From the NCBI GenBank assembly GCA_026417735.1, contig JAOACR010000004.1:77001-141000 (forward strand): a stretch of DNA of 64,000 bases, given 5' to 3'. Under the pieces are notes generated by a model. It had not been told where the DNA came from and did no database searches. It saw only the letters and a program-made list of their open reading frames with translations. The position numbers were made by a program, and so were the translations under genes. Of the stretch, positions 1 to 64,000 are shown piece by piece; position 1 is the stretch's first letter, and the number at the start of each line of letters is the position of its first letter. This DNA comes from Kiritimatiellia bacterium (lineage in GTDB: Bacteria > Verrucomicrobiota > Kiritimatiellia > PWTM01).

Positions 1-665
1 ATGAGCGTTCGAACCTCGCCGCGTTTCTCAACGTGCTGGAAGGCTGCCGGCACGGCAATGTGGAGCGCCTCGTCTACGCGTCCAGTTCCAGCGTGTACGG
101 CGGCAACACGAAGCTGCCGTTCGCGGAGACCGACCCGGTGGACCGTCCGGTCAGCCTGTATGCGGCCACGAAGAAGGCGAACGAGCTGATGGCGCATACC
201 TACACGCATCTGTTCGGCCTGCAGACGATCGGGCTGCGGTTCTTCACGGTGTACGGCCCCTGGGGACGGCCCGACATGGCGATGTGGATCTTCACCGAGC
301 GGTTGCTGCGTGGCGAACCGATCCCGGTGTTCAACCACGGCCGAATGCGGCGCGATTTCACTTACATTGACGACGTCGTCGAGGGCGTGCGGGCGAGCTT
401 GTTTGCGGAGACGTTGGACCGGTATGAGGTGATCAACCTGGGTCACCACCGGCCGGAGGAGCTGCTCGATATGATCGCCCTGCTCGCGCGCGCGCTCGGC
501 GTCGAGCCGCGGATGGAGATGCTGCCGATGCAGCTTGGCGACGTGCCCGCCACCTATGCGGACATCGAACGGGCGCGCGCGAAGCTCGGTTTCGAGCCAC
601 GCACCGCGCTTGCGGAAGGGATCCCGAGGTTCGTTGCGTGGTTCCGCGAGTATCACGGGCTGTAG
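1..665 (+). CDS. NAD-dependent sugar-nucleotide epimerase (UDP-glucuronate 4-epimerase-like), 5' end missing
   Basis: C-terminal about 220 residues of an extended short-chain dehydrogenase. The reading frame is open to the left window edge, with the first whole codon at position 3, so the N-terminal Rossmann GxxGxxG region is outside. Visible marks are the ASSSSVYGG segment after strand beta-5, the catalytic YAATKK (YxxxK) motif, RFFTVYGPWGRPDMA, and RRDFTYIDDVVEG, all typical of UDP-glucuronate epimerases and CapI-like proteins of surface-polysaccharide synthesis. Such enzymes invert C4 of a UDP-sugar in the cytoplasm. The exact substrate cannot be read from the sequence; UDP-glucose or UDP-galacturonate epimerases are alternatives. 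The stop is at 663-665, and a nitroreductase gene follows after 32 bp. Confidence 0.88.
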   Translation, partial: ERSNLAAFLNVLEGCRHGNVERLVYASSSSVYGGNTKLPFAETDPVDRPVSLYAATKKANELMAHTYTHLFGLQTIGLRFFTVYGPWGRPDMAMWIFTERLLRGEPIPVFNHGRMRRDFTYIDDVVEGVRASLFAETLDRYEVINLGHHRPEELLDMIALLARALGVEPRMEMLPMQLGDVPATYADIERARAKLGFEPRTALAEGIPRFVAWFREYHGL

Positions 666-697
666 ACATCGCGCGGCACTGCACGGAGGACTGCACG

Positions 698-1213
698 ATG
701 AACACGTTTGCGGAGCTGGCCGCGCGCCGCGTGAGCGTGCGCGGTTATCGTCCGGACCCGGTGCCGGAGGATCTGCTGCGACGGGTGCTGGAGACCGCGC
801 GAATGGCGCCCTCCGCCGCGAATCGGCAGCCCTGGCGGATCGTGGTGGCCCGCTCGGAGGCGCGACGTCGCGCGATCGCGCGCGCCTACCCTCGCGACTG
901 GCTGCTGACCGCGCCGTTGATCCTCGTCGTCGCGGTGGAACCTGCCGCCGCCTGGGTGCGCGCGGAGGACGGCTGGAACGCGGCCGAGTGCGACGGCGCG
1001 ATTCTGATGACGCATCTGATCCTCGCCGCCGCGGCGGAGGGCCTGGGGACCTGCTGGATTTCCGCGTTCTCGCCCTCGAAGCTGCGCGAGGCGCTGCCGC
1101 TGCCCCCCGGCTGCGTGCCGTACGCGATCACGCCGCTGGGCTATCCCGCCGATGCGGGGCGCCCGAAACAGCGCAAGCCGCTGTCTGAGATCGTGCTCGA
1201 CGAACCGCTCTAG
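698..1213 (+). CDS. Nitroreductase-family FMN oxidoreductase
   Basis: 171 residues, the usual size for a compact nitroreductase. The FMN-binding signature is near the N terminus: RRVSVRGYRPDPV, then ARMAPSAANRQPWR. The EGLGTCWI segment and an ITPLGYPA motif close to the C terminus are also typical. Family members use NAD(P)H to reduce nitro compounds, quinones or flavins; the substrate here is unknown. I chose the ATG at 698 because a GGAGG Shine-Dalgarno sequence at 685-689 sits 8 bases upstream; a longer frame from 638 would overlap the epimerase gene. The 3' end overlaps the convergent minus-strand gene by 86 bp. Confidence 0.9.
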   Translation: MNTFAELAARRVSVRGYRPDPVPEDLLRRVLETARMAPSAANRQPWRIVVARSEARRRAIARAYPRDWLLTAPLILVVAVEPAAAWVRAEDGWNAAECDGAILMTHLILAAAAEGLGTCWISAFSPSKLREALPLPPGCVPYAITPLGYPADAGRPKQRKPLSEIVLDEPL

Positions 1214-1697
1214 GCTGCGGCGATCGCAGCAGCGCTCGAAGCAGCGCGAACGCCCGCCGATACAATCGCGGCGCCTCGCTCGCGCGCGGGCCGGCGACGT
1301 TCAGCCGGCGGATGCGGTGCTTGGCCAGCCATCGCCGCAGCTCGCGCAACGCGCTCGCGGGCCGCGCCCGCTCCAGATTCAGCACCAGCAGCGGCCGCCC
1401 CAGTCGCCGGGCGGTCTGCAGCGTCAGCCTCGTACCGCCGGCGATGCGGCCGTCGTGCAGGATTAGCGTGCCGTCGCTGTCGCGCACGTTCGCGCGGGTG
1501 CGCTCCGCGCGGCCGCCGGCGACACATCGCAGCGGATAGCGGGCGGGAATCACGCCATCCTCCGCGCGGCGGCCGCGCGGGCACCAGCCGCCACATCGCA
1601 CACCCTCCGCCAGCGCCGCATCCAGCGCGGCGCGGTCCACCCCTGTCTGCCCTCCGCTGACAATCTCCGGCGGCCAGCGGGGACAGTCGCCCCTCAC
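1128..1697 (-). CDS. Putative molybdenum-carrier-like (MoCo_carrier/YpsA-like) nucleotide-binding protein
   Basis: 189 residues. The N terminus carries IVSGGQTGVDRAALD and GWCPRGRRAEDG, the signature of the family annotated as putative molybdenum carrier, a Rossmann-like fold related to SMF/DprA and LOG proteins. NVRDSDGTLIL and GGTRLTLQTARRLGRP also fit. Family function is poorly established; ligand binding (nucleotide or cofactor) is inferred. The GTG start at 1697 shares four bases (GTGA) with the stop codon of the oxidoreductase gene upstream, so translation is probably coupled. About 30 C-terminal residues lie past the recognisable domain and overlap the convergent nitroreductase gene by 86 bp; this tail may just reflect the scarcity of stop codons in GC-rich DNA. 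Confidence 0.8.
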   Translation of the reverse strand: MRGDCPRWPPEIVSGGQTGVDRAALDAALAEGVRCGGWCPRGRRAEDGVIPARYPLRCVAGGRAERTRANVRDSDGTLILHDGRIAGGTRLTLQTARRLGRPLLVLNLERARPASALRELRRWLAKHRIRRLNVAGPRASEAPRLYRRAFALLRALLRSPQPRAVRRARSQTAACAVSGAPHRRDSPAA

Positions 1698-2941
1698 ACC
1701 AGCGGCGTGCGGCCGGGCATTGCGACCGGCTCGACCGGCAGCGGGCCGAACTCGTACTTCGGGGGCCGCAGGTCCAGCTTCGACTGCTTCAGCACCCACT
1801 CCCATTTCAGCGCGCGACCGGTGTAGGTGCTCATCCGGCCCATCACCGCCGTGAGCGTCGCCTCCGCGAGCCGGGTGCACTCGTTCACCGGTCGGTCCGA
1901 CCGAATCGCCTCGATCAGCGCCCGGAACATCTCGAGATCGCCGCTGGAAGGCGGGCCGCCGTAGCTCCACGGCCGCTCGCCCTCGATCCGCGCCATGCCT
2001 CGGTTCACCTCTGCGCGGCCCTTCGTGCCGTGAATGATGTTGCACACCCGCGTGGTGATGCCCCGGATCTGCGTCGCAACGCCATACATCGGCAGGCCGT
2101 TCGGATATTCGTAGCGGACGGCGAAGTGGTCGTAGATGTTGCCGGTCTGCCGCACCTGCCGGCCGCCGACCCCCTGACAGACCGCTGGCGTCGCGCCCGC
2201 AACCCAGTTGGCGACGTCGAGGTTATGGATGAGCTGCTCCACGTAGTGATCGCCCGACAACCACGTGAAGTGCGGCCAGCAGCGGATCTGAAACTCCATG
2301 TCGCTCCACTCGGGCTTCCGCTCCTGGTAGTGCCACAGCTCCATGTCGCCGATCCACAGCGCCTCGATCAGCGTCAGCTCGCCGATCTGCCCGTCGCGAA
2401 TGCGCTGGACCAGCTCAAGGTACTGCGGCGCGTACCGCTGCTGCGTGCCGACGACGATCGAGCGTCGTTTCGCCTCTGCCGCCTGCGCGGTCTCCAGCAG
2501 CGACCGCACCCCCACCGGATCCACCGCGCCGGGCTTCTCCATGAACACGTGTTTGCCCGCCTCGATGGCCGCCGCGGCCATCTCCGGCCGGAACGCCGGC
2601 GGCGTCAGCAGAAGAACCAGGTCCACGTCCGCACGCTCCAACACCCGCCGGTACGCGTCAAAGCCGAGCGCAATGTCGCTCTCGCCCACCTTCACCCGGT
2701 CCGGCACGTTCTTGCGCAGACGCTCCAGCGCCGCAGTCACTTTGTCGCGGAAGAGGTCGGCCATCGCGACCAGCTCCACGCCGGGAGCGCACTTGAGGCA
2801 GCACTCCGCGTCGTAGGTGCCTCGGTCGCCGGCGCCGATGGTCGCGATGCGGACTATGTCCGAGCCGGCCGCGAACACGCGGGGGGCGGCCGCGAGCGTT
2901 GCGGCGGCACTGTTTCCCAAAAAACGTCGACGGCTGATCAC
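1694..2941 (-). CDS. Tat-exported Gfo/Idh/MocA family oxidoreductase
   Basis: 415 residues. A twin-arginine signal (SRRRFLG, then an alanine-rich hydrophobic stretch ending near RVFAAG) predicts export in folded form. The NAD(P)-binding Rossmann motif is IATIGAGDRG, and HVFMEKPGAVDP holds the conserved EKP lysine. The large alpha/beta domain contains WPHFTWLSGDHYVEQLIHNLDV. Family members oxidise or epimerise sugars, and exported versions are abundant in polysaccharide-degrading PVC bacteria. I chose the GTG at 2941 over the ATG at 3028: CCTCC at 2951-2955 on the plus strand gives a GGAGG site 9 bases upstream, and this start puts the Tat motif at the N terminus. It lies 100 bp after the sulfatase genes and is coupled to the gene below by GTGA. 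Confidence 0.92.
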   Translation of the reverse strand: MISRRRFLGNSAAATLAAAPRVFAAGSDIVRIATIGAGDRGTYDAECCLKCAPGVELVAMADLFRDKVTAALERLRKNVPDRVKVGESDIALGFDAYRRVLERADVDLVLLLTPPAFRPEMAAAAIEAGKHVFMEKPGAVDPVGVRSLLETAQAAEAKRRSIVVGTQQRYAPQYLELVQRIRDGQIGELTLIEALWIGDMELWHYQERKPEWSDMEFQIRCWPHFTWLSGDHYVEQLIHNLDVANWVAGATPAVCQGVGGRQVRQTGNIYDHFAVRYEYPNGLPMYGVATQIRGITTRVCNIIHGTKGRAEVNRGMARIEGERPWSYGGPPSSGDLEMFRALIEAIRSDRPVNECTRLAEATLTAVMGRMSTYTGRALKWEWVLKQSKLDLRPPKYEFGPLPVEPVAMPGRTPLV

Positions 2942-3041
2942 GGCGGTGGTCCTCCACTGAGTTGTCTTGCGCTCGCGCACGAACGCCACTGTGGGAAGGC
3001 GCGCGCCCGATGTCAAGAAGCGCGCCACGCCGGCCCCGCTT

Positions 3042-4850
3042 TCAGGGCTGCCGAAGCGTCAGCGCCACACCCCGCAGATGCATCACCTCGCGCCCGGCTA
3101 CCGACAGCGCGCGCAACACCAGCGGGCCGCGCCCCGCCGGAAGCCGCAGACGGCCGAGCCCCAGCGGGCGGAAGTCCTTCACAAAGGACTCCTCCCGCGG
3201 ACGGGGAATCACGTCCTGGTCCGTGATCAGCGGCGGGTCCCAAGCGGGCTCGACCCGGCCCCGGAGCGCCGCCCCCAGACACGACACTTCGACCACCGAA
3301 CCGGCGTCGGCGGGCGCGCAGGTGTACCAAAGCTCCACCTCGTACTCGCCGGGACTGACCACCTCGACGTCGTACGTAATCCGGTCAGCGGTGCTGGTCC
3401 AGTTGACGAAGTACGAGCAGTTCGGTGCGCTCGAACTGCGCGCCACCGTTCCGGACGGCACCCCATCCTTCGCCGGCAGGAATGTGCGGGGACACTCGGC
3501 GTAACCGATCGGGTGGGGGCGATGATCCACGGGCAGCGGACTGCGGCGAGCGCGGCGGGATGAATCCGGTGGCGCAAGCCCCACGTCGCGCCTCCAAGCA
3601 TCCAGCGCCGCCTCCAGCCGGGCGGCAACCTCCGGCAGTTCCGCGCGCCGATCGCGGGTCTGGCCGGGATCGGTCCACATGTCGAACAGCGCCCCGTCGG
3701 CATCAAGGCGGTAGCGGTCGGTCCTCACGCTGACGCGCCCACCCCAGTGTGCGAACAGCACGCGCTCGCCCCACTCCACCGGCTCGCCACGCAGCAGGGG
3801 GCTCAGATCCCGCCCATCGAGCGGGCGTTCCCCCACATGCGGAATGCCCGCCAGAGCGGTCAGCGTCGGCAGCAGGTCCACCGCGGCACAGATCTGCGTC
3901 ACCACGCGGCCGGCGGGCAGCGTGCCGCTCCACCGGATGAAGCAGGGCGAACGCACACCGCCCTCGTCGGTGGAGCCTTTCCGGCCCTTCATGCCGCCAT
4001 TCCAGCGCGAGCTGTTCGGGCCGTTGTCGGAAAAGAACACCACGATCGTGCGTTCGCGCTGGCCGCTGCGATCCAGCGCGGCGAGCAGGCGCCCGACGTT
4101 CTCGTCGACGTTCTCCACCATCGCGAGCACCGCGCGGGTGACGTCGAGCGGCTCGTGGTCGCCATCCGGTCCGCGGAGTTCGATCGGCCGGTTCCGCCAG
4201 CGCTCCCAGTTGGCGCGCGGCACGATGAAAGGGGAGTGCGGCGTGTTGATCGCCAAGTAGACCAACCACGGGCGATCGCGGTGGGATTCGCAGAATTCGA
4301 TCGCCCGGTCGGTGAGGTCGTCCACGATGAACCCGCGACCCCGCACTGGCCTGCCGTTGTGCTCCAGCGGCGGATCGATGTACACCCCCCAGTGGCCCTC
4401 GGTAAAACCGTAGAACTCATCGAAGCCCCGCGCGTTCGGGTGGTAGGGCCACTGACCACCGTTGTGCCACTTGCCAAAACAGGCGGTCGCGTACCCGGCG
4501 GCGCGGAACGCCTCGGCGATCGTGCGCTCATCGGCGTTCAGGCGTTCCTGGCCGGTGGACACGCCCGTGACGCCGCCGCGCAGATGCCAGCGACCGGTGA
4601 GGAACTCCGCGCGCGTCGGCGAGCACACCGGCTGCACAAAAAAACGATCCAGCGTGACGCCATCGCGCGCGAGCGAATCGAGATGCGGCGTGGAGAGCTG
4701 GCGATGGCCGTTGATGGCGAGGTCACCCCAGCCCTGATCGTCGGTGAGGATCACCAGCACGTTCGGTCGGGGCGCGGCGGCGGCCAGCGCGGCCGACGCG
4801 ATCATCGCCGTCGCCGGGCCGACCAGCAGCAACCGGCAGCGTCGGATCAT
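3042..4850 (-). CDS. Secreted type I sulfatase with C-terminal accessory domain (sulfatase A)
   Basis: 602 residues. A signal peptide (MIRRCRLLL plus an alanine-rich core) precedes NVLVILTDDQGWGD, whose paired Asp bind calcium. CSPTR at residues 76-80 is the C-x-P-x-R motif in which Cys is converted to formylglycine. FGKWHNGG replaces the commoner GKWHLG, and FFSDNGPNSS supplies further metal ligands. The sulfatase domain ends near residue 450. About 130 further residues (GTVARSSSAPNCSYFVNW onward) look like a beta-sandwich, perhaps carbohydrate-binding. It resembles arylsulfatase and N-acetylgalactosamine-6-sulfatase proteins; the substrate is presumably a sulfated glycan. The start codon overlaps the stop of sulfatase B (ATGA, 4850-4847). 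No sulfatase-maturating enzyme is encoded in the window. Confidence 0.92.
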   Translation of the reverse strand: MIRRCRLLLVGPATAMIASAALAAAAPRPNVLVILTDDQGWGDLAINGHRQLSTPHLDSLARDGVTLDRFFVQPVCSPTRAEFLTGRWHLRGGVTGVSTGQERLNADERTIAEAFRAAGYATACFGKWHNGGQWPYHPNARGFDEFYGFTEGHWGVYIDPPLEHNGRPVRGRGFIVDDLTDRAIEFCESHRDRPWLVYLAINTPHSPFIVPRANWERWRNRPIELRGPDGDHEPLDVTRAVLAMVENVDENVGRLLAALDRSGQRERTIVVFFSDNGPNSSRWNGGMKGRKGSTDEGGVRSPCFIRWSGTLPAGRVVTQICAAVDLLPTLTALAGIPHVGERPLDGRDLSPLLRGEPVEWGERVLFAHWGGRVSVRTDRYRLDADGALFDMWTDPGQTRDRRAELPEVAARLEAALDAWRRDVGLAPPDSSRRARRSPLPVDHRPHPIGYAECPRTFLPAKDGVPSGTVARSSSAPNCSYFVNWTSTADRITYDVEVVSPGEYEVELWYTCAPADAGSVVEVSCLGAALRGRVEPAWDPPLITDQDVIPRPREESFVKDFRPLGLGRLRLPAGRGPLVLRALSVAGREVMHLRGVALTLRQP

Positions 4851-6319
4851 TCGCGAGTCTCCTCTGTGGCGGCACGCCGGGCAGAAGCCGGCGTCCATTG
4901 CGGATTGGGTTCGGGCATGCGTGCGCCGGTCTGCCGCTGCCAGTCGGCAAGCCGGCGACGCAGCTCGGCCACGCGGCCGGGTTCTTCGGCGGCCCGATCG
5001 CGGCGCTCGCCCGGATCGTCTCGCAGATTGTAGAGCTCCGCGCGGTCCTCCTCGTAGAACTCGATGAGTTTCCAGTCGCCAAGGCGGATCGCCGCGCCGG
5101 GCGTCCATCCGGAGCCGTGGTAGTGTGGGTAGTGCCAGACGAGCTGCCGCGGGGTCGCCGGCGCCGGTCCACGGAGGACGGGCACCAAGCTGATGCCGTC
5201 GAGGTGCAGATCCGGCCGCGGCGGCACGCCGGCCAGCTCCAGCAACGTCGGCGCAAGGTCCATCGTGATCGTGGGCAAATCGCAGACCAGCCCCGGCACC
5301 GTCACCGCGGGCGCGCGGATGATCAGCGGCACGCGAATGCCCCCCTCGTACAGCCACCCCTTGCCGGCGCGCAGCGGCAGGTTGCAGGTGGGGCCGGGCG
5401 AGCGGGAGGTGCACAGCCCGCCATTGTCCGAGGTGAACACGACGACGGTGTTCGTGGTCAGCCCGAGTGTTTCCAGTCGGTCCAGCAGCCGGCCCACCGC
5501 ATCATCTACCGCGGCGACCATGCTCGAATACTCGGGATGATCCTGCCGCGCCCGAGAGCGGACAGCGCGTTCGGGGATCGGGGCTGGCGCAGGCGGCAGC
5601 GCGCGGGCCCTCCTGCGCGCGGCCTCGATGCGACGGGGATTCGCATGAAGCGGCGTGTGCACGTTGTAGTCCGCGTAATGGAGAAAGAACGGACGCGCCG
5701 GATCCCGCTGTTCGATCAGCCTCACCGCCTCCGCGGCGAGACGCTCGCCGAGGTACTCTCCGTCCGGACCATCCGGCAGGCCGGGAAGGTGATAGGGCGA
5801 AAAGTACCCGCGTGGAGGCTGCCCGAAGTTGTGCCCGCCAATGTTCACTTCGAACCCCTGGTCCGTGGGCAGAAAGCCGTCAGCGCCCAGATGCCACTTG
5901 CCCACGTGCCAGGTTTGGTAGCCACGCTCGCGCAGCAGCTCCGCTAGGGTGACCTCCTCGAGCGCCAGCTCCGAACGGTCCTCGATCTTTCGAAAGCGCG
6001 CGGTGGCCGGGTCGCGGGGATGCATGCCGGGAATCCAATCGGTAATGTCCACCCGCACCGGGTGACGGCCGGTCAGCAGCGCGGCGCGCGTCGGCGAGCA
6101 GACGGGCGCCGCCGCGTAGGCCTGCGTGAATCTCACGCCGGACCCGGCCAGCCGGTCAATGTGGGGCGTAGAATAAAAGGTGCTGCCATAGCAGCCGAGG
6201 TCTGCCCACCCGAGGTCATCCACCAGAACGACGACGATGTTCGGCGCGCCACTCACGGCGGCCGCAGCCGCGGCCAGCAGCGGCAACGCTGGCCAGATCC
6301 AACGGCGAGACAGGTTCAT
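4847..6319 (-). CDS. Secreted type I sulfatase (sulfatase B)
   Basis: 490 residues with a signal peptide (WIWPALPLLAAAAAAVSG). NIVVVLVDDLGWADLGCYG carries the metal-binding Asp pair, CSPTR at 74-78 is the formylglycine motif, and HVGKWHLG and VFTSDNGG are the other sulfatase signatures. The C terminus (ELYNLRDDPGERRD) ends in the usual way, with no extra domain. It hydrolyses sulfate esters, probably on polysaccharide outside the cytoplasm. It is the middle gene of three sulfatases joined by ATGA overlaps at both ends (6319-6316 and 4850-4847), so all three are probably translated in sequence from one mRNA. The specific sulfated sugar cannot be named from sequence. Confidence 0.94.
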   Translation of the reverse strand: MNLSRRWIWPALPLLAAAAAAVSGAPNIVVVLVDDLGWADLGCYGSTFYSTPHIDRLAGSGVRFTQAYAAAPVCSPTRAALLTGRHPVRVDITDWIPGMHPRDPATARFRKIEDRSELALEEVTLAELLRERGYQTWHVGKWHLGADGFLPTDQGFEVNIGGHNFGQPPRGYFSPYHLPGLPDGPDGEYLGERLAAEAVRLIEQRDPARPFFLHYADYNVHTPLHANPRRIEAARRRARALPPAPAPIPERAVRSRARQDHPEYSSMVAAVDDAVGRLLDRLETLGLTTNTVVVFTSDNGGLCTSRSPGPTCNLPLRAGKGWLYEGGIRVPLIIRAPAVTVPGLVCDLPTITMDLAPTLLELAGVPPRPDLHLDGISLVPVLRGPAPATPRQLVWHYPHYHGSGWTPGAAIRLGDWKLIEFYEEDRAELYNLRDDPGERRDRAAEEPGRVAELRRRLADWQRQTGARMPEPNPQWTPASARRAATEETRE

Positions 6320-7932
6320 ACTCCGTTCCTCCGCGCGCCGGAGCCGGTCCGCTCTGGGCGCGCCACACCACCCTCTTGCCGGCAGGCGGGTGCGGAGGGG
6401 ACGGCACCGGGTCGTGAACAGCCGGCCGCACGGATCGCATCGAGCGCGGTCTGCAGCTCCGCAACAAGTTCCGGGTGGAGGCTCGCAAGGTTGTTCGTTT
6501 CACCGACATCCGACGCCAAATCGTAGAGCTGCGGTTCGGGCGAATTCCCGAGCTCGATACCGGTGTTCGCGTTCCGGACCGGTCCCTGAGCGGGGGGAAT
6601 GTATTTCCAGCGGCCGCGACGCAGCGCAAGTCCGCCCGTCCCCTGCAGGACGATGTCGGTGCGGCCCGTCGCGGAGCGCCCGAGCATCGCCTCCAGGAGT
6701 GGGAGACCATCGGGCGAGTCGGCCGCCGTCAGCGGTCGGCCCACCAGTGCCGCAAAGCTTGCAAGCAGATCGATCTGGCAGACGATCGCATCGCTGACAG
6801 CGCCGGCCGGCACGCGGCCGGGCCAGCGGACGATCCAAGGCACGCGCGTGCCCCCCTCAAACTTGCTGTACTTGCCCCCGCGCAGTGGGCCGGCGGGTCG
6901 GTGGTCGCCGAGCCGCTCGACCGCTTCGTCCTGATACCCATCGTCCACCACCGGGCCGTTGTCGCTGGTCACCACCACAAGCGTCTGCGTCGCGAGCCCG
7001 AGCCGGTCGAGCAGTTCGAGGATCGCGCCGACCGTGCCATCGGCCTGCGCGATCGCATCGCCGCGCGGGCCGTGGGGCGTGCGGCCGACCCATCGTGGGT
7101 GTGGAACCCGCGGCACGTGCGGGTCGTGGAGCGACAGCAACAGAAACCACGGACCCGTGGCTGCCCGCTCAATGAACGCGGACGCCCGGCGGACGAACTC
7201 ATCGGCGATCTCCTCGTCGCGCCAGAGTGCGGCTTGTCCGCCCCGCATGTAGCCGATCCGGGGGATGCCCCGAACGATCGTCTGATCGTGTCCGTGGCTG
7301 GGATGCATGCGCACCAGGTCGGGGCGCGCCCGGCCGGTCAGCACGCCGGGAAGGGGTCGGCCGTAGCTCACCTCGATCGGGTCGGCCGGATCGAGTCCCA
7401 CCACCCGGTCGTTTTCGACATACACGCAGGGCACCCGGTCGCCGGTGGCCGGCAGCAGGAACGCGTATTCGAACCCCAGCTCGAGCGGACCCGGCCGGAT
7501 GGGTCCGTTCCAGTCGAGATTGCCCGCGCCCAAACCGAGATGCCACTTGCCCACCACCGCGGTGCGGTAGCCCACCTCGCGCAGGATCGAGGCCAGCGTG
7601 GTACGGCCGGGCTCAATGATCAGCGCCGCGTCGCCGGGCAGGATGTCGGTGCCGCGTCGGCGCCACGCGTACTCGCCGGTGAGCATCGCGTAACGCGAGG
7701 GCGTACAGGTCGCCGCCGCCGCATAGGCGCTGCGGAATCGGGTTCCCTCGTGCGCGAGCCGGTCGAGCGCCGGCGTGGGGATGGTGCGCGCACCATAACA
7801 GCCGACGTCGCCATAGCCGAGGTCATCCGCATAGATCAGCAGGATGTTGGGGCGTTGTTGCTCTGGCGCACCGTGCACCCCCACCGCGACCGCCAGCGCG
7901 GCCGTCGCGCAACCCAAAACACGACGGATCAT
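6316..7932 (-). CDS. Secreted type I sulfatase (sulfatase C)
   Basis: 538 residues. A signal peptide (MIRRVLGCATAALAVAVG, with Cys8) is followed by NILLIYADDLGYGDVGCYG. CTPSR at 76-80 is the C-x-P-x-R formylglycine motif, and VVGKWHLG and VVTSDNGPV complete the active site. Like many arylsulfatase A-type proteins it has a long central insert (YVENDRVVGLDP). The last 35 residues (SRPGAVPSAPACRQEGG onward) are low-complexity. An AAGGAGG Shine-Dalgarno sequence sits unusually close, 3 bases before the ATG at 7932. The gene lies 41 bp downstream of the LRR kinase on the same strand, so the kinase may be the first gene of the sulfatase operon. Confidence 0.94.
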   Translation of the reverse strand: MIRRVLGCATAALAVAVGVHGAPEQQRPNILLIYADDLGYGDVGCYGARTIPTPALDRLAHEGTRFRSAYAAAATCTPSRYAMLTGEYAWRRRGTDILPGDAALIIEPGRTTLASILREVGYRTAVVGKWHLGLGAGNLDWNGPIRPGPLELGFEYAFLLPATGDRVPCVYVENDRVVGLDPADPIEVSYGRPLPGVLTGRARPDLVRMHPSHGHDQTIVRGIPRIGYMRGGQAALWRDEEIADEFVRRASAFIERAATGPWFLLLSLHDPHVPRVPHPRWVGRTPHGPRGDAIAQADGTVGAILELLDRLGLATQTLVVVTSDNGPVVDDGYQDEAVERLGDHRPAGPLRGGKYSKFEGGTRVPWIVRWPGRVPAGAVSDAIVCQIDLLASFAALVGRPLTAADSPDGLPLLEAMLGRSATGRTDIVLQGTGGLALRRGRWKYIPPAQGPVRNANTGIELGNSPEPQLYDLASDVGETNNLASLHPELVAELQTALDAIRAAGCSRPGAVPSAPACRQEGGVARPERTGSGARRNGV

Positions 7933-7973
7933 CTTCCTCCTTGTTCGGCCCCGCCGCTCCCTTGGCCCGCCGG

Positions 7974-10900
7974 CTATGGCCGCCGGACCGGAGGCGGCCC
8001 CGGCGGCGATGGTGCGCCTTCCGGAGGCGGAGCGGCGTCGAACTCCGCCACACTCATCAGCGTGTCCGGCGAAGTACCGACATACTTCAGCGATTTGATA
8101 TCGGCGACCAGCGCGCGCCACCGCGGCGTGTCGGCCGCAATCACCAGCGTCGTGAGCTTCGTGAGACGCATGAGTGCCGACAAGTGGCGAACCCGCGCAC
8201 AGCCCGCAAGATCGAGGTATTTGAGCGGCAGATCCGCCAGCGGCGTGAGGTCCGTGAGCGGGCAGTGCGAAAGCACGAGGTGCTCCAGCGGCATGCCCAC
8301 CAGTGGCGAGAGATCGGCCACCTGCGTGCGGGCCGCATGCAGCGATTCCAGCCGCATCCCTCGCAGCGGTTCCAGGCTGGTCAGCTCCCGGTTGTCGCTG
8401 ATTTGCAGCCGGCGCAGCGGCAAGCCCGCAAGAAACGACACATCGGTAAGCCCGACGCCGTTCAGGCGCAGCTCGACGAGTTTGAGCGCCCGTATGGGAG
8501 ACCAGTCGCGCACCTGCGTGCAGCCGCTCACATTGAGCACCTCCAGCGGAAGGTCCGCCAACGGCGAGAGGTCCGCGACCGCGGTACCCTCCATCGAGAG
8601 TGTCTTCAGCGGAAGACCGCGCAACGGCCGCAGATCGTCCACGCGGCTGCAACCGTCCATGCGCAGCTCTTCCAGCGGCATGCCGGTGAGATGGCGCACG
8701 GTGGTGATCTGCGCATTCTGGCTGATGTTCAAACGTCGCAACGGCATGCCGGTGAGCGTCGCGATCGTGGAGAGGCGGTTTTCGGAAACGTCCAGCGACT
8801 CCAGCCCCAGACCGGCCAGCATTGCGAGGTTGTCCAGCCGGCAGCGAACCAGCGCCAGACGCCGCAGCGGCAGCTGGCGAAGCACGTCGTAGCTTTCCAA
8901 CCGTCCGCCGCGAATCTCCAACTCTTCGGCGGGCAGACCGCGCAGCAGTGCGAGGTCCCGCCAGGGAGGGGCAGTGAGCACGATGCGGACAACCGGCAGA
9001 CTGGCCAGTGGCGCCAGCGTGACCAGTTGTTCCGCAGCGGCGGCGTCCACGTTCAGCTCCAGTCCGCTGGGCGTGCTGCGCAGCAGCGCGTCCGGTGGGG
9101 TGGTCAGCGCGGGGTTCGCGCGGCGCAGACCGTCGCGCGCACGCTCCAGCACCGCCGGGTCCACTTCGCGCGGCTGCGTGTGCACCCGTTCCGCCGACGC
9201 GAGCGCCTCCTCCGCCTCCGCGGCGCACCGGGTGGAGCCATGGGTGCGTCGGAACTCTGCGACCGCCGCGCGAATGGCTGGCAGGTCGTTCGCCGGGTAA
9301 CCTGTGCGGCGGATTTTCGCCGCCGCTTCCGCGGCGGAAGCGCCCTCCGGCACGCCGAGCCGCCGCCACAGCGCCGCCAGCGCCCGCTGTGCGGCCGTCT
9401 CCGCGGCCGCCTGCGCCTCTTCCTCCAGCGCACGCAACATCAGCGCCACAAACGGATCGCTTGCGGCCGCCTCCAGGTGCCGCCGTGCCGCCGGAAGGTT
9501 CCCTCCCTCGATCAACAACAACGCTTGCAACACGCGGTTTGCCGGAGCCGGCACGCGTTCGAGCCGCCGAAACCGTTCCGCGGGCGAAAGCTCCGCATAC
9601 TGGATTGTCCGTTCCGCGTAGCCACCGCCCACCTTCCGGCGCGCCTGGATCGCATTGCCATTGACGCCGAGGATCTCCCACGCTTCCGTGCCGCCGGTGA
9701 GCTGCAGCTCGACTGTCCGGCCGACGTCCGCGCGCACCGCCTCCAGCACCAGCTCGCGGCTGCGCTGCGCGGCCAGCAACAGGTTGCGGAACGTGGCCAA
9801 CGGCTCGGAGGAGGCGTCCGCGCCCGCCTGCCGCACGGCCTGATCCCACGCGGCGATCGCCTCTGAGGGTTTCAAACGGACCAGCAGACGGACCGCCTCC
9901 GCACGGCCCCGCTCGAGCGCCTCGCGCATCGTGCGTTCCCGTTCGAGCGCCGCCTGCTCCTCCATCGCCCGCAGCCGCGCTGACTCGGCAGCGCGCATCT
10001 CCGCGGTTTCGGCCTTCCAGGGGCCGTCATATTCGTCCAAGCGGCGCCGCGCCTCCGCGAACTGATTGGAGGCGACCAGCGGTTCCACCTCGCGCTGTAG
10101 TGCCTGAAACGCCGCTTGGACCTCCGCCTGCAGGCGCCGGCGCGCCGATTCGAGCTGCTGCCGGGCGAGGCGTGCGAACTCCGTCCCCTGACTCTCGCGT
10201 TCGAACTCGGTCCACCGGCGGATCACCTCGCGGAGCTCCGATCCATGGTCTTTCTGAAACTGCAACAGTGCGAGGTAGTCTGATTCCAGCCGGCTCAGAC
10301 GCGCGTGCGCGGGATCCGGAGGTGCGCTGGTGACCGCCGGTGCGCCGGGCCGCTGATCGGCGCCGGAACCCGCCTGCCGCAACACGAGCCGCGCCACCAC
10401 CGCCACCACCACGATCGCGGCCAGCGTCACCCCCAGCCGGATCAAGACGTCCACCGGCCGCGACCGCGGGGTGCTGCCTCCCTCCCGGATCGCCTGCAGC
10501 TCCGCGGCGGTCACGCGCACCCGGTTGGTCGGTTCTCCCGGCAGCGAGCCGTGCAGGGGGGGTTTGCCCGCCAGCACACGGTCCAGATCGGTGATGAGCT
10601 CCTTCCAGGTCGAATACCGCTCCGCGCGATCGTGCGCGAGCATGCCGGAGAGCAGCGCCACCGTCGCCGGCGATATCTGGGGCTGAAAACTTCGGGGATC
10701 GGGCAGCGGCTCCTCGAACTTGCGCCGCAGCGTCTCCTCCGGCGTGTCCGCCGCATAGGGAAGCTGGCCGGTGAGCATGTGGTAGAGCGTGGCACCGAGC
10801 GCGTAGATGTCCGATCGGCAGTCGAGATCGTCCCGGCCCTCGGCCTGTTCCGGGCTCATGTAGTTGGGCGTGCCCGCAACCCGCGGCCGATCGGTGCGGC

Positions 10901-11507
10901 CCTCCGCCGCCTGCACAGACTGCGCCAGACCCAGATCGGCGAGTTTCGGCTCGCCGTGCGCGTCCATCAGGATGTTGCCCGGCTTGATGTCACGATGCAG
11001 CAGACGATGCTCGGTCCATGCGTACTCGAGCGCGCGCGCGATCTTGCGGACGATGCGCAGCGCCTCACGCTCCGGAATACGCCCCTGCGTCGCGAGCCGG
11101 CGGTCCAGCGCCTCGCCGTTCACATAGCTCATCGCGAGGTAGAGATAGCCGCCGTCCTCGCCCGCCTCGTGCGCGGTGACAATGTTCGGATGCTCCAGCC
11201 GCGCCAGCGTCTTGACTTCCTGGACGAACCGCTCCTTGTCCTCCGGACTGCGCGCGTGCGCGGCCAGAATCTTCAGCGCGACCGGGCGGTCCATGGACAG
11301 CTGCCGGGCCAGGTACACCTCCCCCATCCCGCCGGTGCCCAGCAACCGTTCGATGCGGAAACCGCCAATCGTCACCCCCGGTCCCAGGCGCGCCTGCGGC
11401 ACCACCACGTCGGTGCCGCACTGCGGGCACTGCACCTGCTGGCCCGCTGCAGAGGCGTCAATCGCCATCTTGCACTGGCAGGCCGAACATCGGAAACTGA
11501 TTTGCAT
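7974..11507 (-). CDS. Membrane Ser/Thr protein kinase with N-terminal zinc ribbon and C-terminal leucine-rich repeats
   Basis: 1177 residues. A zinc ribbon comes first (C7-x2-C10 and C27-x2-C30). The kinase domain (about 48-315) has glycine loop GTGGMGEVY (57-65), Lys79, HRDIKPGN (171-178) and DLG (191-193), all consistent with activity. One transmembrane helix (about 356-376) leads to a long, charged, coiled-coil-rich region (about 390-600). The final third is leucine-rich repeats of the short bacterial type (LPLRRL, MPLEELRMDGC, LPLEVLNVSGC and similar), followed by a proline-rich tail. The kinase is cytoplasmic and the repeats probably lie across the membrane as a ligand-binding or scaffold part. 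The substrate is unknown. It sits upstream of three sulfatases and may regulate them. A TAGTAT hexamer about 40 bases upstream could be its -10 box. Confidence 0.93.
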   Translation of the reverse strand: MQISFRCSACQCKMAIDASAAGQQVQCPQCGTDVVVPQARLGPGVTIGGFRIERLLGTGGMGEVYLARQLSMDRPVALKILAAHARSPEDKERFVQEVKTLARLEHPNIVTAHEAGEDGGYLYLAMSYVNGEALDRRLATQGRIPEREALRIVRKIARALEYAWTEHRLLHRDIKPGNILMDAHGEPKLADLGLAQSVQAAEGRTDRPRVAGTPNYMSPEQAEGRDDLDCRSDIYALGATLYHMLTGQLPYAADTPEETLRRKFEEPLPDPRSFQPQISPATVALLSGMLAHDRAERYSTWKELITDLDRVLAGKPPLHGSLPGEPTNRVRVTAAELQAIREGGSTPRSRPVDVLIRLGVTLAAIVVVAVVARLVLRQAGSGADQRPGAPAVTSAPPDPAHARLSRLESDYLALLQFQKDHGSELREVIRRWTEFERESQGTEFARLARQQLESARRRLQAEVQAAFQALQREVEPLVASNQFAEARRRLDEYDGPWKAETAEMRAAESARLRAMEEQAALERERTMREALERGRAEAVRLLVRLKPSEAIAAWDQAVRQAGADASSEPLATFRNLLLAAQRSRELVLEAVRADVGRTVELQLTGGTEAWEILGVNGNAIQARRKVGGGYAERTIQYAELSPAERFRRLERVPAPANRVLQALLLIEGGNLPAARRHLEAAASDPFVALMLRALEEEAQAAAETAAQRALAALWRRLGVPEGASAAEAAAKIRRTGYPANDLPAIRAAVAEFRRTHGSTRCAAEAEEALASAERVHTQPREVDPAVLERARDGLRRANPALTTPPDALLRSTPSGLELNVDAAAAEQLVTLAPLASLPVVRIVLTAPPWRDLALLRGLPAEELEIRGGRLESYDVLRQLPLRRLALVRCRLDNLAMLAGLGLESLDVSENRLSTIATLTGMPLRRLNISQNAQITTVRHLTGMPLEELRMDGCSRVDDLRPLRGLPLKTLSMEGTAVADLSPLADLPLEVLNVSGCTQVRDWSPIRALKLVELRLNGVGLTDVSFLAGLPLRRLQISDNRELTSLEPLRGMRLESLHAARTQVADLSPLVGMPLEHLVLSHCPLTDLTPLADLPLKYLDLAGCARVRHLSALMRLTKLTTLVIAADTPRWRALVADIKSLKYVGTSPDTLMSVAEFDAAPPPEGAPSPPGPPPVRRP

Positions 11508-11617
11508 TGCACAACGCGGTACACGTCCGCGCTCCGCATACTAAGGGAAGCTCTCCGTGAGTGACAAACCGTCGCGGGGATTGACCGGCCCAGCAACGCC
11601 AACGCGTTCGTGAGGCC

Positions 11618-11890
11618 ATGAGCACGCTGCGCAAGTGGGAGCTGGGGCTACGAATCGTCGCCTACCTCAGCGGGGCGGCGGGCGCGGTGCTGGCGCTCCG
11701 CGCCCGGCCGGGATCGCCGGCCGTCGCCACCACGATGGCGCTGCTCGGAGTGATGCTCGCCGCCTTTCTGGGCGCCAACGGCTTGCGAGTCGCGGCCCAA
11801 ATCCGTTCGATTCACCGGCCATCGTCCCGGCCGCCCGACCGCCGCGCCGACGCCACCAGCCCGCCCCCGTCGGGGGATCGGGCATCGTAG
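11618..11890 (+). CDS. Small membrane protein of unknown function
   Basis: 90 residues with two predicted transmembrane helices (about residues 10-28 and 38-56) and a basic, proline-rich, probably cytoplasmic tail (RPSSRPPDRRADATSPPP). I do not recognise a family. It is divergent from the LRR kinase gene with 110 bp between them, and the rlmN gene follows on the same strand 120 bp later. The start codon has a weak TGAGG stretch close upstream. The regular hydrophobic pattern and lack of a competing frame support it being real, but conservation cannot be tested here. Confidence 0.55.
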   Translation: MSTLRKWELGLRIVAYLSGAAGAVLALRARPGSPAVATTMALLGVMLAAFLGANGLRVAAQIRSIHRPSSRPPDRRADATSPPPSGDRAS

Positions 11891-12010
11891 CGGGCCGTTG
11901 GCGACACACCCCAGCGAGCCGGCGAGGCCGAACCTCGGTGCAAGGAAGGGGGAGCCGCCGTCAAGTTGGGCTGGCGCGCGCACGACAGCCGCGATACGGT
12001 GAGGTTCGAA

Positions 12011-13156
12011 ATGGTGAACCCTGATCCCTGTTCGGAATCTCGGACCTCGGCTCGCCTCTCGGACGCCGGCGTCGACTCACTCCGGCCACCGGTGTTGCTC
12101 GGCGCCACGCTCGAAGAGTTGCGCGCCGTTGCCCGCGAACTCAATCTGCCTCCCTACGCCGCCGGCCAGCTGGCGGGCTGGCTCTACCGCCGCCACGCCG
12201 GCTCGTTCGACGAGATGACGGATCTGCCATTGCGCGCGCGGCGCCAGCTCGCAGAACGCTTCACACTGGGCGCATACCCCCCCCGCGAAGTCTGGATCTC
12301 CGCGGACGGCACGCGGAAGTATTTGTTTGCGGCCGGCGAGGATCGCTGCGTCGAAACCGCCTGGATTCCCGACGGCGCTCGCTCGACGCTGTGCGTGTCC
12401 ACCCAGGCGGGATGTCGCATGCGATGCCGCTTCTGTCTCACCGGCCGCCAACCGTTCGCCGGCAATCTCCGGCCGGCGGATATCCTCAACCAGTACCGCT
12501 CGCTGCCGGAACGCGAACGTGTCACCAATCTGGTCGTGATGGGCATGGGCGAACCGCTGGACAACTGGAGCGCAGTGCGGCGCGCGCTGGATGTCTGGAC
12601 GGCGCCATGGGGCTATGCGCTCAGCCCGCGCCGCATCACCGTGTCCACCGTCGGCTTGCTGCCCGCGCTCCTCGAACTGCTGCACCACACCCAAGTGCAC
12701 GTCGCGATCAGCCTGCACTCGCCATTCGAAGAGGAGCGGGCCACGTGGATGCCGTGCGAGCGCGCGCATCCGATTCGCGAAGTGCTGCGGGCGCTGCGCG
12801 AGGCCGATTTCCAGGGCCAGCGCCGATTGATGTTCGAGTACATCGTGTTCACAGGTCTCAACGACACGCCCCGCCACGTCCGCGAGCTCGCGCGGCTGCT
12901 CGCCGGCCTGCGGTGCCGGATCAATCTGATGCGGCATCACGTGGCCCCCAGCAGCGGCTTGCCGCCGACCGACGAGGCGGCGCTCTTCCGGTTTCGCGAT
13001 GCGCTCGAGCACAAGGGATTCATCGTAACGATCCGCCGCTCGCGCGGTCAGGACATCGCCGCCGCCTGCGGGCAGCTGTCCACCGCCCGTTACCGCCGTT
13101 CCGCCGCCGAGGCACAACGTCCGCCCCGCTGCGCCGGCGCGCCGGGATCCGCATGA
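12011..13156 (+). CDS. rlmN: 23S rRNA (adenine2503-C2)-methyltransferase RlmN
   Basis: 381 residues. A radical-SAM enzyme that methylates C2 of A2503 in 23S rRNA and, in many bacteria, A37 of some tRNAs. The Cx3Cx2C cluster is CRMRCRFC (Cys135, 139, 142). VVMGMGEPLDN is the SAM-binding GEP segment, and AACGQL with Cys353 holds the C-terminal cysteine that carries the methyl group in E. coli RlmN. Cys113 in DRCVETAWIP sits in the strand before the radical-SAM domain. I chose the ATG at 12011 because GAGG at 12001-12004 is 6 bases upstream; an in-frame ATG at 11966 adds 15 residues with no match to the family. ThuA follows after 31 bp. Confidence 0.95.
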   Translation: MVNPDPCSESRTSARLSDAGVDSLRPPVLLGATLEELRAVARELNLPPYAAGQLAGWLYRRHAGSFDEMTDLPLRARRQLAERFTLGAYPPREVWISADGTRKYLFAAGEDRCVETAWIPDGARSTLCVSTQAGCRMRCRFCLTGRQPFAGNLRPADILNQYRSLPERERVTNLVVMGMGEPLDNWSAVRRALDVWTAPWGYALSPRRITVSTVGLLPALLELLHHTQVHVAISLHSPFEEERATWMPCERAHPIREVLRALREADFQGQRRLMFEYIVFTGLNDTPRHVRELARLLAGLRCRINLMRHHVAPSSGLPPTDEAALFRFRDALEHKGFIVTIRRSRGQDIAAACGQLSTARYRRSAAEAQRPPRCAGAPGSA

Positions 13157-13187
13157 GGGAAATGTCAACCACGGAAGATGGACTCCG

Positions 13188-13952
13188 ATGAACGCGATCA
13201 CCACCCGCATCCAAAATCTGATCTTTGCGATGTCGCTGGCGGTGCTCACCGCCCCCGCCGCGGAGCCGCCGCGCGTGCTGATCTACACCCGCAACGGCAA
13301 GGGGTACGTGCACGGCAACATCACCTCCTGCGTGGAGGCGCTGACAACGGTATGCCGCGACGCCGGCCTCGCGACCGATGTCACCGACGACTGGTCCATC
13401 TTCGCGCCGGGCCGCCTCGACCGCTACCGCGCGATCGTGTTCGCAAACACGAACAACGAGGCGTTTGAAAACGACGCCCAGCGCGAAGTCTTTCGCGCCT
13501 TCATCCGGGCCGGCGGCGGTTTTGTCGGCATCCACTCCGCGACCGGCTCCGAGCGGCAGTGGCGCTGGTACTGGGCGCTCATCGGCGGGACGTTCGCGTG
13601 GCACCATCCACTGCAGACGTTTCGCGTGCGCGTCGTGGACCGCGCGCATCCCGCCACCTCGTTCCTCCCAGACCCCTGGGAGTGGAAGGACGAATTCTAC
13701 TACGTGAACGAGCGCAACCCGAACGTGCGCGTGCTGCTGGCCGGCGAACAGGCGAGCCTCGCAAAACCGGGCAAGGTGCCGGACCGGGTCACCGACCGCC
13801 CCGAACCCTATCCGCTGGCGTGGTGCCATGAGTTCGAGGGCGGACGCAGCTTCTACACCGCGCTCGGCCACCTGAACGAACACTACGCCGACCCCTTGTT
13901 CCGCCGCCATCTGCTCGAAGCGATTCGCTGGGCCGCTCGCCTCGAGCGCTGA
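13188..13952 (+). CDS. Secreted ThuA-domain protein
   Basis: 254 residues with an N-terminal signal segment (IQNLIFAMSLAVLTAPAAE). The ThuA-like (trehalose-utilisation, glutamine-amidotransferase-like) domain follows: RVLIYTRNGKGYVH, GGGFVGIHSA, WWALIGG-like WYWALIGGTF, and HPATSFLPDPWEWKDEFYYV. The conserved HSA and DEFYY segments match exported ThuA proteins common in Planctomycetes and Verrucomicrobia. The biochemical activity of this family is not settled; a sugar-related role is inferred from the many carbohydrate-active neighbours. A perfect 12-bp palindrome (13956-13967) follows the stop codon. Confidence 0.88.
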   Translation: MNAITTRIQNLIFAMSLAVLTAPAAEPPRVLIYTRNGKGYVHGNITSCVEALTTVCRDAGLATDVTDDWSIFAPGRLDRYRAIVFANTNNEAFENDAQREVFRAFIRAGGGFVGIHSATGSERQWRWYWALIGGTFAWHHPLQTFRVRVVDRAHPATSFLPDPWEWKDEFYYVNERNPNVRVLLAGEQASLAKPGKVPDRVTDRPEPYPLAWCHEFEGGRSFYTALGHLNEHYADPLFRRHLLEAIRWAARLER

Positions 13953-14022
13953 CAGCGGCAGCTGCCGGGCGGGTTAGGGCGCAGCGGAGTACGCCGAGGC
14001 ACTCAGGGTGCCGGTTGACCGC

Positions 14023-14051
14023 TCGACGTGCCCCAGTGCTCCCGCTATGTT
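14023..14051 (+). promoter_or_regulatory. Predicted promoter, leaderless type, for the 14.06-15.91 kb cassette
   Basis: TCGACG at 14023-14028, a 17-bp spacer, and TATGTT at 14046-14051. Only 6 bases separate the -10 box from the ATG at 14058, and there is no Shine-Dalgarno sequence. Transcription would start at or next to the A of the start codon. The same arrangement recurs at several other genes in the window. Confidence 0.5.
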
Positions 14052-14057
14052 GGCGAC

Positions 14058-14303
14058 ATGACCGGGCGCGTTATCCGTTACCGGCGCCGTCCTTCCCGGA
14101 CCGCGCTGCTGCTCGCGATGATGTGCTGGCTGACCGGTGCGGTGGTCGCGGCGTGGTGGCAGGCGCCGGAACGCGTTCATCTGCCGGAAGCGCGCCGGCG
14201 GGCGGCCGCCGCGCTCGCCGTCGGCGGCGTCACCGGCGGCTGGATCATCGTGATGGCGACCGCCCATCTGTGGTTCCCGCATCTGCGCGCTCGCACCCGA
14301 TGA
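14058..14303 (+). CDS. Small two-helix membrane protein, first gene of an uncharacterised cassette
   Basis: 81 residues: a basic N terminus (MTGRVIRYRRRPSR), transmembrane helix about 15-32, a short loop (QAPERVHLPEARRR), a second helix about 46-68 and a short C-terminal tail. No family recognised. The ATG at 14058 is preferred over one at 14028 because a -10-like TATGTT lies exactly 6 bases upstream. Its TGA stop overlaps the ATG of the next gene (ATGA at 14300-14303), so the two are probably translated together. Confidence 0.65.
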   Translation: MTGRVIRYRRRPSRTALLLAMMCWLTGAVVAAWWQAPERVHLPEARRRAAAALAVGGVTGGWIIVMATAHLWFPHLRARTR

Positions 14304-15157
14304 CCGAGCGCGATGAACCCCTCCGCAGCAGCGATCGGAGCGGCGCACTGGCCGCCTGGGAGGAGTGGCGCGCCCGCTGCGCGCTCGGAAGGTGCGGCGA
14401 GGCCACCCGAACGTGCCTCCACCGCTTCGTGCACAGCCGAGCCGCCGCCTTCCTTTTCCGCGCCGGAACCGACGGCCGGGCGATCGGCTCCCCCACGCCC
14501 GCCGAACTCTGGCACCGGCTGGAAGTCCACCTCGTGGCCGATCGCACCCGCGCTCGTCAGCCCTACAAGCAGTGGCTGTTTGCCCGTGCCGCGCCGCTGC
14601 ACGGCGAAGCGCGGCTGGATGCGATTCAGGGCGGCGCAGCGCTGATTTTGCGCGACGTGCTGCGTGAGTGGCTCCGTCGCGAAGGACCGGCCCCCGCCTC
14701 CGTCTCGCTCGAGGATCCCGTGCCCGGCTGCGAAGATCTCAGATACGCGGATCTGGTCGGCGGGGAGGACGCGCGCGAGCGGATCGAGGCTCGGGATCTG
14801 GAGGCCGCAGCACGGCAGTTGGCGTCGGCCGCGTTCTGGGCGGCGCCGCGCACGGTGCGCGTGGGCCTGTGCCTGCGCGCGCTCGGCCGGCCGCTCTTCG
14901 GCCCGCTCGCCGAACGTCTGGCCGGCTGCGGGCACACGAAGCTGGCGGCCTCGGTCCGCCGGTTCGTCGAGGACCTCGCGGCCGCCGCGATGCGGCGCCA
15001 TCCCCGCGAGGAAGCTTTCGAAATCGCGATGCGAGCGCCCGCCTGGGCACGGAAATTGGCGCTGGACTGGGGACGCGCGGAAATCTCGATGGCGCCAGCC
15101 TTCCAGACCCTGACGGCCGAGCGTGGGCGCCGGCCATCGCGGAGAACACGAACATGA
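14300..15157 (+). CDS. Uncharacterised protein, possibly a divergent sigma-factor-like protein
   Basis: 285 residues, Trp- and Arg-rich, no signal peptide or membrane helix. The middle (YKQWLFARAAPL, then ILRDVLREWLRRE, then a SLEDPV segment and a late helical pair LAERLAGCGHTKLAASVRRF) has the order of an ECF sigma factor: a region-2-like helix, a linker with a SLDDP-like phrase, and a region-4-like helix-turn-helix. I see no clear conserved sigma motif, so this is a weak structural guess. The start overlaps the upstream stop by ATGA, and its own TGA overlaps the next ATG (15154-15157). The three genes are therefore almost certainly one operon. Confidence 0.6.
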   Translation: MTERDEPLRSSDRSGALAAWEEWRARCALGRCGEATRTCLHRFVHSRAAAFLFRAGTDGRAIGSPTPAELWHRLEVHLVADRTRARQPYKQWLFARAAPLHGEARLDAIQGGAALILRDVLREWLRREGPAPASVSLEDPVPGCEDLRYADLVGGEDARERIEARDLEAAARQLASAAFWAAPRTVRVGLCLRALGRPLFGPLAERLAGCGHTKLAASVRRFVEDLAAAAMRRHPREEAFEIAMRAPAWARKLALDWGRAEISMAPAFQTLTAERGRRPSRRTRT

Positions 15158-15909
15158 CACCGAAGCACGCGAGGATGCCGGCGGCACCAGCCGCCCTGCT
15201 CGCCGAGTGGCTTCGCGGTTGGCGGCTGTACCGCGCCCTCGGAGCCGGTGAGTCTCCCGCTGAGATATCGCTCCATCGCGGTGCACCTGTCGCCGGCGAC
15301 GAAACCGCGCCGCCGGAGGAGGGCCAAGTGCGACTGCTGGCGCCCGCGACCGCGGCGACCGCCTGCCGGGCGTGGTTTGTGGCAGTTCTGGAGCGCGCGG
15401 ATCTGACTGGCTGGTATGTCGCGCCGTTCGGCGTGGTGCCGGTGCCCGCCTTCGAGAGCGAAGTGCGCCTGTCGGAGCGCCGGCCACCCTACCTGCGGAC
15501 GCTGTGTCTATGGAACACGCGGCGAGTCGAAGGCCGTCGGCTCGAAGAGTTCAGCTGGCTCTGTGCACGGCTGAGCCCCAGCGAGCTGCGGGCGGCGCGG
15601 GCGGTCTGGCGCGCATGGCGCCATGCGGCGCCGCTGCCAGCGTTCCTCCGTGCCCGTGTCGGCCCACCGCTGGCGCACCCGCGCGACCCACGGCGGGAAT
15701 ACGAAACAGAGGAAGCTGCCGCGTGGGATGAGGCCTGTGCCTTTCTGGAAGGATCGCTGGCCCGGGAAGCGGAGGAGGTGCCGTCGTTGTACGCGATTCC
15801 CGAGGCGGAACGCTTGATGGCGGCCGAGCCCGAGGCGACGACGCCGCCCCCCAAGAAGAAACCTGACTCTCGCCCGCCACGCCAGACGGGCCACACGCGG
15901 ACCTCCTGA
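15154..15909 (+). CDS. Uncharacterised cytoplasmic protein, third gene of the cassette
   Basis: 251 residues, no signal peptide or membrane helix. Recognisable stretches are LLAEWLRGWRLYRALG near the N terminus, EGQVRLLAP, WYVAPFGVVPVPAFESEVRL in the centre and LYAIPEAERLMAAEPE near the end. The C terminus is a Pro/Lys/Arg-rich tail. The GQVRLLAP to WYVAPFG region could be a beta-rich fold. I recognise no family. Coupled by ATGA to the sigma-like protein upstream, it is a candidate partner of it (for example an inhibitor or adaptor), but that is inference from position only. Confidence 0.6.
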   Translation: MTPKHARMPAAPAALLAEWLRGWRLYRALGAGESPAEISLHRGAPVAGDETAPPEEGQVRLLAPATAATACRAWFVAVLERADLTGWYVAPFGVVPVPAFESEVRLSERRPPYLRTLCLWNTRRVEGRRLEEFSWLCARLSPSELRAARAVWRAWRHAAPLPAFLRARVGPPLAHPRDPRREYETEEAAAWDEACAFLEGSLAREAEEVPSLYAIPEAERLMAAEPEATTPPPKKKPDSRPPRQTGHTRTS

Positions 15910-16109
15910 ACGACGCCGCACATCTCTCGCGCCGACGGTACCCCTCGAGCCGCTTGTGACCCTTCGGCTCCCGCGGCCGCTGGGTCAATCGGCTCTGCGG
16001 CCGGCAGCGCCCGGGCGCGATGCACCGTCCGACCGTCGTTCGGCGTCGGTCCGTCCCCACAGCCAGACGAACCCATTCTCTCGAACACGACTGTGCCGGA
16101 ATTCCGCAG

Positions 16110-16142
16110 GCGCGGATGCAGTCGTCGCCGGGGCATCCGCGC
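16110..16142. repeat. Inverted repeat, 10-bp perfect stem with 13-nt loop
   Basis: GCGCGGATGC at 16110-16119 pairs exactly with GCATCCGCGC at 16133-16142. There is no T-tract on either side, so it is not a standard intrinsic terminator. It could fold in RNA from either strand and might block read-through between the convergent genes or belong to a small RNA. Confidence 0.6.
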
Positions 16143-16162
16143 GCAGCGCGGAGCAGTCGCCG

Positions 16163-16207
16163 TCCAAGCGTTGGAAAGCCGCGGGCGAGGTTCATCCAAC
16201 GATTGGA
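16163..16207. repeat. Paired TCCAA-N3-TTGGA palindromes, 32 bp apart
   Basis: TCCAAGCGTTGGA at 16163-16175 and TCCAACGATTGGA at 16195-16207. The arms are identical and only the 3-bp centre differs. Centre-to-centre distance is 32 bp, about three helical turns, so both sites face the same side of the DNA. I found no other exact copy in the window. A protein-binding or repeat-family element is the likely explanation. Confidence 0.6.
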
Positions 16208-16483
16208 CGCGCCGCCTCCCGCGCCCTCTCCGCTGGCCAAGGAGAGATCCTGCCGCTCGAGAGCCTGCGCTCACGTCATCGTCGCGGGGTTTCACGCCGA
16301 CGTTCCCGCGATGTGTGATGCGCGGCGCTGGCAGCTTGAGCGCGCCGGTCATCGGTATCCTTCGGGAAGCCGGCCCAACCGACCGTTCCTATGGCCGAGG
16401 GGAGTAGCCAGGTGAGCGTGCACTGCCACAGCGAAGGGGCGAAGCTCAACGCCCCTGGTCGCAGACACATTCGGCTTGTCCAC

Positions 16484-18016
16484 TCAGCGGCCCACCTCGA
16501 TCTCGCCGATCGCGTAGAAACCGCCTGGCCGATGTCGGGCCGGACGCAGGGGGAGCACCACATCCCGCGAGGCCACCGGCGCATGCAGTTTGAACTGCAG
16601 CTCATATCGGCCCGCCGGCAGATCCGCCGGCAACACCAGCGCGTATTGTTCCGGCCAGCCGTCCGCTGGACCATTCGGCAGCCACCGGCTGTTGCCGGCG
16701 GCCACCGTGGTGGTGCATGTCGCCGAGCCCTGTAGACGGAAGCACAGTTCGTACTCCCGATACGCGCGCGCAACGCCGCGGTTGAACCAGGTCATCGCCA
16801 CGCGGTTGGTACCGCCGGGGCGCAGCGGTTCGGCGACTTCAACGTGGGATGGAAAATACCAATAACCGCACCGGTTGAGCAGCTCGACCGTCAGCGCGGG
16901 ATTGTCGGCGAGCCACTCGCGCGCGTAGCCGTGATATCCGATCCATGTGGCGCGCAGAAGTTCCAGCGCGCGTCGCAGCACGTCCGCACCGGTCAGACCT
17001 CCGCCCCGCTCGCCCAGCGGCGAACCGGGCCGCGGAATCCAGTTGCCGACGCGTTTCACATGCCCGTAGTGCTCCAACTCCAGCACCGTGGGACGATGCG
17101 GAGCGACGTCCGCAAACAGATGCGGCATCCGAACCGTGTAGTTCGTCATCAGGCTCCAGACGTACCCCTCCACCAGAATGCTGTCATCGCGATAGCTGAT
17201 GCCGGACCGCAGAATCTTCTCATGAAAGCGGCGCCGGTCATCCGGGGACTCGAGGCTAGCGACGTAGTCGTCCGAAATGACGAGTTGGCTCCGCCGGAAG
17301 TGTTTGAGATGCAAATCCACATGCCGGGCGAGCACGTCATAGCCGAACTTGCGGCGGCTGCCGGCCCAGGTGTGCCCCTCACCCCAATCACCAAAGCTGC
17401 CAATGTCCACATAGCGCACCCACGGCCGGCCGTCGTAGCGCGCCGCGAAAGCGGCCAGAAACGCGTCTAGTTTTTTCAGAAACACCGGATGACCGTAGTC
17501 CGGCTCCCAGGGCCAATCCGGGGGGCCTTGCTTGCCGTGGAAGCAGTGCTGGCCGGGGACGCCGGCATCTCGGACCCACCGTGGCGTTGCAAAGATTTGT
17601 TCGGGCCGGTTGCGGCCGGCGGTTTCTTTGCATGAGATCCGGAACGCAATGCCCAGCCCTCGGGACGTCCAGCGGGCGATCGGCTCGTCGAGCACGAGCC
17701 AGTTGAACTGCCCCTCGGCCGGTTCCAGATATGACCAGGCCAGCCGCAGGTAGACGTGATCCATGCCGGGAAACTCGGCGAGCTCCTCGTCCCGCTCCGC
17801 GAGGTATTTCTCGAGGCTGTTGTCGTAAAAGTGGTGGTACCAGCCCTTGTCGGGGTTCGGCAGCGGCGCGGTTTCATCCCAGTCGGGTCGCAAATCGAAA
17901 ACCGCGGCGCGAAGCACACCACAGCTGGCGGCGGCCAGGGCTGTGGCGATCGCCCGCCGCCATACGCGGCGGCCGGCGAAACGCGGCGGCAGTCGGTTTG
18001 GTCGGCCCGCGTTCAT
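16484..18016 (-). CDS. Secreted glycoside-hydrolase-like protein (DUF4874/DUF4832 type)
   Basis: 510 residues with a signal peptide (RRAIATALAAASCGVLRA). NPDKGWYHHFYDN resembles the NPxRG(F/W) opening of DUF4874. A (beta/alpha)8-like region follows (MDHVYLRLAWSYLEP, GIAFRISCKE, YVDIGSFGDWGEGHTW, VLELEHYGHV). The C-terminal part (FPSHVEVAEPLRPGGTNRVAMTWFNRGVA) matches the beta-sandwich of DUF4832 proteins. Related proteins are annotated as beta-galactosidase-like or unknown; Glu and Asp in FGDWGEG and LELEHYG could be catalytic. The ATG at 18016 places the signal peptide at the N terminus; an upstream frame extension to 18178 runs into comEC. It is 38 bp downstream of comEC on the same strand. 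Confidence 0.82.
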   Translation of the reverse strand: MNAGRPNRLPPRFAGRRVWRRAIATALAAASCGVLRAAVFDLRPDWDETAPLPNPDKGWYHHFYDNSLEKYLAERDEELAEFPGMDHVYLRLAWSYLEPAEGQFNWLVLDEPIARWTSRGLGIAFRISCKETAGRNRPEQIFATPRWVRDAGVPGQHCFHGKQGPPDWPWEPDYGHPVFLKKLDAFLAAFAARYDGRPWVRYVDIGSFGDWGEGHTWAGSRRKFGYDVLARHVDLHLKHFRRSQLVISDDYVASLESPDDRRRFHEKILRSGISYRDDSILVEGYVWSLMTNYTVRMPHLFADVAPHRPTVLELEHYGHVKRVGNWIPRPGSPLGERGGGLTGADVLRRALELLRATWIGYHGYAREWLADNPALTVELLNRCGYWYFPSHVEVAEPLRPGGTNRVAMTWFNRGVARAYREYELCFRLQGSATCTTTVAAGNSRWLPNGPADGWPEQYALVLPADLPAGRYELQFKLHAPVASRDVVLPLRPARHRPGGFYAIGEIEVGR

Positions 18017-18054
18017 GTCGGTCAGGTCCCTGGCCCGGCGGAGTGGTGGCCGGC

Positions 18055-21000
18055 TCACAACCCCCACATCAAATCGGTTCCGTCGTCCTCCTCGATGTCC
18101 CCGGCACCGGCAGCACGGGGCATCCACCGTCGGCCATCGGACTCGGCGACAACAGCGCCGGTGGCGGTCGTGAACCACGCGCCGGGGCCGAGGTGCTGCT
18201 GCACGAGCTGGCGGGCGAGCTCGACGAGCATCTCGCGCTGCCGGGTTGATGCGCCCGGCATCCCCGACGATCGCCCAAATTCCGCAACGACGACGTCCGC
18301 ACCGGTTAGCTCCAGCACCCGGCGGAGACCCGGTTCGAGCTCGCGTTCCGCACCAGCGCGATCCGCCGCGGGGATTGGCGGTGCGCCGTGGTGGGGCGCG
18401 CTGATCAGGTCCGCGCGGGCGAGCCCGCCGGCGCCGGCGAGCGCCTGCGCAAGATCGGCGGGCGAGAGGTCGGAGGTCAGCAGCGCAACCGCATCGCCGT
18501 GGACCACACGCAGCACCACCGAGCCGGCGTCAGGCGAAGGGGTTCCGGGAAGCGCGGCGTGCAGCACCTCGATGCGGAACTCGCCGGTGGGAGTGCTCTC
18601 GCGCAGGATCACCTCGCCGGCACGCGCGGTGCGCACGCGAGTGGCCCAGCCGGCCCATCGGTTCAGCGCGCCACCGGCGCGCGCACGCAGCGCACGCGCC
18701 AGCGACGGCCGCGCATACCGCCCGGGGTTGCCGACGAGGGTCGCATGCATCAGCGCGGCGAGCGGGGAATCGATCGGCAGTCCGAACTGCACCGCGAGCG
18801 ATTCGACGGAAAGCCCCAGGTCAATACCTTCGAAGGCGGGCGGCCGCCACAGCTCGCGCACCCAGAGGTGGTCCAGCAACCAGCCCGCGCCACCCGCCCG
18901 CTCGGGCCGCGGCGAGGTCAGCACCAGCGCGTCGAGCCGCCGGATGCCGCGGGAGGAAAGAAATGGCAGCACCGTGCGAATCGCCTCGTTGCGCCACGGG
19001 CGAGCGGGATCGGCCGGACCGGCGTCCACCAGCACCCGGCGGCCACTGGGAGTTTCGATCAGCGTCGCGCCGCCGTAGCCGACGGCCAGGAACGTCAGGC
19101 GCGGACGCTCCAGCCGCGCAGGACGCAGCGCGGCCGCCGCGACGAGCACCAACGCCGCGACGAGGCACCGCGCGACCCCGTCCACCCACGCGGGCCGCAG
19201 CTGCCAGGCCGCCAACCGCGCGACCGCCCACTCGCGAAGCGGCCGCCACCAGACGAACAGCGCACACAGGCCGTACCAGGCCCACAGGAACCAACCGCCC
19301 GGCTGGCGCACGAACGGATACGGGCAGGTTGCGGCGGCGACATGACCGAGCACCAGAAACAGCGTCGAGGCGAGCCAGTTTGCCGCGCCGAGCACCAGTG
19401 AGAGCCAGATGCCCACACCCGGAACCAGACCGACCAATCCGCCGATCGCGCCCAGCTGCACGATCACGCCGATCAGCGGAATCGCGATGAGGTTCGCCCA
19501 TGCTCCCGCCAGCGGCCAGCGGGCGAAATAGTAGGCGGACAGCGGAATCATCATGCCGATCTGAATCGCGCATTGCGCCGCAAAAAAGGTGAGCAACGGT
19601 GCGGGCAGTCGGCCCAGCGCAAACCAGTCCGGCCCGCGGACGCCACGCCGTTCGAGGATCACACCGGCGCGCCAGACCATCGTCCCGAGCAGCAGCGCGG
19701 GTCCCCAGAACTGCGGAGTTGTCACCAGCGGCCAGCGCAGAATCGCGAGCGCGGCCGCCGGAAGACCCAGCGCGAGCGCCGCGGCGAGCCGCGGCCCCCG
19801 CAGCGTCTCGAGCCGTTCCAGCACCGGCGGGGTGAGCAGTCCCAGTGAGAGGATTGCGCCGAACGACAACGTAAAGGAGGGGTCGGTGAGCACCAGGGGG
19901 TTGTGCGCGAGAATCAGTGCGGCCGCCACCGGCGCACCCAGCAGCACCGAGGCCCGCAGCCCTGCATGCAGGTACGCCCAGCTCAACAACATCAGGCCGT
20001 TCATGATCACCGCGCGCAACGTCGAGGGTCGCGCGCCGGTGACAATCGCGAACACCACCAGCGCGGCGAGGACCAGCGGCGTGTACACCTGACGCGGCAA
20101 CCGGATCGCCGAAAAGAGGCCGACAAACATCACCGTTAAAATCGTCACGTGCAGCCCGGACACCGCCAGCACATGGCTAATGCCGGCCGCCCGAAACTCG
20201 TCCGCAATGAACTCCGGACAGCCGCCGAACGGGCCGGGCGCCTGCAGCAGGCAGGGGACGTTTTGCAGCCCGTACCGCAGACCGAGCGTCACCGCGCCGA
20301 CGAAGGCGGAAGCTGGAAAGGGGATCGTCTCCTTGATCACGCGGGTCAGTCGGTCGCGCAGGTCCAACGAAAACGCGACCCAGGACGACCGGTACGGCGC
20401 ACGCTCCTCACCACCGGCCGGCAGCAGCCGCACCGGCGCCTCGCCGCCGCGCGCCGCCGGAAACATCACCGCCTGCACGCCGCCGGCGCGCAGATGCCGG
20501 CGCGGATCGAAACCGCCGGGGTTCGCCGCGCCACCCGGCAGCTGCAGCGCGCCAACCACCTCCACCAGCCGTCCGTACGCCGCGCTGGAGGACAGCCGAG
20601 CATAGTCGGGCATCTCGGGCCGGACCGTCACGTGCACCAGCCCCCCCTCGACCTGCATCCACGTGCCGCCGGCTGGCCATTCGATAAACTGCGGCAAGAC
20701 CGGCAGCACTGTTTTGAAGTCGTAAACGACCGGATCTCCGCTGACACGACCGATCAGCCGCAGCGGCGCCTGCCGCTCGCCGGAGCGCGCGAAGGACGCC
20801 ACCTCATTTAGAGAACGCCGCACCACAAACCGCGCCGGCCCGGTACCCCGAACCACTTCGATGCCGGTCAGCCGCGAAAACGGCGTCGCGAGCGTCCAGA
20901 CCCGGCCGGCGCGCTCGCCGGCGCGTACAGTGATCACATCGCTCGTGACCCCGATCGTGCCGCGCAGCGTCCACCAGCGGCCCCGCCGGTCCGCCAGCGG

Positions 21001-21435
21001 ACGTCCCTCGTCGTCCCGTTCGGGCACCCGCAGTTCGAGCTCACCAACCAGGCGAACTTCCAGATCGGCGGGCGGCGCCACCTGCAGCTGCAAGCGCGGA
21101 CGCGCTGCCTCAGAGAGCGCCGCGGCAGCGATATGCGCCGATCCGTCCGCGGCCAGCTCGATCCGAGCCCATTCACGCTCGGGTGAAACCACCGCGGCCC
21201 GGTGGCGGACCCAGCCGCCCGCCAGGCCCAGCAGGAGCGCGGCGAGCACTCCGCGCGTCGACCGGCCGGCACCCTGCACGCGGCGCGCGGCCATCGCGAG
21301 CGCGACGCCCGCTGCCCCCGGCAGCAACGCCGGCAGCACCACGGACCACGTCGCATCGGTCGGTGCCGCCCACGACAGCGCGATTCCCGCCACGAACGCG
21401 CCGCAGCCTGCGATGATCGCGCCCCTAACGCTCAT
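18055..21435 (-). CDS. comEC: ComEC/Rec2-family DNA-uptake channel with degenerate metallo-beta-lactamase domain
   Basis: 1126 residues, larger than the 750-850 typical of ComEC. The N-terminal DUF4131/OB-like region is extended. The Competence domain shows GISHVLAVSGLHVTIL and many membrane helices, then ends in a C-terminal metallo-beta-lactamase-like domain. ComEC carries single-stranded DNA across the inner membrane during transformation. In the C-terminal domain the usual DVGQGD is AVGYGG, and the zinc-binding HxHxDH site reads SPRPER (18898-18915). Later motifs are partly kept (LLTSDL, APHHGA). Nuclease activity is therefore doubtful. The ATG at 21435 overlaps the preceding small gene by 11 bp. 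It is the last of five tightly packed genes. Confidence 0.9.
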   Translation of the reverse strand: MSVRGAIIAGCGAFVAGIALSWAAPTDATWSVVLPALLPGAAGVALAMAARRVQGAGRSTRGVLAALLLGLAGGWVRHRAAVVSPEREWARIELAADGSAHIAAAALSEAARPRLQLQVAPPADLEVRLVGELELRVPERDDEGRPLADRRGRWWTLRGTIGVTSDVITVRAGERAGRVWTLATPFSRLTGIEVVRGTGPARFVVRRSLNEVASFARSGERQAPLRLIGRVSGDPVVYDFKTVLPVLPQFIEWPAGGTWMQVEGGLVHVTVRPEMPDYARLSSSAAYGRLVEVVGALQLPGGAANPGGFDPRRHLRAGGVQAVMFPAARGGEAPVRLLPAGGEERAPYRSSWVAFSLDLRDRLTRVIKETIPFPASAFVGAVTLGLRYGLQNVPCLLQAPGPFGGCPEFIADEFRAAGISHVLAVSGLHVTILTVMFVGLFSAIRLPRQVYTPLVLAALVVFAIVTGARPSTLRAVIMNGLMLLSWAYLHAGLRASVLLGAPVAAALILAHNPLVLTDPSFTLSFGAILSLGLLTPPVLERLETLRGPRLAAALALGLPAAALAILRWPLVTTPQFWGPALLLGTMVWRAGVILERRGVRGPDWFALGRLPAPLLTFFAAQCAIQIGMMIPLSAYYFARWPLAGAWANLIAIPLIGVIVQLGAIGGLVGLVPGVGIWLSLVLGAANWLASTLFLVLGHVAAATCPYPFVRQPGGWFLWAWYGLCALFVWWRPLREWAVARLAAWQLRPAWVDGVARCLVAALVLVAAAALRPARLERPRLTFLAVGYGGATLIETPSGRRVLVDAGPADPARPWRNEAIRTVLPFLSSRGIRRLDALVLTSPRPERAGGAGWLLDHLWVRELWRPPAFEGIDLGLSVESLAVQFGLPIDSPLAALMHATLVGNPGRYARPSLARALRARAGGALNRWAGWATRVRTARAGEVILRESTPTGEFRIEVLHAALPGTPSPDAGSVVLRVVHGDAVALLTSDLSPADLAQALAGAGGLARADLISAPHHGAPPIPAADRAGAERELEPGLRRVLELTGADVVVAEFGRSSGMPGASTRQREMLVELARQLVQQHLGPGAWFTTATGAVVAESDGRRWMPRAAGAGDIEEDDGTDLMWGL

Positions 21436-21625
21436 CGGCGGCGTCGGTGGTTCCAATGCCTGGATAGTAGCGGCTGTTGGAACGCCAGATCGGCGACTCT
21501 TCCGGCCGCCCGCGCCAGCGCGCAGAAACCGCGGCTCGATACTCCGGCCGCACAACCAGCACCGCGATCCCCACCGCCAATGCGCCGATCAAAATCGCCA
21601 GAAACCTCGAACCTCCCGTCTCCAT
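21425..21625 (-). CDS. Very small single-helix membrane protein
   Basis: 66 residues: a short N terminus (METGGSR), one transmembrane helix (about 8-26, FLAILIGALAVGIAVLVV) and a polar, Arg/Ser-rich C-terminal part (RWRGRPEESPIWRSNSRYY). No family recognised. It starts 3 bp after the previous small gene and its stop overlaps the comEC start by 11 bp. Both junctions point to translational coupling in the TRAM-NERD-ComEC operon. Confidence 0.6.
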   Translation of the reverse strand: METGGSRFLAILIGALAVGIAVLVVRPEYRAAVSARWRGRPEESPIWRSNSRYYPGIGTTDAADER

Positions 21626-21628
21626 TGT

Positions 21629-21835
21629 TCAATCTCCCGCCGCCGTTCCACCCCGTTCTCTGTCGCCGACCGCCAAACCCGCGAACACAAACAGGAACGC
21701 AAGGCAAGGCAAGAGTTCCACCGCCCCCTCCGGATCAAAGAAGATGTGACGGCGGCGTCCGGCAAGCCACAGCACGTACAACGCAAAGCCGGCGGTGTTG
21801 ATCGCCAGCACCCACCGCCGCCCGGCGCCGCGCAT
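21629..21835 (-). CDS. Small two-helix membrane protein
   Basis: 68 residues with two hydrophobic segments (WVLAINTAGFALYVLWLAG and LLPCLAFLFVFAGLAVG) separated by a short basic loop (RRRHIFFDPEGAVE). No family recognised. The A of its ATG is the last base of the TGA stop of the NERD gene (TGATG), a typical stop-restart junction. It is probably a membrane component made together with the NERD protein and ComEC. Confidence 0.62.
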   Translation of the reverse strand: MRGAGRRWVLAINTAGFALYVLWLAGRRRHIFFDPEGAVELLPCLAFLFVFAGLAVGDRERGGTAAGD

Positions 21836-22593
21836 CACATCGCCTCCTGGACGCGGCGGATCACTCGTTCGATGTCGTCCGGGCCGATCACGGGCGGCGC
21901 GGCAAGCCGCGCGGACCACCAGCGCGGCAGCTCCTCCGCCCGAACCAGCGGCAGGGGCCGGTCCGACTCAATGTTCAGCCGCACGTCCGGCGCGGCGAAG
22001 ACCACCAGCGGGTCCACCGGCACGTGGCCAAGCTGCGCGCCGGCCAGACACGCCCGCACCACGGTCACCTGCTGGCGGTTCTGCCGCAGCGGGTTGTCGA
22101 GCCGGCGGGACGGTCGGCCGGGCCGGTCCTGTCGCCAGGTCGTGTCCGTCGCGCGCCCGCTGAGCGTGCCGCCCCAGTTCTTCGTTTCAATCACCACGAC
22201 GCCGTGCGGGCCTACCACAAGGTGATCCACCTGAGCGCGGCGCAGACCGCTGCGGATCGAGAGGTCATTGAATACCGCGTGCCGGTCGTCGAGCTCCGCA
22301 AGTCGGTCGGCGACGCGGTGTTCGCCGCCGCGTCCGATACGAAGCATCCGATCTTCTTCTACGTCCTGACGGCTTTTCCAGCCGTGCCCGACCGCCAGCA
22401 CCACCGCCGCCCCCGCCGCCGCCAGCCACGGTGCCGCGCGACCGCCGCGCGCCACCGTGACGGCCGCCAACACCCCACACACCACAGCGGCGGCCGCCTC
22501 CAGCGGCACGAGGCGCTTCAGCCGTCGCGCCTCCGACCGCACCGCATCTCGGCGCTCGGCCAGCGAGGACTCCGTCGTCAACACCCGGGCCAT
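21835..22593 (-). CDS. Membrane-anchored NERD-domain nuclease-like protein
   Basis: 252 residues. Two transmembrane helices (about 31-48 and 53-69) precede a NERD (nuclease-related) domain from about residue 86. Its PD-(D/E)xK-type residues look complete: Glu91 in GGEHRVADRL, Asp123 in VDHLVV, and Glu136/Lys138 in VIETKNWGG. The domain is related to restriction-endonuclease folds and is predicted to cleave DNA. The C-terminal helices (GPDDIERVIRRVQEAM) are amphipathic. It begins 3 bp after the TRAM-repeat gene and is followed by two small membrane genes and comEC. A role in DNA processing at the membrane is inferred from this context. Confidence 0.85.
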   Translation of the reverse strand: MARVLTTESSLAERRDAVRSEARRLKRLVPLEAAAAVVCGVLAAVTVARGGRAAPWLAAAGAAVVLAVGHGWKSRQDVEEDRMLRIGRGGEHRVADRLAELDDRHAVFNDLSIRSGLRRAQVDHLVVGPHGVVVIETKNWGGTLSGRATDTTWRQDRPGRPSRRLDNPLRQNRQQVTVVRACLAGAQLGHVPVDPLVVFAAPDVRLNIESDRPLPLVRAEELPRWWSARLAAPPVIGPDDIERVIRRVQEAM

Positions 22594-22596
22594 GGT

Positions 22597-23676
22597 TCAG
22601 GGGGCATCGGTCAACCGCTCCGCCACCGCATGTCGTTCGCGGATCTCGAGGATTCGCACGCGGAGCGTCTGACCGGTCTGCGTGCCGGGCACGATCACCG
22701 GAAATCCGCCGACGCGCGCAACCCCGTCGCGATCCGGCGCCCGGTACGCGCGTTCCGTGATGGTCACCTCCAGCACGTCGCCCACCCTGAGCGGGCCGCT
22801 GCCACCCGACGGTCCACCGCCCTCCGCCCGCAACTTCGCAACCAGCCGCCCGGTCGCAGACCGCTCCCCGCGCCGCACAATCTCAAACACGACGCGCTCA
22901 CCCGCCGCCGCCCCAGGGATGTACACCGGCAGACCGTCGAGCATCACGCGCCCGTCGCCCCGGCTGCCCACCCCCTCAACCACTGCGGTGTGCAGGTTTG
23001 CCGGCGGCACGGGTACGGGCTCGGCACCACCCTCGGCCGGCAGCTTCTCCACTAGACGCCCGATCGCGGACCGCTCCCCGCGCCGCACAATCTCAAACAC
23101 GACACGCTCACCCGCCGCCGCCCCGGGGATGTACACCGGTAGACCGTCGAGCATCACGCGCCCGTCACCCCGGCTGCCCACCCCCTCAACCACTGCGGTG
23201 TGCAGGTTTGCCGGCGGCGCCGGCGGTGCGGCAGCTCCCTGCGCGAGCTGCACGGCCGGCACAGCGGACTCCGGTGGGCCCAGCGGCACCGCCTCCGCAA
23301 TGGTCCCGCGCAGCGAGATCACCTCCACCGTTCGGACCTCACCGGCTCGTGCCCCGCTCACGAATGTGACGCGACCACCGATCCGCGCGACGCCATCCGC
23401 CTGTTGCCGCGCTGCCTCCTCAATCCGCACGCGATAGCGACCGCCCACCCTCGGCGGCACGTCCGGATGCGCCAGCACATCGAGCGTCGTGCCGAGGTTG
23501 AGGCTCAACGCCGCGCTCTCCTCTACCGACAGGTGGCGGCGGACCACTTCCGGCGCCTCCGGCCGTGCGCCCCAGGCCAGTCGAATTGCTGCGCCCCCAG
23601 CCACCAGCGAGACCGCCAGCAACAGCCAGCCGGGTGGCGCAGAACGGGGGTAGGAATCGGACAGCGGGTTCGTCAT
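22597..23676 (-). CDS. Membrane-anchored protein with four TRAM-like repeats
   Basis: 359 residues. One N-terminal transmembrane helix (about 16-36) is followed by four OB-fold units resembling the TRAM domain (RNA binding): about 76-133, 155-216, 225-286 and 290-355. Units two and three are almost identical over about 60 residues (AVVEGVGSRGDGRV, LPVYIPGAAAGERVVFEI). Unit four (DRDGVARVGGFPVIVPG) and unit one (ADGVARIGGRVTFVSG) are divergent. TRAM domains normally bind RNA as parts of RimO/MiaB, RlmD/RumA or archaeal chaperones; a membrane-tethered array is unusual. I chose the ATG at 23676, with GGGAG upstream, over the one at 23715. It is the first gene of the operon ending in comEC. Confidence 0.72.
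   Translation of the reverse strand: MTNPLSDSYPRSAPPGWLLLAVSLVAGGAAIRLAWGARPEAPEVVRRHLSVEESAALSLNLGTTLDVLAHPDVPPRVGGRYRVRIEEAARQQADGVARIGGRVTFVSGARAGEVRTVEVISLRGTIAEAVPLGPPESAVPAVQLAQGAAAPPAPPANLHTAVVEGVGSRGDGRVMLDGLPVYIPGAAAGERVVFEIVRRGERSAIGRLVEKLPAEGGAEPVPVPPANLHTAVVEGVGSRGDGRVMLDGLPVYIPGAAAGERVVFEIVRRGERSATGRLVAKLRAEGGGPSGGSGPLRVGDVLEVTITERAYRAPDRDGVARVGGFPVIVPGTQTGQTLRVRILEIRERHAVAERLTDAP
22850..23218. repeat. Tandem in-frame duplication, period 210 bp
   Basis: The stretch from about 22850 to 23008 recurs almost unchanged at about 23060 to 23218; for example CACTGCGGTG is at 22981 and 23191. The period is 210 bp, exactly 70 codons. Most differences are single transitions. It duplicates one TRAM-like unit inside the membrane protein gene and looks recent. 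Confidence 0.9.
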
Positions 23677-23784
23677 CGCGTTCACTCCCGCATGCGGCGC
23701 GATCCCCGGCAGCATGCGGCATCAATAAACCAGCGTTTCTGCAGCGAGGCAACCGCCGCCCGGCGGGTCGGTCCGTGGGGGTTC

Positions 23785-23813
23785 TCGACGCGCGCACGCG
23801 CGACCGCTAGGCT
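23785..23813 (+). promoter_or_regulatory. Predicted leaderless promoter for the oxidoreductase/GH127 pair
   Basis: TCGACG at 23785-23790, a 17-bp spacer and TAGGCT at 23808-23813. The ATG at 23820 follows after 6 bases with no Shine-Dalgarno sequence. The -35 box and spacing are identical to those at 14023-14051. Confidence 0.5.
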
Positions 23814-23819
23814 GATGCC

Positions 23820-24998
23820 ATGAGCGCGACGCAACCGTACGGAGGACGGGGCCGGTCGCTGCGCTGGGGGGTGGTCGGGCTCGGCACGATCGGTGCGGAC
23901 CACGCAGAAAGAATCTCGCGGACGCGACGGGCAAGGCTCACCGCGGTCTGCTCGCGGGACCCGGCAAAACGAGCGATCGCAGAGCGGCTCGGTTGCGCGT
24001 TCGTGCGCGACCACCGCGAGCTGGTCCGCTCGGGCCTGTGCGATGCGCTGCTGATCGCCACCCCGCACTACGCACACGTCCCGATCGCGCTCGACGCGCT
24101 GCGGGCGGGGCTCCACGTGCTGGTGGAAAAGCCGGTTGCGGTGACGCTGGCGGAAGCCCAGCGGCTGCTCGAGGCGGCGCGTGTGCGCCCCGCCCAGCGC
24201 GCTGGCGTCATGTTCCAGATGCGCACCGAGCCGGTTTGGCACCGGATGGCCGCACTGCTGCGCGACCGCGTGCTCGGCGAGCTTCAGCGCGTGACGTGGG
24301 TGGTGACCGACTGGTTCCGGCCCGACGCCTACTACCGCGCGGCCGGCTGGCGGGGGTCGTGGGCCACAGAGGGCGGCGGAGTGCTGGTCAACCAGTGCCC
24401 CCATCAGCTCGACCTGTGGCTGCATCTGTTCGGACCGCCCTCGAAGGTCTGTGCACTCGCAGGGTTCGGCCGGCGTCATCCGATCGAGGTGGAGGACGAA
24501 GCCGCCGCGCTGTTCGAGTATTCGCGAGGACTGACGGGGGTGTTCATCACCTCCACCGGCGAGGCGCCGGGCGAGCGCCGGCTCGCGGTCGCCGGCACGG
24601 GCGGCCTCGCGGTGGTGGAGGGAACCGCGATCCGGCTGCGGTTGAACCAGGTGCGGTCGGACCGCTTCGCCCGCGACGCGCGCGAGCCGTTTGCCAAACC
24701 CCCCGCGCGCGAGCGGACGATCGAGTGCGGTGCGCCGCGCGAACCGCCGCACGAGGCGGTGATCCGGAACTTTGTCGAGGCGGTGCTGGACGACGCGCCG
24801 CTGGTTGCCCCGTTGGAGGACGGTGTGCGGCAGGTCGAGCTGGCGAACGCGATATTGTGGTCGGCGCTGCGCGAACGGCCGGTTCCGCTGCCACTGGACG
24901 CGCGCGCGTTCGAGCGCCTGCACCGCTCGCTGCGCCGCCGCTCCGGCGCGGCAGACAGGACCAGCCGTGGACACGCGCAAAGGAAGCCGGAAGGGTGA
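23820..24998 (+). CDS. Gfo/Idh/MocA family oxidoreductase, cytoplasmic
   Basis: 392 residues without a signal peptide. The Rossmann motif is VVGLGTIGADH, the conserved lysine motif is VLVEKPVAVTLAEA, and the C-terminal domain has GWRGSWATEGGGVLVNQCPHQLDL, with the His common in this family. It likely oxidises or reduces a sugar or inositol derivative with NAD(P). The last 25 residues (RRRSGAADRTSRGHAQRKPEG) are a basic tail. The stop codon overlaps the GTG start of the GH127-like gene (GTGA at 24995-24998), which suggests both act in the same sugar pathway. Confidence 0.93.
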   Translation: MSATQPYGGRGRSLRWGVVGLGTIGADHAERISRTRRARLTAVCSRDPAKRAIAERLGCAFVRDHRELVRSGLCDALLIATPHYAHVPIALDALRAGLHVLVEKPVAVTLAEAQRLLEAARVRPAQRAGVMFQMRTEPVWHRMAALLRDRVLGELQRVTWVVTDWFRPDAYYRAAGWRGSWATEGGGVLVNQCPHQLDLWLHLFGPPSKVCALAGFGRRHPIEVEDEAAALFEYSRGLTGVFITSTGEAPGERRLAVAGTGGLAVVEGTAIRLRLNQVRSDRFARDAREPFAKPPARERTIECGAPREPPHEAVIRNFVEAVLDDAPLVAPLEDGVRQVELANAILWSALRERPVPLPLDARAFERLHRSLRRRSGAADRTSRGHAQRKPEG

Positions 24999-27022
24999 GA
25001 CGAGCGTGGAAGGCTGGGTGGGTGGTGCCGCTGATGGGTGCGGCCGCGGCGATGACTCAGCCCGAGTCCGCCCCCGTGCCACCGCTGGAACCCGCCCCGC
25101 TCGGGTCGGTACGGTGGCGCGGGCATCTGGGCCGCCGGCTGGATGGGGTCGCGACCGCGCGCATCACCGATCCGGCAGCGTGGGCGCGGATCTATCCGGA
25201 AACTGAGGAGGCGTTCCGGCGACGGGAAGACGACCTTACCTACCCCAAGGCGGGTCAGTGGCGGGGAGAGTTCTGGGGCAAGTACATCCTTTCCGCGGTC
25301 GCCGCGCAGCGCTACTACGCCGACGCCGCGCTGCGTGAGCGAATCGCCAGGGCGGTCGAGGGACTGCTCGCTGCGCAGGATCCGAACGGCTACCTCGGCA
25401 CGTATCGTCGGTCCGCTTTTGCCGGCCCCACCACCTGGAACATCTGGTGCCGCAAATACACGCTCTGGGGGTTGCTCGAGGCGCGCGAACTCCTCCGCGA
25501 CGAGCGCATCCTCCCTGCCACCCGTCGGTTCATAGACCACCTTGCCAGCGAGTTCGGACCAGCTGCGAGCAACCTGATCGAGACCGGCCACTTCTATGGC
25601 CTGCCGAGCACCTCGATCCTCACGCCGGTGGTGCTGCTGTACCGCGCCAGTGGCGACCCGCGCGACCTCGCTTATGCGAAGTACATCACGGAGCAGTGGT
25701 CGCGCCATCCCGCCGGTCCACCCGACCTTTTGCGGCGCGGCACCGGCAGCACTCCAATTCACCGCTGGTTTCCCAACATTCCTCCAACGCAGTGGACTAA
25801 GAGCTATGAATTCATGTCTTGCGTGGAGGGCATGCTCGCGCTCCACGGTGTGACGGGAGAGGCCGCGCTGTTCGATGCCGCGCGCAATCTGTACCACCTC
25901 ATCCGCGACTGGGAACGTTCTCCCCTCGGCTCGGTCAGTCTGAACGACAAGTTCGTTGGTGCGCGGGGCCTCGTGAACACCCTCGCCGAGCTTTGCGACG
26001 TCGTGTACTGGAACCGCCTGGCCTTCGAGCTATTCCGCTGGACCGGTGAGGTCACCTATCTCGACGAGTTCGAGCGCAGCCTTTACAACGCGCTGCTCGC
26101 TGGACTCTCGCCGGACGGCACATGGGGCCTGCGCCGCCTGCGGTCGAGCCATGAGCATGTGCCCGCGCATCCTCACTTCCTCCCTCACCACCACTGTTGT
26201 GTGGACAACCTTCCGCGGGGACTCTTTCAGGCGGTGGAAGCATCCTTGTGGACCGATGCGGAGGGGGTCCGGCTCGCTCTTTTCGAACCGATGAGCGCAC
26301 GGATCGTCCTCCGCGACGGTACCGCCGTGCGGCTAGAGCTGGAGGGAGATGTGCTGGCCGACGAGCCGCTGCGCCTGGTCGTCGAACCGGCACGGCCGGC
26401 GGAGTTTGATCTGCGCGTTCGGCGGCCGCTTTGGGCACGACAGGTGCGCGCACGCGTTGCCGGACGACCGGTCGAAGCCGGGACTGCGCGCTGGATCTCG
26501 CTGGGACGGAACTGGCCGAGCCGGACGGTGGTCGAGCTCTCGCTGGCGACGCCCGTGCACGCGGAGCTCTTCGAACCAGCCAGGTATGCGTGGACGGATG
26601 TCGAGCTGCAAAAGGCGGCGGAGGAATGGGCGTCGCTCGGAGTGCCGCGGTGGGATCCGACAAGGCGCAAGACGGTACAGGTGAAGACTGTCACGCCAGC
26701 CGACGCGCTGCCGCACACACGGGCGGTCTTTTGGTTTAAGGGACCGGTCGCGCTTGCGCGGGACGCGCGGCTCGGCGAGGTCGCGCCGATGCGGCGGTGG
26801 CCGTGGAGCGTTGGTGAGCCGCCGACGCCGCGCGCGGAGCCGCTGCCCGCACCCGCGAACGTCTGGAAAGCGTGGCGGCTAGTATGGCCCGATGGCACTC
26901 GCGCGGAGGTCTGTGACTTTTCCTCCGCGGGCAATACGTGGGACGCGCGCTCGCGCTTCAGCGCCGTCTGGCTGTGCGCCGATCGAACAGGTGGCGGGTC
27001 CGATTCCGCCGCGGCGCAGTGA
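24995..27022 (+). CDS. GH127/DUF1680-type glycoside hydrolase (beta-L-arabinofuranosidase-like)
   Basis: 675 residues. An N-terminal hydrophobic signal (GWVVPLMGAAAAM) suggests export. The (alpha/alpha)6-barrel region runs from about residue 80 (QWRGEFWGKYILSAVA, QDPNGYLGTY) to about 420, then beta-sandwich domains. By analogy with characterised GH127 enzymes, Glu332 with Cys334 (LAELCDVVYWN) and the Cys401-Cys402 pair (HHHCCVDNLPRG) may form the zinc/cysteine catalytic site. The usual CCPPN reads CCVDN, so substrate or mechanism may differ. The GTG start at 24995 shares GTGA with the upstream stop and has GGAAG upstream. The 3' end overlaps the convergent kinase gene by 65 bp. Confidence 0.85.
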   Translation: MRRAWKAGWVVPLMGAAAAMTQPESAPVPPLEPAPLGSVRWRGHLGRRLDGVATARITDPAAWARIYPETEEAFRRREDDLTYPKAGQWRGEFWGKYILSAVAAQRYYADAALRERIARAVEGLLAAQDPNGYLGTYRRSAFAGPTTWNIWCRKYTLWGLLEARELLRDERILPATRRFIDHLASEFGPAASNLIETGHFYGLPSTSILTPVVLLYRASGDPRDLAYAKYITEQWSRHPAGPPDLLRRGTGSTPIHRWFPNIPPTQWTKSYEFMSCVEGMLALHGVTGEAALFDAARNLYHLIRDWERSPLGSVSLNDKFVGARGLVNTLAELCDVVYWNRLAFELFRWTGEVTYLDEFERSLYNALLAGLSPDGTWGLRRLRSSHEHVPAHPHFLPHHHCCVDNLPRGLFQAVEASLWTDAEGVRLALFEPMSARIVLRDGTAVRLELEGDVLADEPLRLVVEPARPAEFDLRVRRPLWARQVRARVAGRPVEAGTARWISLGRNWPSRTVVELSLATPVHAELFEPARYAWTDVELQKAAEEWASLGVPRWDPTRRKTVQVKTVTPADALPHTRAVFWFKGPVALARDARLGEVAPMRRWPWSVGEPPTPRAEPLPAPANVWKAWRLVWPDGTRAEVCDFSSAGNTWDARSRFSAVWLCADRTGGGSDSAAAQ

Positions 27023-28424
27023 GCTCGCGCGCGAGCAGCGCTGCGCCGACGGCAGTTTCTTCCGCCGCAGGCGACAGCGCCATCGGCAGTCCGAACTCGC
27101 GCCGCACCATATCGCGCAGCAGCGGGTTGCGACGCAGCGCATTCCCGCTGGCGACGATGCGGCGCCGGCCGCGCAGCGCGATCGCCGGCAACCGCTCCCG
27201 GAGATTGCGCGCAATGCCTCGAGCCACCCCACGCGCCAGTTCACCGAGTCGCGGTGGGATCGGACCGAGCCGCTCGATCCGGCCGGTCCGCCCCTCCTCG
27301 CCCCGCTCTCCGAACCAACAGGGGTCCACGAGCACCTCGCGGCGGGCCCTCCGGCCGAGACGGTTGAGCCGGCCAAACACCTCGCCGCGCGGCGGACGCC
27401 GGCCCGTTGCGGCAGCGCACCAGTCCTGTACGAGCTCCGCCAGCCAGCGCCACGCCGCCCCACCGTTCAGCGAGGCGGCGGTGCACAGCCACTGCCCACC
27501 GAAATAGGGCCGGTACTCCCAGCGCGCTCCGCTCGGTCGCGACCGCGGGCACCGACGGCACACGACCGCCGCCTGCGCGCCGGTCCCCACCGTGACGGCG
27601 ATCTCCTGCGCCGGCTCGCGCACCGTCGCGAACGCAGCGGCCGCCTGGTCCCCCACCGCCGCGGTGACGGGGATGCCGGCGGGCAGTCCCCACGCCCGGG
27701 CGGCCTGTGCACTCACGGTTCCCGCCGCACTTCCGTTCGAAACCACGCCCGGCAACCACCGCAGCGGCACGTGCAGCCGTGCAAGGGCGGCGCGGTCCCA
27801 CCGGTGCCGCAGCGAGTCATACACCCCCCACGAGTCGGCGATGGACTCTGTCATCGGCGGCCGGGGGAGCCCGCACAACTCCGCGACCACCACGTCGCCG
27901 ATGTTCAACGCGAGCGCTGCGCCGCGCGAGGGCGCAATCCGCGAGCGCCGCCACCACGCCAGCGTCACCGCACCGTAGCCGGCCTGCAGCATGCGGCGCG
28001 CTCGACGCCGCAGTCCCGCCAGCCAGCCGGGCCGCTCGATCGCCCGCGCGTCCTGCCAGGTGACCAGCGGTGTGAGCGGCCGTCCCCGACGGTCAACCAG
28101 CAGCACGCCGTGCATTTGCGCCGCAATACCCACCCCGCCGACACGCCGCCGTAGCGACGCCGGCAGCGAGCGAACCAGCGCGCGCGCACAACGCAGAGTG
28201 CGGCGAGCGTCTTGTTCCGCGCGGCCCTGCGGCACCGGCAGGTCCGCGCGATGCGGCCGCGATCGCACCGTAAGCACCCGTCCGTCGCCGGCGATGAGCA
28301 CCGCGGCCACCTTGCTGGTACCAAAATCCAAACCGAGCCACACCAGCCCTTCCCCGTCCGCATGGCGGCGCACCGCTGAGCCGCGAGCGAAGAACGGCGC
28401 CGCGGCACTATGGCTTGGCTTCAT
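26958..28424 (-). CDS. FGGY-family carbohydrate kinase (sedoheptulokinase-like)
   Basis: 488 residues. The N-terminal ATPase motif is LGLDFGTSKVAAVLI; LVTWQDARAIERPGW, ESIADSWGVYD and AVGDQAAAAFATV mark the FGGY N-terminal half, and TVGTGAQAAVV the second phosphate-binding loop. RIVASGNALRRNPLL and EETAVGAALLA complete the C-terminal lobe. The SGNALRRNP phrase and overall pattern are closest to sedoheptulose kinases; xylulose or glycerol kinase activity is less likely. The ATG at 28424 is used, but the GTG at 28343, just before the first motif and after GGAAGG, is a plausible alternative start. It converges on the GH127 gene. Confidence 0.85.
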   Translation of the reverse strand: MKPSHSAAAPFFARGSAVRRHADGEGLVWLGLDFGTSKVAAVLIAGDGRVLTVRSRPHRADLPVPQGRAEQDARRTLRCARALVRSLPASLRRRVGGVGIAAQMHGVLLVDRRGRPLTPLVTWQDARAIERPGWLAGLRRRARRMLQAGYGAVTLAWWRRSRIAPSRGAALALNIGDVVVAELCGLPRPPMTESIADSWGVYDSLRHRWDRAALARLHVPLRWLPGVVSNGSAAGTVSAQAARAWGLPAGIPVTAAVGDQAAAAFATVREPAQEIAVTVGTGAQAAVVCRRCPRSRPSGARWEYRPYFGGQWLCTAASLNGGAAWRWLAELVQDWCAAATGRRPPRGEVFGRLNRLGRRARREVLVDPCWFGERGEEGRTGRIERLGPIPPRLGELARGVARGIARNLRERLPAIALRGRRRIVASGNALRRNPLLRDMVRREFGLPMALSPAAEETAVGAALLARELTAPRRNRTRHLFDRRTARRR

Positions 28425-28483
28425 CGGGAGCACCGACAACCGCAGCGACTGTAGCGCGCGGTGCGCCCCACCTCCAGCGCCGC

Positions 28484-28513
28484 TTGACGCGGATGCGCGC
28501 GCAAGCTCACGAT
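28484..28513 (+). promoter_or_regulatory. Possible promoter for der
   Basis: TTGACG at 28484-28489 and CACGAT at 28508-28513 with an 18-bp spacer (or TCACGA with 17). This would give a leader of about 45 nt before the der ATG. It lies in the 141-bp divergent gap with the FGGY kinase. The -10 match is weak. Confidence 0.3.
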
Positions 28514-28565
28514 TCGCGCGGCCCGTGCGAACCGACAGGCACCGGCCGTCTTCGAGCGCACCCCG

Positions 28566-30047
28566 ATGAAGGACGTCCCGAACGATGCCACGGTCAGCGG
28601 AACGGTGGCGATCGTCGGCCGGCCGAACGTCGGCAAGTCCGCACTGTTCAACCGAATCGTCGGCCGACGCCTCGCGATCGTGCACGACGAGCCGGGTGTC
28701 ACGCGCGATCGCATCGCCGCGGAGGCGCGATGGGCGGGCCGAACCTTCCGGCTGTTTGATACCGGCGGTCTCGCTCTCATTGACCGCGCCCGCGCACCGG
28801 ACGAGATCACCGCGGCGATCCGCCAGCAGGTGGAGGCCGCGATCGAAGACGCCGACGCGATCGTGATGGTCACCGACGTGCAGGCGGGTTGCACGCCGCT
28901 CGATGAGGAGGTCGCACAGCGACTGCGCGAGTCCGGCCGCCCAGTCGCAGTGGCTGCCAACAAGGCCGACCGGTCCGAGCTGGAGCCGGCCGCGGTTGAG
29001 TTCCACCGATTGGGCTGGCCGGTGTTTGCGGTCTCCGCGGAGCACGGTCGCGGCGTGGATGCGCTTTTGGACTGGGTCGTGGCCCGCTGGCCGTCGCGCC
29101 CCGAGGGCGGCGGTTCGCAGTCCGTCGGCCCGCCGCCCACCCGTGTCGTGGTGCTCGGCCGGCCCAACGCGGGCAAATCCTCGTTCATCAACCGGCTTTT
29201 GCGGCAGGAGCGCCTGGTGGTCTCACCGGTGCCCGGCACCACCCGCGACTGCGTAGAAGTGCCGTTCTCAGTGGACATCGGCGGCGGCCGCCGGTCGTAC
29301 CTGCTTGTCGACACCGCCGGACTGCGGGCCTCCAAGCGGCTCGAGTCGGCGGTGGAGCGGTTCAGCATCGCCCGCGCGGAGCGGGCGCTGCGGCGGGCGG
29401 ACCTCGCGGTGGTGATGCTCGACGCCTCGCTGGGGCCCACCCGTCAGGACCAGCGTATCGGGCGGATGGTGGCCGACTCGATGGTCGGCTGCGTGCTGGT
29501 CGCGAACAAATGGGATCTGGTCACCGCGGGTCTGTCGCCCCGCGAGCGTCGCCTTCGCGAGCGCGACGCCCGTGAGGATCTCCGGCGCGAGTTCCCGTTT
29601 CTCGATTACGCACCGATGTGCTTCGCCTCCGCGCTCACCGGCGAGGGAGTGGCGGAGGTCGTCCGGGCGCTGGACCAAGCCGCCGGCCACACGCTCACGC
29701 GGTTGACAACGGGTTTGCTGAACCGGGTGCTCCACGAGGCGGTGGAGCGGCAGGCTCCGCCGACGGTGAAAGGACGGCGATTGAAGCTCTACTACGCGGT
29801 GCAGACCGGTGTCCGGCCGCTGCGCGTGCGTCTGTACGTGAACGATCCGGCGTTGCTGCTGCCGACCTATCGCGCCTATCTGGTCCACCGCCTTCGCGCT
29901 GCCTGGAGCCTCGAGGGCGCGCCGCTGGTGCTCGAGGCGGAGCCCCGGCCCCGCGGCGCTCACCGCGGCGTCTCTGGCGCGGCCGCCTCCTCCGACGGCG
30001 CGCCGGCACCGAACCGTGCGCCGGGCCCTGCTGGATCCGGGCGGTAG
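28566..30047 (+). CDS. der: Ribosome-assembly GTPase Der (EngA)
   Basis: 493 residues with the two tandem GTPase domains unique to Der. Domain one: GRPNVGKSALFNR (18-30), TRDR, DTGGL, NKAD. Domain two (from about 193): GRPNAGKSSFINR, GTTRDCVE, DTAGLR, NKWD. A KH-like C-terminal domain follows (YYAVQTGVRPLRVRLYVND) and a 40-residue Ala/Pro/Gly-rich tail. Der acts in late 50S ribosomal subunit assembly and is generally essential. The final 88 bp overlap the 3' end of the convergent beta-helix gene; the tail lies beyond the conserved domain and may vary. Confidence 0.96.
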   Translation: MKDVPNDATVSGTVAIVGRPNVGKSALFNRIVGRRLAIVHDEPGVTRDRIAAEARWAGRTFRLFDTGGLALIDRARAPDEITAAIRQQVEAAIEDADAIVMVTDVQAGCTPLDEEVAQRLRESGRPVAVAANKADRSELEPAAVEFHRLGWPVFAVSAEHGRGVDALLDWVVARWPSRPEGGGSQSVGPPPTRVVVLGRPNAGKSSFINRLLRQERLVVSPVPGTTRDCVEVPFSVDIGGGRRSYLLVDTAGLRASKRLESAVERFSIARAERALRRADLAVVMLDASLGPTRQDQRIGRMVADSMVGCVLVANKWDLVTAGLSPRERRLRERDAREDLRREFPFLDYAPMCFASALTGEGVAEVVRALDQAAGHTLTRLTTGLLNRVLHEAVERQAPPTVKGRRLKLYYAVQTGVRPLRVRLYVNDPALLLPTYRAYLVHRLRAAWSLEGAPLVLEAEPRPRGAHRGVSGAAASSDGAPAPNRAPGPAGSGR

Positions 30048-31813
30048 ACGCCGGGCGCCTCGGCCACAAACCGCGGGTCTGCGAACACCGACCGCCGGTC
30101 GAAACCGCGTTGGTGCAGGAACTCCGCGATCCGTTCCGCCGGAACGCGCTCCTCGCCCCACCACAGTCCCTCCCCCGAGGGCTGGAACCACAGGTTCTCA
30201 TCCATCGTGAGCGCCGCGGTCCAGTCCCGCCCCTGCAGCCGCACTAGGCTGTCGGCCGAGCGGGCGAAAATGTTCCGGCGGATCACGAAGTTCGTCGTTC
30301 GCGCCGCGTTGTCGAAAAACATCAGATGTCGGCTGTTCGGATCGGGCCTCTGTGCGTGCCCCCAGCCGCGGCCCGCATCCACGCAGGTGTTGTACTCAAA
30401 GCGAATGTTCTCGGTGAGACTCGCCTCGCCCCGGTTCCAGTATTCGAACGAATACTCGCAGTTCCAAACCACGTTGCGCCGCCACACAATGTTCCGCTGC
30501 CGGTTGGTCCCCGCACCCTGATTCGTAAGCGCGGCGTCGTAGATTTCCCACAACCGGCACTCCTCCACACGGCAGTCCTCGGCGTCCGCCCAGAACTCAA
30601 TGCCGTTGCCATACCGCACCGGCCGACCGTCCTTGCGCCAGTGTTGCAGGCCGCCGCCGATCCATGCCAGGTCGCATCGCCGGACGGTGATGCCCCGCGT
30701 CGAGCCGCCACCGATCCCGTGCGCGGCGCCGTAGGCAAGCACAAGGTCCTCGTAGACGACCCACGAACAACGGGTCTGGTCAATGATGTGGCGCGTCAGT
30801 GCCAGCTCGATCTCGCGGTGACGTCGCGCGGGATGCTCCGCGCACACGAGCGTCACGCACCGCGTCCGCGGGTCATACCAGAAATCGTACTCGCCGCGCA
30901 GTTCCGCCGCCGACCATCGTTTCACTCCCCAGCGCGCGCCGCCATCGAAAATGATGTTCCCGACGTCCGCATCCAGCTCGAACGGCGGAGAGCGTCGGGG
31001 CCGGACTTGCTGCCACCGCAGCCCCTCCAGCTGTAGCGCGGTCGCCGGCTCGAGCAGGCCGCCGAGCATCCACGCGATCTCCGCCTCCGTACAGCTTTCG
31101 CCGACGGCGAACATCAACGCAGAGGCGACATCGCCCGATGCCACCATGAATGCGGGCGGCGCCAGCGGCCGCCACGGCGCGCGGGGCTCGCGCAACCGTA
31201 CCTCCACCGCGCCGCGCAACGGGCCGAGCGCACGGACGCCCAGCCGCCAGTATTCGCCGGCGCGAACCGCGCCCACTGGCAGCACCAGCTGCACGTGATT
31301 TGGCCGAATGCCGGGCGCACCACACCCGAGCTTCAGCGCGCCGTTCGTTGCGCGCTCGAATGCGACCTGCGCGCCCCCCTCCGTGTGCAGATATGCGCGA
31401 GGCACATCGAGATGCCGGACGGCGCCGATTTCGTCGTACCGGGGTGGCGCGCTGCGCCACCGCTGCGGGCCGGCGGGTAGCCAGTCGTCCGCACCCGCCA
31501 TCGAGACCGAGCCCAGCAGGCGCGGCGTCGGCCCCTGGCCGTAGGCGCCATACACGATGGGCGCCCCCGGTGCACCGGAGCGAGGCCGCAACTGACCCCG
31601 CCATTCGCCACCGCGGCGGAACAACACGTGATCGCCCGGCGCCAGCGCCGCGCGGTTCACCCGTGCGAGCGTCGCCCACGCGCGCTCCGGCGAGGTACCG
31701 TCGGCGTCATCGCGGCCACCCCGGTCGTCTACGTACCAGGTGGCCGCATGAGCGGCGGCCGCGAGCGTGACGACCGCCAGCGCACTGGACGGCCAACGTC
31801 GCGGCGCGGGCAT
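29960..31813 (-). CDS. Secreted right-handed parallel beta-helix protein (polysaccharide lyase/hydrolase-like)
   Basis: 617 residues. A signal peptide (SSALAVVTLAAAAHA) precedes TWYVDDRGGRDDADGTSPERAW, the typical opening of secreted pectate-lyase-like beta-helix proteins. PGDHVLFRRGGEWRGQL is another hallmark. A carbohydrate-binding-like insert (about 150-270) is followed by beta-helix coils rich in N and V (RNIVWRRNVVWN, FVIRRNIFARS). The enzyme class (lyase or hydrolase) cannot be fixed. It probably acts on a plant- or algal-type polysaccharide. The ATG is 6 bases after a TATACT box, so the mRNA may be leaderless. Its last 88 bp overlap der. Confidence 0.88.
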   Translation of the reverse strand: MPAPRRWPSSALAVVTLAAAAHAATWYVDDRGGRDDADGTSPERAWATLARVNRAALAPGDHVLFRRGGEWRGQLRPRSGAPGAPIVYGAYGQGPTPRLLGSVSMAGADDWLPAGPQRWRSAPPRYDEIGAVRHLDVPRAYLHTEGGAQVAFERATNGALKLGCGAPGIRPNHVQLVLPVGAVRAGEYWRLGVRALGPLRGAVEVRLREPRAPWRPLAPPAFMVASGDVASALMFAVGESCTEAEIAWMLGGLLEPATALQLEGLRWQQVRPRRSPPFELDADVGNIIFDGGARWGVKRWSAAELRGEYDFWYDPRTRCVTLVCAEHPARRHREIELALTRHIIDQTRCSWVVYEDLVLAYGAAHGIGGGSTRGITVRRCDLAWIGGGLQHWRKDGRPVRYGNGIEFWADAEDCRVEECRLWEIYDAALTNQGAGTNRQRNIVWRRNVVWNCEYSFEYWNRGEASLTENIRFEYNTCVDAGRGWGHAQRPDPNSRHLMFFDNAARTTNFVIRRNIFARSADSLVRLQGRDWTAALTMDENLWFQPSGEGLWWGEERVPAERIAEFLHQRGFDRRSVFADPRFVAEAPGVYRPDPAGPGARFGAGAPSEEAAAPETPR

Positions 31814-31819
31814 ACGCGC

Positions 31820-31848
31820 AGTATAGCGGCGGAGAAACCGCGCACGAG
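31820..31848 (-). promoter_or_regulatory. Predicted leaderless promoter for the beta-helix gene
   Basis: On the minus strand TATACT (31825-31820) lies 6 bases before the ATG at 31813. A weak CTCGTG (31848-31843) is at 17-bp spacing as a possible -35. It stands back to back with the hrpB promoter in a 78-bp gap. Confidence 0.5.
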
Positions 31849-31854
31849 CCGCGC

Positions 31855-31883
31855 TCGCCGCGCACGACCGCGCCGGCTATGTT
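31855..31883 (+). promoter_or_regulatory. Predicted leaderless promoter for hrpB
   Basis: TCGCCG at 31855-31860, a 17-bp spacer and TATGTT at 31878-31883. The GTG start at 31892 follows after 8 bases with no Shine-Dalgarno sequence, so transcription would begin at or within a base of it. Confidence 0.5.
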
Positions 31884-31891
31884 CGCGCGCA

Positions 31892-34426
31892 GTGCACACC
31901 GCTCTTCCTATTGTCGAACTTCGTGACGAACTGCTCGATGCGATGCGAGTCGCTCGTCGTGCGGTGGTCTGCGCACCCACCGGTTCCGGCAAGTCCACGC
32001 AGATTCCGCAAATGCTCGTGGACGGCGGCGTCGCGCCCGGCCAGGTGGTCGTGCTGCAGCCACGCCGGCTCGCCGCGCGACTGCTGGCCGCGAGGGTCGC
32101 CCGCGAGCGCGGCGGCACGCCCGGGGAAGAAGTCGGATACCAAGTGCGATTCGAGACGCTCTGCGGACCGTCCACGCGGATCCGCTACGTCACCGAGGGT
32201 GTGCTGCTGCGCCAAATGCTCGACGATCCACTGCTGCAGGGAGTTTCGGTGGTCATCTTTGACGAGTTTCACGAGCGTCACCTTTACGGGGACGTGACAC
32301 TGGCGCTGGCGCTCGAGCTGCAGGAGGGGCCACGGCCCGACCTGCGGCTGATCGTGATGAGCGCCACGCTCACACCGGAGCCGCTGCGCGCCTATCTCGG
32401 CGACGCCCGCCTGTTGCAGTCGCCGGGACGCGCGCACCCGGTCGAGATTCGATACCGCGCCCCCGACCCGCGACGCGGCCCTTCACCGCCGGTCTGGGAG
32501 CAGGCCGCCGATGCCTGGGCGGAATGGGCGCGCGCCGGCGGCGACGGCGTCGCACTGATTTTCATGCCCGGCCACTGGGAAATCCGCCGCACGATCGAGG
32601 CGGTTCTCAGCCGCCCCGAAGCCCGCGGGTGGGCGGTGTTGCCGTTGCACGGCGACCTGCCGCCGGCACAGCAGGAGGAGGCGGTCGCTGCCGGCGGTGG
32701 CCGGCGCGTCATCGTCGCCACAAATGTCGCCGAAACCTCGATCACGATCGAGGGCGTGCGATTGGTGGTGGACAGCGGCCTCGCCCGGATCGCCCGGTAC
32801 GACCCCGCCCGCGGCATGGACACGCTGCTGATCGAGCGCATCAGCCGTGCCGCCGCCGACCAGCGCGCCGGCCGCGCTGGCCGCACGGGTCCCGGCCTGT
32901 GTATCCGGCTGTGGTCCGAACGTGATCAGGCGGCGCGACCGGCGGCGGAGACGCCGGAGGTTCTGCGAGTGGACCTCAGCGAGGTCGCGCTGTTGTTGAA
33001 AGCTGCCGGCGTGCGCGATCTGGCCGAGTTCCGCTGGCTGGACGCGCCTTCCGCGGAGCGCCTGCGGTGCGCGGAAACCCTGCTGCAGGCGCTCGGGGCG
33101 CTCGACGAACAAGGCGACATCACTCCCCTCGGCCGCCGTCTGCTCGCGTTTCCGGTGCATCCACGCCACGCACGGATGTTGTTGGAGGCTGCACGCCGTG
33201 GCGCCACCGCGCCGGTCGCGGCGGTGGCGGCGATGATCCAGGGGCGCGACTTCTGGTTGCCGCGTGTACCGCGGGAGGTCGAGACGCGTCGCAGGGAACT
33301 GTTCGTGTCCGACCACGACGCGACGGACTTCGCACCGCGCCTGCGGGCGCTCGCGTGGGCTGAACGCCAGCGTTGGAATCCGGCGGCAGGGGCCGCGCTC
33401 GGTCTCCACATGGCCGCCGCGCGCGAGGCCGCCGCGCTGCGGGACCGGTTCCTCTCGATCGCGCGGGCGGACGGGCTGCCGGTCCCCGACGCCGCGCCGG
33501 ACGATGCTGAACTTCGCCGCTGCGTGCTGGCCGCGTTCGCGGACCGTGTCGCGCGCCGCCTTGACGCCGGCACGCTGCGCTGCCGGCTCGTCCACGGTCG
33601 GCGCGGCGAGCTGGCGCGATCGAGCATCGTGCGCGAGGCCCCGTTGCTGGTCGCCGCGGAGGTTCGCGAAACACAGGGCCGGGAGATCGAAGTGGTGCTC
33701 TCGCTCGTGACCGCGATCGAGGAGGCGTGGCTGCACGAGCTGGCGCCCGGCGCCATCCGGGAGCGCAGCGTCGTTGAGTGGGACCCCGCCGCCCGCCGCG
33801 TCGTTGGCTGGCGGGAGCGGGTGTACCACGACCTGCCGCTCCAGCGGGCCCCGGCCGAACCGGATGCCGCACAGGCCGCGGAGCTGCTGGCGGCCGCAGT
33901 ACTGCGAGGCGACGCGGCACCGCCGGGGTGGGACGAGCCCGTGCGGCGCTGGCGGCGCCGGGTGGAGCTGGTGGCCCGGTTCGTGCCGGAGGCCGGTGTG
34001 CGCGAACTCACCGAGGAGGATCTCCGTGCCGCTCTCGTCGATGCGTGCCGCGGCGCGCTCAGCGCGCGAGATCTGCGCGACCGATCGTGGCTGGCGGCAG
34101 TAAAACGGCAGATGCCAGCCACCCACGTCGCGGCAGTGGAACGGCTGGCGCCGGAACGCGTCGAGCTGACCCCGGCCGGCCGGCCGGTGCGCGTGAACTA
34201 CGACGACACCGGCGAACCATGGATCGCAGCGACGATCCAGCAGCTGTATGGCGTTGAGCGCCTGCCGGCGATTCTCGGCGGACGGCTGACCCCCGTACTG
34301 CACGTGCTGGCACCGAACCAGCGAGCGGTGCAGATCACGCGCGACCTCGCCGCGTTCTGGCAGCGGGAGTATCCAAACCTTCGCGCACAGCTCGCACGGC
34401 GGTATCCGAAGCACGAATGGCGCTGA
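31892..34426 (+). CDS. hrpB: ATP-dependent RNA helicase HrpB
   Basis: 844 residues, the normal size of HrpB. DExH-box helicase: Walker A APTGSGKSTQ (29-38), motif II DEFH (125-128), SATL (motif III), TNVAETSITIEGV and RAGRAGRTGPG (motifs V and VI). The C-terminal HrpB-specific region includes PVRVNYDDTGEPW and RLTPVLHVLAPNQRAVQITRDLAAFW. The cellular role of HrpB is unclear; it is a DEAH/RHA-type RNA helicase. The GTG at 31892 begins VHTALPIVELR, matching the family N terminus. The frame is open further upstream but without family resemblance. Confidence 0.94.
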   Translation: MHTALPIVELRDELLDAMRVARRAVVCAPTGSGKSTQIPQMLVDGGVAPGQVVVLQPRRLAARLLAARVARERGGTPGEEVGYQVRFETLCGPSTRIRYVTEGVLLRQMLDDPLLQGVSVVIFDEFHERHLYGDVTLALALELQEGPRPDLRLIVMSATLTPEPLRAYLGDARLLQSPGRAHPVEIRYRAPDPRRGPSPPVWEQAADAWAEWARAGGDGVALIFMPGHWEIRRTIEAVLSRPEARGWAVLPLHGDLPPAQQEEAVAAGGGRRVIVATNVAETSITIEGVRLVVDSGLARIARYDPARGMDTLLIERISRAAADQRAGRAGRTGPGLCIRLWSERDQAARPAAETPEVLRVDLSEVALLLKAAGVRDLAEFRWLDAPSAERLRCAETLLQALGALDEQGDITPLGRRLLAFPVHPRHARMLLEAARRGATAPVAAVAAMIQGRDFWLPRVPREVETRRRELFVSDHDATDFAPRLRALAWAERQRWNPAAGAALGLHMAAAREAAALRDRFLSIARADGLPVPDAAPDDAELRRCVLAAFADRVARRLDAGTLRCRLVHGRRGELARSSIVREAPLLVAAEVRETQGREIEVVLSLVTAIEEAWLHELAPGAIRERSVVEWDPAARRVVGWRERVYHDLPLQRAPAEPDAAQAAELLAAAVLRGDAAPPGWDEPVRRWRRRVELVARFVPEAGVRELTEEDLRAALVDACRGALSARDLRDRSWLAAVKRQMPATHVAAVERLAPERVELTPAGRPVRVNYDDTGEPWIAATIQQLYGVERLPAILGGRLTPVLHVLAPNQRAVQITRDLAAFWQREYPNLRAQLARRYPKHEWR

Positions 34427-34493
34427 GGCGCTAGCGAAGCGCATGCGCCGGTGCTAGCCTCATGTCGTCCAGCCCGGCTGGCCGGAGGTGGAT

Positions 34494-35207
34494 ATGAACC
34501 GGAACGCCATAGGAGTTTTGCTCGCGGTCGCGGTCGGTGCCGGGGCCGCGGAGCCGCCACCGGCCGGCTGGAGCCACACGCTGAGCCTCGGCCTGAACCT
34601 CAGCGACGGCAACACCGAGGTGCAACGCTACAACGCCAGCTGGTTGAGCGCCTGGCGCGGCACCTCCGCTGAGCTCCGGCTGCTCGCCGACTACAACTAT
34701 GGTGAGAGCTCGGGCGTCCGGGACGTGGACAACGCACGCGCGGAGACCGGCCTCCGCCGCAATCTGGATGCCGCATGGTTTGTGCTCGCGAACGCCGGCT
34801 ACCAGCAGGACCAGGTCGCGGACGTGAACTACCGCTGGATTCTCTCGCCGGGCGCGGGCCTTCGCCTCCTCGACCGGAGAACCGTCCGGCTCACCGTTGA
34901 AGCCGGCCCCGCATGGCTCGCCGAAGATGTGGGCGGCGTGCGGGACCGGTACTGGAGCCTTCGGGTGGCGGAGCGATGGGAACTGGAGCTGGGCAGTGGC
35001 GCGAAGCTCTGGCAGTCGCTGGAATATCTGCCGGCGTTCGACGACTTGAGCGACGTCCTCATCAACGCGGAGTTCGGCGCAGAGGCGGCGCTGAACGCGC
35101 GGGTGAACCTCCGGCTCCTCGTACGGGACACCTATGACCGCACGCCGGCCGCAGCACGGGAAAAGAACGACGTCTCCGTCATCGGCGGCCTGGCGCTGAA
35201 GCTCTGA
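34494..35207 (+). CDS. DUF481-family outer-membrane protein
   Basis: 237 residues with a signal peptide (MNRNAIGVLLAVAVGAGAAE). The mature part opens SHTLSLGLNLSDGNTEVQRYNASW, the DUF481 signature, and continues with alternating amphipathic strands (AWFVLANAGYQQDQV, RTVRLTVEAGPAWL, VNLRLLVRDTYDRTP). It is predicted to be an outer-membrane beta-barrel of about 10-12 strands. Function of the family is unknown. The ATG at 34494 is preceded by GGAGG at 34484-34488; a GTG two codons earlier is possible. It implies a Gram-negative envelope. The herA-like gene follows after 18 bp. Confidence 0.9.
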   Translation: MNRNAIGVLLAVAVGAGAAEPPPAGWSHTLSLGLNLSDGNTEVQRYNASWLSAWRGTSAELRLLADYNYGESSGVRDVDNARAETGLRRNLDAAWFVLANAGYQQDQVADVNYRWILSPGAGLRLLDRRTVRLTVEAGPAWLAEDVGGVRDRYWSLRVAERWELELGSGAKLWQSLEYLPAFDDLSDVLINAEFGAEAALNARVNLRLLVRDTYDRTPAAAREKNDVSVIGGLALKL

Positions 35208-35225
35208 GACGCGCCCTCCGCCGAC

Positions 35226-37601
35226 ATGTACGAGTACGAACAGCTCGGTCTATTCTACCTGGGGCGGCTCGTCGATCCGGCAACCGGTCAGCTCGCCGAC
35301 ACGCCGCTGCTCTACGACTCCGCGGATCTGACGACTCACGCAGTGATCGTCGGCATGACCGGCAGCGGCAAAACGGGGTTGGGCGTTGTGCTGATCGAGG
35401 AGGCCGCGATCGACGGGGTGCCGGCGCTGGTGCTCGATCCGAAAGGCGATCTGGCCAATCTCCTGTTGCAGTTTCCCCAGATGGAGCCCGGCGATGTGCG
35501 ACCGTGGGTGGACCCTTCGGAGGCGGCGCGGGAAGGGTTGGATCCGGAGGCGATGGCGGCGCGGATCGCGGCGGACTGGCGCCGCGGCCTCGAGGAGTGG
35601 GGCCAGCCACTGGAGCGGATCGCGCGGCTGCGCGCCGCCGCCGACTTCTCCGTGTACACGCCGGGCAGCACTGCCGGCCGGCCGCTGGCGTTGCTGCGCT
35701 CGCTCGAGCCGCCCAGCGGCGGCGCTGGAGACGATCCCTCGCGACTGCGCGACCGTGTCGCCGCCACCGCGGCCAGCCTGTTGAGCTGGGCGGGCGTGGA
35801 TAGCGATCCCGTCCGCAGCCGGGAACACATCCTCGTCGCGGCGCTGATCGCGGACGCTTGGCAGCGCGGCCGTGCGGTGGACCTGCCTTCGCTGATCGGT
35901 GCGATTCAAAAACCGCCGTTTGACCGCATCGGAGTGTTCGACCTCGAAACCTTCTTTCCCGCCCGGGCGCGGCTCGAGCTCGCGATGCGGCTGAACCACC
36001 TGCTCGCCGCGCCCGGTTTCGCCGCATGGCTGGAAGGCGACCCGTTGGATGTGGGCCGGTTGCTCCATTCGCGCGATGGGCGTCCGCGCGTGTCGGTGGT
36101 ATCGCTCGCGCATCTGGCCGACGAGGAACGCATGATGGTGGTGACGCTTCTGCTTGGCGAGGTCGTCGCGTGGATGCGGACGCAGCCCGGCACCTCCGCG
36201 CTGCGCGCGGTGCTCTACATGGACGAAATTTTCGGATTCTTTCCGCCGACCGCCGCGCCACCTTCGAAAGCGCCGATGCTCACGCTCCTCAAACAGGCCC
36301 GCGCCGCGGGGCTGGGCGTCGTGCTTGCAACACAGAATCCGGTGGACCTGGACTACAAGGGCCTCGGCAACACCGGCACTTGGATGATCGGCCGTCTGCA
36401 GACCGACCGCGACAAGGCCCGCGTGCTCGAGGGCCTTGCCTCCGCCGCCGGCGATGTGCCGACCGACCAGTTGGACCGGCTGATTTCGAACCTGGGCAAA
36501 CGCACGTTTGTGATGCGCAACGTGCACGAGACGGCGCCGGTGCTGTTCCGTACTCGGTGGACCCTTTCGCTGCTGCGAGGCCCGCTCACCCTCGCGCAGA
36601 TTCGCTCGCTGGCACCGGCCACGACGGCCCCGGAGCCGACCGTGTCCGCGCCGGCCGTGCCGCTTCTCTCCGCCGTCCCGACGGCGACGGTACCGCCGCT
36701 GGTGCCGCCGGACCTGCCGGAGATCGAATGGCCCGCGCCCGTGACCCCTTCCGGCCCGCGGGTCGCCCGGCCGTTTGTATTGGGCCGCGCGCGGCTGCAT
36801 TTCGTCGACCCGTCGGCCGATGTGGACACCTGGGTTTCGTGGGCGGAGCTGGCGCCGATCTCGGGCGGCGATGGTCTGCCCGACTGGTCCGCCGGCCGCC
36901 GGCTAGACGAGGTCCCGCCGTTGTCGGCCCCCTCCGCGGAGCTTGTGCGCTCCGCGCCCTGGAGCGGGATGCTCCCGGCTCGTTCGGCGCAACTCTGGAC
37001 GAAATCGTTTACGGTGCACCTGCAGCAGAGCGCGGTGCTGCAGCTGTACCGTTGCCTGCCGCTGCGGATGACCTCGCGGCCGGGCGAACCGGAGGGCGAG
37101 TTCCGCGTACGCGTCGGCCTTGCGCTGCGCGAACGACGCGATGAGCGCGTCGCAGAGATCCGGCGCCGCTACGCGGAGCGGTTGGCGGCGCTCGAGCAGC
37201 GGATCGCCGCGGCCGATCAGCGCGTCGAACGAGAGCGGGCGCAGTACCGCTACCAGACCATGAACGCGACGATCGCGTTCGGCTCGGTGCTGCTCGGCGC
37301 GCTGCTGGGCCGCAAGGCGCTCGGTGTCGGAACGGTCGGTCGCGCCGCGACCGCAATGCGGTCCGCCGGCCGTATCGGTCGAGAGCGGGGTGATGTCGCG
37401 CGCGCCGGCGAGATCGCGGCACAGCTCCGCGAGCGGCTCGCCGCGCTACAGCAGGAACTGCAGGCCGAACTCGACCGGGTCGCAGCGGAGTGCTCGCCGG
37501 CGGCCGCGCCGGTCGAACCGTTCGAGATCCGCCCCCGCAAGAGCGACGTGGTGATCGAGTTGGTCGCGCTCGCATGGGTGCCGACCACCGCGGGCCGTTG
37601 A
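35226..37601 (+). CDS. HerA/FtsK-like P-loop ATPase (helicase HerA-like, DUF87/DUF853 type)
   Basis: 791 residues. Walker A is GMTGSGKT (43-50) and Walker B is VLYMDEIFGF (about 329-338). VLDPKGDLANLL, LLKQARAAGLGVVLATQNP and MRNVHETAPVLF match the large family annotated as ATP-binding or helicase HerA-like proteins. The C-terminal third holds a coiled coil with Arg/Glu repeats (about 625-690) around a short hydrophobic stretch (FGSVLLGALLGRKALG). Members are thought to pump DNA or unfold nucleoprotein. No NurA nuclease is nearby, so the archaeal HerA-NurA function should not be assumed. Confidence 0.88.
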   Translation: MYEYEQLGLFYLGRLVDPATGQLADTPLLYDSADLTTHAVIVGMTGSGKTGLGVVLIEEAAIDGVPALVLDPKGDLANLLLQFPQMEPGDVRPWVDPSEAAREGLDPEAMAARIAADWRRGLEEWGQPLERIARLRAAADFSVYTPGSTAGRPLALLRSLEPPSGGAGDDPSRLRDRVAATAASLLSWAGVDSDPVRSREHILVAALIADAWQRGRAVDLPSLIGAIQKPPFDRIGVFDLETFFPARARLELAMRLNHLLAAPGFAAWLEGDPLDVGRLLHSRDGRPRVSVVSLAHLADEERMMVVTLLLGEVVAWMRTQPGTSALRAVLYMDEIFGFFPPTAAPPSKAPMLTLLKQARAAGLGVVLATQNPVDLDYKGLGNTGTWMIGRLQTDRDKARVLEGLASAAGDVPTDQLDRLISNLGKRTFVMRNVHETAPVLFRTRWTLSLLRGPLTLAQIRSLAPATTAPEPTVSAPAVPLLSAVPTATVPPLVPPDLPEIEWPAPVTPSGPRVARPFVLGRARLHFVDPSADVDTWVSWAELAPISGGDGLPDWSAGRRLDEVPPLSAPSAELVRSAPWSGMLPARSAQLWTKSFTVHLQQSAVLQLYRCLPLRMTSRPGEPEGEFRVRVGLALRERRDERVAEIRRRYAERLAALEQRIAAADQRVERERAQYRYQTMNATIAFGSVLLGALLGRKALGVGTVGRAATAMRSAGRIGRERGDVARAGEIAAQLRERLAALQQELQAELDRVAAECSPAAAPVEPFEIRPRKSDVVIELVALAWVPTTAGR

Positions 37602-37618
37602 CCTGCCGCAGGCCCGGC

Positions 37619-39139
37619 TCAGCGCGCTGCGGTCGGCAGTGTCACGACGAATTCGCTCCCTCGCCCTGGCTGGCTCGAGACCTCGATCCGGCCTCCCTGC
37701 CGCCGGACCGCCTCCTGGGCGATCGCCAATCCCAGGCCCGCACGGCCGCTCGAACGGCTGCGCGCGGGATCGGCGCGGTAGAACCGCTCGAAAATCCGCG
37801 GCAGGTGTTCCGGCGCGATCCCGATGCCGGTGTCGCGTACTGTGAGGTGCGCCCCCTTCTCGTCCGTCCAGGTGACGATCTCGACACGACCGCCGTCGCG
37901 GTTGTAGTGAATCGCGTTCGCGATCAGGTTCAGCGCCACCTGCGCCAGCTCCTCCGCTCGCCCCTCGCAGACGGCGGGTCGCAGGTCGGCCACGATCTCC
38001 AGACGGCGTTCGGCTGCCAGTGGCCGCAGCAAATCGAGCGCATCCGCGGCGACCCGCTCCAGCGGGACGCTCTCTGGCGGCGTTCCTCCCCCGCCCGCGT
38101 CAAACCGCGCCAGCATCAGCAGCGATTCCACCAGATGCTGCAGCCGGCGCGCCGCGCGGCGACAGGCCTCGAGCGCCTCTCGGTACTCCGCCGGGGGCCG
38201 CTCGCGCGCGAGCGCCGATTCGGTCTGTGACAGGATCACGGCCAGCGGCGTGCGCAGCTCGTGTGAGGCGTCGGCGGTGAACCGGGTCTGACGCGCGAGC
38301 GCCTCGCAGAGGCGGTCAAACGTGTCGTTCAGCACGCGGGCGAGCGCGCCGAGTTCGCTGTCGGTGTCGGCGAGCGCGATGCGTGAGCCGAGGTCGCCGG
38401 CGGCGATGCGCGCGGCGGTGGCGCTGATGGTTTCCAGCGGACGGATCGCACGCCGGACCAACCGTGCGCCGACCGCCAGCGCCGCCACCCACACCAGCGC
38501 GGCGGCGGTGACCAGGCCCGCCCCAAACCGGCGCAGCTCGGCCAGCTCCGCGCCGATCGGCCGACCGACAATCAGCGCCAGCCCCGGTCGCAGGCGGCGC
38601 ACGTGTTCCCGCAGTTCTCCGCGCTGGCGGACCGCGCGATCGGCAGCGGGCAGCTCGAAGTCCGCGGGCGGGGGGGGCGCCGATACGGACGCGCGTTGAA
38701 CCGTGCCGTCCGTGCCGACGATGAAGAAGTACGCGGCGTCCCGACCGGTCTCGGGAAACACCGCCGCCTCGATGGTGTCGAGCGGCGGGCCCGGTGGCGG
38801 ACCGTGCGGCTCCGGCCGAAAGCGGGGAGGCGAGGCGCGCTCGACGCCGGGCGGCCGCTCATCCGGTGTGGCGGGCCGCCGGCCCCCCGGATCGCCGGCG
38901 TCCGGGCGCAGCGGCGCAGGGGGCACAGCGCGCAGCCCGCCGAGACGATCCCGAAGCGGGGGACGCAACGCCGGCATCAGTGCCGCGGTGCGGCGTTCGA
39001 GATCCTCGTCGACCCGGCGCATTCGACTTTCGCGGGCGAGCGCGAACGCGGTCGCCGCGAAGCCGGCCAGCACCGCGGCCAGCAGCGTGCCGTACCAGAG
39101 CTGCAGACGCCATCGCAGCGATCGCGGCCAGAGCCTCAT
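37619..39139 (-). CDS. Two-component sensor histidine kinase
   Basis: 506 residues. Transmembrane helix one (about 13-35), a periplasmic region of about 170 residues with a Pro/Arg-rich stretch (72-120), helix two (about 206-226), and a HAMP domain (RRAIRPLETISATAARIAAGDL). The phospho-accepting His293 is in ADASHELRTPLA. The ATPase domain has the N box NLIANAIHYN and DTGIGIAPEHLPRIFERF, then GRAGLGLAIAQ. All catalytic motifs look intact. The start ATG overlaps the stop of the response regulator gene (ATGA, 39139-39136). The Pro/Arg-rich sensor region resembles metal- or envelope-sensing kinases only vaguely; the signal is unknown. It converges with the herA-like gene. Confidence 0.95.
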   Translation of the reverse strand: MRLWPRSLRWRLQLWYGTLLAAVLAGFAATAFALARESRMRRVDEDLERRTAALMPALRPPLRDRLGGLRAVPPAPLRPDAGDPGGRRPATPDERPPGVERASPPRFRPEPHGPPPGPPLDTIEAAVFPETGRDAAYFFIVGTDGTVQRASVSAPPPPADFELPAADRAVRQRGELREHVRRLRPGLALIVGRPIGAELAELRRFGAGLVTAAALVWVAALAVGARLVRRAIRPLETISATAARIAAGDLGSRIALADTDSELGALARVLNDTFDRLCEALARQTRFTADASHELRTPLAVILSQTESALARERPPAEYREALEACRRAARRLQHLVESLLMLARFDAGGGGTPPESVPLERVAADALDLLRPLAAERRLEIVADLRPAVCEGRAEELAQVALNLIANAIHYNRDGGRVEIVTWTDEKGAHLTVRDTGIGIAPEHLPRIFERFYRADPARSRSSGRAGLGLAIAQEAVRRQGGRIEVSSQPGRGSEFVVTLPTAAR

Positions 39140-39789
39140 TCGATGCAGTAACCGTGGCCGCGGCGCGTGCGGATGAACTCGTGGCCGAGCTTGCGGCGGA
39201 TGTTCGAAACATGCACGTCCAGCAAGTTCGAGAGCGTGTCGTCGTCTTCGCCGAACAGGTGATCGTACAGCTCCGTGCGCGTGACGACGCGGCCGCGGTG
39301 CAGCGCCAGATATTCCACCAGCGCATACTCGCGGGGCGTCAGCGGCACCACCCGGCCGTTGCGCAGCACCGCGCGCGCCCGCAAATCGAGCACCGCGTCG
39401 GCGAGCGGAATCAGCGGGGAGGGCTGGTCGGCGCCGCGACGGATCAGCGCGCGCACGCGCGCCAGCAGCTCCGCGAGCGCGAACGGCTTGGTCAGGGAGT
39501 CGTCGGCCCCGCTGTCCAGCCCTCGCACCCGATCGGCGACGGCGTCGCGCGCGGTCAGCATCAGCACCGGCACCCGCCGGCCGCGCGCCCGCAGCCGGCG
39601 CAGAATTTCCCATCCGTCCGGTCCCGGCAGCATCACGTCGAGCAGAATCAGGTCGTAGGGCCAGCTCTCGGCCTTGAACAGACCGTCCTCGCCGTCCGCC
39701 GCGGTGTCCACCGCATAGCCCTCATCTCGGAGCGCACGCGCGATGCCGGTCAACAGGTCCGGCTCATCCTCGATCACAAGCACACGCAT
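39136..39789 (-). CDS. OmpR-family response regulator
   Basis: 217 residues. Receiver domain: acidic residues Asp8 and Glu9, phospho-acceptor Asp51 (LILLDVMLPGPDGWE) and Lys101 (LTKPF). DNA-binding winged helix: LTPREYALVEYLALHRGRVV, then VSNIRRKLG and TRRGHGYCIE. It is the partner of the sensor kinase downstream, translated through an ATGA overlap. The ATG at 39789 begins MRVLVIEDEP, the standard start of the family; a longer frame to 40023 has no family match. Targets are not visible from sequence; autoregulation is common in this class. Confidence 0.95.
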   Translation of the reverse strand: MRVLVIEDEPDLLTGIARALRDEGYAVDTAADGEDGLFKAESWPYDLILLDVMLPGPDGWEILRRLRARGRRVPVLMLTARDAVADRVRGLDSGADDSLTKPFALAELLARVRALIRRGADQPSPLIPLADAVLDLRARAVLRNGRVVPLTPREYALVEYLALHRGRVVTRTELYDHLFGEDDDTLSNLLDVHVSNIRRKLGHEFIRTRRGHGYCIE

Positions 39790-39865
39790 GTCCGGTCCGG
39801 CGCGGGAGTGTCGCCAACCCCGTCTGAAGCGATCATGAAGACCGCCCTCCGTGCGGTGGTCCTCC

Positions 39866-41545
39866 TCACCGCGGTGCGGCCGGACGGCCGCCCCAAACGA
39901 GGCGGGCGTAGTCGTCGAGAAGTTCGTACCGTTTCTGCCAGGTGGTGTACATGTAGCCGCGAACCTGCGGCAGCGCTCGACCCAGTTCCAGCCACTCGCG
40001 GACGTGGGTGAGGTCGTCGGCATCGTAGTAGTTTGCGATCACGATCGACCGCCCCTCGTTCGCAAAAAAGCGGAGGCTCGCCTCGCGAGGTCCGCCCCCC
40101 CAGACCACGATCGCCACCTCACGCGGAAGATGCCGCCACGACCCGGTGAAGTCCCCCCTCACCAGATAGTAGCCGGCCCGCGCGTTGTGGTGGGGGTCGA
40201 ACATGTCCGACCAGATGAACAGCTCCACCTCGGGCAGGTGCCGCCGCAGTGCCGCGCCCATACGCTCGGCGCAGCGGCCGAGCAGCTCCGCCATGTTGCA
40301 CCCCTCGCACGCGCGGCAGGTGCCGCCCATGCGGACCTCGTCCATGCTCAGCAGCGCACGCCGCGGTCGCAGCAGCCGGCTGATGCGCTCGGCCTCCTCC
40401 GCCGCGATCTCGTCGAGCTTGGGCTCCGCCATGCACACGGTGACCTGCGACTCGTGCACCACCATCGGGTGATACCAGTCGGCGCGCAGACGTTCACCGT
40501 CTCGAATGCGGCTGCTCTCGGGACGGCGAAACACCAGCGGGGGGCGGTCCGGCCGGTAGGGGCTAAAACGCGGATCGTCTGGCACGATGAAATCGCGGCC
40601 TTCGAGGTAAGCGACCGCGCCATCGTCGCTGTGCAGCGACACCGGCGTGCCGGGACGACGCAACACCTGCGACGGGCCGACCTCCTCGAGCTGCCAGTCG
40701 TCGAGCCAGAGCCGTCCGGCCCGCCCCCCCCAGACGCCGGCATAGAGCCGGACGGTTTCGAACTCCATGGAATTGAACAGCACGCTCAGCTGCGTCCAAT
40801 CCCGTGTGGGCCCCAGATGGAATTCCCTGGGCGCGAGTGAGCGGTCACCCGCCAGCACCTGCACCCGCAGCGCGTCGGCGGGCGCGAGATTCTCCGTTCG
40901 GACCCAGACGCTGAATCGGTACGTTCGCCACGGGCGCACCTGTACTTCCTGCATCGCGCGCGCATTGCCGGCGGAGTGCGCGGTGAAGTTTTCGAGCCGC
41001 AGCGACGAGCGGCCCTCGTGAACCGTGCTGGTGTCGGCAAAGCTGATCACGCCCGGCAGATCCACAAACCGAAAGCCGGGGAACCGATGATGGGTGTGCT
41101 CTTCGAACCCTGGATTCCGCAACGCCGGCGCCGGCTCCGGTTCCCATCGGATCTCGGATCCGCGCGCGATCATTCGCGCCCCCCGCACCGGCAGCCCTTC
41201 CGCCAGGTGCGGATCATGCGCCAGCGCCCAGCCGCCGTACCCGATCGCAAACAGGGCGGGCACCAGCTCCAGACCCTCCCGCTCGCAGGCCTCGCGGAGC
41301 CGCGCGATGTTCGTCACCGCCACGGGCGAGGCCCGACAGAGCGTATCGAACCCTCCCATCACCACACCGTTCGCGCCCGCTCGGGCCGCCCGGTGCACCA
41401 GCTGCAAAATCTCCGGAAGATCCCGCTCGCGATGGACGCTCCAGCCGAAGATCCACACCCATCGCAGCGGGGGTACCTCCGCTGCCGCACCATTGGACAA
41501 CGCCGCGATCCACATGGCCACAATATGGGCTGGGATTCGTTTCAC
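39866..41545 (-). CDS. Secreted glycosidase-like protein with carbohydrate-binding insert
   Basis: 559 residues with a signal peptide (HIVAMWIAALSNGAAAE). A (beta/alpha)8-like domain starts at LRWVWIFGWSVHRERDLPE and includes ANGVVMGGFDTL. It is interrupted at about 180-310 by a beta-sandwich (NPGFEEHTHHRFPGFRF, RSSLRLENF, TYRFSVWVRTENL) resembling family 4/9 carbohydrate-binding modules. After it come SMDEVRMGGTCRACEGCN and FIWSDMFDPHHNA, where a DE pair and a cysteine cluster face the presumed active site, somewhat like GH20-related proteins. The GTG at 41545 shares GTGA with the acyltransferase stop, and GGAGG lies 9 bases upstream. The substrate is unknown. Confidence 0.75.
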   Translation of the reverse strand: MKRIPAHIVAMWIAALSNGAAAEVPPLRWVWIFGWSVHRERDLPEILQLVHRAARAGANGVVMGGFDTLCRASPVAVTNIARLREACEREGLELVPALFAIGYGGWALAHDPHLAEGLPVRGARMIARGSEIRWEPEPAPALRNPGFEEHTHHRFPGFRFVDLPGVISFADTSTVHEGRSSLRLENFTAHSAGNARAMQEVQVRPWRTYRFSVWVRTENLAPADALRVQVLAGDRSLAPREFHLGPTRDWTQLSVLFNSMEFETVRLYAGVWGGRAGRLWLDDWQLEEVGPSQVLRRPGTPVSLHSDDGAVAYLEGRDFIVPDDPRFSPYRPDRPPLVFRRPESSRIRDGERLRADWYHPMVVHESQVTVCMAEPKLDEIAAEEAERISRLLRPRRALLSMDEVRMGGTCRACEGCNMAELLGRCAERMGAALRRHLPEVELFIWSDMFDPHHNARAGYYLVRGDFTGSWRHLPREVAIVVWGGGPREASLRFFANEGRSIVIANYYDADDLTHVREWLELGRALPQVRGYMYTTWQKRYELLDDYARLVWGGRPAAPR

Positions 41546-42558
41546 TTCGCGGGACCTCCCACTGGCGGGGCGGCGACCGCCGGCGTCGCCTCGGCTCGGT
41601 CGACAGCAGCCGGTCGCCACGGCTTCGCGTAGAACGGATAGCGTTCGGCCGGCGCCCCGGGCGGCACGTGTTTCCACCGTTTGTAGCTCCAGAGCCAGGC
41701 ATCGGGCCAGCGCCGCACCGCTCGCTCACACAACGCGGCCACTTCCGCGGTCAGCTGCGCGACCGCCTCCGCGTCCTCGCCGCTCGGAAAGGCACTCGGC
41801 TCGATCGCTTCTCCCGCAATGACCCGGCAGGTGCCGTCCGATTCCGCCAGCATGAACGCGGAGAGAATCGGGCACCGCATCCGGAGCGCGAGCGCGGCGG
41901 CTGCGCGCGAGACCGGAACCGGCAGACCGAAAAACGGCACAAACACGCCGCCCTCCTCCGGCTTCACGTTCTGGTCCAGCAGCATCGCCACCTGACCGCC
42001 GTCCTTCAAGTGCCGCCACAGCCGGAGCATCGCGCCGCGCTGCGGAACGATGGTTTGCCCCGATGCGCGTCGGAGTTCAGCGAAGAGGCGATCGACTGAA
42101 GGATTCGCCAGGGGTGCCGCGACGCTCATCAACCGCACGCCCTCCGCGGCCACCGCCTGCCCGAGCGCCTCCCAGTCGCCCAGGTGGGCGGTCAACAACA
42201 CGTGCGGACGATCAGCCCGAATCCGCTCCAGAAACGCCCGATCATGCCGTACGTGATCGCGCAGCCGCTGCGGCGCGCCACCGCCAAACCAAACCGCGTC
42301 GAGCAGCGCGAGCGCAAAGCTTTCGAACGACCGCCGCATTCGCTGCCGGCGCGCCGCCGCGGACAGCTCTTCTCCGTAGGCCAGTTGGAGGTTCGCGAGC
42401 GCGACCTTTCGCGCGTGCGAGGGCGTCGCCGCGGCCGCTTTTGCGAACGCGCGAGCAGCCGCCAGCACTGCGGATCGGCTTAGGCGGGGAATGGTCGCGC
42501 ACGCGGCTCGCGTCGCGATCAACTCGAACACCGAACGTATCGGATGGCGGCCGGACAT
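41542..42558 (-). CDS. LpxL/HtrB-type lysophospholipid (lipid A) acyltransferase
   Basis: 338 residues. The family motif is LLTAHLGDWEALG (H-x4-E with Asp). ANPSVDRLFAELRRASGQ, LKDGGQVAMLLDQN and FFGLPVPVSRAAAALA are typical of late acyltransferases that add a secondary acyl chain to lipid A or related glycolipids at the inner membrane. The N terminus has the expected membrane-associated helix. The start is the ATG at 42558 (or GTG at 42561), only 10 bases after the CCA end of the tRNA-Lys gene on the same strand, with no Shine-Dalgarno sequence in between. Together with the DUF481 protein it supports a Gram-negative envelope. It is coupled to the next gene by GTGA. Confidence 0.9.
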   Translation of the reverse strand: MSGRHPIRSVFELIATRAACATIPRLSRSAVLAAARAFAKAAAATPSHARKVALANLQLAYGEELSAAARRQRMRRSFESFALALLDAVWFGGGAPQRLRDHVRHDRAFLERIRADRPHVLLTAHLGDWEALGQAVAAEGVRLMSVAAPLANPSVDRLFAELRRASGQTIVPQRGAMLRLWRHLKDGGQVAMLLDQNVKPEEGGVFVPFFGLPVPVSRAAAALALRMRCPILSAFMLAESDGTCRVIAGEAIEPSAFPSGEDAEAVAQLTAEVAALCERAVRRWPDAWLWSYKRWKHVPPGAPAERYPFYAKPWRPAAVDRAEATPAVAAPPVGGPAK

Positions 42559-42568
42559 CACGCGAGCA

Positions 42569-42644
42569 TGGTGAGCCGGGCGGGAATCGAACCCGCGACC
42601 CCAACATTAAAAGTGTCGTGCTCTACCTACTGAGCTACCGGCCC
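42569..42644 (-). tRNA. tRNA-Lys (anticodon UUU)
   Basis: 76 nt including an encoded CCA. On the minus strand the acceptor stem GGGCCGG pairs with CCGGCTC (one G-U pair), the D arm is TAGCTCAGTAGGTAGAGCA, the anticodon arm is CGACA-CTTTTAA-TGTTG giving anticodon TTT, and the T arm is GCGGG-TTCGATT-CCCGC. The discriminator base is A. The acyltransferase gene starts 10 bases beyond the CCA. Confidence 0.97.
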
Positions 42645-42655
42645 GTGCGGCGGAA

Positions 42656-42684
42656 ATCGTATCGCCGGCCGGGATCGGGCGCAA
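42656..42684 (-). promoter_or_regulatory. Promoter of tRNA-Lys
   Basis: On the minus strand TTGCGC (42684-42679), a 17-bp spacer and TACGAT (42661-42656). The tRNA begins 11 bases further on. It is probably also the promoter of the acyltransferase and glycosidase genes. Confidence 0.6.
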
Positions 42685-42862
42685 ATCCGGGCGATTTTTT
42701 GCGCGTGCGTGGGCCCCTGGGGGGTGCGGGCCGGGGGTGTGCGCCCAGGGTCTCGGGCGTCGTCATTGTCCGTTCCGAACGCGGCCGTTCGATCCGCCGC
42801 GGGGTTGGCACAATCTCCAGAGCGTGTGGGTCCTGGCGGCGCGGCGGGCGCGGGGTCGCCCC

Positions 42863-42890
42863 TCGCATTTGTCCCATCGTCCGGTAGATT
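42863..42890 (+). promoter_or_regulatory. Predicted near-leaderless promoter for the cysteine-rich mini-protein
   Basis: TCGCAT at 42863-42868, a 16-bp spacer and TAGATT at 42885-42890; the ATG at 42899 follows after 8 bases. No clear Shine-Dalgarno sequence is present. Confidence 0.4.
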
Positions 42891-42898
42891 GAAGTCGG

Positions 42899-43129
42899 AT
42901 GAACCGCGCCGACACCAGTTGGGAAGAGAAGTGGGCGGCCGGCCCGCGCACCACCTCACGGGTTTCGCCGTCGCCCGACGCCGCCGATCTGGTCTGTGAA
43001 CGTTGCGGTGGCTCCGGCGCGGTCGAGATCGGGGGTTGCCGCTTTTGCCTGGCCTGCTACAGCGCCTGCAGCTCCTGCTGCCTGGAGTTCGGCGGCGACG
43101 ACCTCTGGGCGCTGCGGAGCGATCTGTAG
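42899..43129 (+). CDS. Cysteine-rich probable zinc-binding mini-protein
   Basis: 76 residues. The C-terminal half is packed with cysteines: CERCGGSGAVEIGGCRFC, then LACYSACSSCCLEFGG. The spacing of CxxC pairs suggests one or two treble-clef or zinc-ribbon sites. I recall similar short proteins with a GAVE..G..C..C and SCCLEFGGDD pattern in related bacteria, but cannot verify a family name. No signal peptide. It is convergent with ppdK, separated by 114 bp that contain a 9-bp-stem hairpin. Confidence 0.7.
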   Translation: MNRADTSWEEKWAAGPRTTSRVSPSPDAADLVCERCGGSGAVEIGGCRFCLACYSACSSCCLEFGGDDLWALRSDL

Positions 43130-43184
43130 CACCCAGAGCTCCAGCGCGACACTCCGATCCGGCTCCGGCGTCTCCGGCGGTGCG

Positions 43185-43214
43185 CGGCCCCGGACCCTCA
43201 CAGGCCCGGGGCCG
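43185..43214. terminator. Hairpin between convergent genes, possible bidirectional terminator
   Basis: CGGCCCCGG at 43185-43193 pairs perfectly with CCGGGGCCG at 43206-43214 around a 12-nt loop. It lies between the ends of the mini-protein gene and ppdK. Neither side has a T-tract, so termination would be imperfect or factor-assisted. Confidence 0.4.
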
Positions 43215-43243
43215 TCGGATTCTCCGGTTTGTGGAGCTCTAGC

Positions 43244-46033
43244 TCAGCGCCGGCTCGACGCCTTACGAGCGGCCGCCGACCGTGCGGGTGCCTTGCGACC
43301 CTTCGGCTCTGCGGATTGCAGCGCGGCCTGCGCGGCAGCGAGGCGCGCGATCGGCACCCGGAACGGCGAGCAGCTGACGTAGTTCAGCCCGACGCGGTGA
43401 CAGAACGCAACTGAAGCGGGATCCCCGCCCTGCTCACCGCAGATGCCAACCTTTAGGTTTGGCCGCGTCGCACGGCCCTTCTGCACGGCCATCTCGATCA
43501 ACTGGCCGATGCCCTCCTGATCAATCGTCTGGAAGGGATCCGCCTTCAGAATCTTCTGATCCAGATAGTGCTGCAGGAATCCGCCGATGTCGTCGCGGCT
43601 GAAACCGAACCCCATCTGGGTGAGGTCGTTCGTGCCGAAACTGAAGAACTCGGCCTCCGTCGCCATGCGGTCGGCGAGCAGCGCCGCCCGCGGGATTTCG
43701 ATCATCGTGCCGACCAGGTGCGGAATTTTCTTCACACCCGTGGCGGCGCACACCTCCGCGTACACGCGCGCGATGATCGCCTTCTGATGGGTGAGTTCTT
43801 TCACGTCGCAGGTGACGGGGATCATGATCTCCGGCATCGCCTTGCGACCGGCCTTCTGCAGCTCCGCCGCCGCCTCGAAGATCGCCCGCACTTGCATCTC
43901 GGTGATCTCGGGGTAGGTGATGCCCAGGCGCACGCCCCGGTGGCCCATCATGGGGTTGTTCTCGTGCAGCGCGTCGCCGCGGGCCTTCACCTCCTCCGGC
44001 GTGATGCCGAGCGCCCGCGCCAGTTCCGCCTGCTTTTCGGGGCTCTGCGGCACGAACTCGTGCAGCGGCGGATCGAGCAGCCGGATCGTCACCGGCAGGC
44101 CGTCCATCGCCTCGAGGGTTGCCTTGATGTCGCGCTTCACGTGCGGGAAGAGCTCCTGCACCGCGGCGCGCCGCTCTTCGGGCGTGGTGCTGAGGATCAT
44201 CTTCCGCAGCAGGAAGAGCGGCTCATCGGAACCGGCGCCGTAAAACATGTGTTCGGTGCGGAACAGTCCGATGCCTTCCGCGCCGAACGCGCGCGCGGTG
44301 CGCGCATCTTCGGGCGTGTCCGCGTTGGTGCGCACGCCGAGCTTCCGGAACTTGTCCACCAGCTTCATGAACGCCTGGAAGCGGGGGTTCTCGGTCGCGT
44401 CCACCATCGGCAGCGCGCCCTCATACACGAGCCCCCGCGTGCCGTTCAGCGTGATGGTGGTGCCCTCGGGGTACTCGCGCCCGCCGACCACCATCCGCCG
44501 GTTGGGCACGTCCACATGGATTTCGCCGGCCCCGACGACGCAGCACTTGCCCCAACCGCGCGCGACCAGCGCCGCGTGCGACGTCATGCCGCCACGCGCG
44601 GTGAGAATGCCCTGCGCGGCGCGCATCCCCTCGATGTCCTCCGGATTGGTCTCCTCCCGCACGAGGATCACCTTGCGGCCCTCCGCAGACCAGCGCACCG
44701 CGTCCTCTGCGGTGAACACGATCTGCCCCACCGCGCCGCCCGGCCCGGCGGGCAACCCTTTCGCGATCGCCTTCGCGTTTTTCTCCGCCGCCGGATCCAC
44801 AAACGGGTGCAGCAGCTGATCGAGGTGCGCCGGCTCGACGCGCATCACCGCGGTTTTCGCGTCAATGAGCTTCTCCTCGAGCATGTCCATCGCCATATTC
44901 AGCGCCGCGGTGCCGGTGCGCTTGCCGCTGCGGCACTGCAGCATGAACAGCCGCCCCTCCTGGATCGTGAACTCGATGTCCTGCATGTCACGGTAGTGGC
45001 GCTCGAGCGTTGTGCGAATGCGTTCGAGCTGGCGATACAGCTCCGGCATCGCCTCCTCCAGCGAGGGCAGATGCTGGTTCTGCTCGTTCTTCGTCGCGCG
45101 ATTCAGCGGATTCGGCGTGCGGATGCCGGCCACCACGTCCTCCCCCTGCGCGTTCACGAGCCACTCGCCGTAGAACTTGTTCTCGCCGGTCGCCGGGTTG
45201 CGGGTGAACGCGACGCCGGTGGCGGAGTGCTCGCCCATGTTGCCGAACACCATCGCCTGGACATTCACCGCGGTGCCCCAGTCGTCCGGGATGCCCTCGA
45301 TGCGGCGGTACGAGACCGCGCGCTTGCCGTTCCAGCTCTTGAACACCGCGCCGATGCCACCCCAGAGCTGCTCCCATGGGTCGTCCGGAAACTCGCGACC
45401 GAGCACCTCGCGGATGCGCTGCTTGAACGCGTCGCACAACCCCTTCAGATCCTCCGCGGTCAGATCGGTGTCGGACTTGTATCCCTTCGCTTTCTTGACC
45501 TCCTCGAGCATGCCGTCGAGCTGCCGGCGGATGCCCTGGCCCTCAGCCGGCTCAATTCCCTCCGCCTTCTCCATCACGACGTCCGCGTACATCATGATCA
45601 GCCGGCGGTACGCGTCGTACACAAAGCGCTCGTTGTTCGTCTTCGCGATCAGCCCGGGGATCGTGCGCGAGCACAGCCCGATGTTCAGCACCGTCTCCAT
45701 CATGCCCGGCATCGAGCGCCGCGCGCCGGAACGGCAGGAGACCAGCAGCGGGTTGGACGGGTCGCCGTAGCCGCAGCCCATGATCTTCTCCACCTTCGCA
45801 ATCGCCGCACGGACCTGGGCGTCGAGGCCCGGCGGAAACTTGCCGCCCCGCGCAAAGTAGTCGGTGCAGCACTCGGTGGTGATCGTGAACCCCGGCGGAA
45901 CGGGCAGCTTCAAGTGACACATCTCGGCGAGGTTCGCTCCCTTGCCGCCGAGCAGGTTCTTCATGTCCGCCCGCCCTTCCGCGGTGTTGTTGCCGAACGA
46001 ATACACGTACTTTTTCACTGCCGCCTTCGCCAT
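43244..46033 (-). CDS. ppdK: Pyruvate, phosphate dikinase
   Basis: 929 residues, within the usual 870-930 range. It interconverts PEP, AMP and PPi with pyruvate, ATP and phosphate. The N-terminal ATP-grasp part has GGKGANLAEM and RSGARRSMPGMM. The central phosphohistidine domain has GGMTSHAALVARGWGKCCVVG (His in TSHAA). The C-terminal PEP/pyruvate domain has GIGLFRTEHMF and FSFGTNDLTQM. A lysine/alanine-rich tail ends the protein. A GAGGAG Shine-Dalgarno sequence precedes the ATG. PPDK allows PPi-dependent glycolysis or gluconeogenesis, common in anaerobes. A rimO terminator upstream makes it a separate transcription unit. Confidence 0.97.
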   Translation of the reverse strand: MAKAAVKKYVYSFGNNTAEGRADMKNLLGGKGANLAEMCHLKLPVPPGFTITTECCTDYFARGGKFPPGLDAQVRAAIAKVEKIMGCGYGDPSNPLLVSCRSGARRSMPGMMETVLNIGLCSRTIPGLIAKTNNERFVYDAYRRLIMMYADVVMEKAEGIEPAEGQGIRRQLDGMLEEVKKAKGYKSDTDLTAEDLKGLCDAFKQRIREVLGREFPDDPWEQLWGGIGAVFKSWNGKRAVSYRRIEGIPDDWGTAVNVQAMVFGNMGEHSATGVAFTRNPATGENKFYGEWLVNAQGEDVVAGIRTPNPLNRATKNEQNQHLPSLEEAMPELYRQLERIRTTLERHYRDMQDIEFTIQEGRLFMLQCRSGKRTGTAALNMAMDMLEEKLIDAKTAVMRVEPAHLDQLLHPFVDPAAEKNAKAIAKGLPAGPGGAVGQIVFTAEDAVRWSAEGRKVILVREETNPEDIEGMRAAQGILTARGGMTSHAALVARGWGKCCVVGAGEIHVDVPNRRMVVGGREYPEGTTITLNGTRGLVYEGALPMVDATENPRFQAFMKLVDKFRKLGVRTNADTPEDARTARAFGAEGIGLFRTEHMFYGAGSDEPLFLLRKMILSTTPEERRAAVQELFPHVKRDIKATLEAMDGLPVTIRLLDPPLHEFVPQSPEKQAELARALGITPEEVKARGDALHENNPMMGHRGVRLGITYPEITEMQVRAIFEAAAELQKAGRKAMPEIMIPVTCDVKELTHQKAIIARVYAEVCAATGVKKIPHLVGTMIEIPRAALLADRMATEAEFFSFGTNDLTQMGFGFSRDDIGGFLQHYLDQKILKADPFQTIDQEGIGQLIEMAVQKGRATRPNLKVGICGEQGGDPASVAFCHRVGLNYVSCSPFRVPIARLAAAQAALQSAEPKGRKAPARSAAARKASSRR

Positions 46034-46127
46034 CGGTGCGCTCCTCAGCTCTCTGTGATGTGTGATCCGGACGACTCCAACGCTCCCGGCCGCTGTCCGG
46101 ACACGGTCCGGTCCGGCGGGGTGCGCG

Positions 46128-46157
46128 AAAAAAGCCGGTTCAGAATACCGGACCGGC
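46128..46157 (-). terminator. Intrinsic terminator of rimO
   Basis: On the minus strand GCCGGT (46157-46152), a 12-nt loop, ACCGGC (46139-46134) and six T (46133-46128). It begins 30 bases after the rimO stop and lies before the ppdK gene. An internal CCGGT/ACCGG alternative pairing is also possible. Confidence 0.7.
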
Positions 46158-46186
46158 CCGCGCCGGTCAACGGCGGCGCCCCCGCC

Positions 46187-47581
46187 TCAGGTTGCCTGCG
46201 GCCCGACCGGTTCCGCGGCCAGGTCATACTCGAACGCGGCAGAGACGCGCGCGCGCAGCACCTGGCCGGGCCGCAGCCCCGCTGCCGCCGCCCCGCGCAG
46301 GTACACCACTCCGTCCACGTCGGGCGCCTGGCCGCGATGCCGGCCAACCGCCCCCTTCCGGCGGCCCGCCGGCGTGGGCGCGTCCACCAGCACTTCGAGC
46401 TCGCGGCCCACCCATGCGCGCAGGCAACTGCACGACACTTCCCGCTGGATCGCCATCAGCCGTTCCCGTCGCGCCGCGGCGACCGCGGCGGGCACTTTCG
46501 GCTGCAGCGCCGCGGACGCGGTGCCGGGCTCCTCGGAATAGGTGAACACGCCCACGTGCGCGAAGCGCGCCTCCCGCACGAAGTCGCACAGCTCCTCGAA
46601 CTGCGCCTCGGTCTCGCCCGGATGACCAACAATGAACGCGGTGCGAATCGCGACGTCCGGCCAGCGGTCCCGAATACGCTGCAGCAGCGCCTCGGTCGCC
46701 GCTCGGCCAGGCCGACGCATCGCGCGAAGCTGCTGGTCGGCGATGTGCTGCAGCGGCAGATCGAAGTACCGGCACCAGCGCGGATCCTCCGCCATCGCCT
46801 CCATCACCGCCTCGTTCAGATGTGCTGGGTGCGCGTACATCAGGCGCAGCCACACATCGCCCTCCACCGCGGCAAGCCCCCGGATCAGGTCTGCCAGCCG
46901 CGGCAAACCTGGCCGCTCCAGGCCGTACGCGGTCGTGTCCTGCGCGATCAGACAGATCTCGCGCACACCGCAGGCCACCAGCTCCCGCGCCTCCGCAATC
47001 ACCGATTCCAGCGGCCGGCTGACTTGTGGCCCGCGAATCGTTGGGATCGCGCAGAACGAACAGCGGTGCGAACAGCCCTCGGCGATCTTCAGCCACGTCG
47101 TGTGCGGCCGGCCCGTGAGCAGCCGCGGCGGCGCGAGGCCGGACTCGGACAACCCCGTGGCCGGCCCGACGCCGTCCGCCAGCCCCAGCAGCTGCCGGCA
47201 GAACGAGACCAGCCGCGGATAGACATCGAATCCGGCGACCGCGTCCGCCGCCTCCAGAAACCGCGCGAACGCCGGCGCCGACGCGGCGCGCTCGACCAGA
47301 CAGCCGATCGCGACCAGCCGACGCGGCCGACCGCGACGCCGCAGCGCCGCCAGCTCACGCAGCACCGTCGCCGTTTCCTCCCGTGCCGGCGCGATGAACC
47401 CGCAGGTGTTCACCAGGCAGAGGTCCGAATCCTCCGGCCGCTCCGCAATCCAGAAGCCCGCCTGCGCGAGTTGAGCGAGAATCCGCTCAGTGTCGACCGT
47501 GTTCTTCGGGCAGCCCAGACTGACCATCGACACGACCGGGGGTCGCGCCGCGCGCGGTGGACGTGGAGTTCCGGCGGCCAT
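46187..47581 (-). CDS. rimO: Ribosomal protein S12 methylthiotransferase RimO
   Basis: 464 residues. UPF0004 N-terminal domain: VSMVSLGCPKNTVDTE and LVNTCGFI, with cysteines for the second cluster. Radical-SAM Cx3Cx2C is AEGCSHRCSFCAIP, followed by IRGPQVSRP. The C-terminal TRAM domain (VGRELEVLVDA to the end) replaces the usual shorter one and ends in EYDLAAE. GCPKNTVD distinguishes RimO from MiaB. It adds a methylthio group to an Asp of ribosomal protein S12. The ATG at 47581 is 6 bases after TATACT and has no Shine-Dalgarno sequence, so the mRNA may be leaderless. Confidence 0.95.
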   Translation of the reverse strand: MAAGTPRPPRAARPPVVSMVSLGCPKNTVDTERILAQLAQAGFWIAERPEDSDLCLVNTCGFIAPAREETATVLRELAALRRRGRPRRLVAIGCLVERAASAPAFARFLEAADAVAGFDVYPRLVSFCRQLLGLADGVGPATGLSESGLAPPRLLTGRPHTTWLKIAEGCSHRCSFCAIPTIRGPQVSRPLESVIAEARELVACGVREICLIAQDTTAYGLERPGLPRLADLIRGLAAVEGDVWLRLMYAHPAHLNEAVMEAMAEDPRWCRYFDLPLQHIADQQLRAMRRPGRAATEALLQRIRDRWPDVAIRTAFIVGHPGETEAQFEELCDFVREARFAHVGVFTYSEEPGTASAALQPKVPAAVAAARRERLMAIQREVSCSCLRAWVGRELEVLVDAPTPAGRRKGAVGRHRGQAPDVDGVVYLRGAAAAGLRPGQVLRARVSAAFEYDLAAEPVGPQAT

Positions 47582-48007
47582 GTCCGCAGTATAGATCGAG
47601 CGCGTTCGGCCCGGGAACCGCGCCGGGCGGCCCGGCCACAACCGATACCCGCCGTGCAAAGGGTGCGCCAGGAGGTGCGGTGCTTTCCCACCGCGCGCTG
47701 GCGGTGGGATTCTTCTCCGCCTGCGTTCGCCGCCTCTTCCCACCGTCGCAGGGCCCGCCGGCTCGCCGGCGCCGGGAAGTACGAACGCCGCTGGACAGGG
47801 CGGTCGGGCCACCGCTGCGCCGGGGGAGGGTTTGATCCAACCAGAGGCCGGCGTGGGCCGCGGGCACCACGTCCGGACGGTTTGGGGCGCCGAGCGGGCA
47901 TTCCTCTTACCCGACGGTCGCGCAGCGGGGCTTCGCGCTTGACTTGAGTGCCGGGGAACGCGATGAATGCGCGCTTGCATGCCGCCACGACGCGGCGCGG
48001 GAGTTCC
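47582..48007. other. Divergent intergenic region between rimO and fixC
   Basis: 426 bp without a convincing gene. The left end has the rimO promoter. Towards fixC, TTGACT at 47939-47944 with ATGAAT at 47963-47968 (18-bp spacer) is a weak promoter candidate, giving a leader of about 33 nt with GGGAG before the fixC ATG. Confidence 0.5.
47588..47617 (-). promoter_or_regulatory. Predicted leaderless promoter for rimO
   Basis: On the minus strand TATACT (47593-47588) lies 6 bases before the ATG at 47581. TTCCCG (47617-47612) is a weak -35 at 18-bp spacing. Confidence 0.5.
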
Positions 48008-49336
48008 ATGGGCGCGGACGACGCGATTCGGATGGATGTGATCGTCGTCGGCGGCGGGCCGGCGGGCCTGACCGCGGCGTTGGTACTGGCGCGCGCGGGC
48101 CGCCAGGTGATGGTGGTGGAGCGGGGGGAGTACTGCGGATCGAAGAACGTCGGCGGTCTGCTCTACGGCAGTGTGCTTGCGCGGCTGATGCCGGAGTACG
48201 TTCGTGACGCGCCGCTGGAGCGGCCGGTCTCACGGCGCCGATTGATGTTCCTAGCCGACGGGGAGCAGATCGCTCTGGAGTTCGGCGCCTCCGCCTGGTC
48301 GTCGCCGCCGTTCAACCACACGCACGTGGTGCATCGTGCGCAGTTCGACCGCTGGTACTCGAAGCAGGTCGAGGCCGCGGGAGCGAATCTGATCGAGGGA
48401 ATGGTGGTGGACGCGCTTCTGTACGAGGGCCAGAACACGTCGAAGCGCGTGGTGGGCGTGCGGCTGCGGGGCGAGGAGGACTTCCGGGCGCCGATCGTGA
48501 TTCTCGCGGACGGCGCAAACTGCCTGGTCAGCGAGGGCGCGCGGCTCGCGCTGGGCCTGCGGCCCGGGCGTGTGCGGCAGGAGTACGCGGTGGGGGTCAA
48601 GGAGATCCTCGGCCTGCCGCGCGGCACGCTGGAGGATCGGTTTCAGCTCGAGCCGCACGAGGGCATCGCGCTGGATTTTTTCGGGTCGCCCTTCCGCGGT
48701 CTCATCGGGGCGGGCTTCCTTTACACCGCGCGCGAATCGCTGCATCTGGGCTTTGCCGCGCGCATCGAATCGCTCGCCCGCTCGGGCTTGACCCCGAACG
48801 AGGTGATCGAGGGGCTGAAAGCGCATCCGGCGGTGCGTCCGCTGATCCGCGGCGCGGAGCTATTGGAGTACTCCGCGCACATGATCCCCGAGGGTGGCTA
48901 CGACGCGATCGGCGACCTCCACGGTCCCGGCGTGATGATCGCGGGCGACGCGGCGGGCCTGGTGAACTTCTCCCTGTACAAGGAGGGCACGAACCTCGCG
49001 ATGGAGTCCGGCGCGATCGCCGCGGAGACCGCGCTGGAGGCGCTCGCGGCGGGCGATGTGTCGGCGGCGCGGCTAGAAGGTTACCGGCGCCGCCTGGACG
49101 AGAGCTGGGTGATGGCGGACCTGCGCCGCTACCGCCACGTCGGCGAGGTGCTCGCCGCCTCGCCGGACCTGCTGGATCTGTACCCTCGCAAGGCGGCGCG
49201 GTTGCTCGTGGACTATTTCGCGGTAAGTTGCCGGAGCAAGTCCGAGATCCAACGCGAGGCGTGGCGCGCGTTCTGGCGCGGGTTGCCAAAGCTCCGCGCC
49301 GTTCGCGATCTGTGGCGCGCGCGCCGGCTGTTGTGA
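48008..49336 (+). CDS. fixC: FixC, electron-transfer flavoprotein:quinone oxidoreductase-like
   Basis: 442 residues. FAD-binding motif DVIVVGGGPAGLTAALVLARAG at the N terminus, GGLLYG, and MIAGDAAGLVNFSLYKEGTNLAMESG at the second FAD/quinone region. FixC is the membrane-peripheral part of FixABCX, which takes electrons from NADH through FixAB and splits them between quinone and ferredoxin or flavodoxin. The ATG at 48008 has GGGAG nearby; two upstream in-frame ATGs exist at 47948 and 47963 but add non-family residues. fixX, fixA and fixB follow within 22, 21 and 3 bp. Confidence 0.95.
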   Translation: MGADDAIRMDVIVVGGGPAGLTAALVLARAGRQVMVVERGEYCGSKNVGGLLYGSVLARLMPEYVRDAPLERPVSRRRLMFLADGEQIALEFGASAWSSPPFNHTHVVHRAQFDRWYSKQVEAAGANLIEGMVVDALLYEGQNTSKRVVGVRLRGEEDFRAPIVILADGANCLVSEGARLALGLRPGRVRQEYAVGVKEILGLPRGTLEDRFQLEPHEGIALDFFGSPFRGLIGAGFLYTARESLHLGFAARIESLARSGLTPNEVIEGLKAHPAVRPLIRGAELLEYSAHMIPEGGYDAIGDLHGPGVMIAGDAAGLVNFSLYKEGTNLAMESGAIAAETALEALAAGDVSAARLEGYRRRLDESWVMADLRRYRHVGEVLAASPDLLDLYPRKAARLLVDYFAVSCRSKSEIQREAWRAFWRGLPKLRAVRDLWRARRLL

Positions 49337-49358
49337 GGCCGCATACCGGAGAGCTGAG

Positions 49359-49658
49359 ATGAACGCGAACGAACCGACCCCGCTGCCCGACAAGCTGTAC
49401 CGCACCCGGTATGAGCCCGATCCCGCGCACCCGCACGTGCGGGTGAACGCCGAACAATACCGGCGTGCGCGCAGCCGCAAACTGCTGAAGGTGTGCCCCG
49501 CCGAGGTCTACAAGCCCGCACCGAACGACCCGGACGCGGTGCAAACCTCTCACGAAAACTGTCTGGAGTGCGGCACCTGCCGCCAGGCCGCGCCGGAGGA
49601 GGGCGTGGAGTGGACGATGCCCGACGGCGGCAAGGGCGTGAAGTACCGGTACGGCTGA
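49359..49658 (+). CDS. fixX: FixX ferredoxin-like protein
   Basis: 99 residues. KVCPAEVY and NCLECGTCRQ provide four cysteines for one [4Fe-4S] cluster, the same reduced pattern as in E. coli FixX. WTMPDGGKGVKYRYG is the conserved C terminus. It passes electrons within the FixABCX complex. A GGAGAG Shine-Dalgarno sequence precedes the ATG, 22 bp after fixC. Confidence 0.95.
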   Translation: MNANEPTPLPDKLYRTRYEPDPAHPHVRVNAEQYRRARSRKLLKVCPAEVYKPAPNDPDAVQTSHENCLECGTCRQAAPEEGVEWTMPDGGKGVKYRYG

Positions 49659-49679
49659 GCGAGCGGGAGGAAACAGCGC

Positions 49680-50477
49680 ATGGGATTGAACGTCGTCGTG
49701 CTGGCACGCGAAGTGTGGGACACGCGCGACCTGACCGGAGCCATATTGGATGAGTCCGGCGGCATTCGGCCCGGCGCGCTGCAGACGCGCTACGAACCAG
49801 AAGACCTGAACGCGCTCGAGGCCGCGCTGCGGTTGAAGGATGCGCAGGGCGCCACCGTCACGGTGCTCAGCCCCGGTGAGGTGCGGCAGGTGGACGTGGC
49901 GCGGGAGGCGCTCTACCGCGGCGCGGACGCCGCAGTTCGGGTGGCGGCGGACCCGGACGAGCTGGACGATGCGGCGCTGGCGGGCGTGCTCGCCGCCGCA
50001 GTACGCAAACTCGGCACCGTAAACCTGCTGCTGGTCGGCACGTCGGTGCCCGACACCGCTGGCTCAATCCTCGCCCGCCATCTCGCACACGCGCTCGGGT
50101 GGCCCGCGGTGTCATGGGTGGATGCGATCGAGCAGATCACCGCCGACCGCGTCGTCGCGCGCCGCGCGGTGGAAATGGGGTACGAATCGGTCGAGGCGCC
50201 GCTGCCGGCGGTGCTGGCCGTCGGCGTCGCGCTGCTGGAGGACGACCCGCGGGCGCCGCGGCCCGCGAAGGCAATGCTGAAGCTCAAGCTGAAAAAGGCG
50301 GAGATCCCGTGCTGGACCGCCGCCGAGCTCGGAAGCGGAGACCCGGCGGCTGCGCGCACCACCCGGCGGCTGCGCCGCGAGCCGGTCCCGCCGCGCACGA
50401 TTGAAACGCGCACGGTGGATCCAGAGAACGAGGCTGAGCTGCGCGCGATGCTCGACGCCGTCCGGAAAGGAGCCTGA
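49680..50477 (+). CDS. fixA: FixA, electron-transfer flavoprotein beta subunit
   Basis: 265 residues, standard for an EtfB/FixA subunit. NALEAALRLKD and TVTVLSPG are followed by the GADAAVRV and LLLVGTSVPD segments, and AEIPCWTAAELG near the C terminus. It forms a heterodimer with FixB and carries the bifurcating FAD in FixAB enzymes. A GGGAGG Shine-Dalgarno sequence lies upstream. It is separated from fixB by 3 bp. Confidence 0.94.
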   Translation: MGLNVVVLAREVWDTRDLTGAILDESGGIRPGALQTRYEPEDLNALEAALRLKDAQGATVTVLSPGEVRQVDVAREALYRGADAAVRVAADPDELDDAALAGVLAAAVRKLGTVNLLLVGTSVPDTAGSILARHLAHALGWPAVSWVDAIEQITADRVVARRAVEMGYESVEAPLPAVLAVGVALLEDDPRAPRPAKAMLKLKLKKAEIPCWTAAELGSGDPAAARTTRRLRREPVPPRTIETRTVDPENEAELRAMLDAVRKGA

Positions 50478-50480
50478 CCG

Positions 50481-51458
50481 ATGCGCCGCGTGCTTGTGTT
50501 CGCAGAAGTGGTTGACGGTTCGTTCAACGAGGTGTCGCTCCAGTGCCTGACGGCCGGCCGCACCCTGGCCGGTCCGGACGGCGAAGTTGAGGCGCTGCTG
50601 ATCGGGGCGAACGTCGGTGCGCACGCCGGCAGGCTCGCCGCCGGTGGAGCGGACCGTGTGACCGTGGTCGAGGATGCACGGCTGAGCGCCTACACCACTG
50701 AACCGTGGCTGGCGGTGGCGTGCGCCCGCTTCGCCGCCGCACCCGCAAGCGCGGCGTTGTTGCCCGCCTCCACGCTGGGCAACGATCTCGGTCCCGCGAT
50801 CGCGGCCGCCATCGGCGCCGCCTGCGTCGTGGATGCGGACGGGGTGGCGCTGGAAAACGGCCGGCCTGTCGCCTGGCGGATTGGATTCGATCGGAAGGTC
50901 CGCACCACCTGGGCGGCCGAAGGCGCTCGGCCGCTCGTGGCGACCCTGCGGGACGGCGCCGCGCCGCCGCCCGACGCCGGCGCCGCGCGCGCCGCCACGC
51001 ACGAGAAGGGTTCGCTCGACGATGCGCTCGCGCACGCCGGCGCCAAACCGGCAACCCGCGTGGTTCGGCGCGACGTCACCGCTCGAACCGTGAACCTGCG
51101 CGACGCGAAAGTGATCGTCGCCGCGGGCGCCGGCGTCGGCAGTCCGGAAGGAGTGGAGCTCGTCCAGCGGCTGGCCGCCGCGCTCGGCGGCGAGGTCGGT
51201 GCGACCCGCGCGGTGGTGGATGCCGGCTGGCTCTCTGCGGATCGGCAGATCGGTCAGACCGGTGCGACCGTGCGGCCGGACCTCTACATCGCCTGCGGCA
51301 TCAGCGGCGCAATCCAGCACCGCGTCGGCATGCTCGACTCGCGGACCGTGATCGCGATCAACACCGATCCGAACGCGCCGATCTTTCGCTCTGCTCACTA
51401 CCGCATTGTGGGCGACCTGAAGGTCGTGATTCCAAAACTCCTCAAACTGCTGAGCTGA
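50481..51458 (+). CDS. fixB: FixB, electron-transfer flavoprotein alpha subunit
   Basis: 325 residues. The C-terminal FAD domain is clear: GAGVGSPEGVELVQRLAAAL, GQTGATVRPDLYIACGISGAIQH, and AINTDPNAPIFRSAHYRIVGDL. The start has AAGGAG upstream and overlaps nothing. It completes fixC-fixX-fixA-fixB. No nitrogenase or carnitine genes are in the window, so the physiological acceptor is not shown. Confidence 0.95.
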   Translation: MRRVLVFAEVVDGSFNEVSLQCLTAGRTLAGPDGEVEALLIGANVGAHAGRLAAGGADRVTVVEDARLSAYTTEPWLAVACARFAAAPASAALLPASTLGNDLGPAIAAAIGAACVVDADGVALENGRPVAWRIGFDRKVRTTWAAEGARPLVATLRDGAAPPPDAGAARAATHEKGSLDDALAHAGAKPATRVVRRDVTARTVNLRDAKVIVAAGAGVGSPEGVELVQRLAAALGGEVGATRAVVDAGWLSADRQIGQTGATVRPDLYIACGISGAIQHRVGMLDSRTVIAINTDPNAPIFRSAHYRIVGDLKVVIPKLLKLLS

Positions 51459-51846
51459 CATTTCTGATCCGGACCCGGCAGACCGGCCGGCATTATCTGT
51501 GCCGTTGAGGGGCGGTTGGCCGGCGGCGGGGTCGTCCACCGCGACCGACGTCTCCGATGCCGGACGCGATCTTATGGGTTGAGCTCTTTTGCCGGCCCAT
51601 CCGCAGCCACGACCGCGGGGAGGGCCTGCGGCGAACGGGACCCGCGCTCCCGCGGTTTCGATGAAATCCGTCTCACCGGCGAAGGTATCGCCGATTGAGC
51701 GGGCGCTTCCTGCTCGCTACGACGAGCGCGCCGCACGGCGTGCGCCCGTGAGCGGTCGGAGTTGCGCTGAACTGTTCCCGTGCTATGTTGAGCGTTTACA
51801 CGTTTCCGGTCTCCGTCTCCCCGGGGCGTTGGCGATGGAGCGGGGG
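51459..51846. other. Region between fixB and mgtA
   Basis: 388 bp. The frame upstream of the chosen mgtA start is open to 51589 but shows no family similarity. I looked for an M-box Mg2+ riboswitch and saw none of its conserved blocks. The only recognisable element is the promoter-like pair at 51762-51789. Confidence 0.5.
51762..51789 (+). promoter_or_regulatory. Predicted promoter of mgtA
   Basis: TTGCGC at 51762-51767, a 16-bp spacer and TATGTT at 51784-51789, preceded by TGC (extended -10). The leader before the chosen ATG would be about 50 nt. Confidence 0.5.
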
Positions 51847-54498
51847 ATGAAGTCCGCGGTTGAAAAACTGTCGCGCGCCCTTTTGCGCCGCGACGTGGCC
51901 CTGTACGGCGCCTCCCCCGATGAGCGCCGGCTGATGGAATTTTGCGCGCTTTCCCCGGCGGAGGCGATGGCGCGACTGGAGGTGTCGGAACAGGGGCTGG
52001 ATGCCGCCGAGGCCGAGGCCCGCCTCGCCAAGTACGGGCGAAACGAGATCACGATCACGAAGCGAGGGCCGCTCGCCGACATCCTGCATCGATGTCGCAA
52101 TCCCCTCGTCATTCAACTGCTGATCATTGCCGCGGTCTCGCTGGCCATGGGGGACGTGAAGGCCGCGATTGTGGTGAGCGGAATGGTGGTGTTGAGCGTC
52201 GGCCTGTCCTATTTCCAGGAAAGCCGCTCCGCGCGCGCGGTGGAAAAGCTGAAAGGGATGATCCACTCCCGCGCAGTGGTGATCCGCGAGGGGCGGGAAC
52301 AGGAGATCGCCCTCGCCGAAGTGGTGCCCGGCGACCTCGTCGTCTTACAGGCCGGCACGCTGATTCCGGCGGACGTGCGGGTGGTGCGTGCGAAAGACCT
52401 GTACGTCAGCCAGTCCACGCTCACCGGCGAATCGCTGCCGGTGGAAAAGCGTGTGGAGGACAACCCCGTTACCCGCGGCAGTATCCTCGACAACGAGGCG
52501 GCGTGTTTTCAGGGGACGAACGTCGTCAGCGGCACGGGCCTGGGGCTGGTGGTCAATACGGGTGATCACACGCTGTTTGGAGCCACCGCCCGGCGCCTCT
52601 CCGAAAGTGCCGTTGAGACCAGCTTCGACCAGGGCATCCGCGACTTCACCTGGCTGATGGTCCGCTTCATGACGGTGATGGTGGTGATCGTATTTCTGCT
52701 GATCGGCCTCACCAAAGGGAGCTGGATCGAGGCGCTGCTCTTCGGACTCGCCGTCGCGGTCGGGCTGACCCCCGAGATGCTGCCGATGATCGTCACCGTG
52801 AACCTCTCCAAAGGAGCGGTCAGCCTTTCGAAGAAAAAGGTCATCGTCAAACGGCTGAGTTCCATCCAGAACTTCGGCGCGATCGACATTCTGTGCACCG
52901 ACAAAACCGGCACGCTGACGCAGGACCGGGTCGTCCTCGAGCGACACGTGGATGTGACCGGCCGGCCGAGCGAGGACGTGCTGCGTTACGCCTACCTCAA
53001 CAGTTACTACCAGACCGGACTTCGAAATCTGCTCGACCGGGCCGTGCTGGCGCATGCGGAGCTCGACGTGGAACGGACCTGCCGCAAGCTCGACGAGATC
53101 CCGTTTGATTTCCAGCGCCGCCGCATGTCGGTGACCGTCGAATACGAGGGCGTGCCCGTCCTCATCTGCAAGGGTGCCGTCGAGGAAATCCTGAAGGTCT
53201 GCTCGCACTACCAACTGGACGGCGAAGTCTATCCCATCCTGGACATGCTGCGGGAAGACCTGCTGGAGGAAGTCGCGCGGCTGAATGCCGAAGGCTTCCG
53301 TGTGCTGGCGATCGCGTACCGCGAGTTCCCGCCAGACAAGCAGAAATTTTCGCTGGCGGACGAAAACGACCTGGTGCTGCTGGGCTACATCGCGTTCTAC
53401 GATCCCCCGAAGGACTCGGCGGGCGAGGCGATCAAAGCCCTGTACAACTCCGGTGTCCGCGTGAAAGTGCTGACGGGCGACAACGCGGCCGTCGCGCGCA
53501 AGATCGCCGGAGATGTTGGCCTGAAGGTCGAGAAGATCGTCTCCGGTTCGGATCTGGACGGCCTTTCGGAGGATCAGATCGCCGAGCTGGCGGAAACGGC
53601 CGACGTGTTCGCCAAACTGACGCCCGCCCAAAAAGAGACCCTCATCCACGCGCTGCGGCGGAAGGGCCATGTGGTTGGGTTCCTCGGCGACGGCATCAAC
53701 GACGCCCCGGCGTTGAAGGCGGCCGACGTCGGCATCTCGGTGGACTCCGGCGTGGACGTGGCGAAGGAGGCGGCTGACATTGTGCTGCTGGAGAAGAGCC
53801 TCACGGTGCTCGAGAACGGCATCGTCGAAGGCCGGCGGGTGTTCTGCAACATCATCAAGTACATTCGGATGGGCGCCAGCTCCAACTTTGGCAACATGTT
53901 CAGCGTCGTCGGCGCCGCCTGGTTCCTCCCCTTCCTGCCGATGGCGCCGATTCAGATCCTCGTCAACAACCTCCTCTACGACATTTCGCAGGTGGCGATC
54001 CCGACCGACAGCGTGGACAGCGAACTGCTCGCGAAGCCGCGGCAGTGGAACATCCGCAACATCAAACGGTTCATGATCTTCATCGGGCCGATCAGTTCGA
54101 TTTTCGATTACGCCACCTATGCCCTCATGTTGTGGGTGTTCGGCTGCTGGGCCTACCTGGATCCTCACATCGGCGAGGCCACCAAAGAGTACTACGTGAA
54201 GCTCTTTCACACGGGTTGGTTTGTAGAGTCGCTGCTGACGCAGACGCTGATCGTGCACATCATCCGAACGCGGCGCATCCCGTTCTTACAGAGCCGGCCC
54301 AGCCTACCGCTGGCGCTGACTACCCTGTTGATCATGGGCGTCGGGGTCTGGCTGCCGTTCTCTCCCCTGGCGGATTATCTCGGGTTCATCCCGCTGCCGC
54401 GAACCTATTGGTTCTGGCTGGCCGGGTTCCTGTTGAGCTATTCCGTGCTGACCCACATCGTCAAAGTGTGGTTCCACCGCCGATATGGAGTTGACTGA
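51847..54498 (+). CDS. mgtA: Magnesium-translocating P-type ATPase (MgtA type)
   Basis: 883 residues, close to the 898 of E. coli MgtA. P3B-type ATPase: TGES actuator loop (193-196), PEML in transmembrane helix 4 (309-312), phosphorylated Asp352 in DKTGTLTQ, KGAVEEIL, TGDN and GDGINDAPAL. FNMFSVV-like NMFSVVGAAWFLPFLPM and PIQILVNNLLYD in the C-terminal membrane part match Mg2+ pumps. It imports Mg2+ (or Ni2+) across the inner membrane. The ATG at 51847 is favoured by GGAG 6 bases upstream; the ATG at 51835 is an alternative. The EIIA-domain gene begins 2 bp after its stop. Confidence 0.94.
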   Translation: MKSAVEKLSRALLRRDVALYGASPDERRLMEFCALSPAEAMARLEVSEQGLDAAEAEARLAKYGRNEITITKRGPLADILHRCRNPLVIQLLIIAAVSLAMGDVKAAIVVSGMVVLSVGLSYFQESRSARAVEKLKGMIHSRAVVIREGREQEIALAEVVPGDLVVLQAGTLIPADVRVVRAKDLYVSQSTLTGESLPVEKRVEDNPVTRGSILDNEAACFQGTNVVSGTGLGLVVNTGDHTLFGATARRLSESAVETSFDQGIRDFTWLMVRFMTVMVVIVFLLIGLTKGSWIEALLFGLAVAVGLTPEMLPMIVTVNLSKGAVSLSKKKVIVKRLSSIQNFGAIDILCTDKTGTLTQDRVVLERHVDVTGRPSEDVLRYAYLNSYYQTGLRNLLDRAVLAHAELDVERTCRKLDEIPFDFQRRRMSVTVEYEGVPVLICKGAVEEILKVCSHYQLDGEVYPILDMLREDLLEEVARLNAEGFRVLAIAYREFPPDKQKFSLADENDLVLLGYIAFYDPPKDSAGEAIKALYNSGVRVKVLTGDNAAVARKIAGDVGLKVEKIVSGSDLDGLSEDQIAELAETADVFAKLTPAQKETLIHALRRKGHVVGFLGDGINDAPALKAADVGISVDSGVDVAKEAADIVLLEKSLTVLENGIVEGRRVFCNIIKYIRMGASSNFGNMFSVVGAAWFLPFLPMAPIQILVNNLLYDISQVAIPTDSVDSELLAKPRQWNIRNIKRFMIFIGPISSIFDYATYALMLWVFGCWAYLDPHIGEATKEYYVKLFHTGWFVESLLTQTLIVHIIRTRRIPFLQSRPSLPLALTTLLIMGVGVWLPFSPLADYLGFIPLPRTYWFWLAGFLLSYSVLTHIVKVWFHRRYGVD

Positions 54499-54500
54499 AC

Positions 54501-55316
54501 GTGAACGCGCTGCTGAAGGCACTGGAGGAGGGCCGTCTGATCGAATTGCCCGTGGCGGACAAGAAGGACGCACTGACCCTGCTGGCCAGTCTGATCGAGG
54601 CCGTGCCCGGTGTGCGCCCGAACGCGCAAGTGGTGGAAGGCATCATGGCCCGGGAGGCCCAGTCGAACACGTATTTGGGGCACGGCATCGCCTGCCCGCA
54701 TGCCCGCACCGCCGACGAGGGTGAAATGCTGTGTGCGGTGGGTTGGAGCCCGAAGGGCATCGCGTATGGCAACCCCGACGGCACGCCGGTCCGGCTGGTT
54801 CTGCTCTATTACATCCCCGCCAACCATCGCAACGCCTACTTAAAGGAGATCTCCCTGCTGGCGCGGGCTCTGGAAACGGGCAGGGCGACGGAACTGAGTA
54901 CTGCGACCACGCTGGCGGACGTGCGCATCCGCATGCTCGACCTGGTCAGCTCCGCGCTGGACTCGGCCGCGGTGACGGCGCGCGCGCGGATGATCCGCCT
55001 CGAGACCAAACAAGCCGCCGCGGCCGCCGCTCCTCCCGATGCGGTGCTGGCAAGCCTCAACATCCAGCCACTTCTGGTCATCCTCGCACCGGCGACGCGG
55101 CCCATTGTACTTGCACAGCACCGCGAGTTGGTCGACCTGATCGAAAGTTCACCTCCGGTGGGAGAGACCCTCTCGCGGCAGGGCTCGGTCGATGTTGGCG
55201 AGTGGCGCATTGTCAGCCGCGGCACCACCCCCTATGCGGGGGAACGTGTGGTGATTGACTGCATTGCGGTGAAGAAAAACGAGCGCCCCATCGCGACAAG
55301 CGCCCGCACCGGCTGA
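54501..55316 (+). CDS. PTS EIIA-domain (PtsN-like) regulatory protein
   Basis: 271 residues. Residues about 1-150 form a type-2 EIIA domain (fructose/Ntr): LPVADKKDALTLLASLI, then TYLGHGIACPHART with the phospho-accepting His67, and LVLLYYIPANHRNAYLKEISLLARAL. The remaining 110 residues (LASLNIQPLLVILAPATRPIVL to SVDVGEWRIVSRGTTPY) are not a domain I recognise. No EIIB or EIIC genes are present. In other bacteria PtsN regulates K+ and Mg2+ transport, so this is probably a regulator of the MgtA pump. The GTG start is 2 bp after mgtA. Confidence 0.82.
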   Translation: MNALLKALEEGRLIELPVADKKDALTLLASLIEAVPGVRPNAQVVEGIMAREAQSNTYLGHGIACPHARTADEGEMLCAVGWSPKGIAYGNPDGTPVRLVLLYYIPANHRNAYLKEISLLARALETGRATELSTATTLADVRIRMLDLVSSALDSAAVTARARMIRLETKQAAAAAAPPDAVLASLNIQPLLVILAPATRPIVLAQHRELVDLIESSPPVGETLSRQGSVDVGEWRIVSRGTTPYAGERVVIDCIAVKKNERPIATSARTG

Positions 55317-55823
55317 CCACCAATGGGTCGTGCGCGTGACGCCGTCGTCTACGGGGCGGCGTTGTGACGGAATCCACCGCGGAGCGAGCGGACGGCGCCA
55401 GCCCACGACCCCAGCCACCCCCAAGGCGGCCGGTCTTCGGTCGTGCAGAGGGTCCGCGACATTGTCCATGACCCGCCGCTGGATCGGCCTCTGCTCAAGG
55501 CGGTCAGCTGGGCGCCGGTGTCCGCGATCGTTCGGTCCGGGCAAAACCGGCGATAGGCAAGCCTGGCCGCTACAGCTCGGCAGGACGACGGCTCAGGCGA
55601 CAGTGGACAAGGTGGGGAGCACCAGCTTGGTGCAATCCCCATTGCGGATCGCCAGCACCGACGGGTCGCACCCCGCCGACCGCCGCTGCGGGCAAGCCGC
55701 GACGGCCAGAGAGTCTCGGAGAGTGGCCGGCAGGCGCCGGCGGGATTTCAGCCAAGACCGGCGCCGGCGCCAGCCGGGGACGTCCCGATTCCTCCCCGAG
55801 GGGTGCTGCGCCCGACAGCCTCC
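55317..55823. other. Intergenic region between convergent EIIA and feoB genes
   Basis: 507 bp without a convincing gene on either strand. A hairpin is present at 55619-55633 (GCACCA, loop GCT, TGGTGC), flanked by GGGG and CCCC that extend the stem imperfectly. It is not followed by a T-tract. Nothing else is recognisable. Confidence 0.5.
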
Positions 55824-58022
55824 TCAGTTTGCCAACAGGCGGGCCACGGTCGCCACCGCGCCGCACAAGACGATGCCGAGCATCACCGGCATCAGCGTCG
55901 CGACCGCGGTCCACTTCGCGCTGCGGGTTTCGCGCCATATCGTGAAGATCGTGGTGGAGCAAGGGTTGTGACACAGGCTGAACAGCATCAGGCAGACGCC
56001 GGTGAGCGTCGTCCAGCCATGGCGACGAAGGAAGTCACCGAGCGTCGCCACATCCTCGAACTCGAACAGTCGGCCGGCAGTGGCCGCCTCGGCCGCCTCG
56101 GGCGCCAACGCGGTGGTCAGTACGAGGATCGTCGGCAACACGATTTCATTGGCGGGAATGGCCACCAGGTAGGCGGTCAGGATGATTCCGCTCAGGCCGA
56201 TCGCCCGTCCGAGGGGATCGAGCCACCGCACAAGGTGAGCCGCGAGGGGCGCCCCGGCGACGCGCACGTTGCAGAAGACCCACAGCACAATGCCCGCGGG
56301 CAACGCAAACACCACCGCGCGCCAGAGCACGATCAGCGTGCGGTCGATCAGCGAGGTGTACAGCGTCCGCAGGATGTCCGGCGGGCGGTAGGGGGGCAGT
56401 TCGAGACTGAACGCGGACGGCTCTCCGCGCAGCACGCTGCGCGAGAGCGCCCATGACGTGAGGAACATCAGCGCCACTCCCAACAGCGCGACGCCGAGCA
56501 CCGCGGTGGCAGCGGCCAGACCCGCAAACGCCGGCGGAGCGAGCGCGCCGAGAAAAATCGTCGCCATCACGAACTGCGTGGGCCAACGGCCGTTGCAGAG
56601 CGAAAAGTTGTTCGTGAGGATCGCGATGAGTCGTTCACGTGGGGAATCAATGATGCGCGTCGCAATCACGCCCGCCGCATTGCAGCCCCACCCCATGCTC
56701 ATCGTCAGCGCCTGTCGTCCATGCGCACCGGCACGTCGGAACAGCGCATCGAGGTTGAAGGCGACACGCGGCAGATAGCCGAAATCTTCGAGGATGGTGA
56801 ACAGCGGAAAGAAGATCGCCATCGGCGGCAGCATCACGCTGACGACCCAGGCGGTGGTCCGCCACGCACCATCCACCAGCAACCCTTTTAGCCACGGCGG
56901 CAGACCGGCCGCATCCGCGAGCCGGCCGAGCATGCTGTAGGCGCGGTCGACGAGCAACGAGAACAGCAGCCGGGACGGGACATTCGCCCCCTCGATGGTG
57001 ATCCAGAGCACCAGGCCCAGCAGGGCGATCATCGTCGGGTAGCCGGTATGCCGACTGGTGAGCCAGCGGTCGAGTTTCGACTCCCACCGGCGGCGGCCTC
57101 CTGCCGCGTCCACGGTGACACAGCGCGCAGCGATGCTGGCGGCCTCCGCATAGACTCGCTCGACCCAGCGGTCGTGGAACCCCGGTGGCAGCGCCCAGCG
57201 CAACGACTCCACCTCGTGCACCAGCGCCTCAACCGCCGAGGCCGGCGGTGGCGGCGCAGCGGTCCCGCGATCGGAGACTTCCGCGAGTCGACCCTCGCGC
57301 AACGCCTCCAGCAACGAGGCGTCCCCCTCTAGCAGCCGCAGCGCAATCCACTCCACATAGTTCAGCCGCGGGTAAAGCTCCCGCAAATGGCGCGAAATAC
57401 GCGATAGCGCCTCCGCCAGGCCGGGCAGGTCCTGCGGCAGTCGGCGGGGCCGACAGCTCACGCGGGCGTTGGCGACCTCGTCCACCGCGCGCATCAGCTC
57501 GGCGATCCCCTCGCCGCGCCGGGCCGCGGTCAGCACGACCGGCACACCCAGCTCCCGCGCAAGCGCCCGCCCGTCCACCTCGATGCCGTGGGCGCGCGCC
57601 TCGTCGACGAGATTGACGCAGACAACCGCCCGATCCGTCAGCTGCAGCACCTGCAACACAAGATTCAGGTTGCGCTCCAACCGCGATGCGTCCACCACAA
57701 TCACGGTGACGGAGGGGCGCTCGAACAGCAGAAAGTTGCGGGCGACCTCCTCGTCCGGCGACGCCGACACCAGCGAATACGTTCCCGGCAGGTCCACGAT
57801 CCGGTAGGTTCGCTCGCCATATCGAAACGAGCCTTCCGCACGGCCGACTGTCTTGCCGGTCCAGTTGCCAGTGTGTTGACGGAGGCCGGTCAGCATGTTG
57901 AACACGGTGGTCTTGCCGGTGTTCGGGTTGCCCGCCAGCGCAATCACGTGGTCGAACGTATCTGACGGAACGGCCCGGGCCAGCGGGCAGGCACGGCAGG
58001 AATCCGGCAACGCGGAGTTCAT
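55824..58022 (-). CDS. feoB: Ferrous iron transporter FeoB
   Basis: 732 residues. A short Cys-containing N terminus (DSCRACPLA) precedes the G domain: G1 GNPNTGKTTVFN, DLPGTYSL (G3) and NLVDEA (G4). The GTPase-dependent helical spacer follows, then about ten membrane helices with the Gate motifs (PLFTILEDFGYLPRVAF, MGWGCNAAGVIATRI, LCNGRWPTQFVM). It imports Fe2+. The start ATG overlaps the stop of the DtxR-FeoA gene (ATGA, 58022-58019). No separate feoA or feoC is nearby, because FeoA is fused to the regulator. Confidence 0.96.
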   Translation of the reverse strand: MNSALPDSCRACPLARAVPSDTFDHVIALAGNPNTGKTTVFNMLTGLRQHTGNWTGKTVGRAEGSFRYGERTYRIVDLPGTYSLVSASPDEEVARNFLLFERPSVTVIVVDASRLERNLNLVLQVLQLTDRAVVCVNLVDEARAHGIEVDGRALARELGVPVVLTAARRGEGIAELMRAVDEVANARVSCRPRRLPQDLPGLAEALSRISRHLRELYPRLNYVEWIALRLLEGDASLLEALREGRLAEVSDRGTAAPPPPASAVEALVHEVESLRWALPPGFHDRWVERVYAEAASIAARCVTVDAAGGRRRWESKLDRWLTSRHTGYPTMIALLGLVLWITIEGANVPSRLLFSLLVDRAYSMLGRLADAAGLPPWLKGLLVDGAWRTTAWVVSVMLPPMAIFFPLFTILEDFGYLPRVAFNLDALFRRAGAHGRQALTMSMGWGCNAAGVIATRIIDSPRERLIAILTNNFSLCNGRWPTQFVMATIFLGALAPPAFAGLAAATAVLGVALLGVALMFLTSWALSRSVLRGEPSAFSLELPPYRPPDILRTLYTSLIDRTLIVLWRAVVFALPAGIVLWVFCNVRVAGAPLAAHLVRWLDPLGRAIGLSGIILTAYLVAIPANEIVLPTILVLTTALAPEAAEAATAGRLFEFEDVATLGDFLRRHGWTTLTGVCLMLFSLCHNPCSTTIFTIWRETRSAKWTAVATLMPVMLGIVLCGAVATVARLLAN

Positions 58023-58960
58023 CGCCGTTCCGCCGGTGCCGGTGCTTCGAGGTGGACGAGGATCCGGTCGGCCTGCTCGCGTCGAAGCGCAATCGTCGCG
58101 CCGCGCACGCGGTAGGCGATGGGATCGCCGGAGGGCGCGCGCATCACGAGCTCGACGGTGGTGCCGGGCACGAAACCGAGATCGAGGAGCCGGTCGCGCG
58201 CCAGACCGCGCACTTGCGGCGAGAGGCCGACCACGACCGCCCGTCCTCCGGGCTCGAGGTCGCTGAGCCGACGCACCTGTTCGTCGAAGGCGACGCCGCG
58301 GGGCAGCTCATCGACGGTGAGCAGCGCCGCTTCCGTGCGGGAGAGGTCGATTTCGCGTCCGTCGAGGCTCACCCGCATCCCACCGCCGGCGGCGGCGCAG
58401 CCCAGCACGCGGATGCGCGCATCGGGCGCGAAGCCCTCGCGGGCGAGCCGTTGGTAGGACTCGGCCGGCTCATCTTCGACATGTACGATCTGGCCCTTCC
58501 ATCCCGGCGGGCACTCCTCCAGGGGGCGGCCGCGCCGGGGGGGAAGACGACCCTCGCGGGAGGGGATCGGATCACCGTGCGGGTCGTAGGCGGGCTCACC
58601 GAGCTGCCGGGCGAGCGCATCGGCCGCGCGGGGCGTGAGCCGGTGTTCCTCGGCGTGCGCGAGGCGATGCCAGTCGGTTGAGGGCAGTCCGCTGGTGCGG
58701 GCGAGATGAGTCTCGTATAGCCGATGAGCGCGGGCCACCTGGGCCGCATATTCGCGGCCGGCGGCCGTCAGCGTGGGGGGATCGCCCTCGACCCACCCGC
58801 CAGCGCGCAGTTCTTCGCACAGCCGGCGGGTCTGCGCGGGCGTACAATGCACCGCCCGGCCCAGCGCCGTGGTGGTGGGAGGGACCTCATCCGCGGCGCG
58901 GTCAAGCAGAAACTTCAGCGCGTCCTCAATGAGGGCGCGGCGCCGGCCGCCCCGTTTCAT
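58019..58960 (-). CDS. DtxR-family metalloregulator fused to two FeoA-like domains
   Basis: 313 residues. The N-terminal winged helix (LKFLLDRAADEVPPTTTALGRAVHCTPAQTRRL) and dimerisation/metal-binding part (HRLYETHLARTSGLP, HRLAHAEEHRLTPRAADAL, DPHGDPIP) are DtxR/MntR-like. Two SH3-like FeoA domains follow: about 155-220 and 233-305 (LSDLEPGGRAVVVGL, GFVPGTTVELVMRAPSGDPI). Iron-sensing DtxR proteins often carry one such domain. Here two are present, and the protein is encoded directly upstream of feoB. It probably represses the feo operon when Fe2+ is plentiful, and its FeoA part may also aid FeoB. An ATG at 58960 follows a good promoter after only 6 bases. Confidence 0.9.
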   Translation of the reverse strand: MKRGGRRRALIEDALKFLLDRAADEVPPTTTALGRAVHCTPAQTRRLCEELRAGGWVEGDPPTLTAAGREYAAQVARAHRLYETHLARTSGLPSTDWHRLAHAEEHRLTPRAADALARQLGEPAYDPHGDPIPSREGRLPPRRGRPLEECPPGWKGQIVHVEDEPAESYQRLAREGFAPDARIRVLGCAAAGGGMRVSLDGREIDLSRTEAALLTVDELPRGVAFDEQVRRLSDLEPGGRAVVVGLSPQVRGLARDRLLDLGFVPGTTVELVMRAPSGDPIAYRVRGATIALRREQADRILVHLEAPAPAERR

Positions 58961-58966
58961 GCCCTC

Positions 58967-58994
58967 AATCTAGGCCATCTCCTGCCCGCGTCAA
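58967..58994 (-). promoter_or_regulatory. Promoter of the dtxR-feoB operon (leaderless type)
   Basis: On the minus strand TTGACG (58994-58989), a 16-bp spacer and TAGATT (58972-58967), then 6 bases and the ATG at 58960. It is the best -35/-10 match in the window. GAGGG in the 6-base gap could be a short Shine-Dalgarno if transcription starts upstream of it. Confidence 0.6.
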
Positions 58995-59312
58995 TGCGAG
59001 ACCACGGCGAGGACCTTCTCTCCGGCTGATGGATGTCGCGAAGCCGGCAACCTGTGGAAATGTCCCGCCCACCGCACCTGCTGGTGCGCACTCTCCTCGC
59101 GACGGCCCTGCCAACGTGCCACGCTCTGCGCCGGGGGAAGCGACAGAGCTTTCTTGCCGGCTCTCCCCCGCGCGCACCTGCCCACGCCCGGTCCAACGGT
59201 CCGCAGCGTAACCCCCTTGTGCTTCCCGCGACGGCGACGAGCCGCACGGTGCGTGGTCCTCGGAGCCGGCAGCGTGTAACCTTCCTCCAGCGGCAGGCGT
59301 AAATGGAGAGCG

Positions 59313-59329
59313 ACCGGCATGGTGCCGGT
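59313..59329 (+). promoter_or_regulatory. Hairpin immediately before the Shine-Dalgarno sequence of the 59344 gene
   Basis: ACCGGCA (59313-59319), loop TGG, TGCCGGT (59323-59329). The AAAGGA ribosome site at 59332-59337 starts 2 bases after the stem. The hairpin could shelter or expose the ribosome site. Confidence 0.4.
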
Positions 59330-59343
59330 GGAAAGGACAAGTC

Positions 59344-60276
59344 ATGAACAGATGGTCAATCGGACTGGGTGTGGGACTGCTGATCGGCGTTGCGCAGGCG
59401 GGGCCGCTGCGCTTGAGCGACGTGCCGGCCGAAGCGCGCTGGTGGGTACACTTCGACGTCGATCAGTTCAAACAGACCGCGGTCGGCCGCACCGTTCTGG
59501 ATCTCCTCCGGCAACCCGATACCGGCCCGAAACTGGACGCGATGAAAGCGGTCTTCAATTTCGACATTCGAACAGATCTGGAGAGCATCACCGCCTGCGG
59601 CGCGGGGCGCCGCTCTGCGGTGGTGGTGCGCGGCCGATTCGATGAACAGCGGCTCGTCACCCTGCTGAAGGCCGGCGACGGCTACCAGGAACTTATGGTG
59701 GAGGGCCGGACGCTGCACTCGTGGATCGATGAGGGGAAGGCGAAGAAAAAGGGCCCGGAGAACGCACGCATGTATGGCGCGATTCACCGAAGTGGTGCCG
59801 CGGTGTTGTCGGAGCAGGCGGAGACCGCCGCGCATGTGCTGCGGGTGCTGGACGGTGAAGCGGCGGCGCAGCCGGAGTCGGCGGCCGTGCAGTCGGAGTT
59901 CCCCGCCGTCGTCGTGGGCCGGATGAGCGCCGACGCGTTGCCGAACCAGCAGACGGACAATCCGGTGGCGCGGGGCCTCACGGGGGCGGTGGCGGTGATC
60001 GGCGAGCGCGGAACGAACATCGAGGCGCGGCTGGAGATGACGCTGAAGAATCCACAGGCGGCGGTGCAGATCCGGCAGATCGTCGACGGCCTGCGCGCGG
60101 CCGCGCTGCTGAACTCGGAAAAGGACCCGCGCGCGGCACGTCTGGCGGAGCAGCTCGTTGTGCGGGCCGAGGGGACCACGCTGGAGCTGCGGCTGAGCCT
60201 GCCGGCCGCGGAAGTCACCGAGGCGATGCGTGCGGAAATGGCGAAGAAACGCGCTGCGGCGCCCGCACAACCGTGA
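59344..60276 (+). CDS. Secreted protein of unknown function upstream of a sigma factor
   Basis: 310 residues with a signal peptide (WSIGLGVGLLIGVAQAG). The mature part begins PLRLSDVPAEARWWVHFDVDQFKQTAVGRTVLD and alternates beta strands and helices without a motif I know. The overall pattern resembles secreted PVC proteins annotated as hypothetical. AAAGGA at 59332-59337 gives a proper Shine-Dalgarno sequence. The TGA stop overlaps the GTG start of the ECF sigma factor (GTGA at 60273-60276), so expression of the two is coupled. Confidence 0.82.
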   Translation: MNRWSIGLGVGLLIGVAQAGPLRLSDVPAEARWWVHFDVDQFKQTAVGRTVLDLLRQPDTGPKLDAMKAVFNFDIRTDLESITACGAGRRSAVVVRGRFDEQRLVTLLKAGDGYQELMVEGRTLHSWIDEGKAKKKGPENARMYGAIHRSGAAVLSEQAETAAHVLRVLDGEAAAQPESAAVQSEFPAVVVGRMSADALPNQQTDNPVARGLTGAVAVIGERGTNIEARLEMTLKNPQAAVQIRQIVDGLRAAALLNSEKDPRAARLAEQLVVRAEGTTLELRLSLPAAEVTEAMRAEMAKKRAAAPAQP

Positions 60277-60899
60277 GCATCGCACCGCCAGCCGCCGGGG
60301 ACGAGGCGCTGGCGCGACGGGCCGCCGAAGGCGATGACGCGGCGGGCGCGGAGCTAGTGCGCCGGTGGGTTGGACCGCTGCGCGCGTACTGCGCGCGGCG
60401 CGTCCGCCCCCCGCTCGACGCAGAGGACCTGACGCAGGAAGTGCTGCTCGCCGTGCTGCGGCGGATCGGCCGCAAGCGCAGCGCCGCCCCGTTTGCGCCG
60501 TGGCTGTTCTCGGTGGCGCGGTCGGTGGTGGTGGACGCACACCGCGCATTGCGCCGAAGGCCGGCAACCATCCCCTTCGATCCGGCGAGTCCGGAGCCAG
60601 TCGTGAGGCGAACGCCCGCGGAGGTGGCCGCGGAAACGGACGAGGAATCGCAGTTGTGGCGCGAGGCGCGGCGGACGCTGTCCGCACGCCAGTTCGAGGC
60701 TCTCGAGCTGCGGGTGCGCTGGGGGTTGGATGTTGCCGCCATCGCGTCGGCGATGGGGCTGACCGCGAATCACGTGAAAGTGCTGTTGTTCCGCGCGCGT
60801 CAGCGGCTGCTGGCCAACGGCGCGGTGGCCGCCGCGACCAACTGTGAAGTCCGGCGCGGCGCGGTCGCGACGGCCGCTGAAGCGGCACGGGAGGGCTGA
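60273..60899 (+). CDS. ECF-type RNA polymerase sigma factor
   Basis: 208 residues. Region 2: LRAYCARRVRPPLDAEDLTQEVLLAVLRRI and APWLFSVARSVVVDAHRALRR. Region 4: TLSARQFEALELRVRWGLDVAAIASAMGLTANHVKVLLFRARQRL, a helix-turn-helix typical of sigma-70 region 4. The last 30 residues are alanine-rich. It directs RNA polymerase to a small set of promoters, probably including its own. GTG start, coupled by GTGA to the secreted protein upstream and directly abutting the putative anti-sigma gene. Confidence 0.93.
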   Translation: MSIAPPAAGDEALARRAAEGDDAAGAELVRRWVGPLRAYCARRVRPPLDAEDLTQEVLLAVLRRIGRKRSAAPFAPWLFSVARSVVVDAHRALRRRPATIPFDPASPEPVVRRTPAEVAAETDEESQLWREARRTLSARQFEALELRVRWGLDVAAIASAMGLTANHVKVLLFRARQRLLANGAVAAATNCEVRRGAVATAAEAAREG

Positions 60900-61442
60900 A
60901 TGATGCTGCGATGCAAATGGTATCGGTGGCGTTGGAGCGCGCGGCGGGACGCGGCGCAGCCGATGGACCGCGCAACGGCACGGCATCTTGAGCTCTGCGC
61001 GGCCTGCCGCGACGCGGTTCAGGCGATGGAGCAGCTCGATCGCGCGCTCGCGCGCGGTGCACCGGCGGTCGAGGTGCCAGCGTCAGAGGCGGCGGAGATC
61101 TGGCGAGCGGTGGCGGGCGCAGGGCAACAGCCTCGGGTGCGGAGAGACGCGTTCGCTCCGGCCTGCTGGCGGTGGGTATGGGTGGCGCTCGGCGCGGCCG
61201 CGGTGGTGTTGGTGTTGCATCTTGCGCAGCTTGGCCGAACGGTCGCACCACCGGAGGTGTCGCAGATCGGGCTGGCGGCCGCCGGCGAACTTGCCGGCTG
61301 GGCCGGACGAATCGGGGAATGGACCGATCAGCCGGGAGCCGAACTGGGGCGGGCCCTTTCTGGCGCGGTCCAGCCGTGGATCGAAGACGCCCGGCGCTCG
61401 CTGACCGAGTTTCCTGTGCTGCCTGCCAACGAAACCTTATAA
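60900..61442 (+). CDS. Probable membrane anti-sigma factor
   Basis: 180 residues. HLELCAACRDAV (His-x3-Cys-x2-Cys) matches the zinc-binding anti-sigma (zf-HC2/ZAS) motif in the cytoplasmic N-terminal part. One transmembrane helix (about 93-111, WRWVWVALGAAAVVLVLHL) follows, then a periplasmic segment (GELAGWAGRIGEWTDQPGAEL) ending in FPVLPANETL. It starts directly after the sigma factor stop, the classic sigma/anti-sigma order. The ATG at 60900 or 60903 may be used. Confidence 0.78.
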   Translation: MMLRCKWYRWRWSARRDAAQPMDRATARHLELCAACRDAVQAMEQLDRALARGAPAVEVPASEAAEIWRAVAGAGQQPRVRRDAFAPACWRWVWVALGAAAVVLVLHLAQLGRTVAPPEVSQIGLAAAGELAGWAGRIGEWTDQPGAELGRALSGAVQPWIEDARRSLTEFPVLPANETL

Positions 61443-61486
61443 ACGGCGGCAGGGGCCCGAGTGTGGGCCGGTCGCTGAACCACGGC

Positions 61487-63271
61487 TCAGCGCGGTGCGG
61501 TTGAGCCGCCGAGCGCCGGGGCCGCCGTGCGCCGTGCGCGCAGCGCGATATCGCGGTTGAAGCGCGGAACGCGGAGGCGGAGCGACCGGCCCCCGGCGGT
61601 GAGCAGATCACGGCCGCGGGGCTCGCCCTTGATCGTGTTCCACCATTCGACCGCCCACGTCCCGGGGGCGGCAACGTTCAGTTCAATCTGGGCGCCGTCA
61701 ATTTCGGCCGGCGGTTGGCCGCCGACGACCTCGCGGTGCCAGCTGGCATCGCGATCGCGAATCCAGAGCCGGAGGTCGTCGCCGACGCACAGACCCACGC
61801 ACAGCAGCCGGTCGGGCGCGGTCACGCGGAGCGGTTCGACCCCACCGGTCCAGTCGAACCCGTCCAGAAACCGCGCCAGCGGCGGATAACACCGTTCTGC
61901 ACCCATCGCCTCGAGCGTTTCCCACCACCAGAACATCGCTGTGCCCGCCAGACCGGAGAGTGCGGACGCCCACAACGCGTCGTGGACATGGCGGAGGTTC
62001 TGGTCGGCGCGCATCAGCGGGCTGAGCCGCCACTGCTCATCGGCGAGGCCGAACTCACTGAGCAGCGCAGGGCGGTCGGGCGCGTTGCGGCGCAGCAGCG
62101 CGGCGCGATCCAGAACCGCGGCGGCCGCATCGGTCCAGGGTCCGCTCCAGTTCGGCCGCAGGTACCAGTGCAGATCAGCCACATCGAGCGCGGGATCCTG
62201 CCATAGCGCGGGGGAGGGCGCCCACGTGCTGGCGGTCCGTGGACGCCGCCAGGGATCGGTCCGGTCAAGATAGCCCGCAAGCTCCCGGTAGAAGCGGCCG
62301 GCGGGCAGGCCCGGATCCAGTTCGTTCCAGTACTCCCAAACCGCAACGGCCGGGGAGGCACCCCAACGGGCAATCGCATAGCGGAATAGGCGGCATGCAT
62401 CGCGAATCGCGGCGTCGTAGTCGGCGGCCGCGGGGTCGCGCAGCCGTCCCATGTAGCGATCGCGCGTGAGCAAACAAATCTGGAGATACACGCCAGCCGA
62501 CTCCGCCGCATCGACGACCAGATCGAGCATCGCCGCATCCGGCTGGTTGACCGCCCCCATTCCACGGTTCGTCACCCCGCTTTCGTGAACGGGCCAGCGT
62601 TCGGGGGATGGCCCCCCGCCCCCGCGGCCGGGCTCCAGCGAGATCGCCCAGTCATCGCAACCGGTCCAGATCCGAAGATAGTTCAGCCGATGCTCGGCGA
62701 GACGCGCGATCACCTCGCCGATGCGGCCGGCAGAGACCCTTTGCATCGGACCGATGAAGCAGAGATTCTGGCCGATCGCGAAAAACGGCCGGCCATCATG
62801 GAGCGCGAAAAACCGCGGGTCGCGACGGCTCACGCACACGCGCGCCACGTCGGCACCTGTTGCGACCGCCACCACCATCGGCGCCGAGGTGATCGTGAGG
62901 CCCCGGAAGCGGGCGATCGCGGCGAGGGTGTGCGTGCCGGGCTGCGACGGCCGCCATGTGATCCGCCAATGCGGTTTGCCGTGCGGTTCCATCCACTCGC
63001 GATGGTAGCGGGGCGGCGCGGCTGGCCGTACCCGATAGGGTTCGATCCAGGCGGCCGGCAGCCGAACGGCGTCCCTATGCGCAGCGGCGAACTCCGCCTC
63101 GATCGAGACCTCGTCCGGGTCGAAGGGATTGATCACACGAGGCCCGAACTCGAGCGCGGCGATCCAGGCTTGCCCAACGCGGGCGGTCGGCGGCGCATCG
63201 AGCCAGCGCAGGTCCGAAGCCGCCGCCGGCAGCGCGGCCAGCGCGCTCGCAATGACTACTCGCCGGACCAT
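61487..63271 (-). CDS. Secreted glycoside-hydrolase-like protein with DUF5060-like N-terminal domain
   Basis: 594 residues with a signal peptide (VVIASALAALPAAAS). Residues about 25-130 resemble the DUF5060/beta-sandwich found before cellulase-like domains (PHWRITWRPSQPGTHTLAAI). A TIM barrel follows: PFFAIGQNLCF, NYLRIWTGCDDWAI, and AVWEYWNELDPGLP with the putative acid/base Glu in WNELD. The nucleophile is probably the Glu of LLSEFGLAD. A C-terminal beta-sandwich ends in LRLRVPRFNRDIALRARR. It is probably a GH5- or GH-A-clan-like glycosidase. The start overlaps the GspK-like gene by 16 bp. Confidence 0.85.
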   Translation of the reverse strand: MVRRVVIASALAALPAAASDLRWLDAPPTARVGQAWIAALEFGPRVINPFDPDEVSIEAEFAAAHRDAVRLPAAWIEPYRVRPAAPPRYHREWMEPHGKPHWRITWRPSQPGTHTLAAIARFRGLTITSAPMVVAVATGADVARVCVSRRDPRFFALHDGRPFFAIGQNLCFIGPMQRVSAGRIGEVIARLAEHRLNYLRIWTGCDDWAISLEPGRGGGGPSPERWPVHESGVTNRGMGAVNQPDAAMLDLVVDAAESAGVYLQICLLTRDRYMGRLRDPAAADYDAAIRDACRLFRYAIARWGASPAVAVWEYWNELDPGLPAGRFYRELAGYLDRTDPWRRPRTASTWAPSPALWQDPALDVADLHWYLRPNWSGPWTDAAAAVLDRAALLRRNAPDRPALLSEFGLADEQWRLSPLMRADQNLRHVHDALWASALSGLAGTAMFWWWETLEAMGAERCYPPLARFLDGFDWTGGVEPLRVTAPDRLLCVGLCVGDDLRLWIRDRDASWHREVVGGQPPAEIDGAQIELNVAAPGTWAVEWWNTIKGEPRGRDLLTAGGRSLRLRVPRFNRDIALRARRTAAPALGGSTAPR

Positions 63272-64000
63272 CGCACCACGCGTACACGGCCATCCGGACC
63301 GCGCCGGACCAACGCCTGTTCACTCAGAGCCTGGCGCGAGCCCCGAATACGGATACGCACACGGAACCATTCACTTTTCACATCAAGGTACGGTAGCAAC
63401 CGCACCATACGCAGGGGGTCGGCGAGCACCACGAGACCCTCGATGGAGCGCAACGGCGCGGCGGACCGCAGCGCGATCACCGCGCGCGGCAGGTGCTGCT
63501 GCCCGCGCCCGAAAAGCACCGCCAACAGAGGTTCTGGCGCGCTGTTGAGGTTGACCGGCGTGACGCGGCGGTGAGGACCGGGAATCAGCGTGACCAGATC
63601 CCGCAACGGGAGGCGACGATCGGCGGGAATGGCGCCGAGCGAAGGATCCCGGAGCCAGTCGTCGGGGAACCCGGCAATCCACTGTAGCTCGGCCCACGAC
63701 TCCAGCGGACGGTTGGGCGGCACGCGGCGCGGTACAAGTTCCGCATAGTGGGGCGCTTCCCGCGCGCCTTCGCGGTCTGCATCCATCCAGTCGCGCAGTG
63801 CGAGGATGCGGTCGGCGGGATCCGGATCGCCGGCGAGTCGAAAGAGGTCAGTGGCGATGTCCTCTGCGGGGCGGCGCGGTTGGGGGGAGGGTTCGGCGGA
63901 AAGGTTGTTCAGGTCCCAGCGCTGCTGCTCATCCTCGATCACGGTCTCGATGGCGTCGCCATCGGGCGTGCGACGGCGGTTGGGGCGGGCCCAGAGTTCG
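63256..64000 (-). CDS. GspK-like general (type II) secretion pathway protein, 5' end outside the window
   Basis: At least 247 residues visible; the frame is open to the right edge (ELWARPN at 64000). The IEDEQQRWDLNNL segment matches the E-x-G-x-(I/L)-N-L-N-N part of GspK pseudopilins. ADRILALRDWMDAD, RPLESWAELQWIAG and TPVNLNSAPEPLLAVLF are the SAM-like helical domain repeats of GspK. GspK caps the type II secretion pseudopilus tip with GspI and GspJ. The TAG stop is at 63256-63258, inside the start of the glycosidase gene. The type II system could secrete the many hydrolases of the window. Confidence 0.82.
   Translation of the reverse strand, partial: ELWARPNRRRTPDGDAIETVIEDEQQRWDLNNLSAEPSPQPRRPAEDIATDLFRLAGDPDPADRILALRDWMDADREGAREAPHYAELVPRRVPPNRPLESWAELQWIAGFPDDWLRDPSLGAIPADRRLPLRDLVTLIPGPHRRVTPVNLNSAPEPLLAVLFGRGQQHLPRAVIALRSAAPLRSIEGLVVLADPLRMVRLLPYLDVKSEWFRVRIRIRGSRQALSEQALVRRGPDGRVRVVRWSGE

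Follow-up and report, generated by a model that had tools for sequence, protein, structure and literature searches.

A conserved and apparently undescribed ComEC-based membrane system with NERD, TRAM and small membrane partners in Kiritimatiellia and related bacteria

Introduction

Among described systems, those closest to the locus analysed here are the ComEC/Rec2 channels of competence and the membrane proteins that carry a NERD domain. In Streptococcus pneumoniae, a ComEC with substituted metal ligands is paired with a separate membrane nuclease, EndA, and the fate of the non-transported strand in systems where ComEC has no β-lactamase-like domain is a named open question (PMC8579336). SmdA of Staphylococcus combines an N-terminal transmembrane (TM) segment with a cytoplasmic NERD domain, and the nuclease activity of NERD domains has not been studied experimentally (PMC9040797). 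NERD domains are also found in PglW of BREX systems and in MAD6, in both cases within large kinase-bearing proteins.

The locus described here lies in a 64,000-nucleotide stretch of DNA from a Kiritimatiellia bacterium (contig JAOACR010000004.1), referred to below as the window, and brings together a ComEC paralogue, a NERD protein, an array of TRAM units and two small membrane proteins, M1 and M2. It represents a conserved ComEC-based membrane system that has apparently escaped description: the open-access literature (with subscription papers and preprints mostly outside the search) yielded no description of ComEC with NERD, TRAM or DHH partners, or of ComEC in Kiritimatiellota, in keeping with an initial annotation of the window, whose author knew of no described system of this composition.

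Results

Five genes lie on the minus strand of the window, in the 5′ to 3′ order TRAM array (22597..23676; 359 aa), NERD nuclease (21835..22593; 252 aa, predicted to be a membrane protein), M1 (21629..21835; a 68-aa two-TM hairpin of an uncharacterised family), M2 (21425..21625; 66 aa, with one TM segment and a conserved tail) and a ComEC paralogue, here termed type A (18055..21435; 1126 aa). Their junctions are, in the same order, a 3-bp gap, a TGATG with a 1-base overlap, a 3-bp gap and an 11-bp overlap. This run of abutting or overlapping genes had been reported in the initial annotation and is exact to the base on rechecking of the open reading frame coordinates, just as the identities it assigned to the TRAM, NERD and ComEC proteins hold in both Pfam and NCBIfam. 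Comparison with the congener G001 shows purifying selection on each of the five genes (pN/pS 0.34 and 0.32, then 0.28 for M1, 0.26 for M2 and 0.32), which, together with recurrence of the same order in many genomes, excludes chance. A downstream DUF4832 gene (16484-18016) was considered as a sixth member and rejected, being seen in the congener only (with fragments at locus L025), amongst flanks that are not conserved. No gene for ComEA, ComF or a pilus component lies within the conserved five-gene unit, and the operon holds no energy-providing subunit of the ComFA kind.

The TRAM-array protein begins with an N-terminal TM segment (about residues 13-31), followed by four TRAM units joined by linkers rich in proline, glycine and glutamate, and matches both the Pfam TRAM family (PF01938; 8.6e-22, in four stretches) and NCBIfam PyTRAM (5.9e-30). 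The four TRAM-like units counted from the sequence at the outset could be placed at residues 78-130, 156-207, 226-277 and 299-353. Units 2 and 3 arose by recent tandem duplication, with a period of 210 bp (window positions 22840-23215), in which 145 of the first 150 bases are identical, and unit number among relatives ranges from two to four. Charges flanking the TM segment are ambiguous in the window copy and, in several orthologues, favour a TRAM array outside the membrane; we propose that the array is a tethered nucleic-acid receptor.

In the second protein, Pfam places a NERD domain (PF08378; 4.9e-26, 91.9 bits against a cut-off of 22.1) at residues 87-199, downstream of a hydrophobic N-terminal region in which a simple hydropathy scan finds one or two TM segments. 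A positively charged N-terminus precedes the hydrophobic segment or segments, and the NERD domain is predicted to be cytoplasmic where two are detected. The PD-(D/E)xK-like residues E91, D123, E136 and K138, noted earlier as intact, proved invariant in the 12 orthologues aligned. A plasmid search returned distant NERD domains only, and nowhere was 80% of the query covered. M1 and M2 have no match in Pfam or NCBIfam; M1 is conserved in position and sequence across relatives, and alignment of M2 reveals a conserved tail motif, S[PA]IWxSNxxYY, after its single TM segment.

Type A ComEC comprises N-terminal TM segments, a beta-rich/OB region, a Competence channel and a metallo-beta-lactamase fold. 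The Competence domain (PF03772; residues 410-731) passes its cut-off at 2.7e-36 and the OB-type DUF4131 domain does so at 1.1e-9 (38.6 bits against 31.6), and the equivalog cut-off of TIGR00361 in NCBIfam is missed (113.9 bits against 190.05). The channel motifs HVLAVSGLHVT and TGARPSTLRAVIMN are nearly invariant whilst the HxDxDH metal motif is absent from all 18 copies, mostly replaced by SPxPER or similar, which argues that selection keeps the channel and not the metallo-beta-lactamase site. Foldseek pairs the structural model (mean pLDDT 71) most closely, among solved structures, with 9ic4, a ComEC β-lactamase-like domain (TMt 0.81, 22% identity), so the fold is kept without its metal site. 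Loss of the site was considered as a trait unique to the five-gene system and this was rejected, as an intact HxDxDH is missing from nearly all of the canonical copies in the class as well (e.g. loci L067-L076); across the class at large, ComEC may have lost its nuclease.

A second, canonical ComEC is encoded in the window genome (G000:C9:203505), and canonical ComEC is present in 38 of 38 relatives, with or without the operon, alongside DprA in 36 of the 38. A tree of 50 ComEC proteins, built with a short search and carrying SH-aLRT support only, recovers a canonical clade (100), type A (100) and a further group, type B (99), and places A and B together at 100. Judged by these sequence relationships, the operon ComEC is an ancient paralogue, distinct from the competence ComEC of the same genome, and the tree gives type A the look of stable inheritance within families. 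In one class relative the canonical ComEC match (G018:C1:1409676-1410500; L057) contains three in-frame TAG codons and that genome also has a split DprA match, for which TAG recoding or assembly frameshifts may be responsible.

It is well supported that the five genes form one conserved unit. The order TRAM-NERD-M1-M2-ComEC is contiguous on one strand in ten genomes from several families in a first sample of relatives. A scan of GTDB, which overlaps with that sample so that the counts are not additive, returned 24 NERD proteins that are close orthologues at a profile E below 1e-60: the full order is seen at 19 (in one of them the TRAM gene is cut by a contig end), two follow the order until the contig ends after M1, and three stand alone. 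Roughly 33 more distant NERD proteins from many phyla lie without any of the partners. Titles of the genomes bearing the GTDB loci are mostly Kiritimatiellae or Kiritimatiellia, with some Verrucomicrobia, Lentisphaerae or PVC. In the 3 kb to each side, genes are shared among near relatives only, giving the unit sharp edges, and the synteny in distant genera that the initial annotation had named as support for a system is therefore found, with at least 19 loci in the full order amid non-conserved flanks. Across 241 genomes of the phylum, a NERD orthologue (E<1e-50; the next match stands at 1e-25) occurs in 17 and type A ComEC (E=0) in the identical 17, genomes that are related to one another, such that no simple probability is claimed.

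Where the genes are unlinked, they tend to be kept, and such lineages tell more than the matching genome sets do. In six genomes of one family (f24) a tandem NERD pair lies apart from an M2-ComEC cassette, with the TRAM gene upstream of the NERD pair in the five neighbourhoods examined and M1 near the M2-ComEC cassette in four of the six. A further genome (G007) holds TRAM, M1, M2 and ComEC together and NERD elsewhere, and a metagenome-assembled genome (MAG) labelled Chlamydiae (G252) has all five parts on three contigs (NERD; the TRAM protein; M1-M2-ComEC). Another MAG (G253) carries NERD and ComEC on separate contigs, and the stretches examined yielded no M1, M2 or TRAM protein; spread outside the sampled phylum is known from these two MAGs of uncertain placement only. 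G008 and G012 look like exceptions, but in both of them the contig ends at ComEC (L078 and L082), so that any genes upstream would be lost from view. Scattering of the genes before comEC, which had been named as grounds for abandoning the idea of a system, does occur in a few lineages; the parts are mostly retained there, which argues for a system and not against one. Conserved order and co-retention rule out chance adjacency of the five genes, and, taken with the non-conserved flanks, they strongly support a dedicated system of unusual composition.

Variations on the layout were also seen. The TRAM-NERD-NERD tandem cassette of the f24 family (L180, L181, L182, L183 and L189) has no ComEC alongside, ComEC being found with M2 elsewhere in the genome. 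In the same family, at L221, M1 and M2 are separated by a cation-efflux-like gene. At an expanded locus (L032, G029), the five-gene set is preceded by an additional NERD gene and followed by an additional TRAM gene.

Type B ComEC has a partner of a different kind. At L079, L080, L081, L083, L084, L085, L187 and L188 it adjoins a protein of about 630 aa, which it follows with a 4-base overlap in most copies and for which Pfam gives no family match and searches of PDB sequences and PHROG gave nothing useful. With an AlphaFold model (pLDDT 81) as Foldseek query, the top matches are 6mtz (3.5e-5), 5cet (2.6e-3) and 5xsp (2.9e-3), and the partner is modelled as a DHH-fold phosphoesterase through its likeness to 6mtz, Rv2837c and GdpP. 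GGDxDT, D240, DHH at 268-270 and GGH at 501-503 are invariant, the leading His of motif I being Gly; the notion that motif I is missing was discarded, as GGDxDT at 181-186 (A2 numbering) fits it save for that His. The C-terminus consists of a TM helix and a tail with an invariant SNxxF, which align with M2 and its SNxxY. This fusion of an M2-like membrane segment and SN..F motif to the tail of a DHH phosphodiesterase is the reason that M2 looks like a part coupling a nuclease to the channel. This ComEC lineage has thus taken two unrelated phosphodiesterases as partners, independently of one another, and an M2-like element comes with both. The DHH-fold partner is also found outside the class, in G141, G153 and G226; in the last, a genome 84% complete, it is present with no ComEC match.

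Discussion

That nucleic acid is handled at the membrane follows from the protein families involved. The initial annotation had proposed a dedicated envelope machine for capture and uptake of DNA or RNA: gene order, co-retention and family membership uphold one membrane unit that handles nucleic acid, whilst capture and uptake are what we infer beyond that. In the mechanism we propose, the five proteins would assemble in the membrane into a single complex, by which single-stranded nucleic acid would be imported and cut on entry. DNA or RNA would be bound by the tethered TRAM array, a ComEA-like part that probably sits at the outer side of the inner membrane; the ComEC paralogue would provide the channel, with its OB and non-catalytic metallo-beta-lactamase domains guiding the strand; NERD, predicted to be cytoplasmic by way of its hydrophobic N-terminal anchor, would cleave the strand at the exit; and M2, with M1, would dock the nuclease on the channel. 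DHH superfamily domains are usually cytoplasmic, and if this is so in the sister protein its M2-like tail would emerge on the outer side of the membrane, within reach of the extracytoplasmic domains of ComEC, and could by contact with them keep the nuclease close to the pore.

In this scheme the complex itself, its topology, its transport activity, its substrate and its purpose are predictions, and the function as a whole is moderately supported. We give roughly even chances to the view that the five-gene complex imports and cleaves nucleic acid for salvage or destruction rather than transformation, the former being likelier because canonical ComEC and DprA are also in the genome. Somewhat more tentatively, at a little short of even chances, we suggest an undescribed class of import-and-cut machines in which an ancient ComEC paralogue lineage, having given up its own nuclease domain, would be served by cytoplasmic phosphodiesterases in two interchangeable versions (NERD with TRAM, M1 and M2, or a DHH protein with an M2-like tail), for salvage and not recombination. 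Against the five-gene mechanism stand the position of a cytoplasmic NERD on the opposite side from known entry nucleases, the lack of a ComFA-like energy subunit in the operon, the ambiguous TRAM topology of the window copy with one or two NERD TM segments, and the fact that HxDxDH loss is not specific to the system.

The same pairing of channel and nuclease could belong to a variant natural-transformation apparatus, in which the imported strand would be recombined and NERD would trim or nick in the manner of EndA; S. pneumoniae itself pairs a ComEC CTD with substituted metal ligands with EndA (PMC8579336), and DprA is widespread among the relatives. We consider this unlikely, given that canonical ComEC is universal in the relatives regardless of the operon, that a NERD domain at its predicted cytoplasmic position would destroy the transforming strand, and that ComEA, ComF and pilus genes are absent from the conserved unit. 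The strict co-occurrence of NERD with a ComEC channel also makes it distinctly unlikely that the proteins act on nucleic acid or in the cell envelope as a membrane-tethered set with no transport involved. SmdA, a membrane NERD protein with a role in cell division and morphology and no shown nuclease activity, offers a precedent, but it is without several of the most conserved NERD residues (PMC9040797), whereas the catalytic ones are invariant in the operon protein. Defence at the membrane, through destruction of phage or plasmid DNA that invades the cell, is very unlikely: although the window NERD matches the profiles of both PglW and MAD6, it does so over the NERD part only, this is the sole shared part, PADLOC gives no match beyond partial NERD-domain matches (chiefly PglW), inheritance looks stable within families and not patchy, and the flanks are ordinary. 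An outward channel exporting nucleic acid or an oligonucleotide signal is scarcely credible, for although sequence does not fix direction and the sister partner falls in the superfamily of GdpP and Rv2837c, the characterised ComEC proteins in the literature examined are all importers.

Should the machine prove to serve salvage, feeding on DNA or RNA would have a dedicated channel apart from that of transformation. What NERD domains do in bacteria is largely untested (PMC9040797), and the operon offers a fixed channel-nuclease pair, together with two uncharacterised small membrane families that come with an adaptor hypothesis and a natural partner swap.

Comparison with known systems

The sister partner shares its predicted fold with DHH/DHHA1 phosphoesterases (Rv2837c, GdpP and H. 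pylori 6mtz), from which it differs in an extra N-terminal region, an M2-like tail anchor, a place adjoining a ComEC paralogue and the lack of a Pfam match. PglW and MAD6 have the NERD domain in common with the operon, where it is found not in a large kinase-bearing protein but in a free-standing membrane protein encoded with ComEC. SmdA resembles the operon NERD protein as predicted, with an N-terminal TM segment and a cytoplasmic NERD domain, but is monocistronic and without several conserved NERD residues (PMC9040797). The pairing of EndA with ComEC in S. pneumoniae is alike in combining substituted metal ligands with a separate membrane nuclease (PMC8579336); however, EndA is a different nuclease on the external face, the operon NERD is PD-(D/E)xK-like and predicted to be cytoplasmic, and TRAM, M1 and M2 have no counterpart there. 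With ComEC/Rec2 itself, type A ComEC shares a Competence domain with the SGLHV motif, the DUF4131/OB region and the metallo-beta-lactamase fold, yet it forms a strongly supported clade of its own, apart from the canonical copies that those genomes also encode, has no HxDxDH, falls below the TIGR00361 cut-off and keeps fixed partners in TRAM, NERD, M1 and M2.
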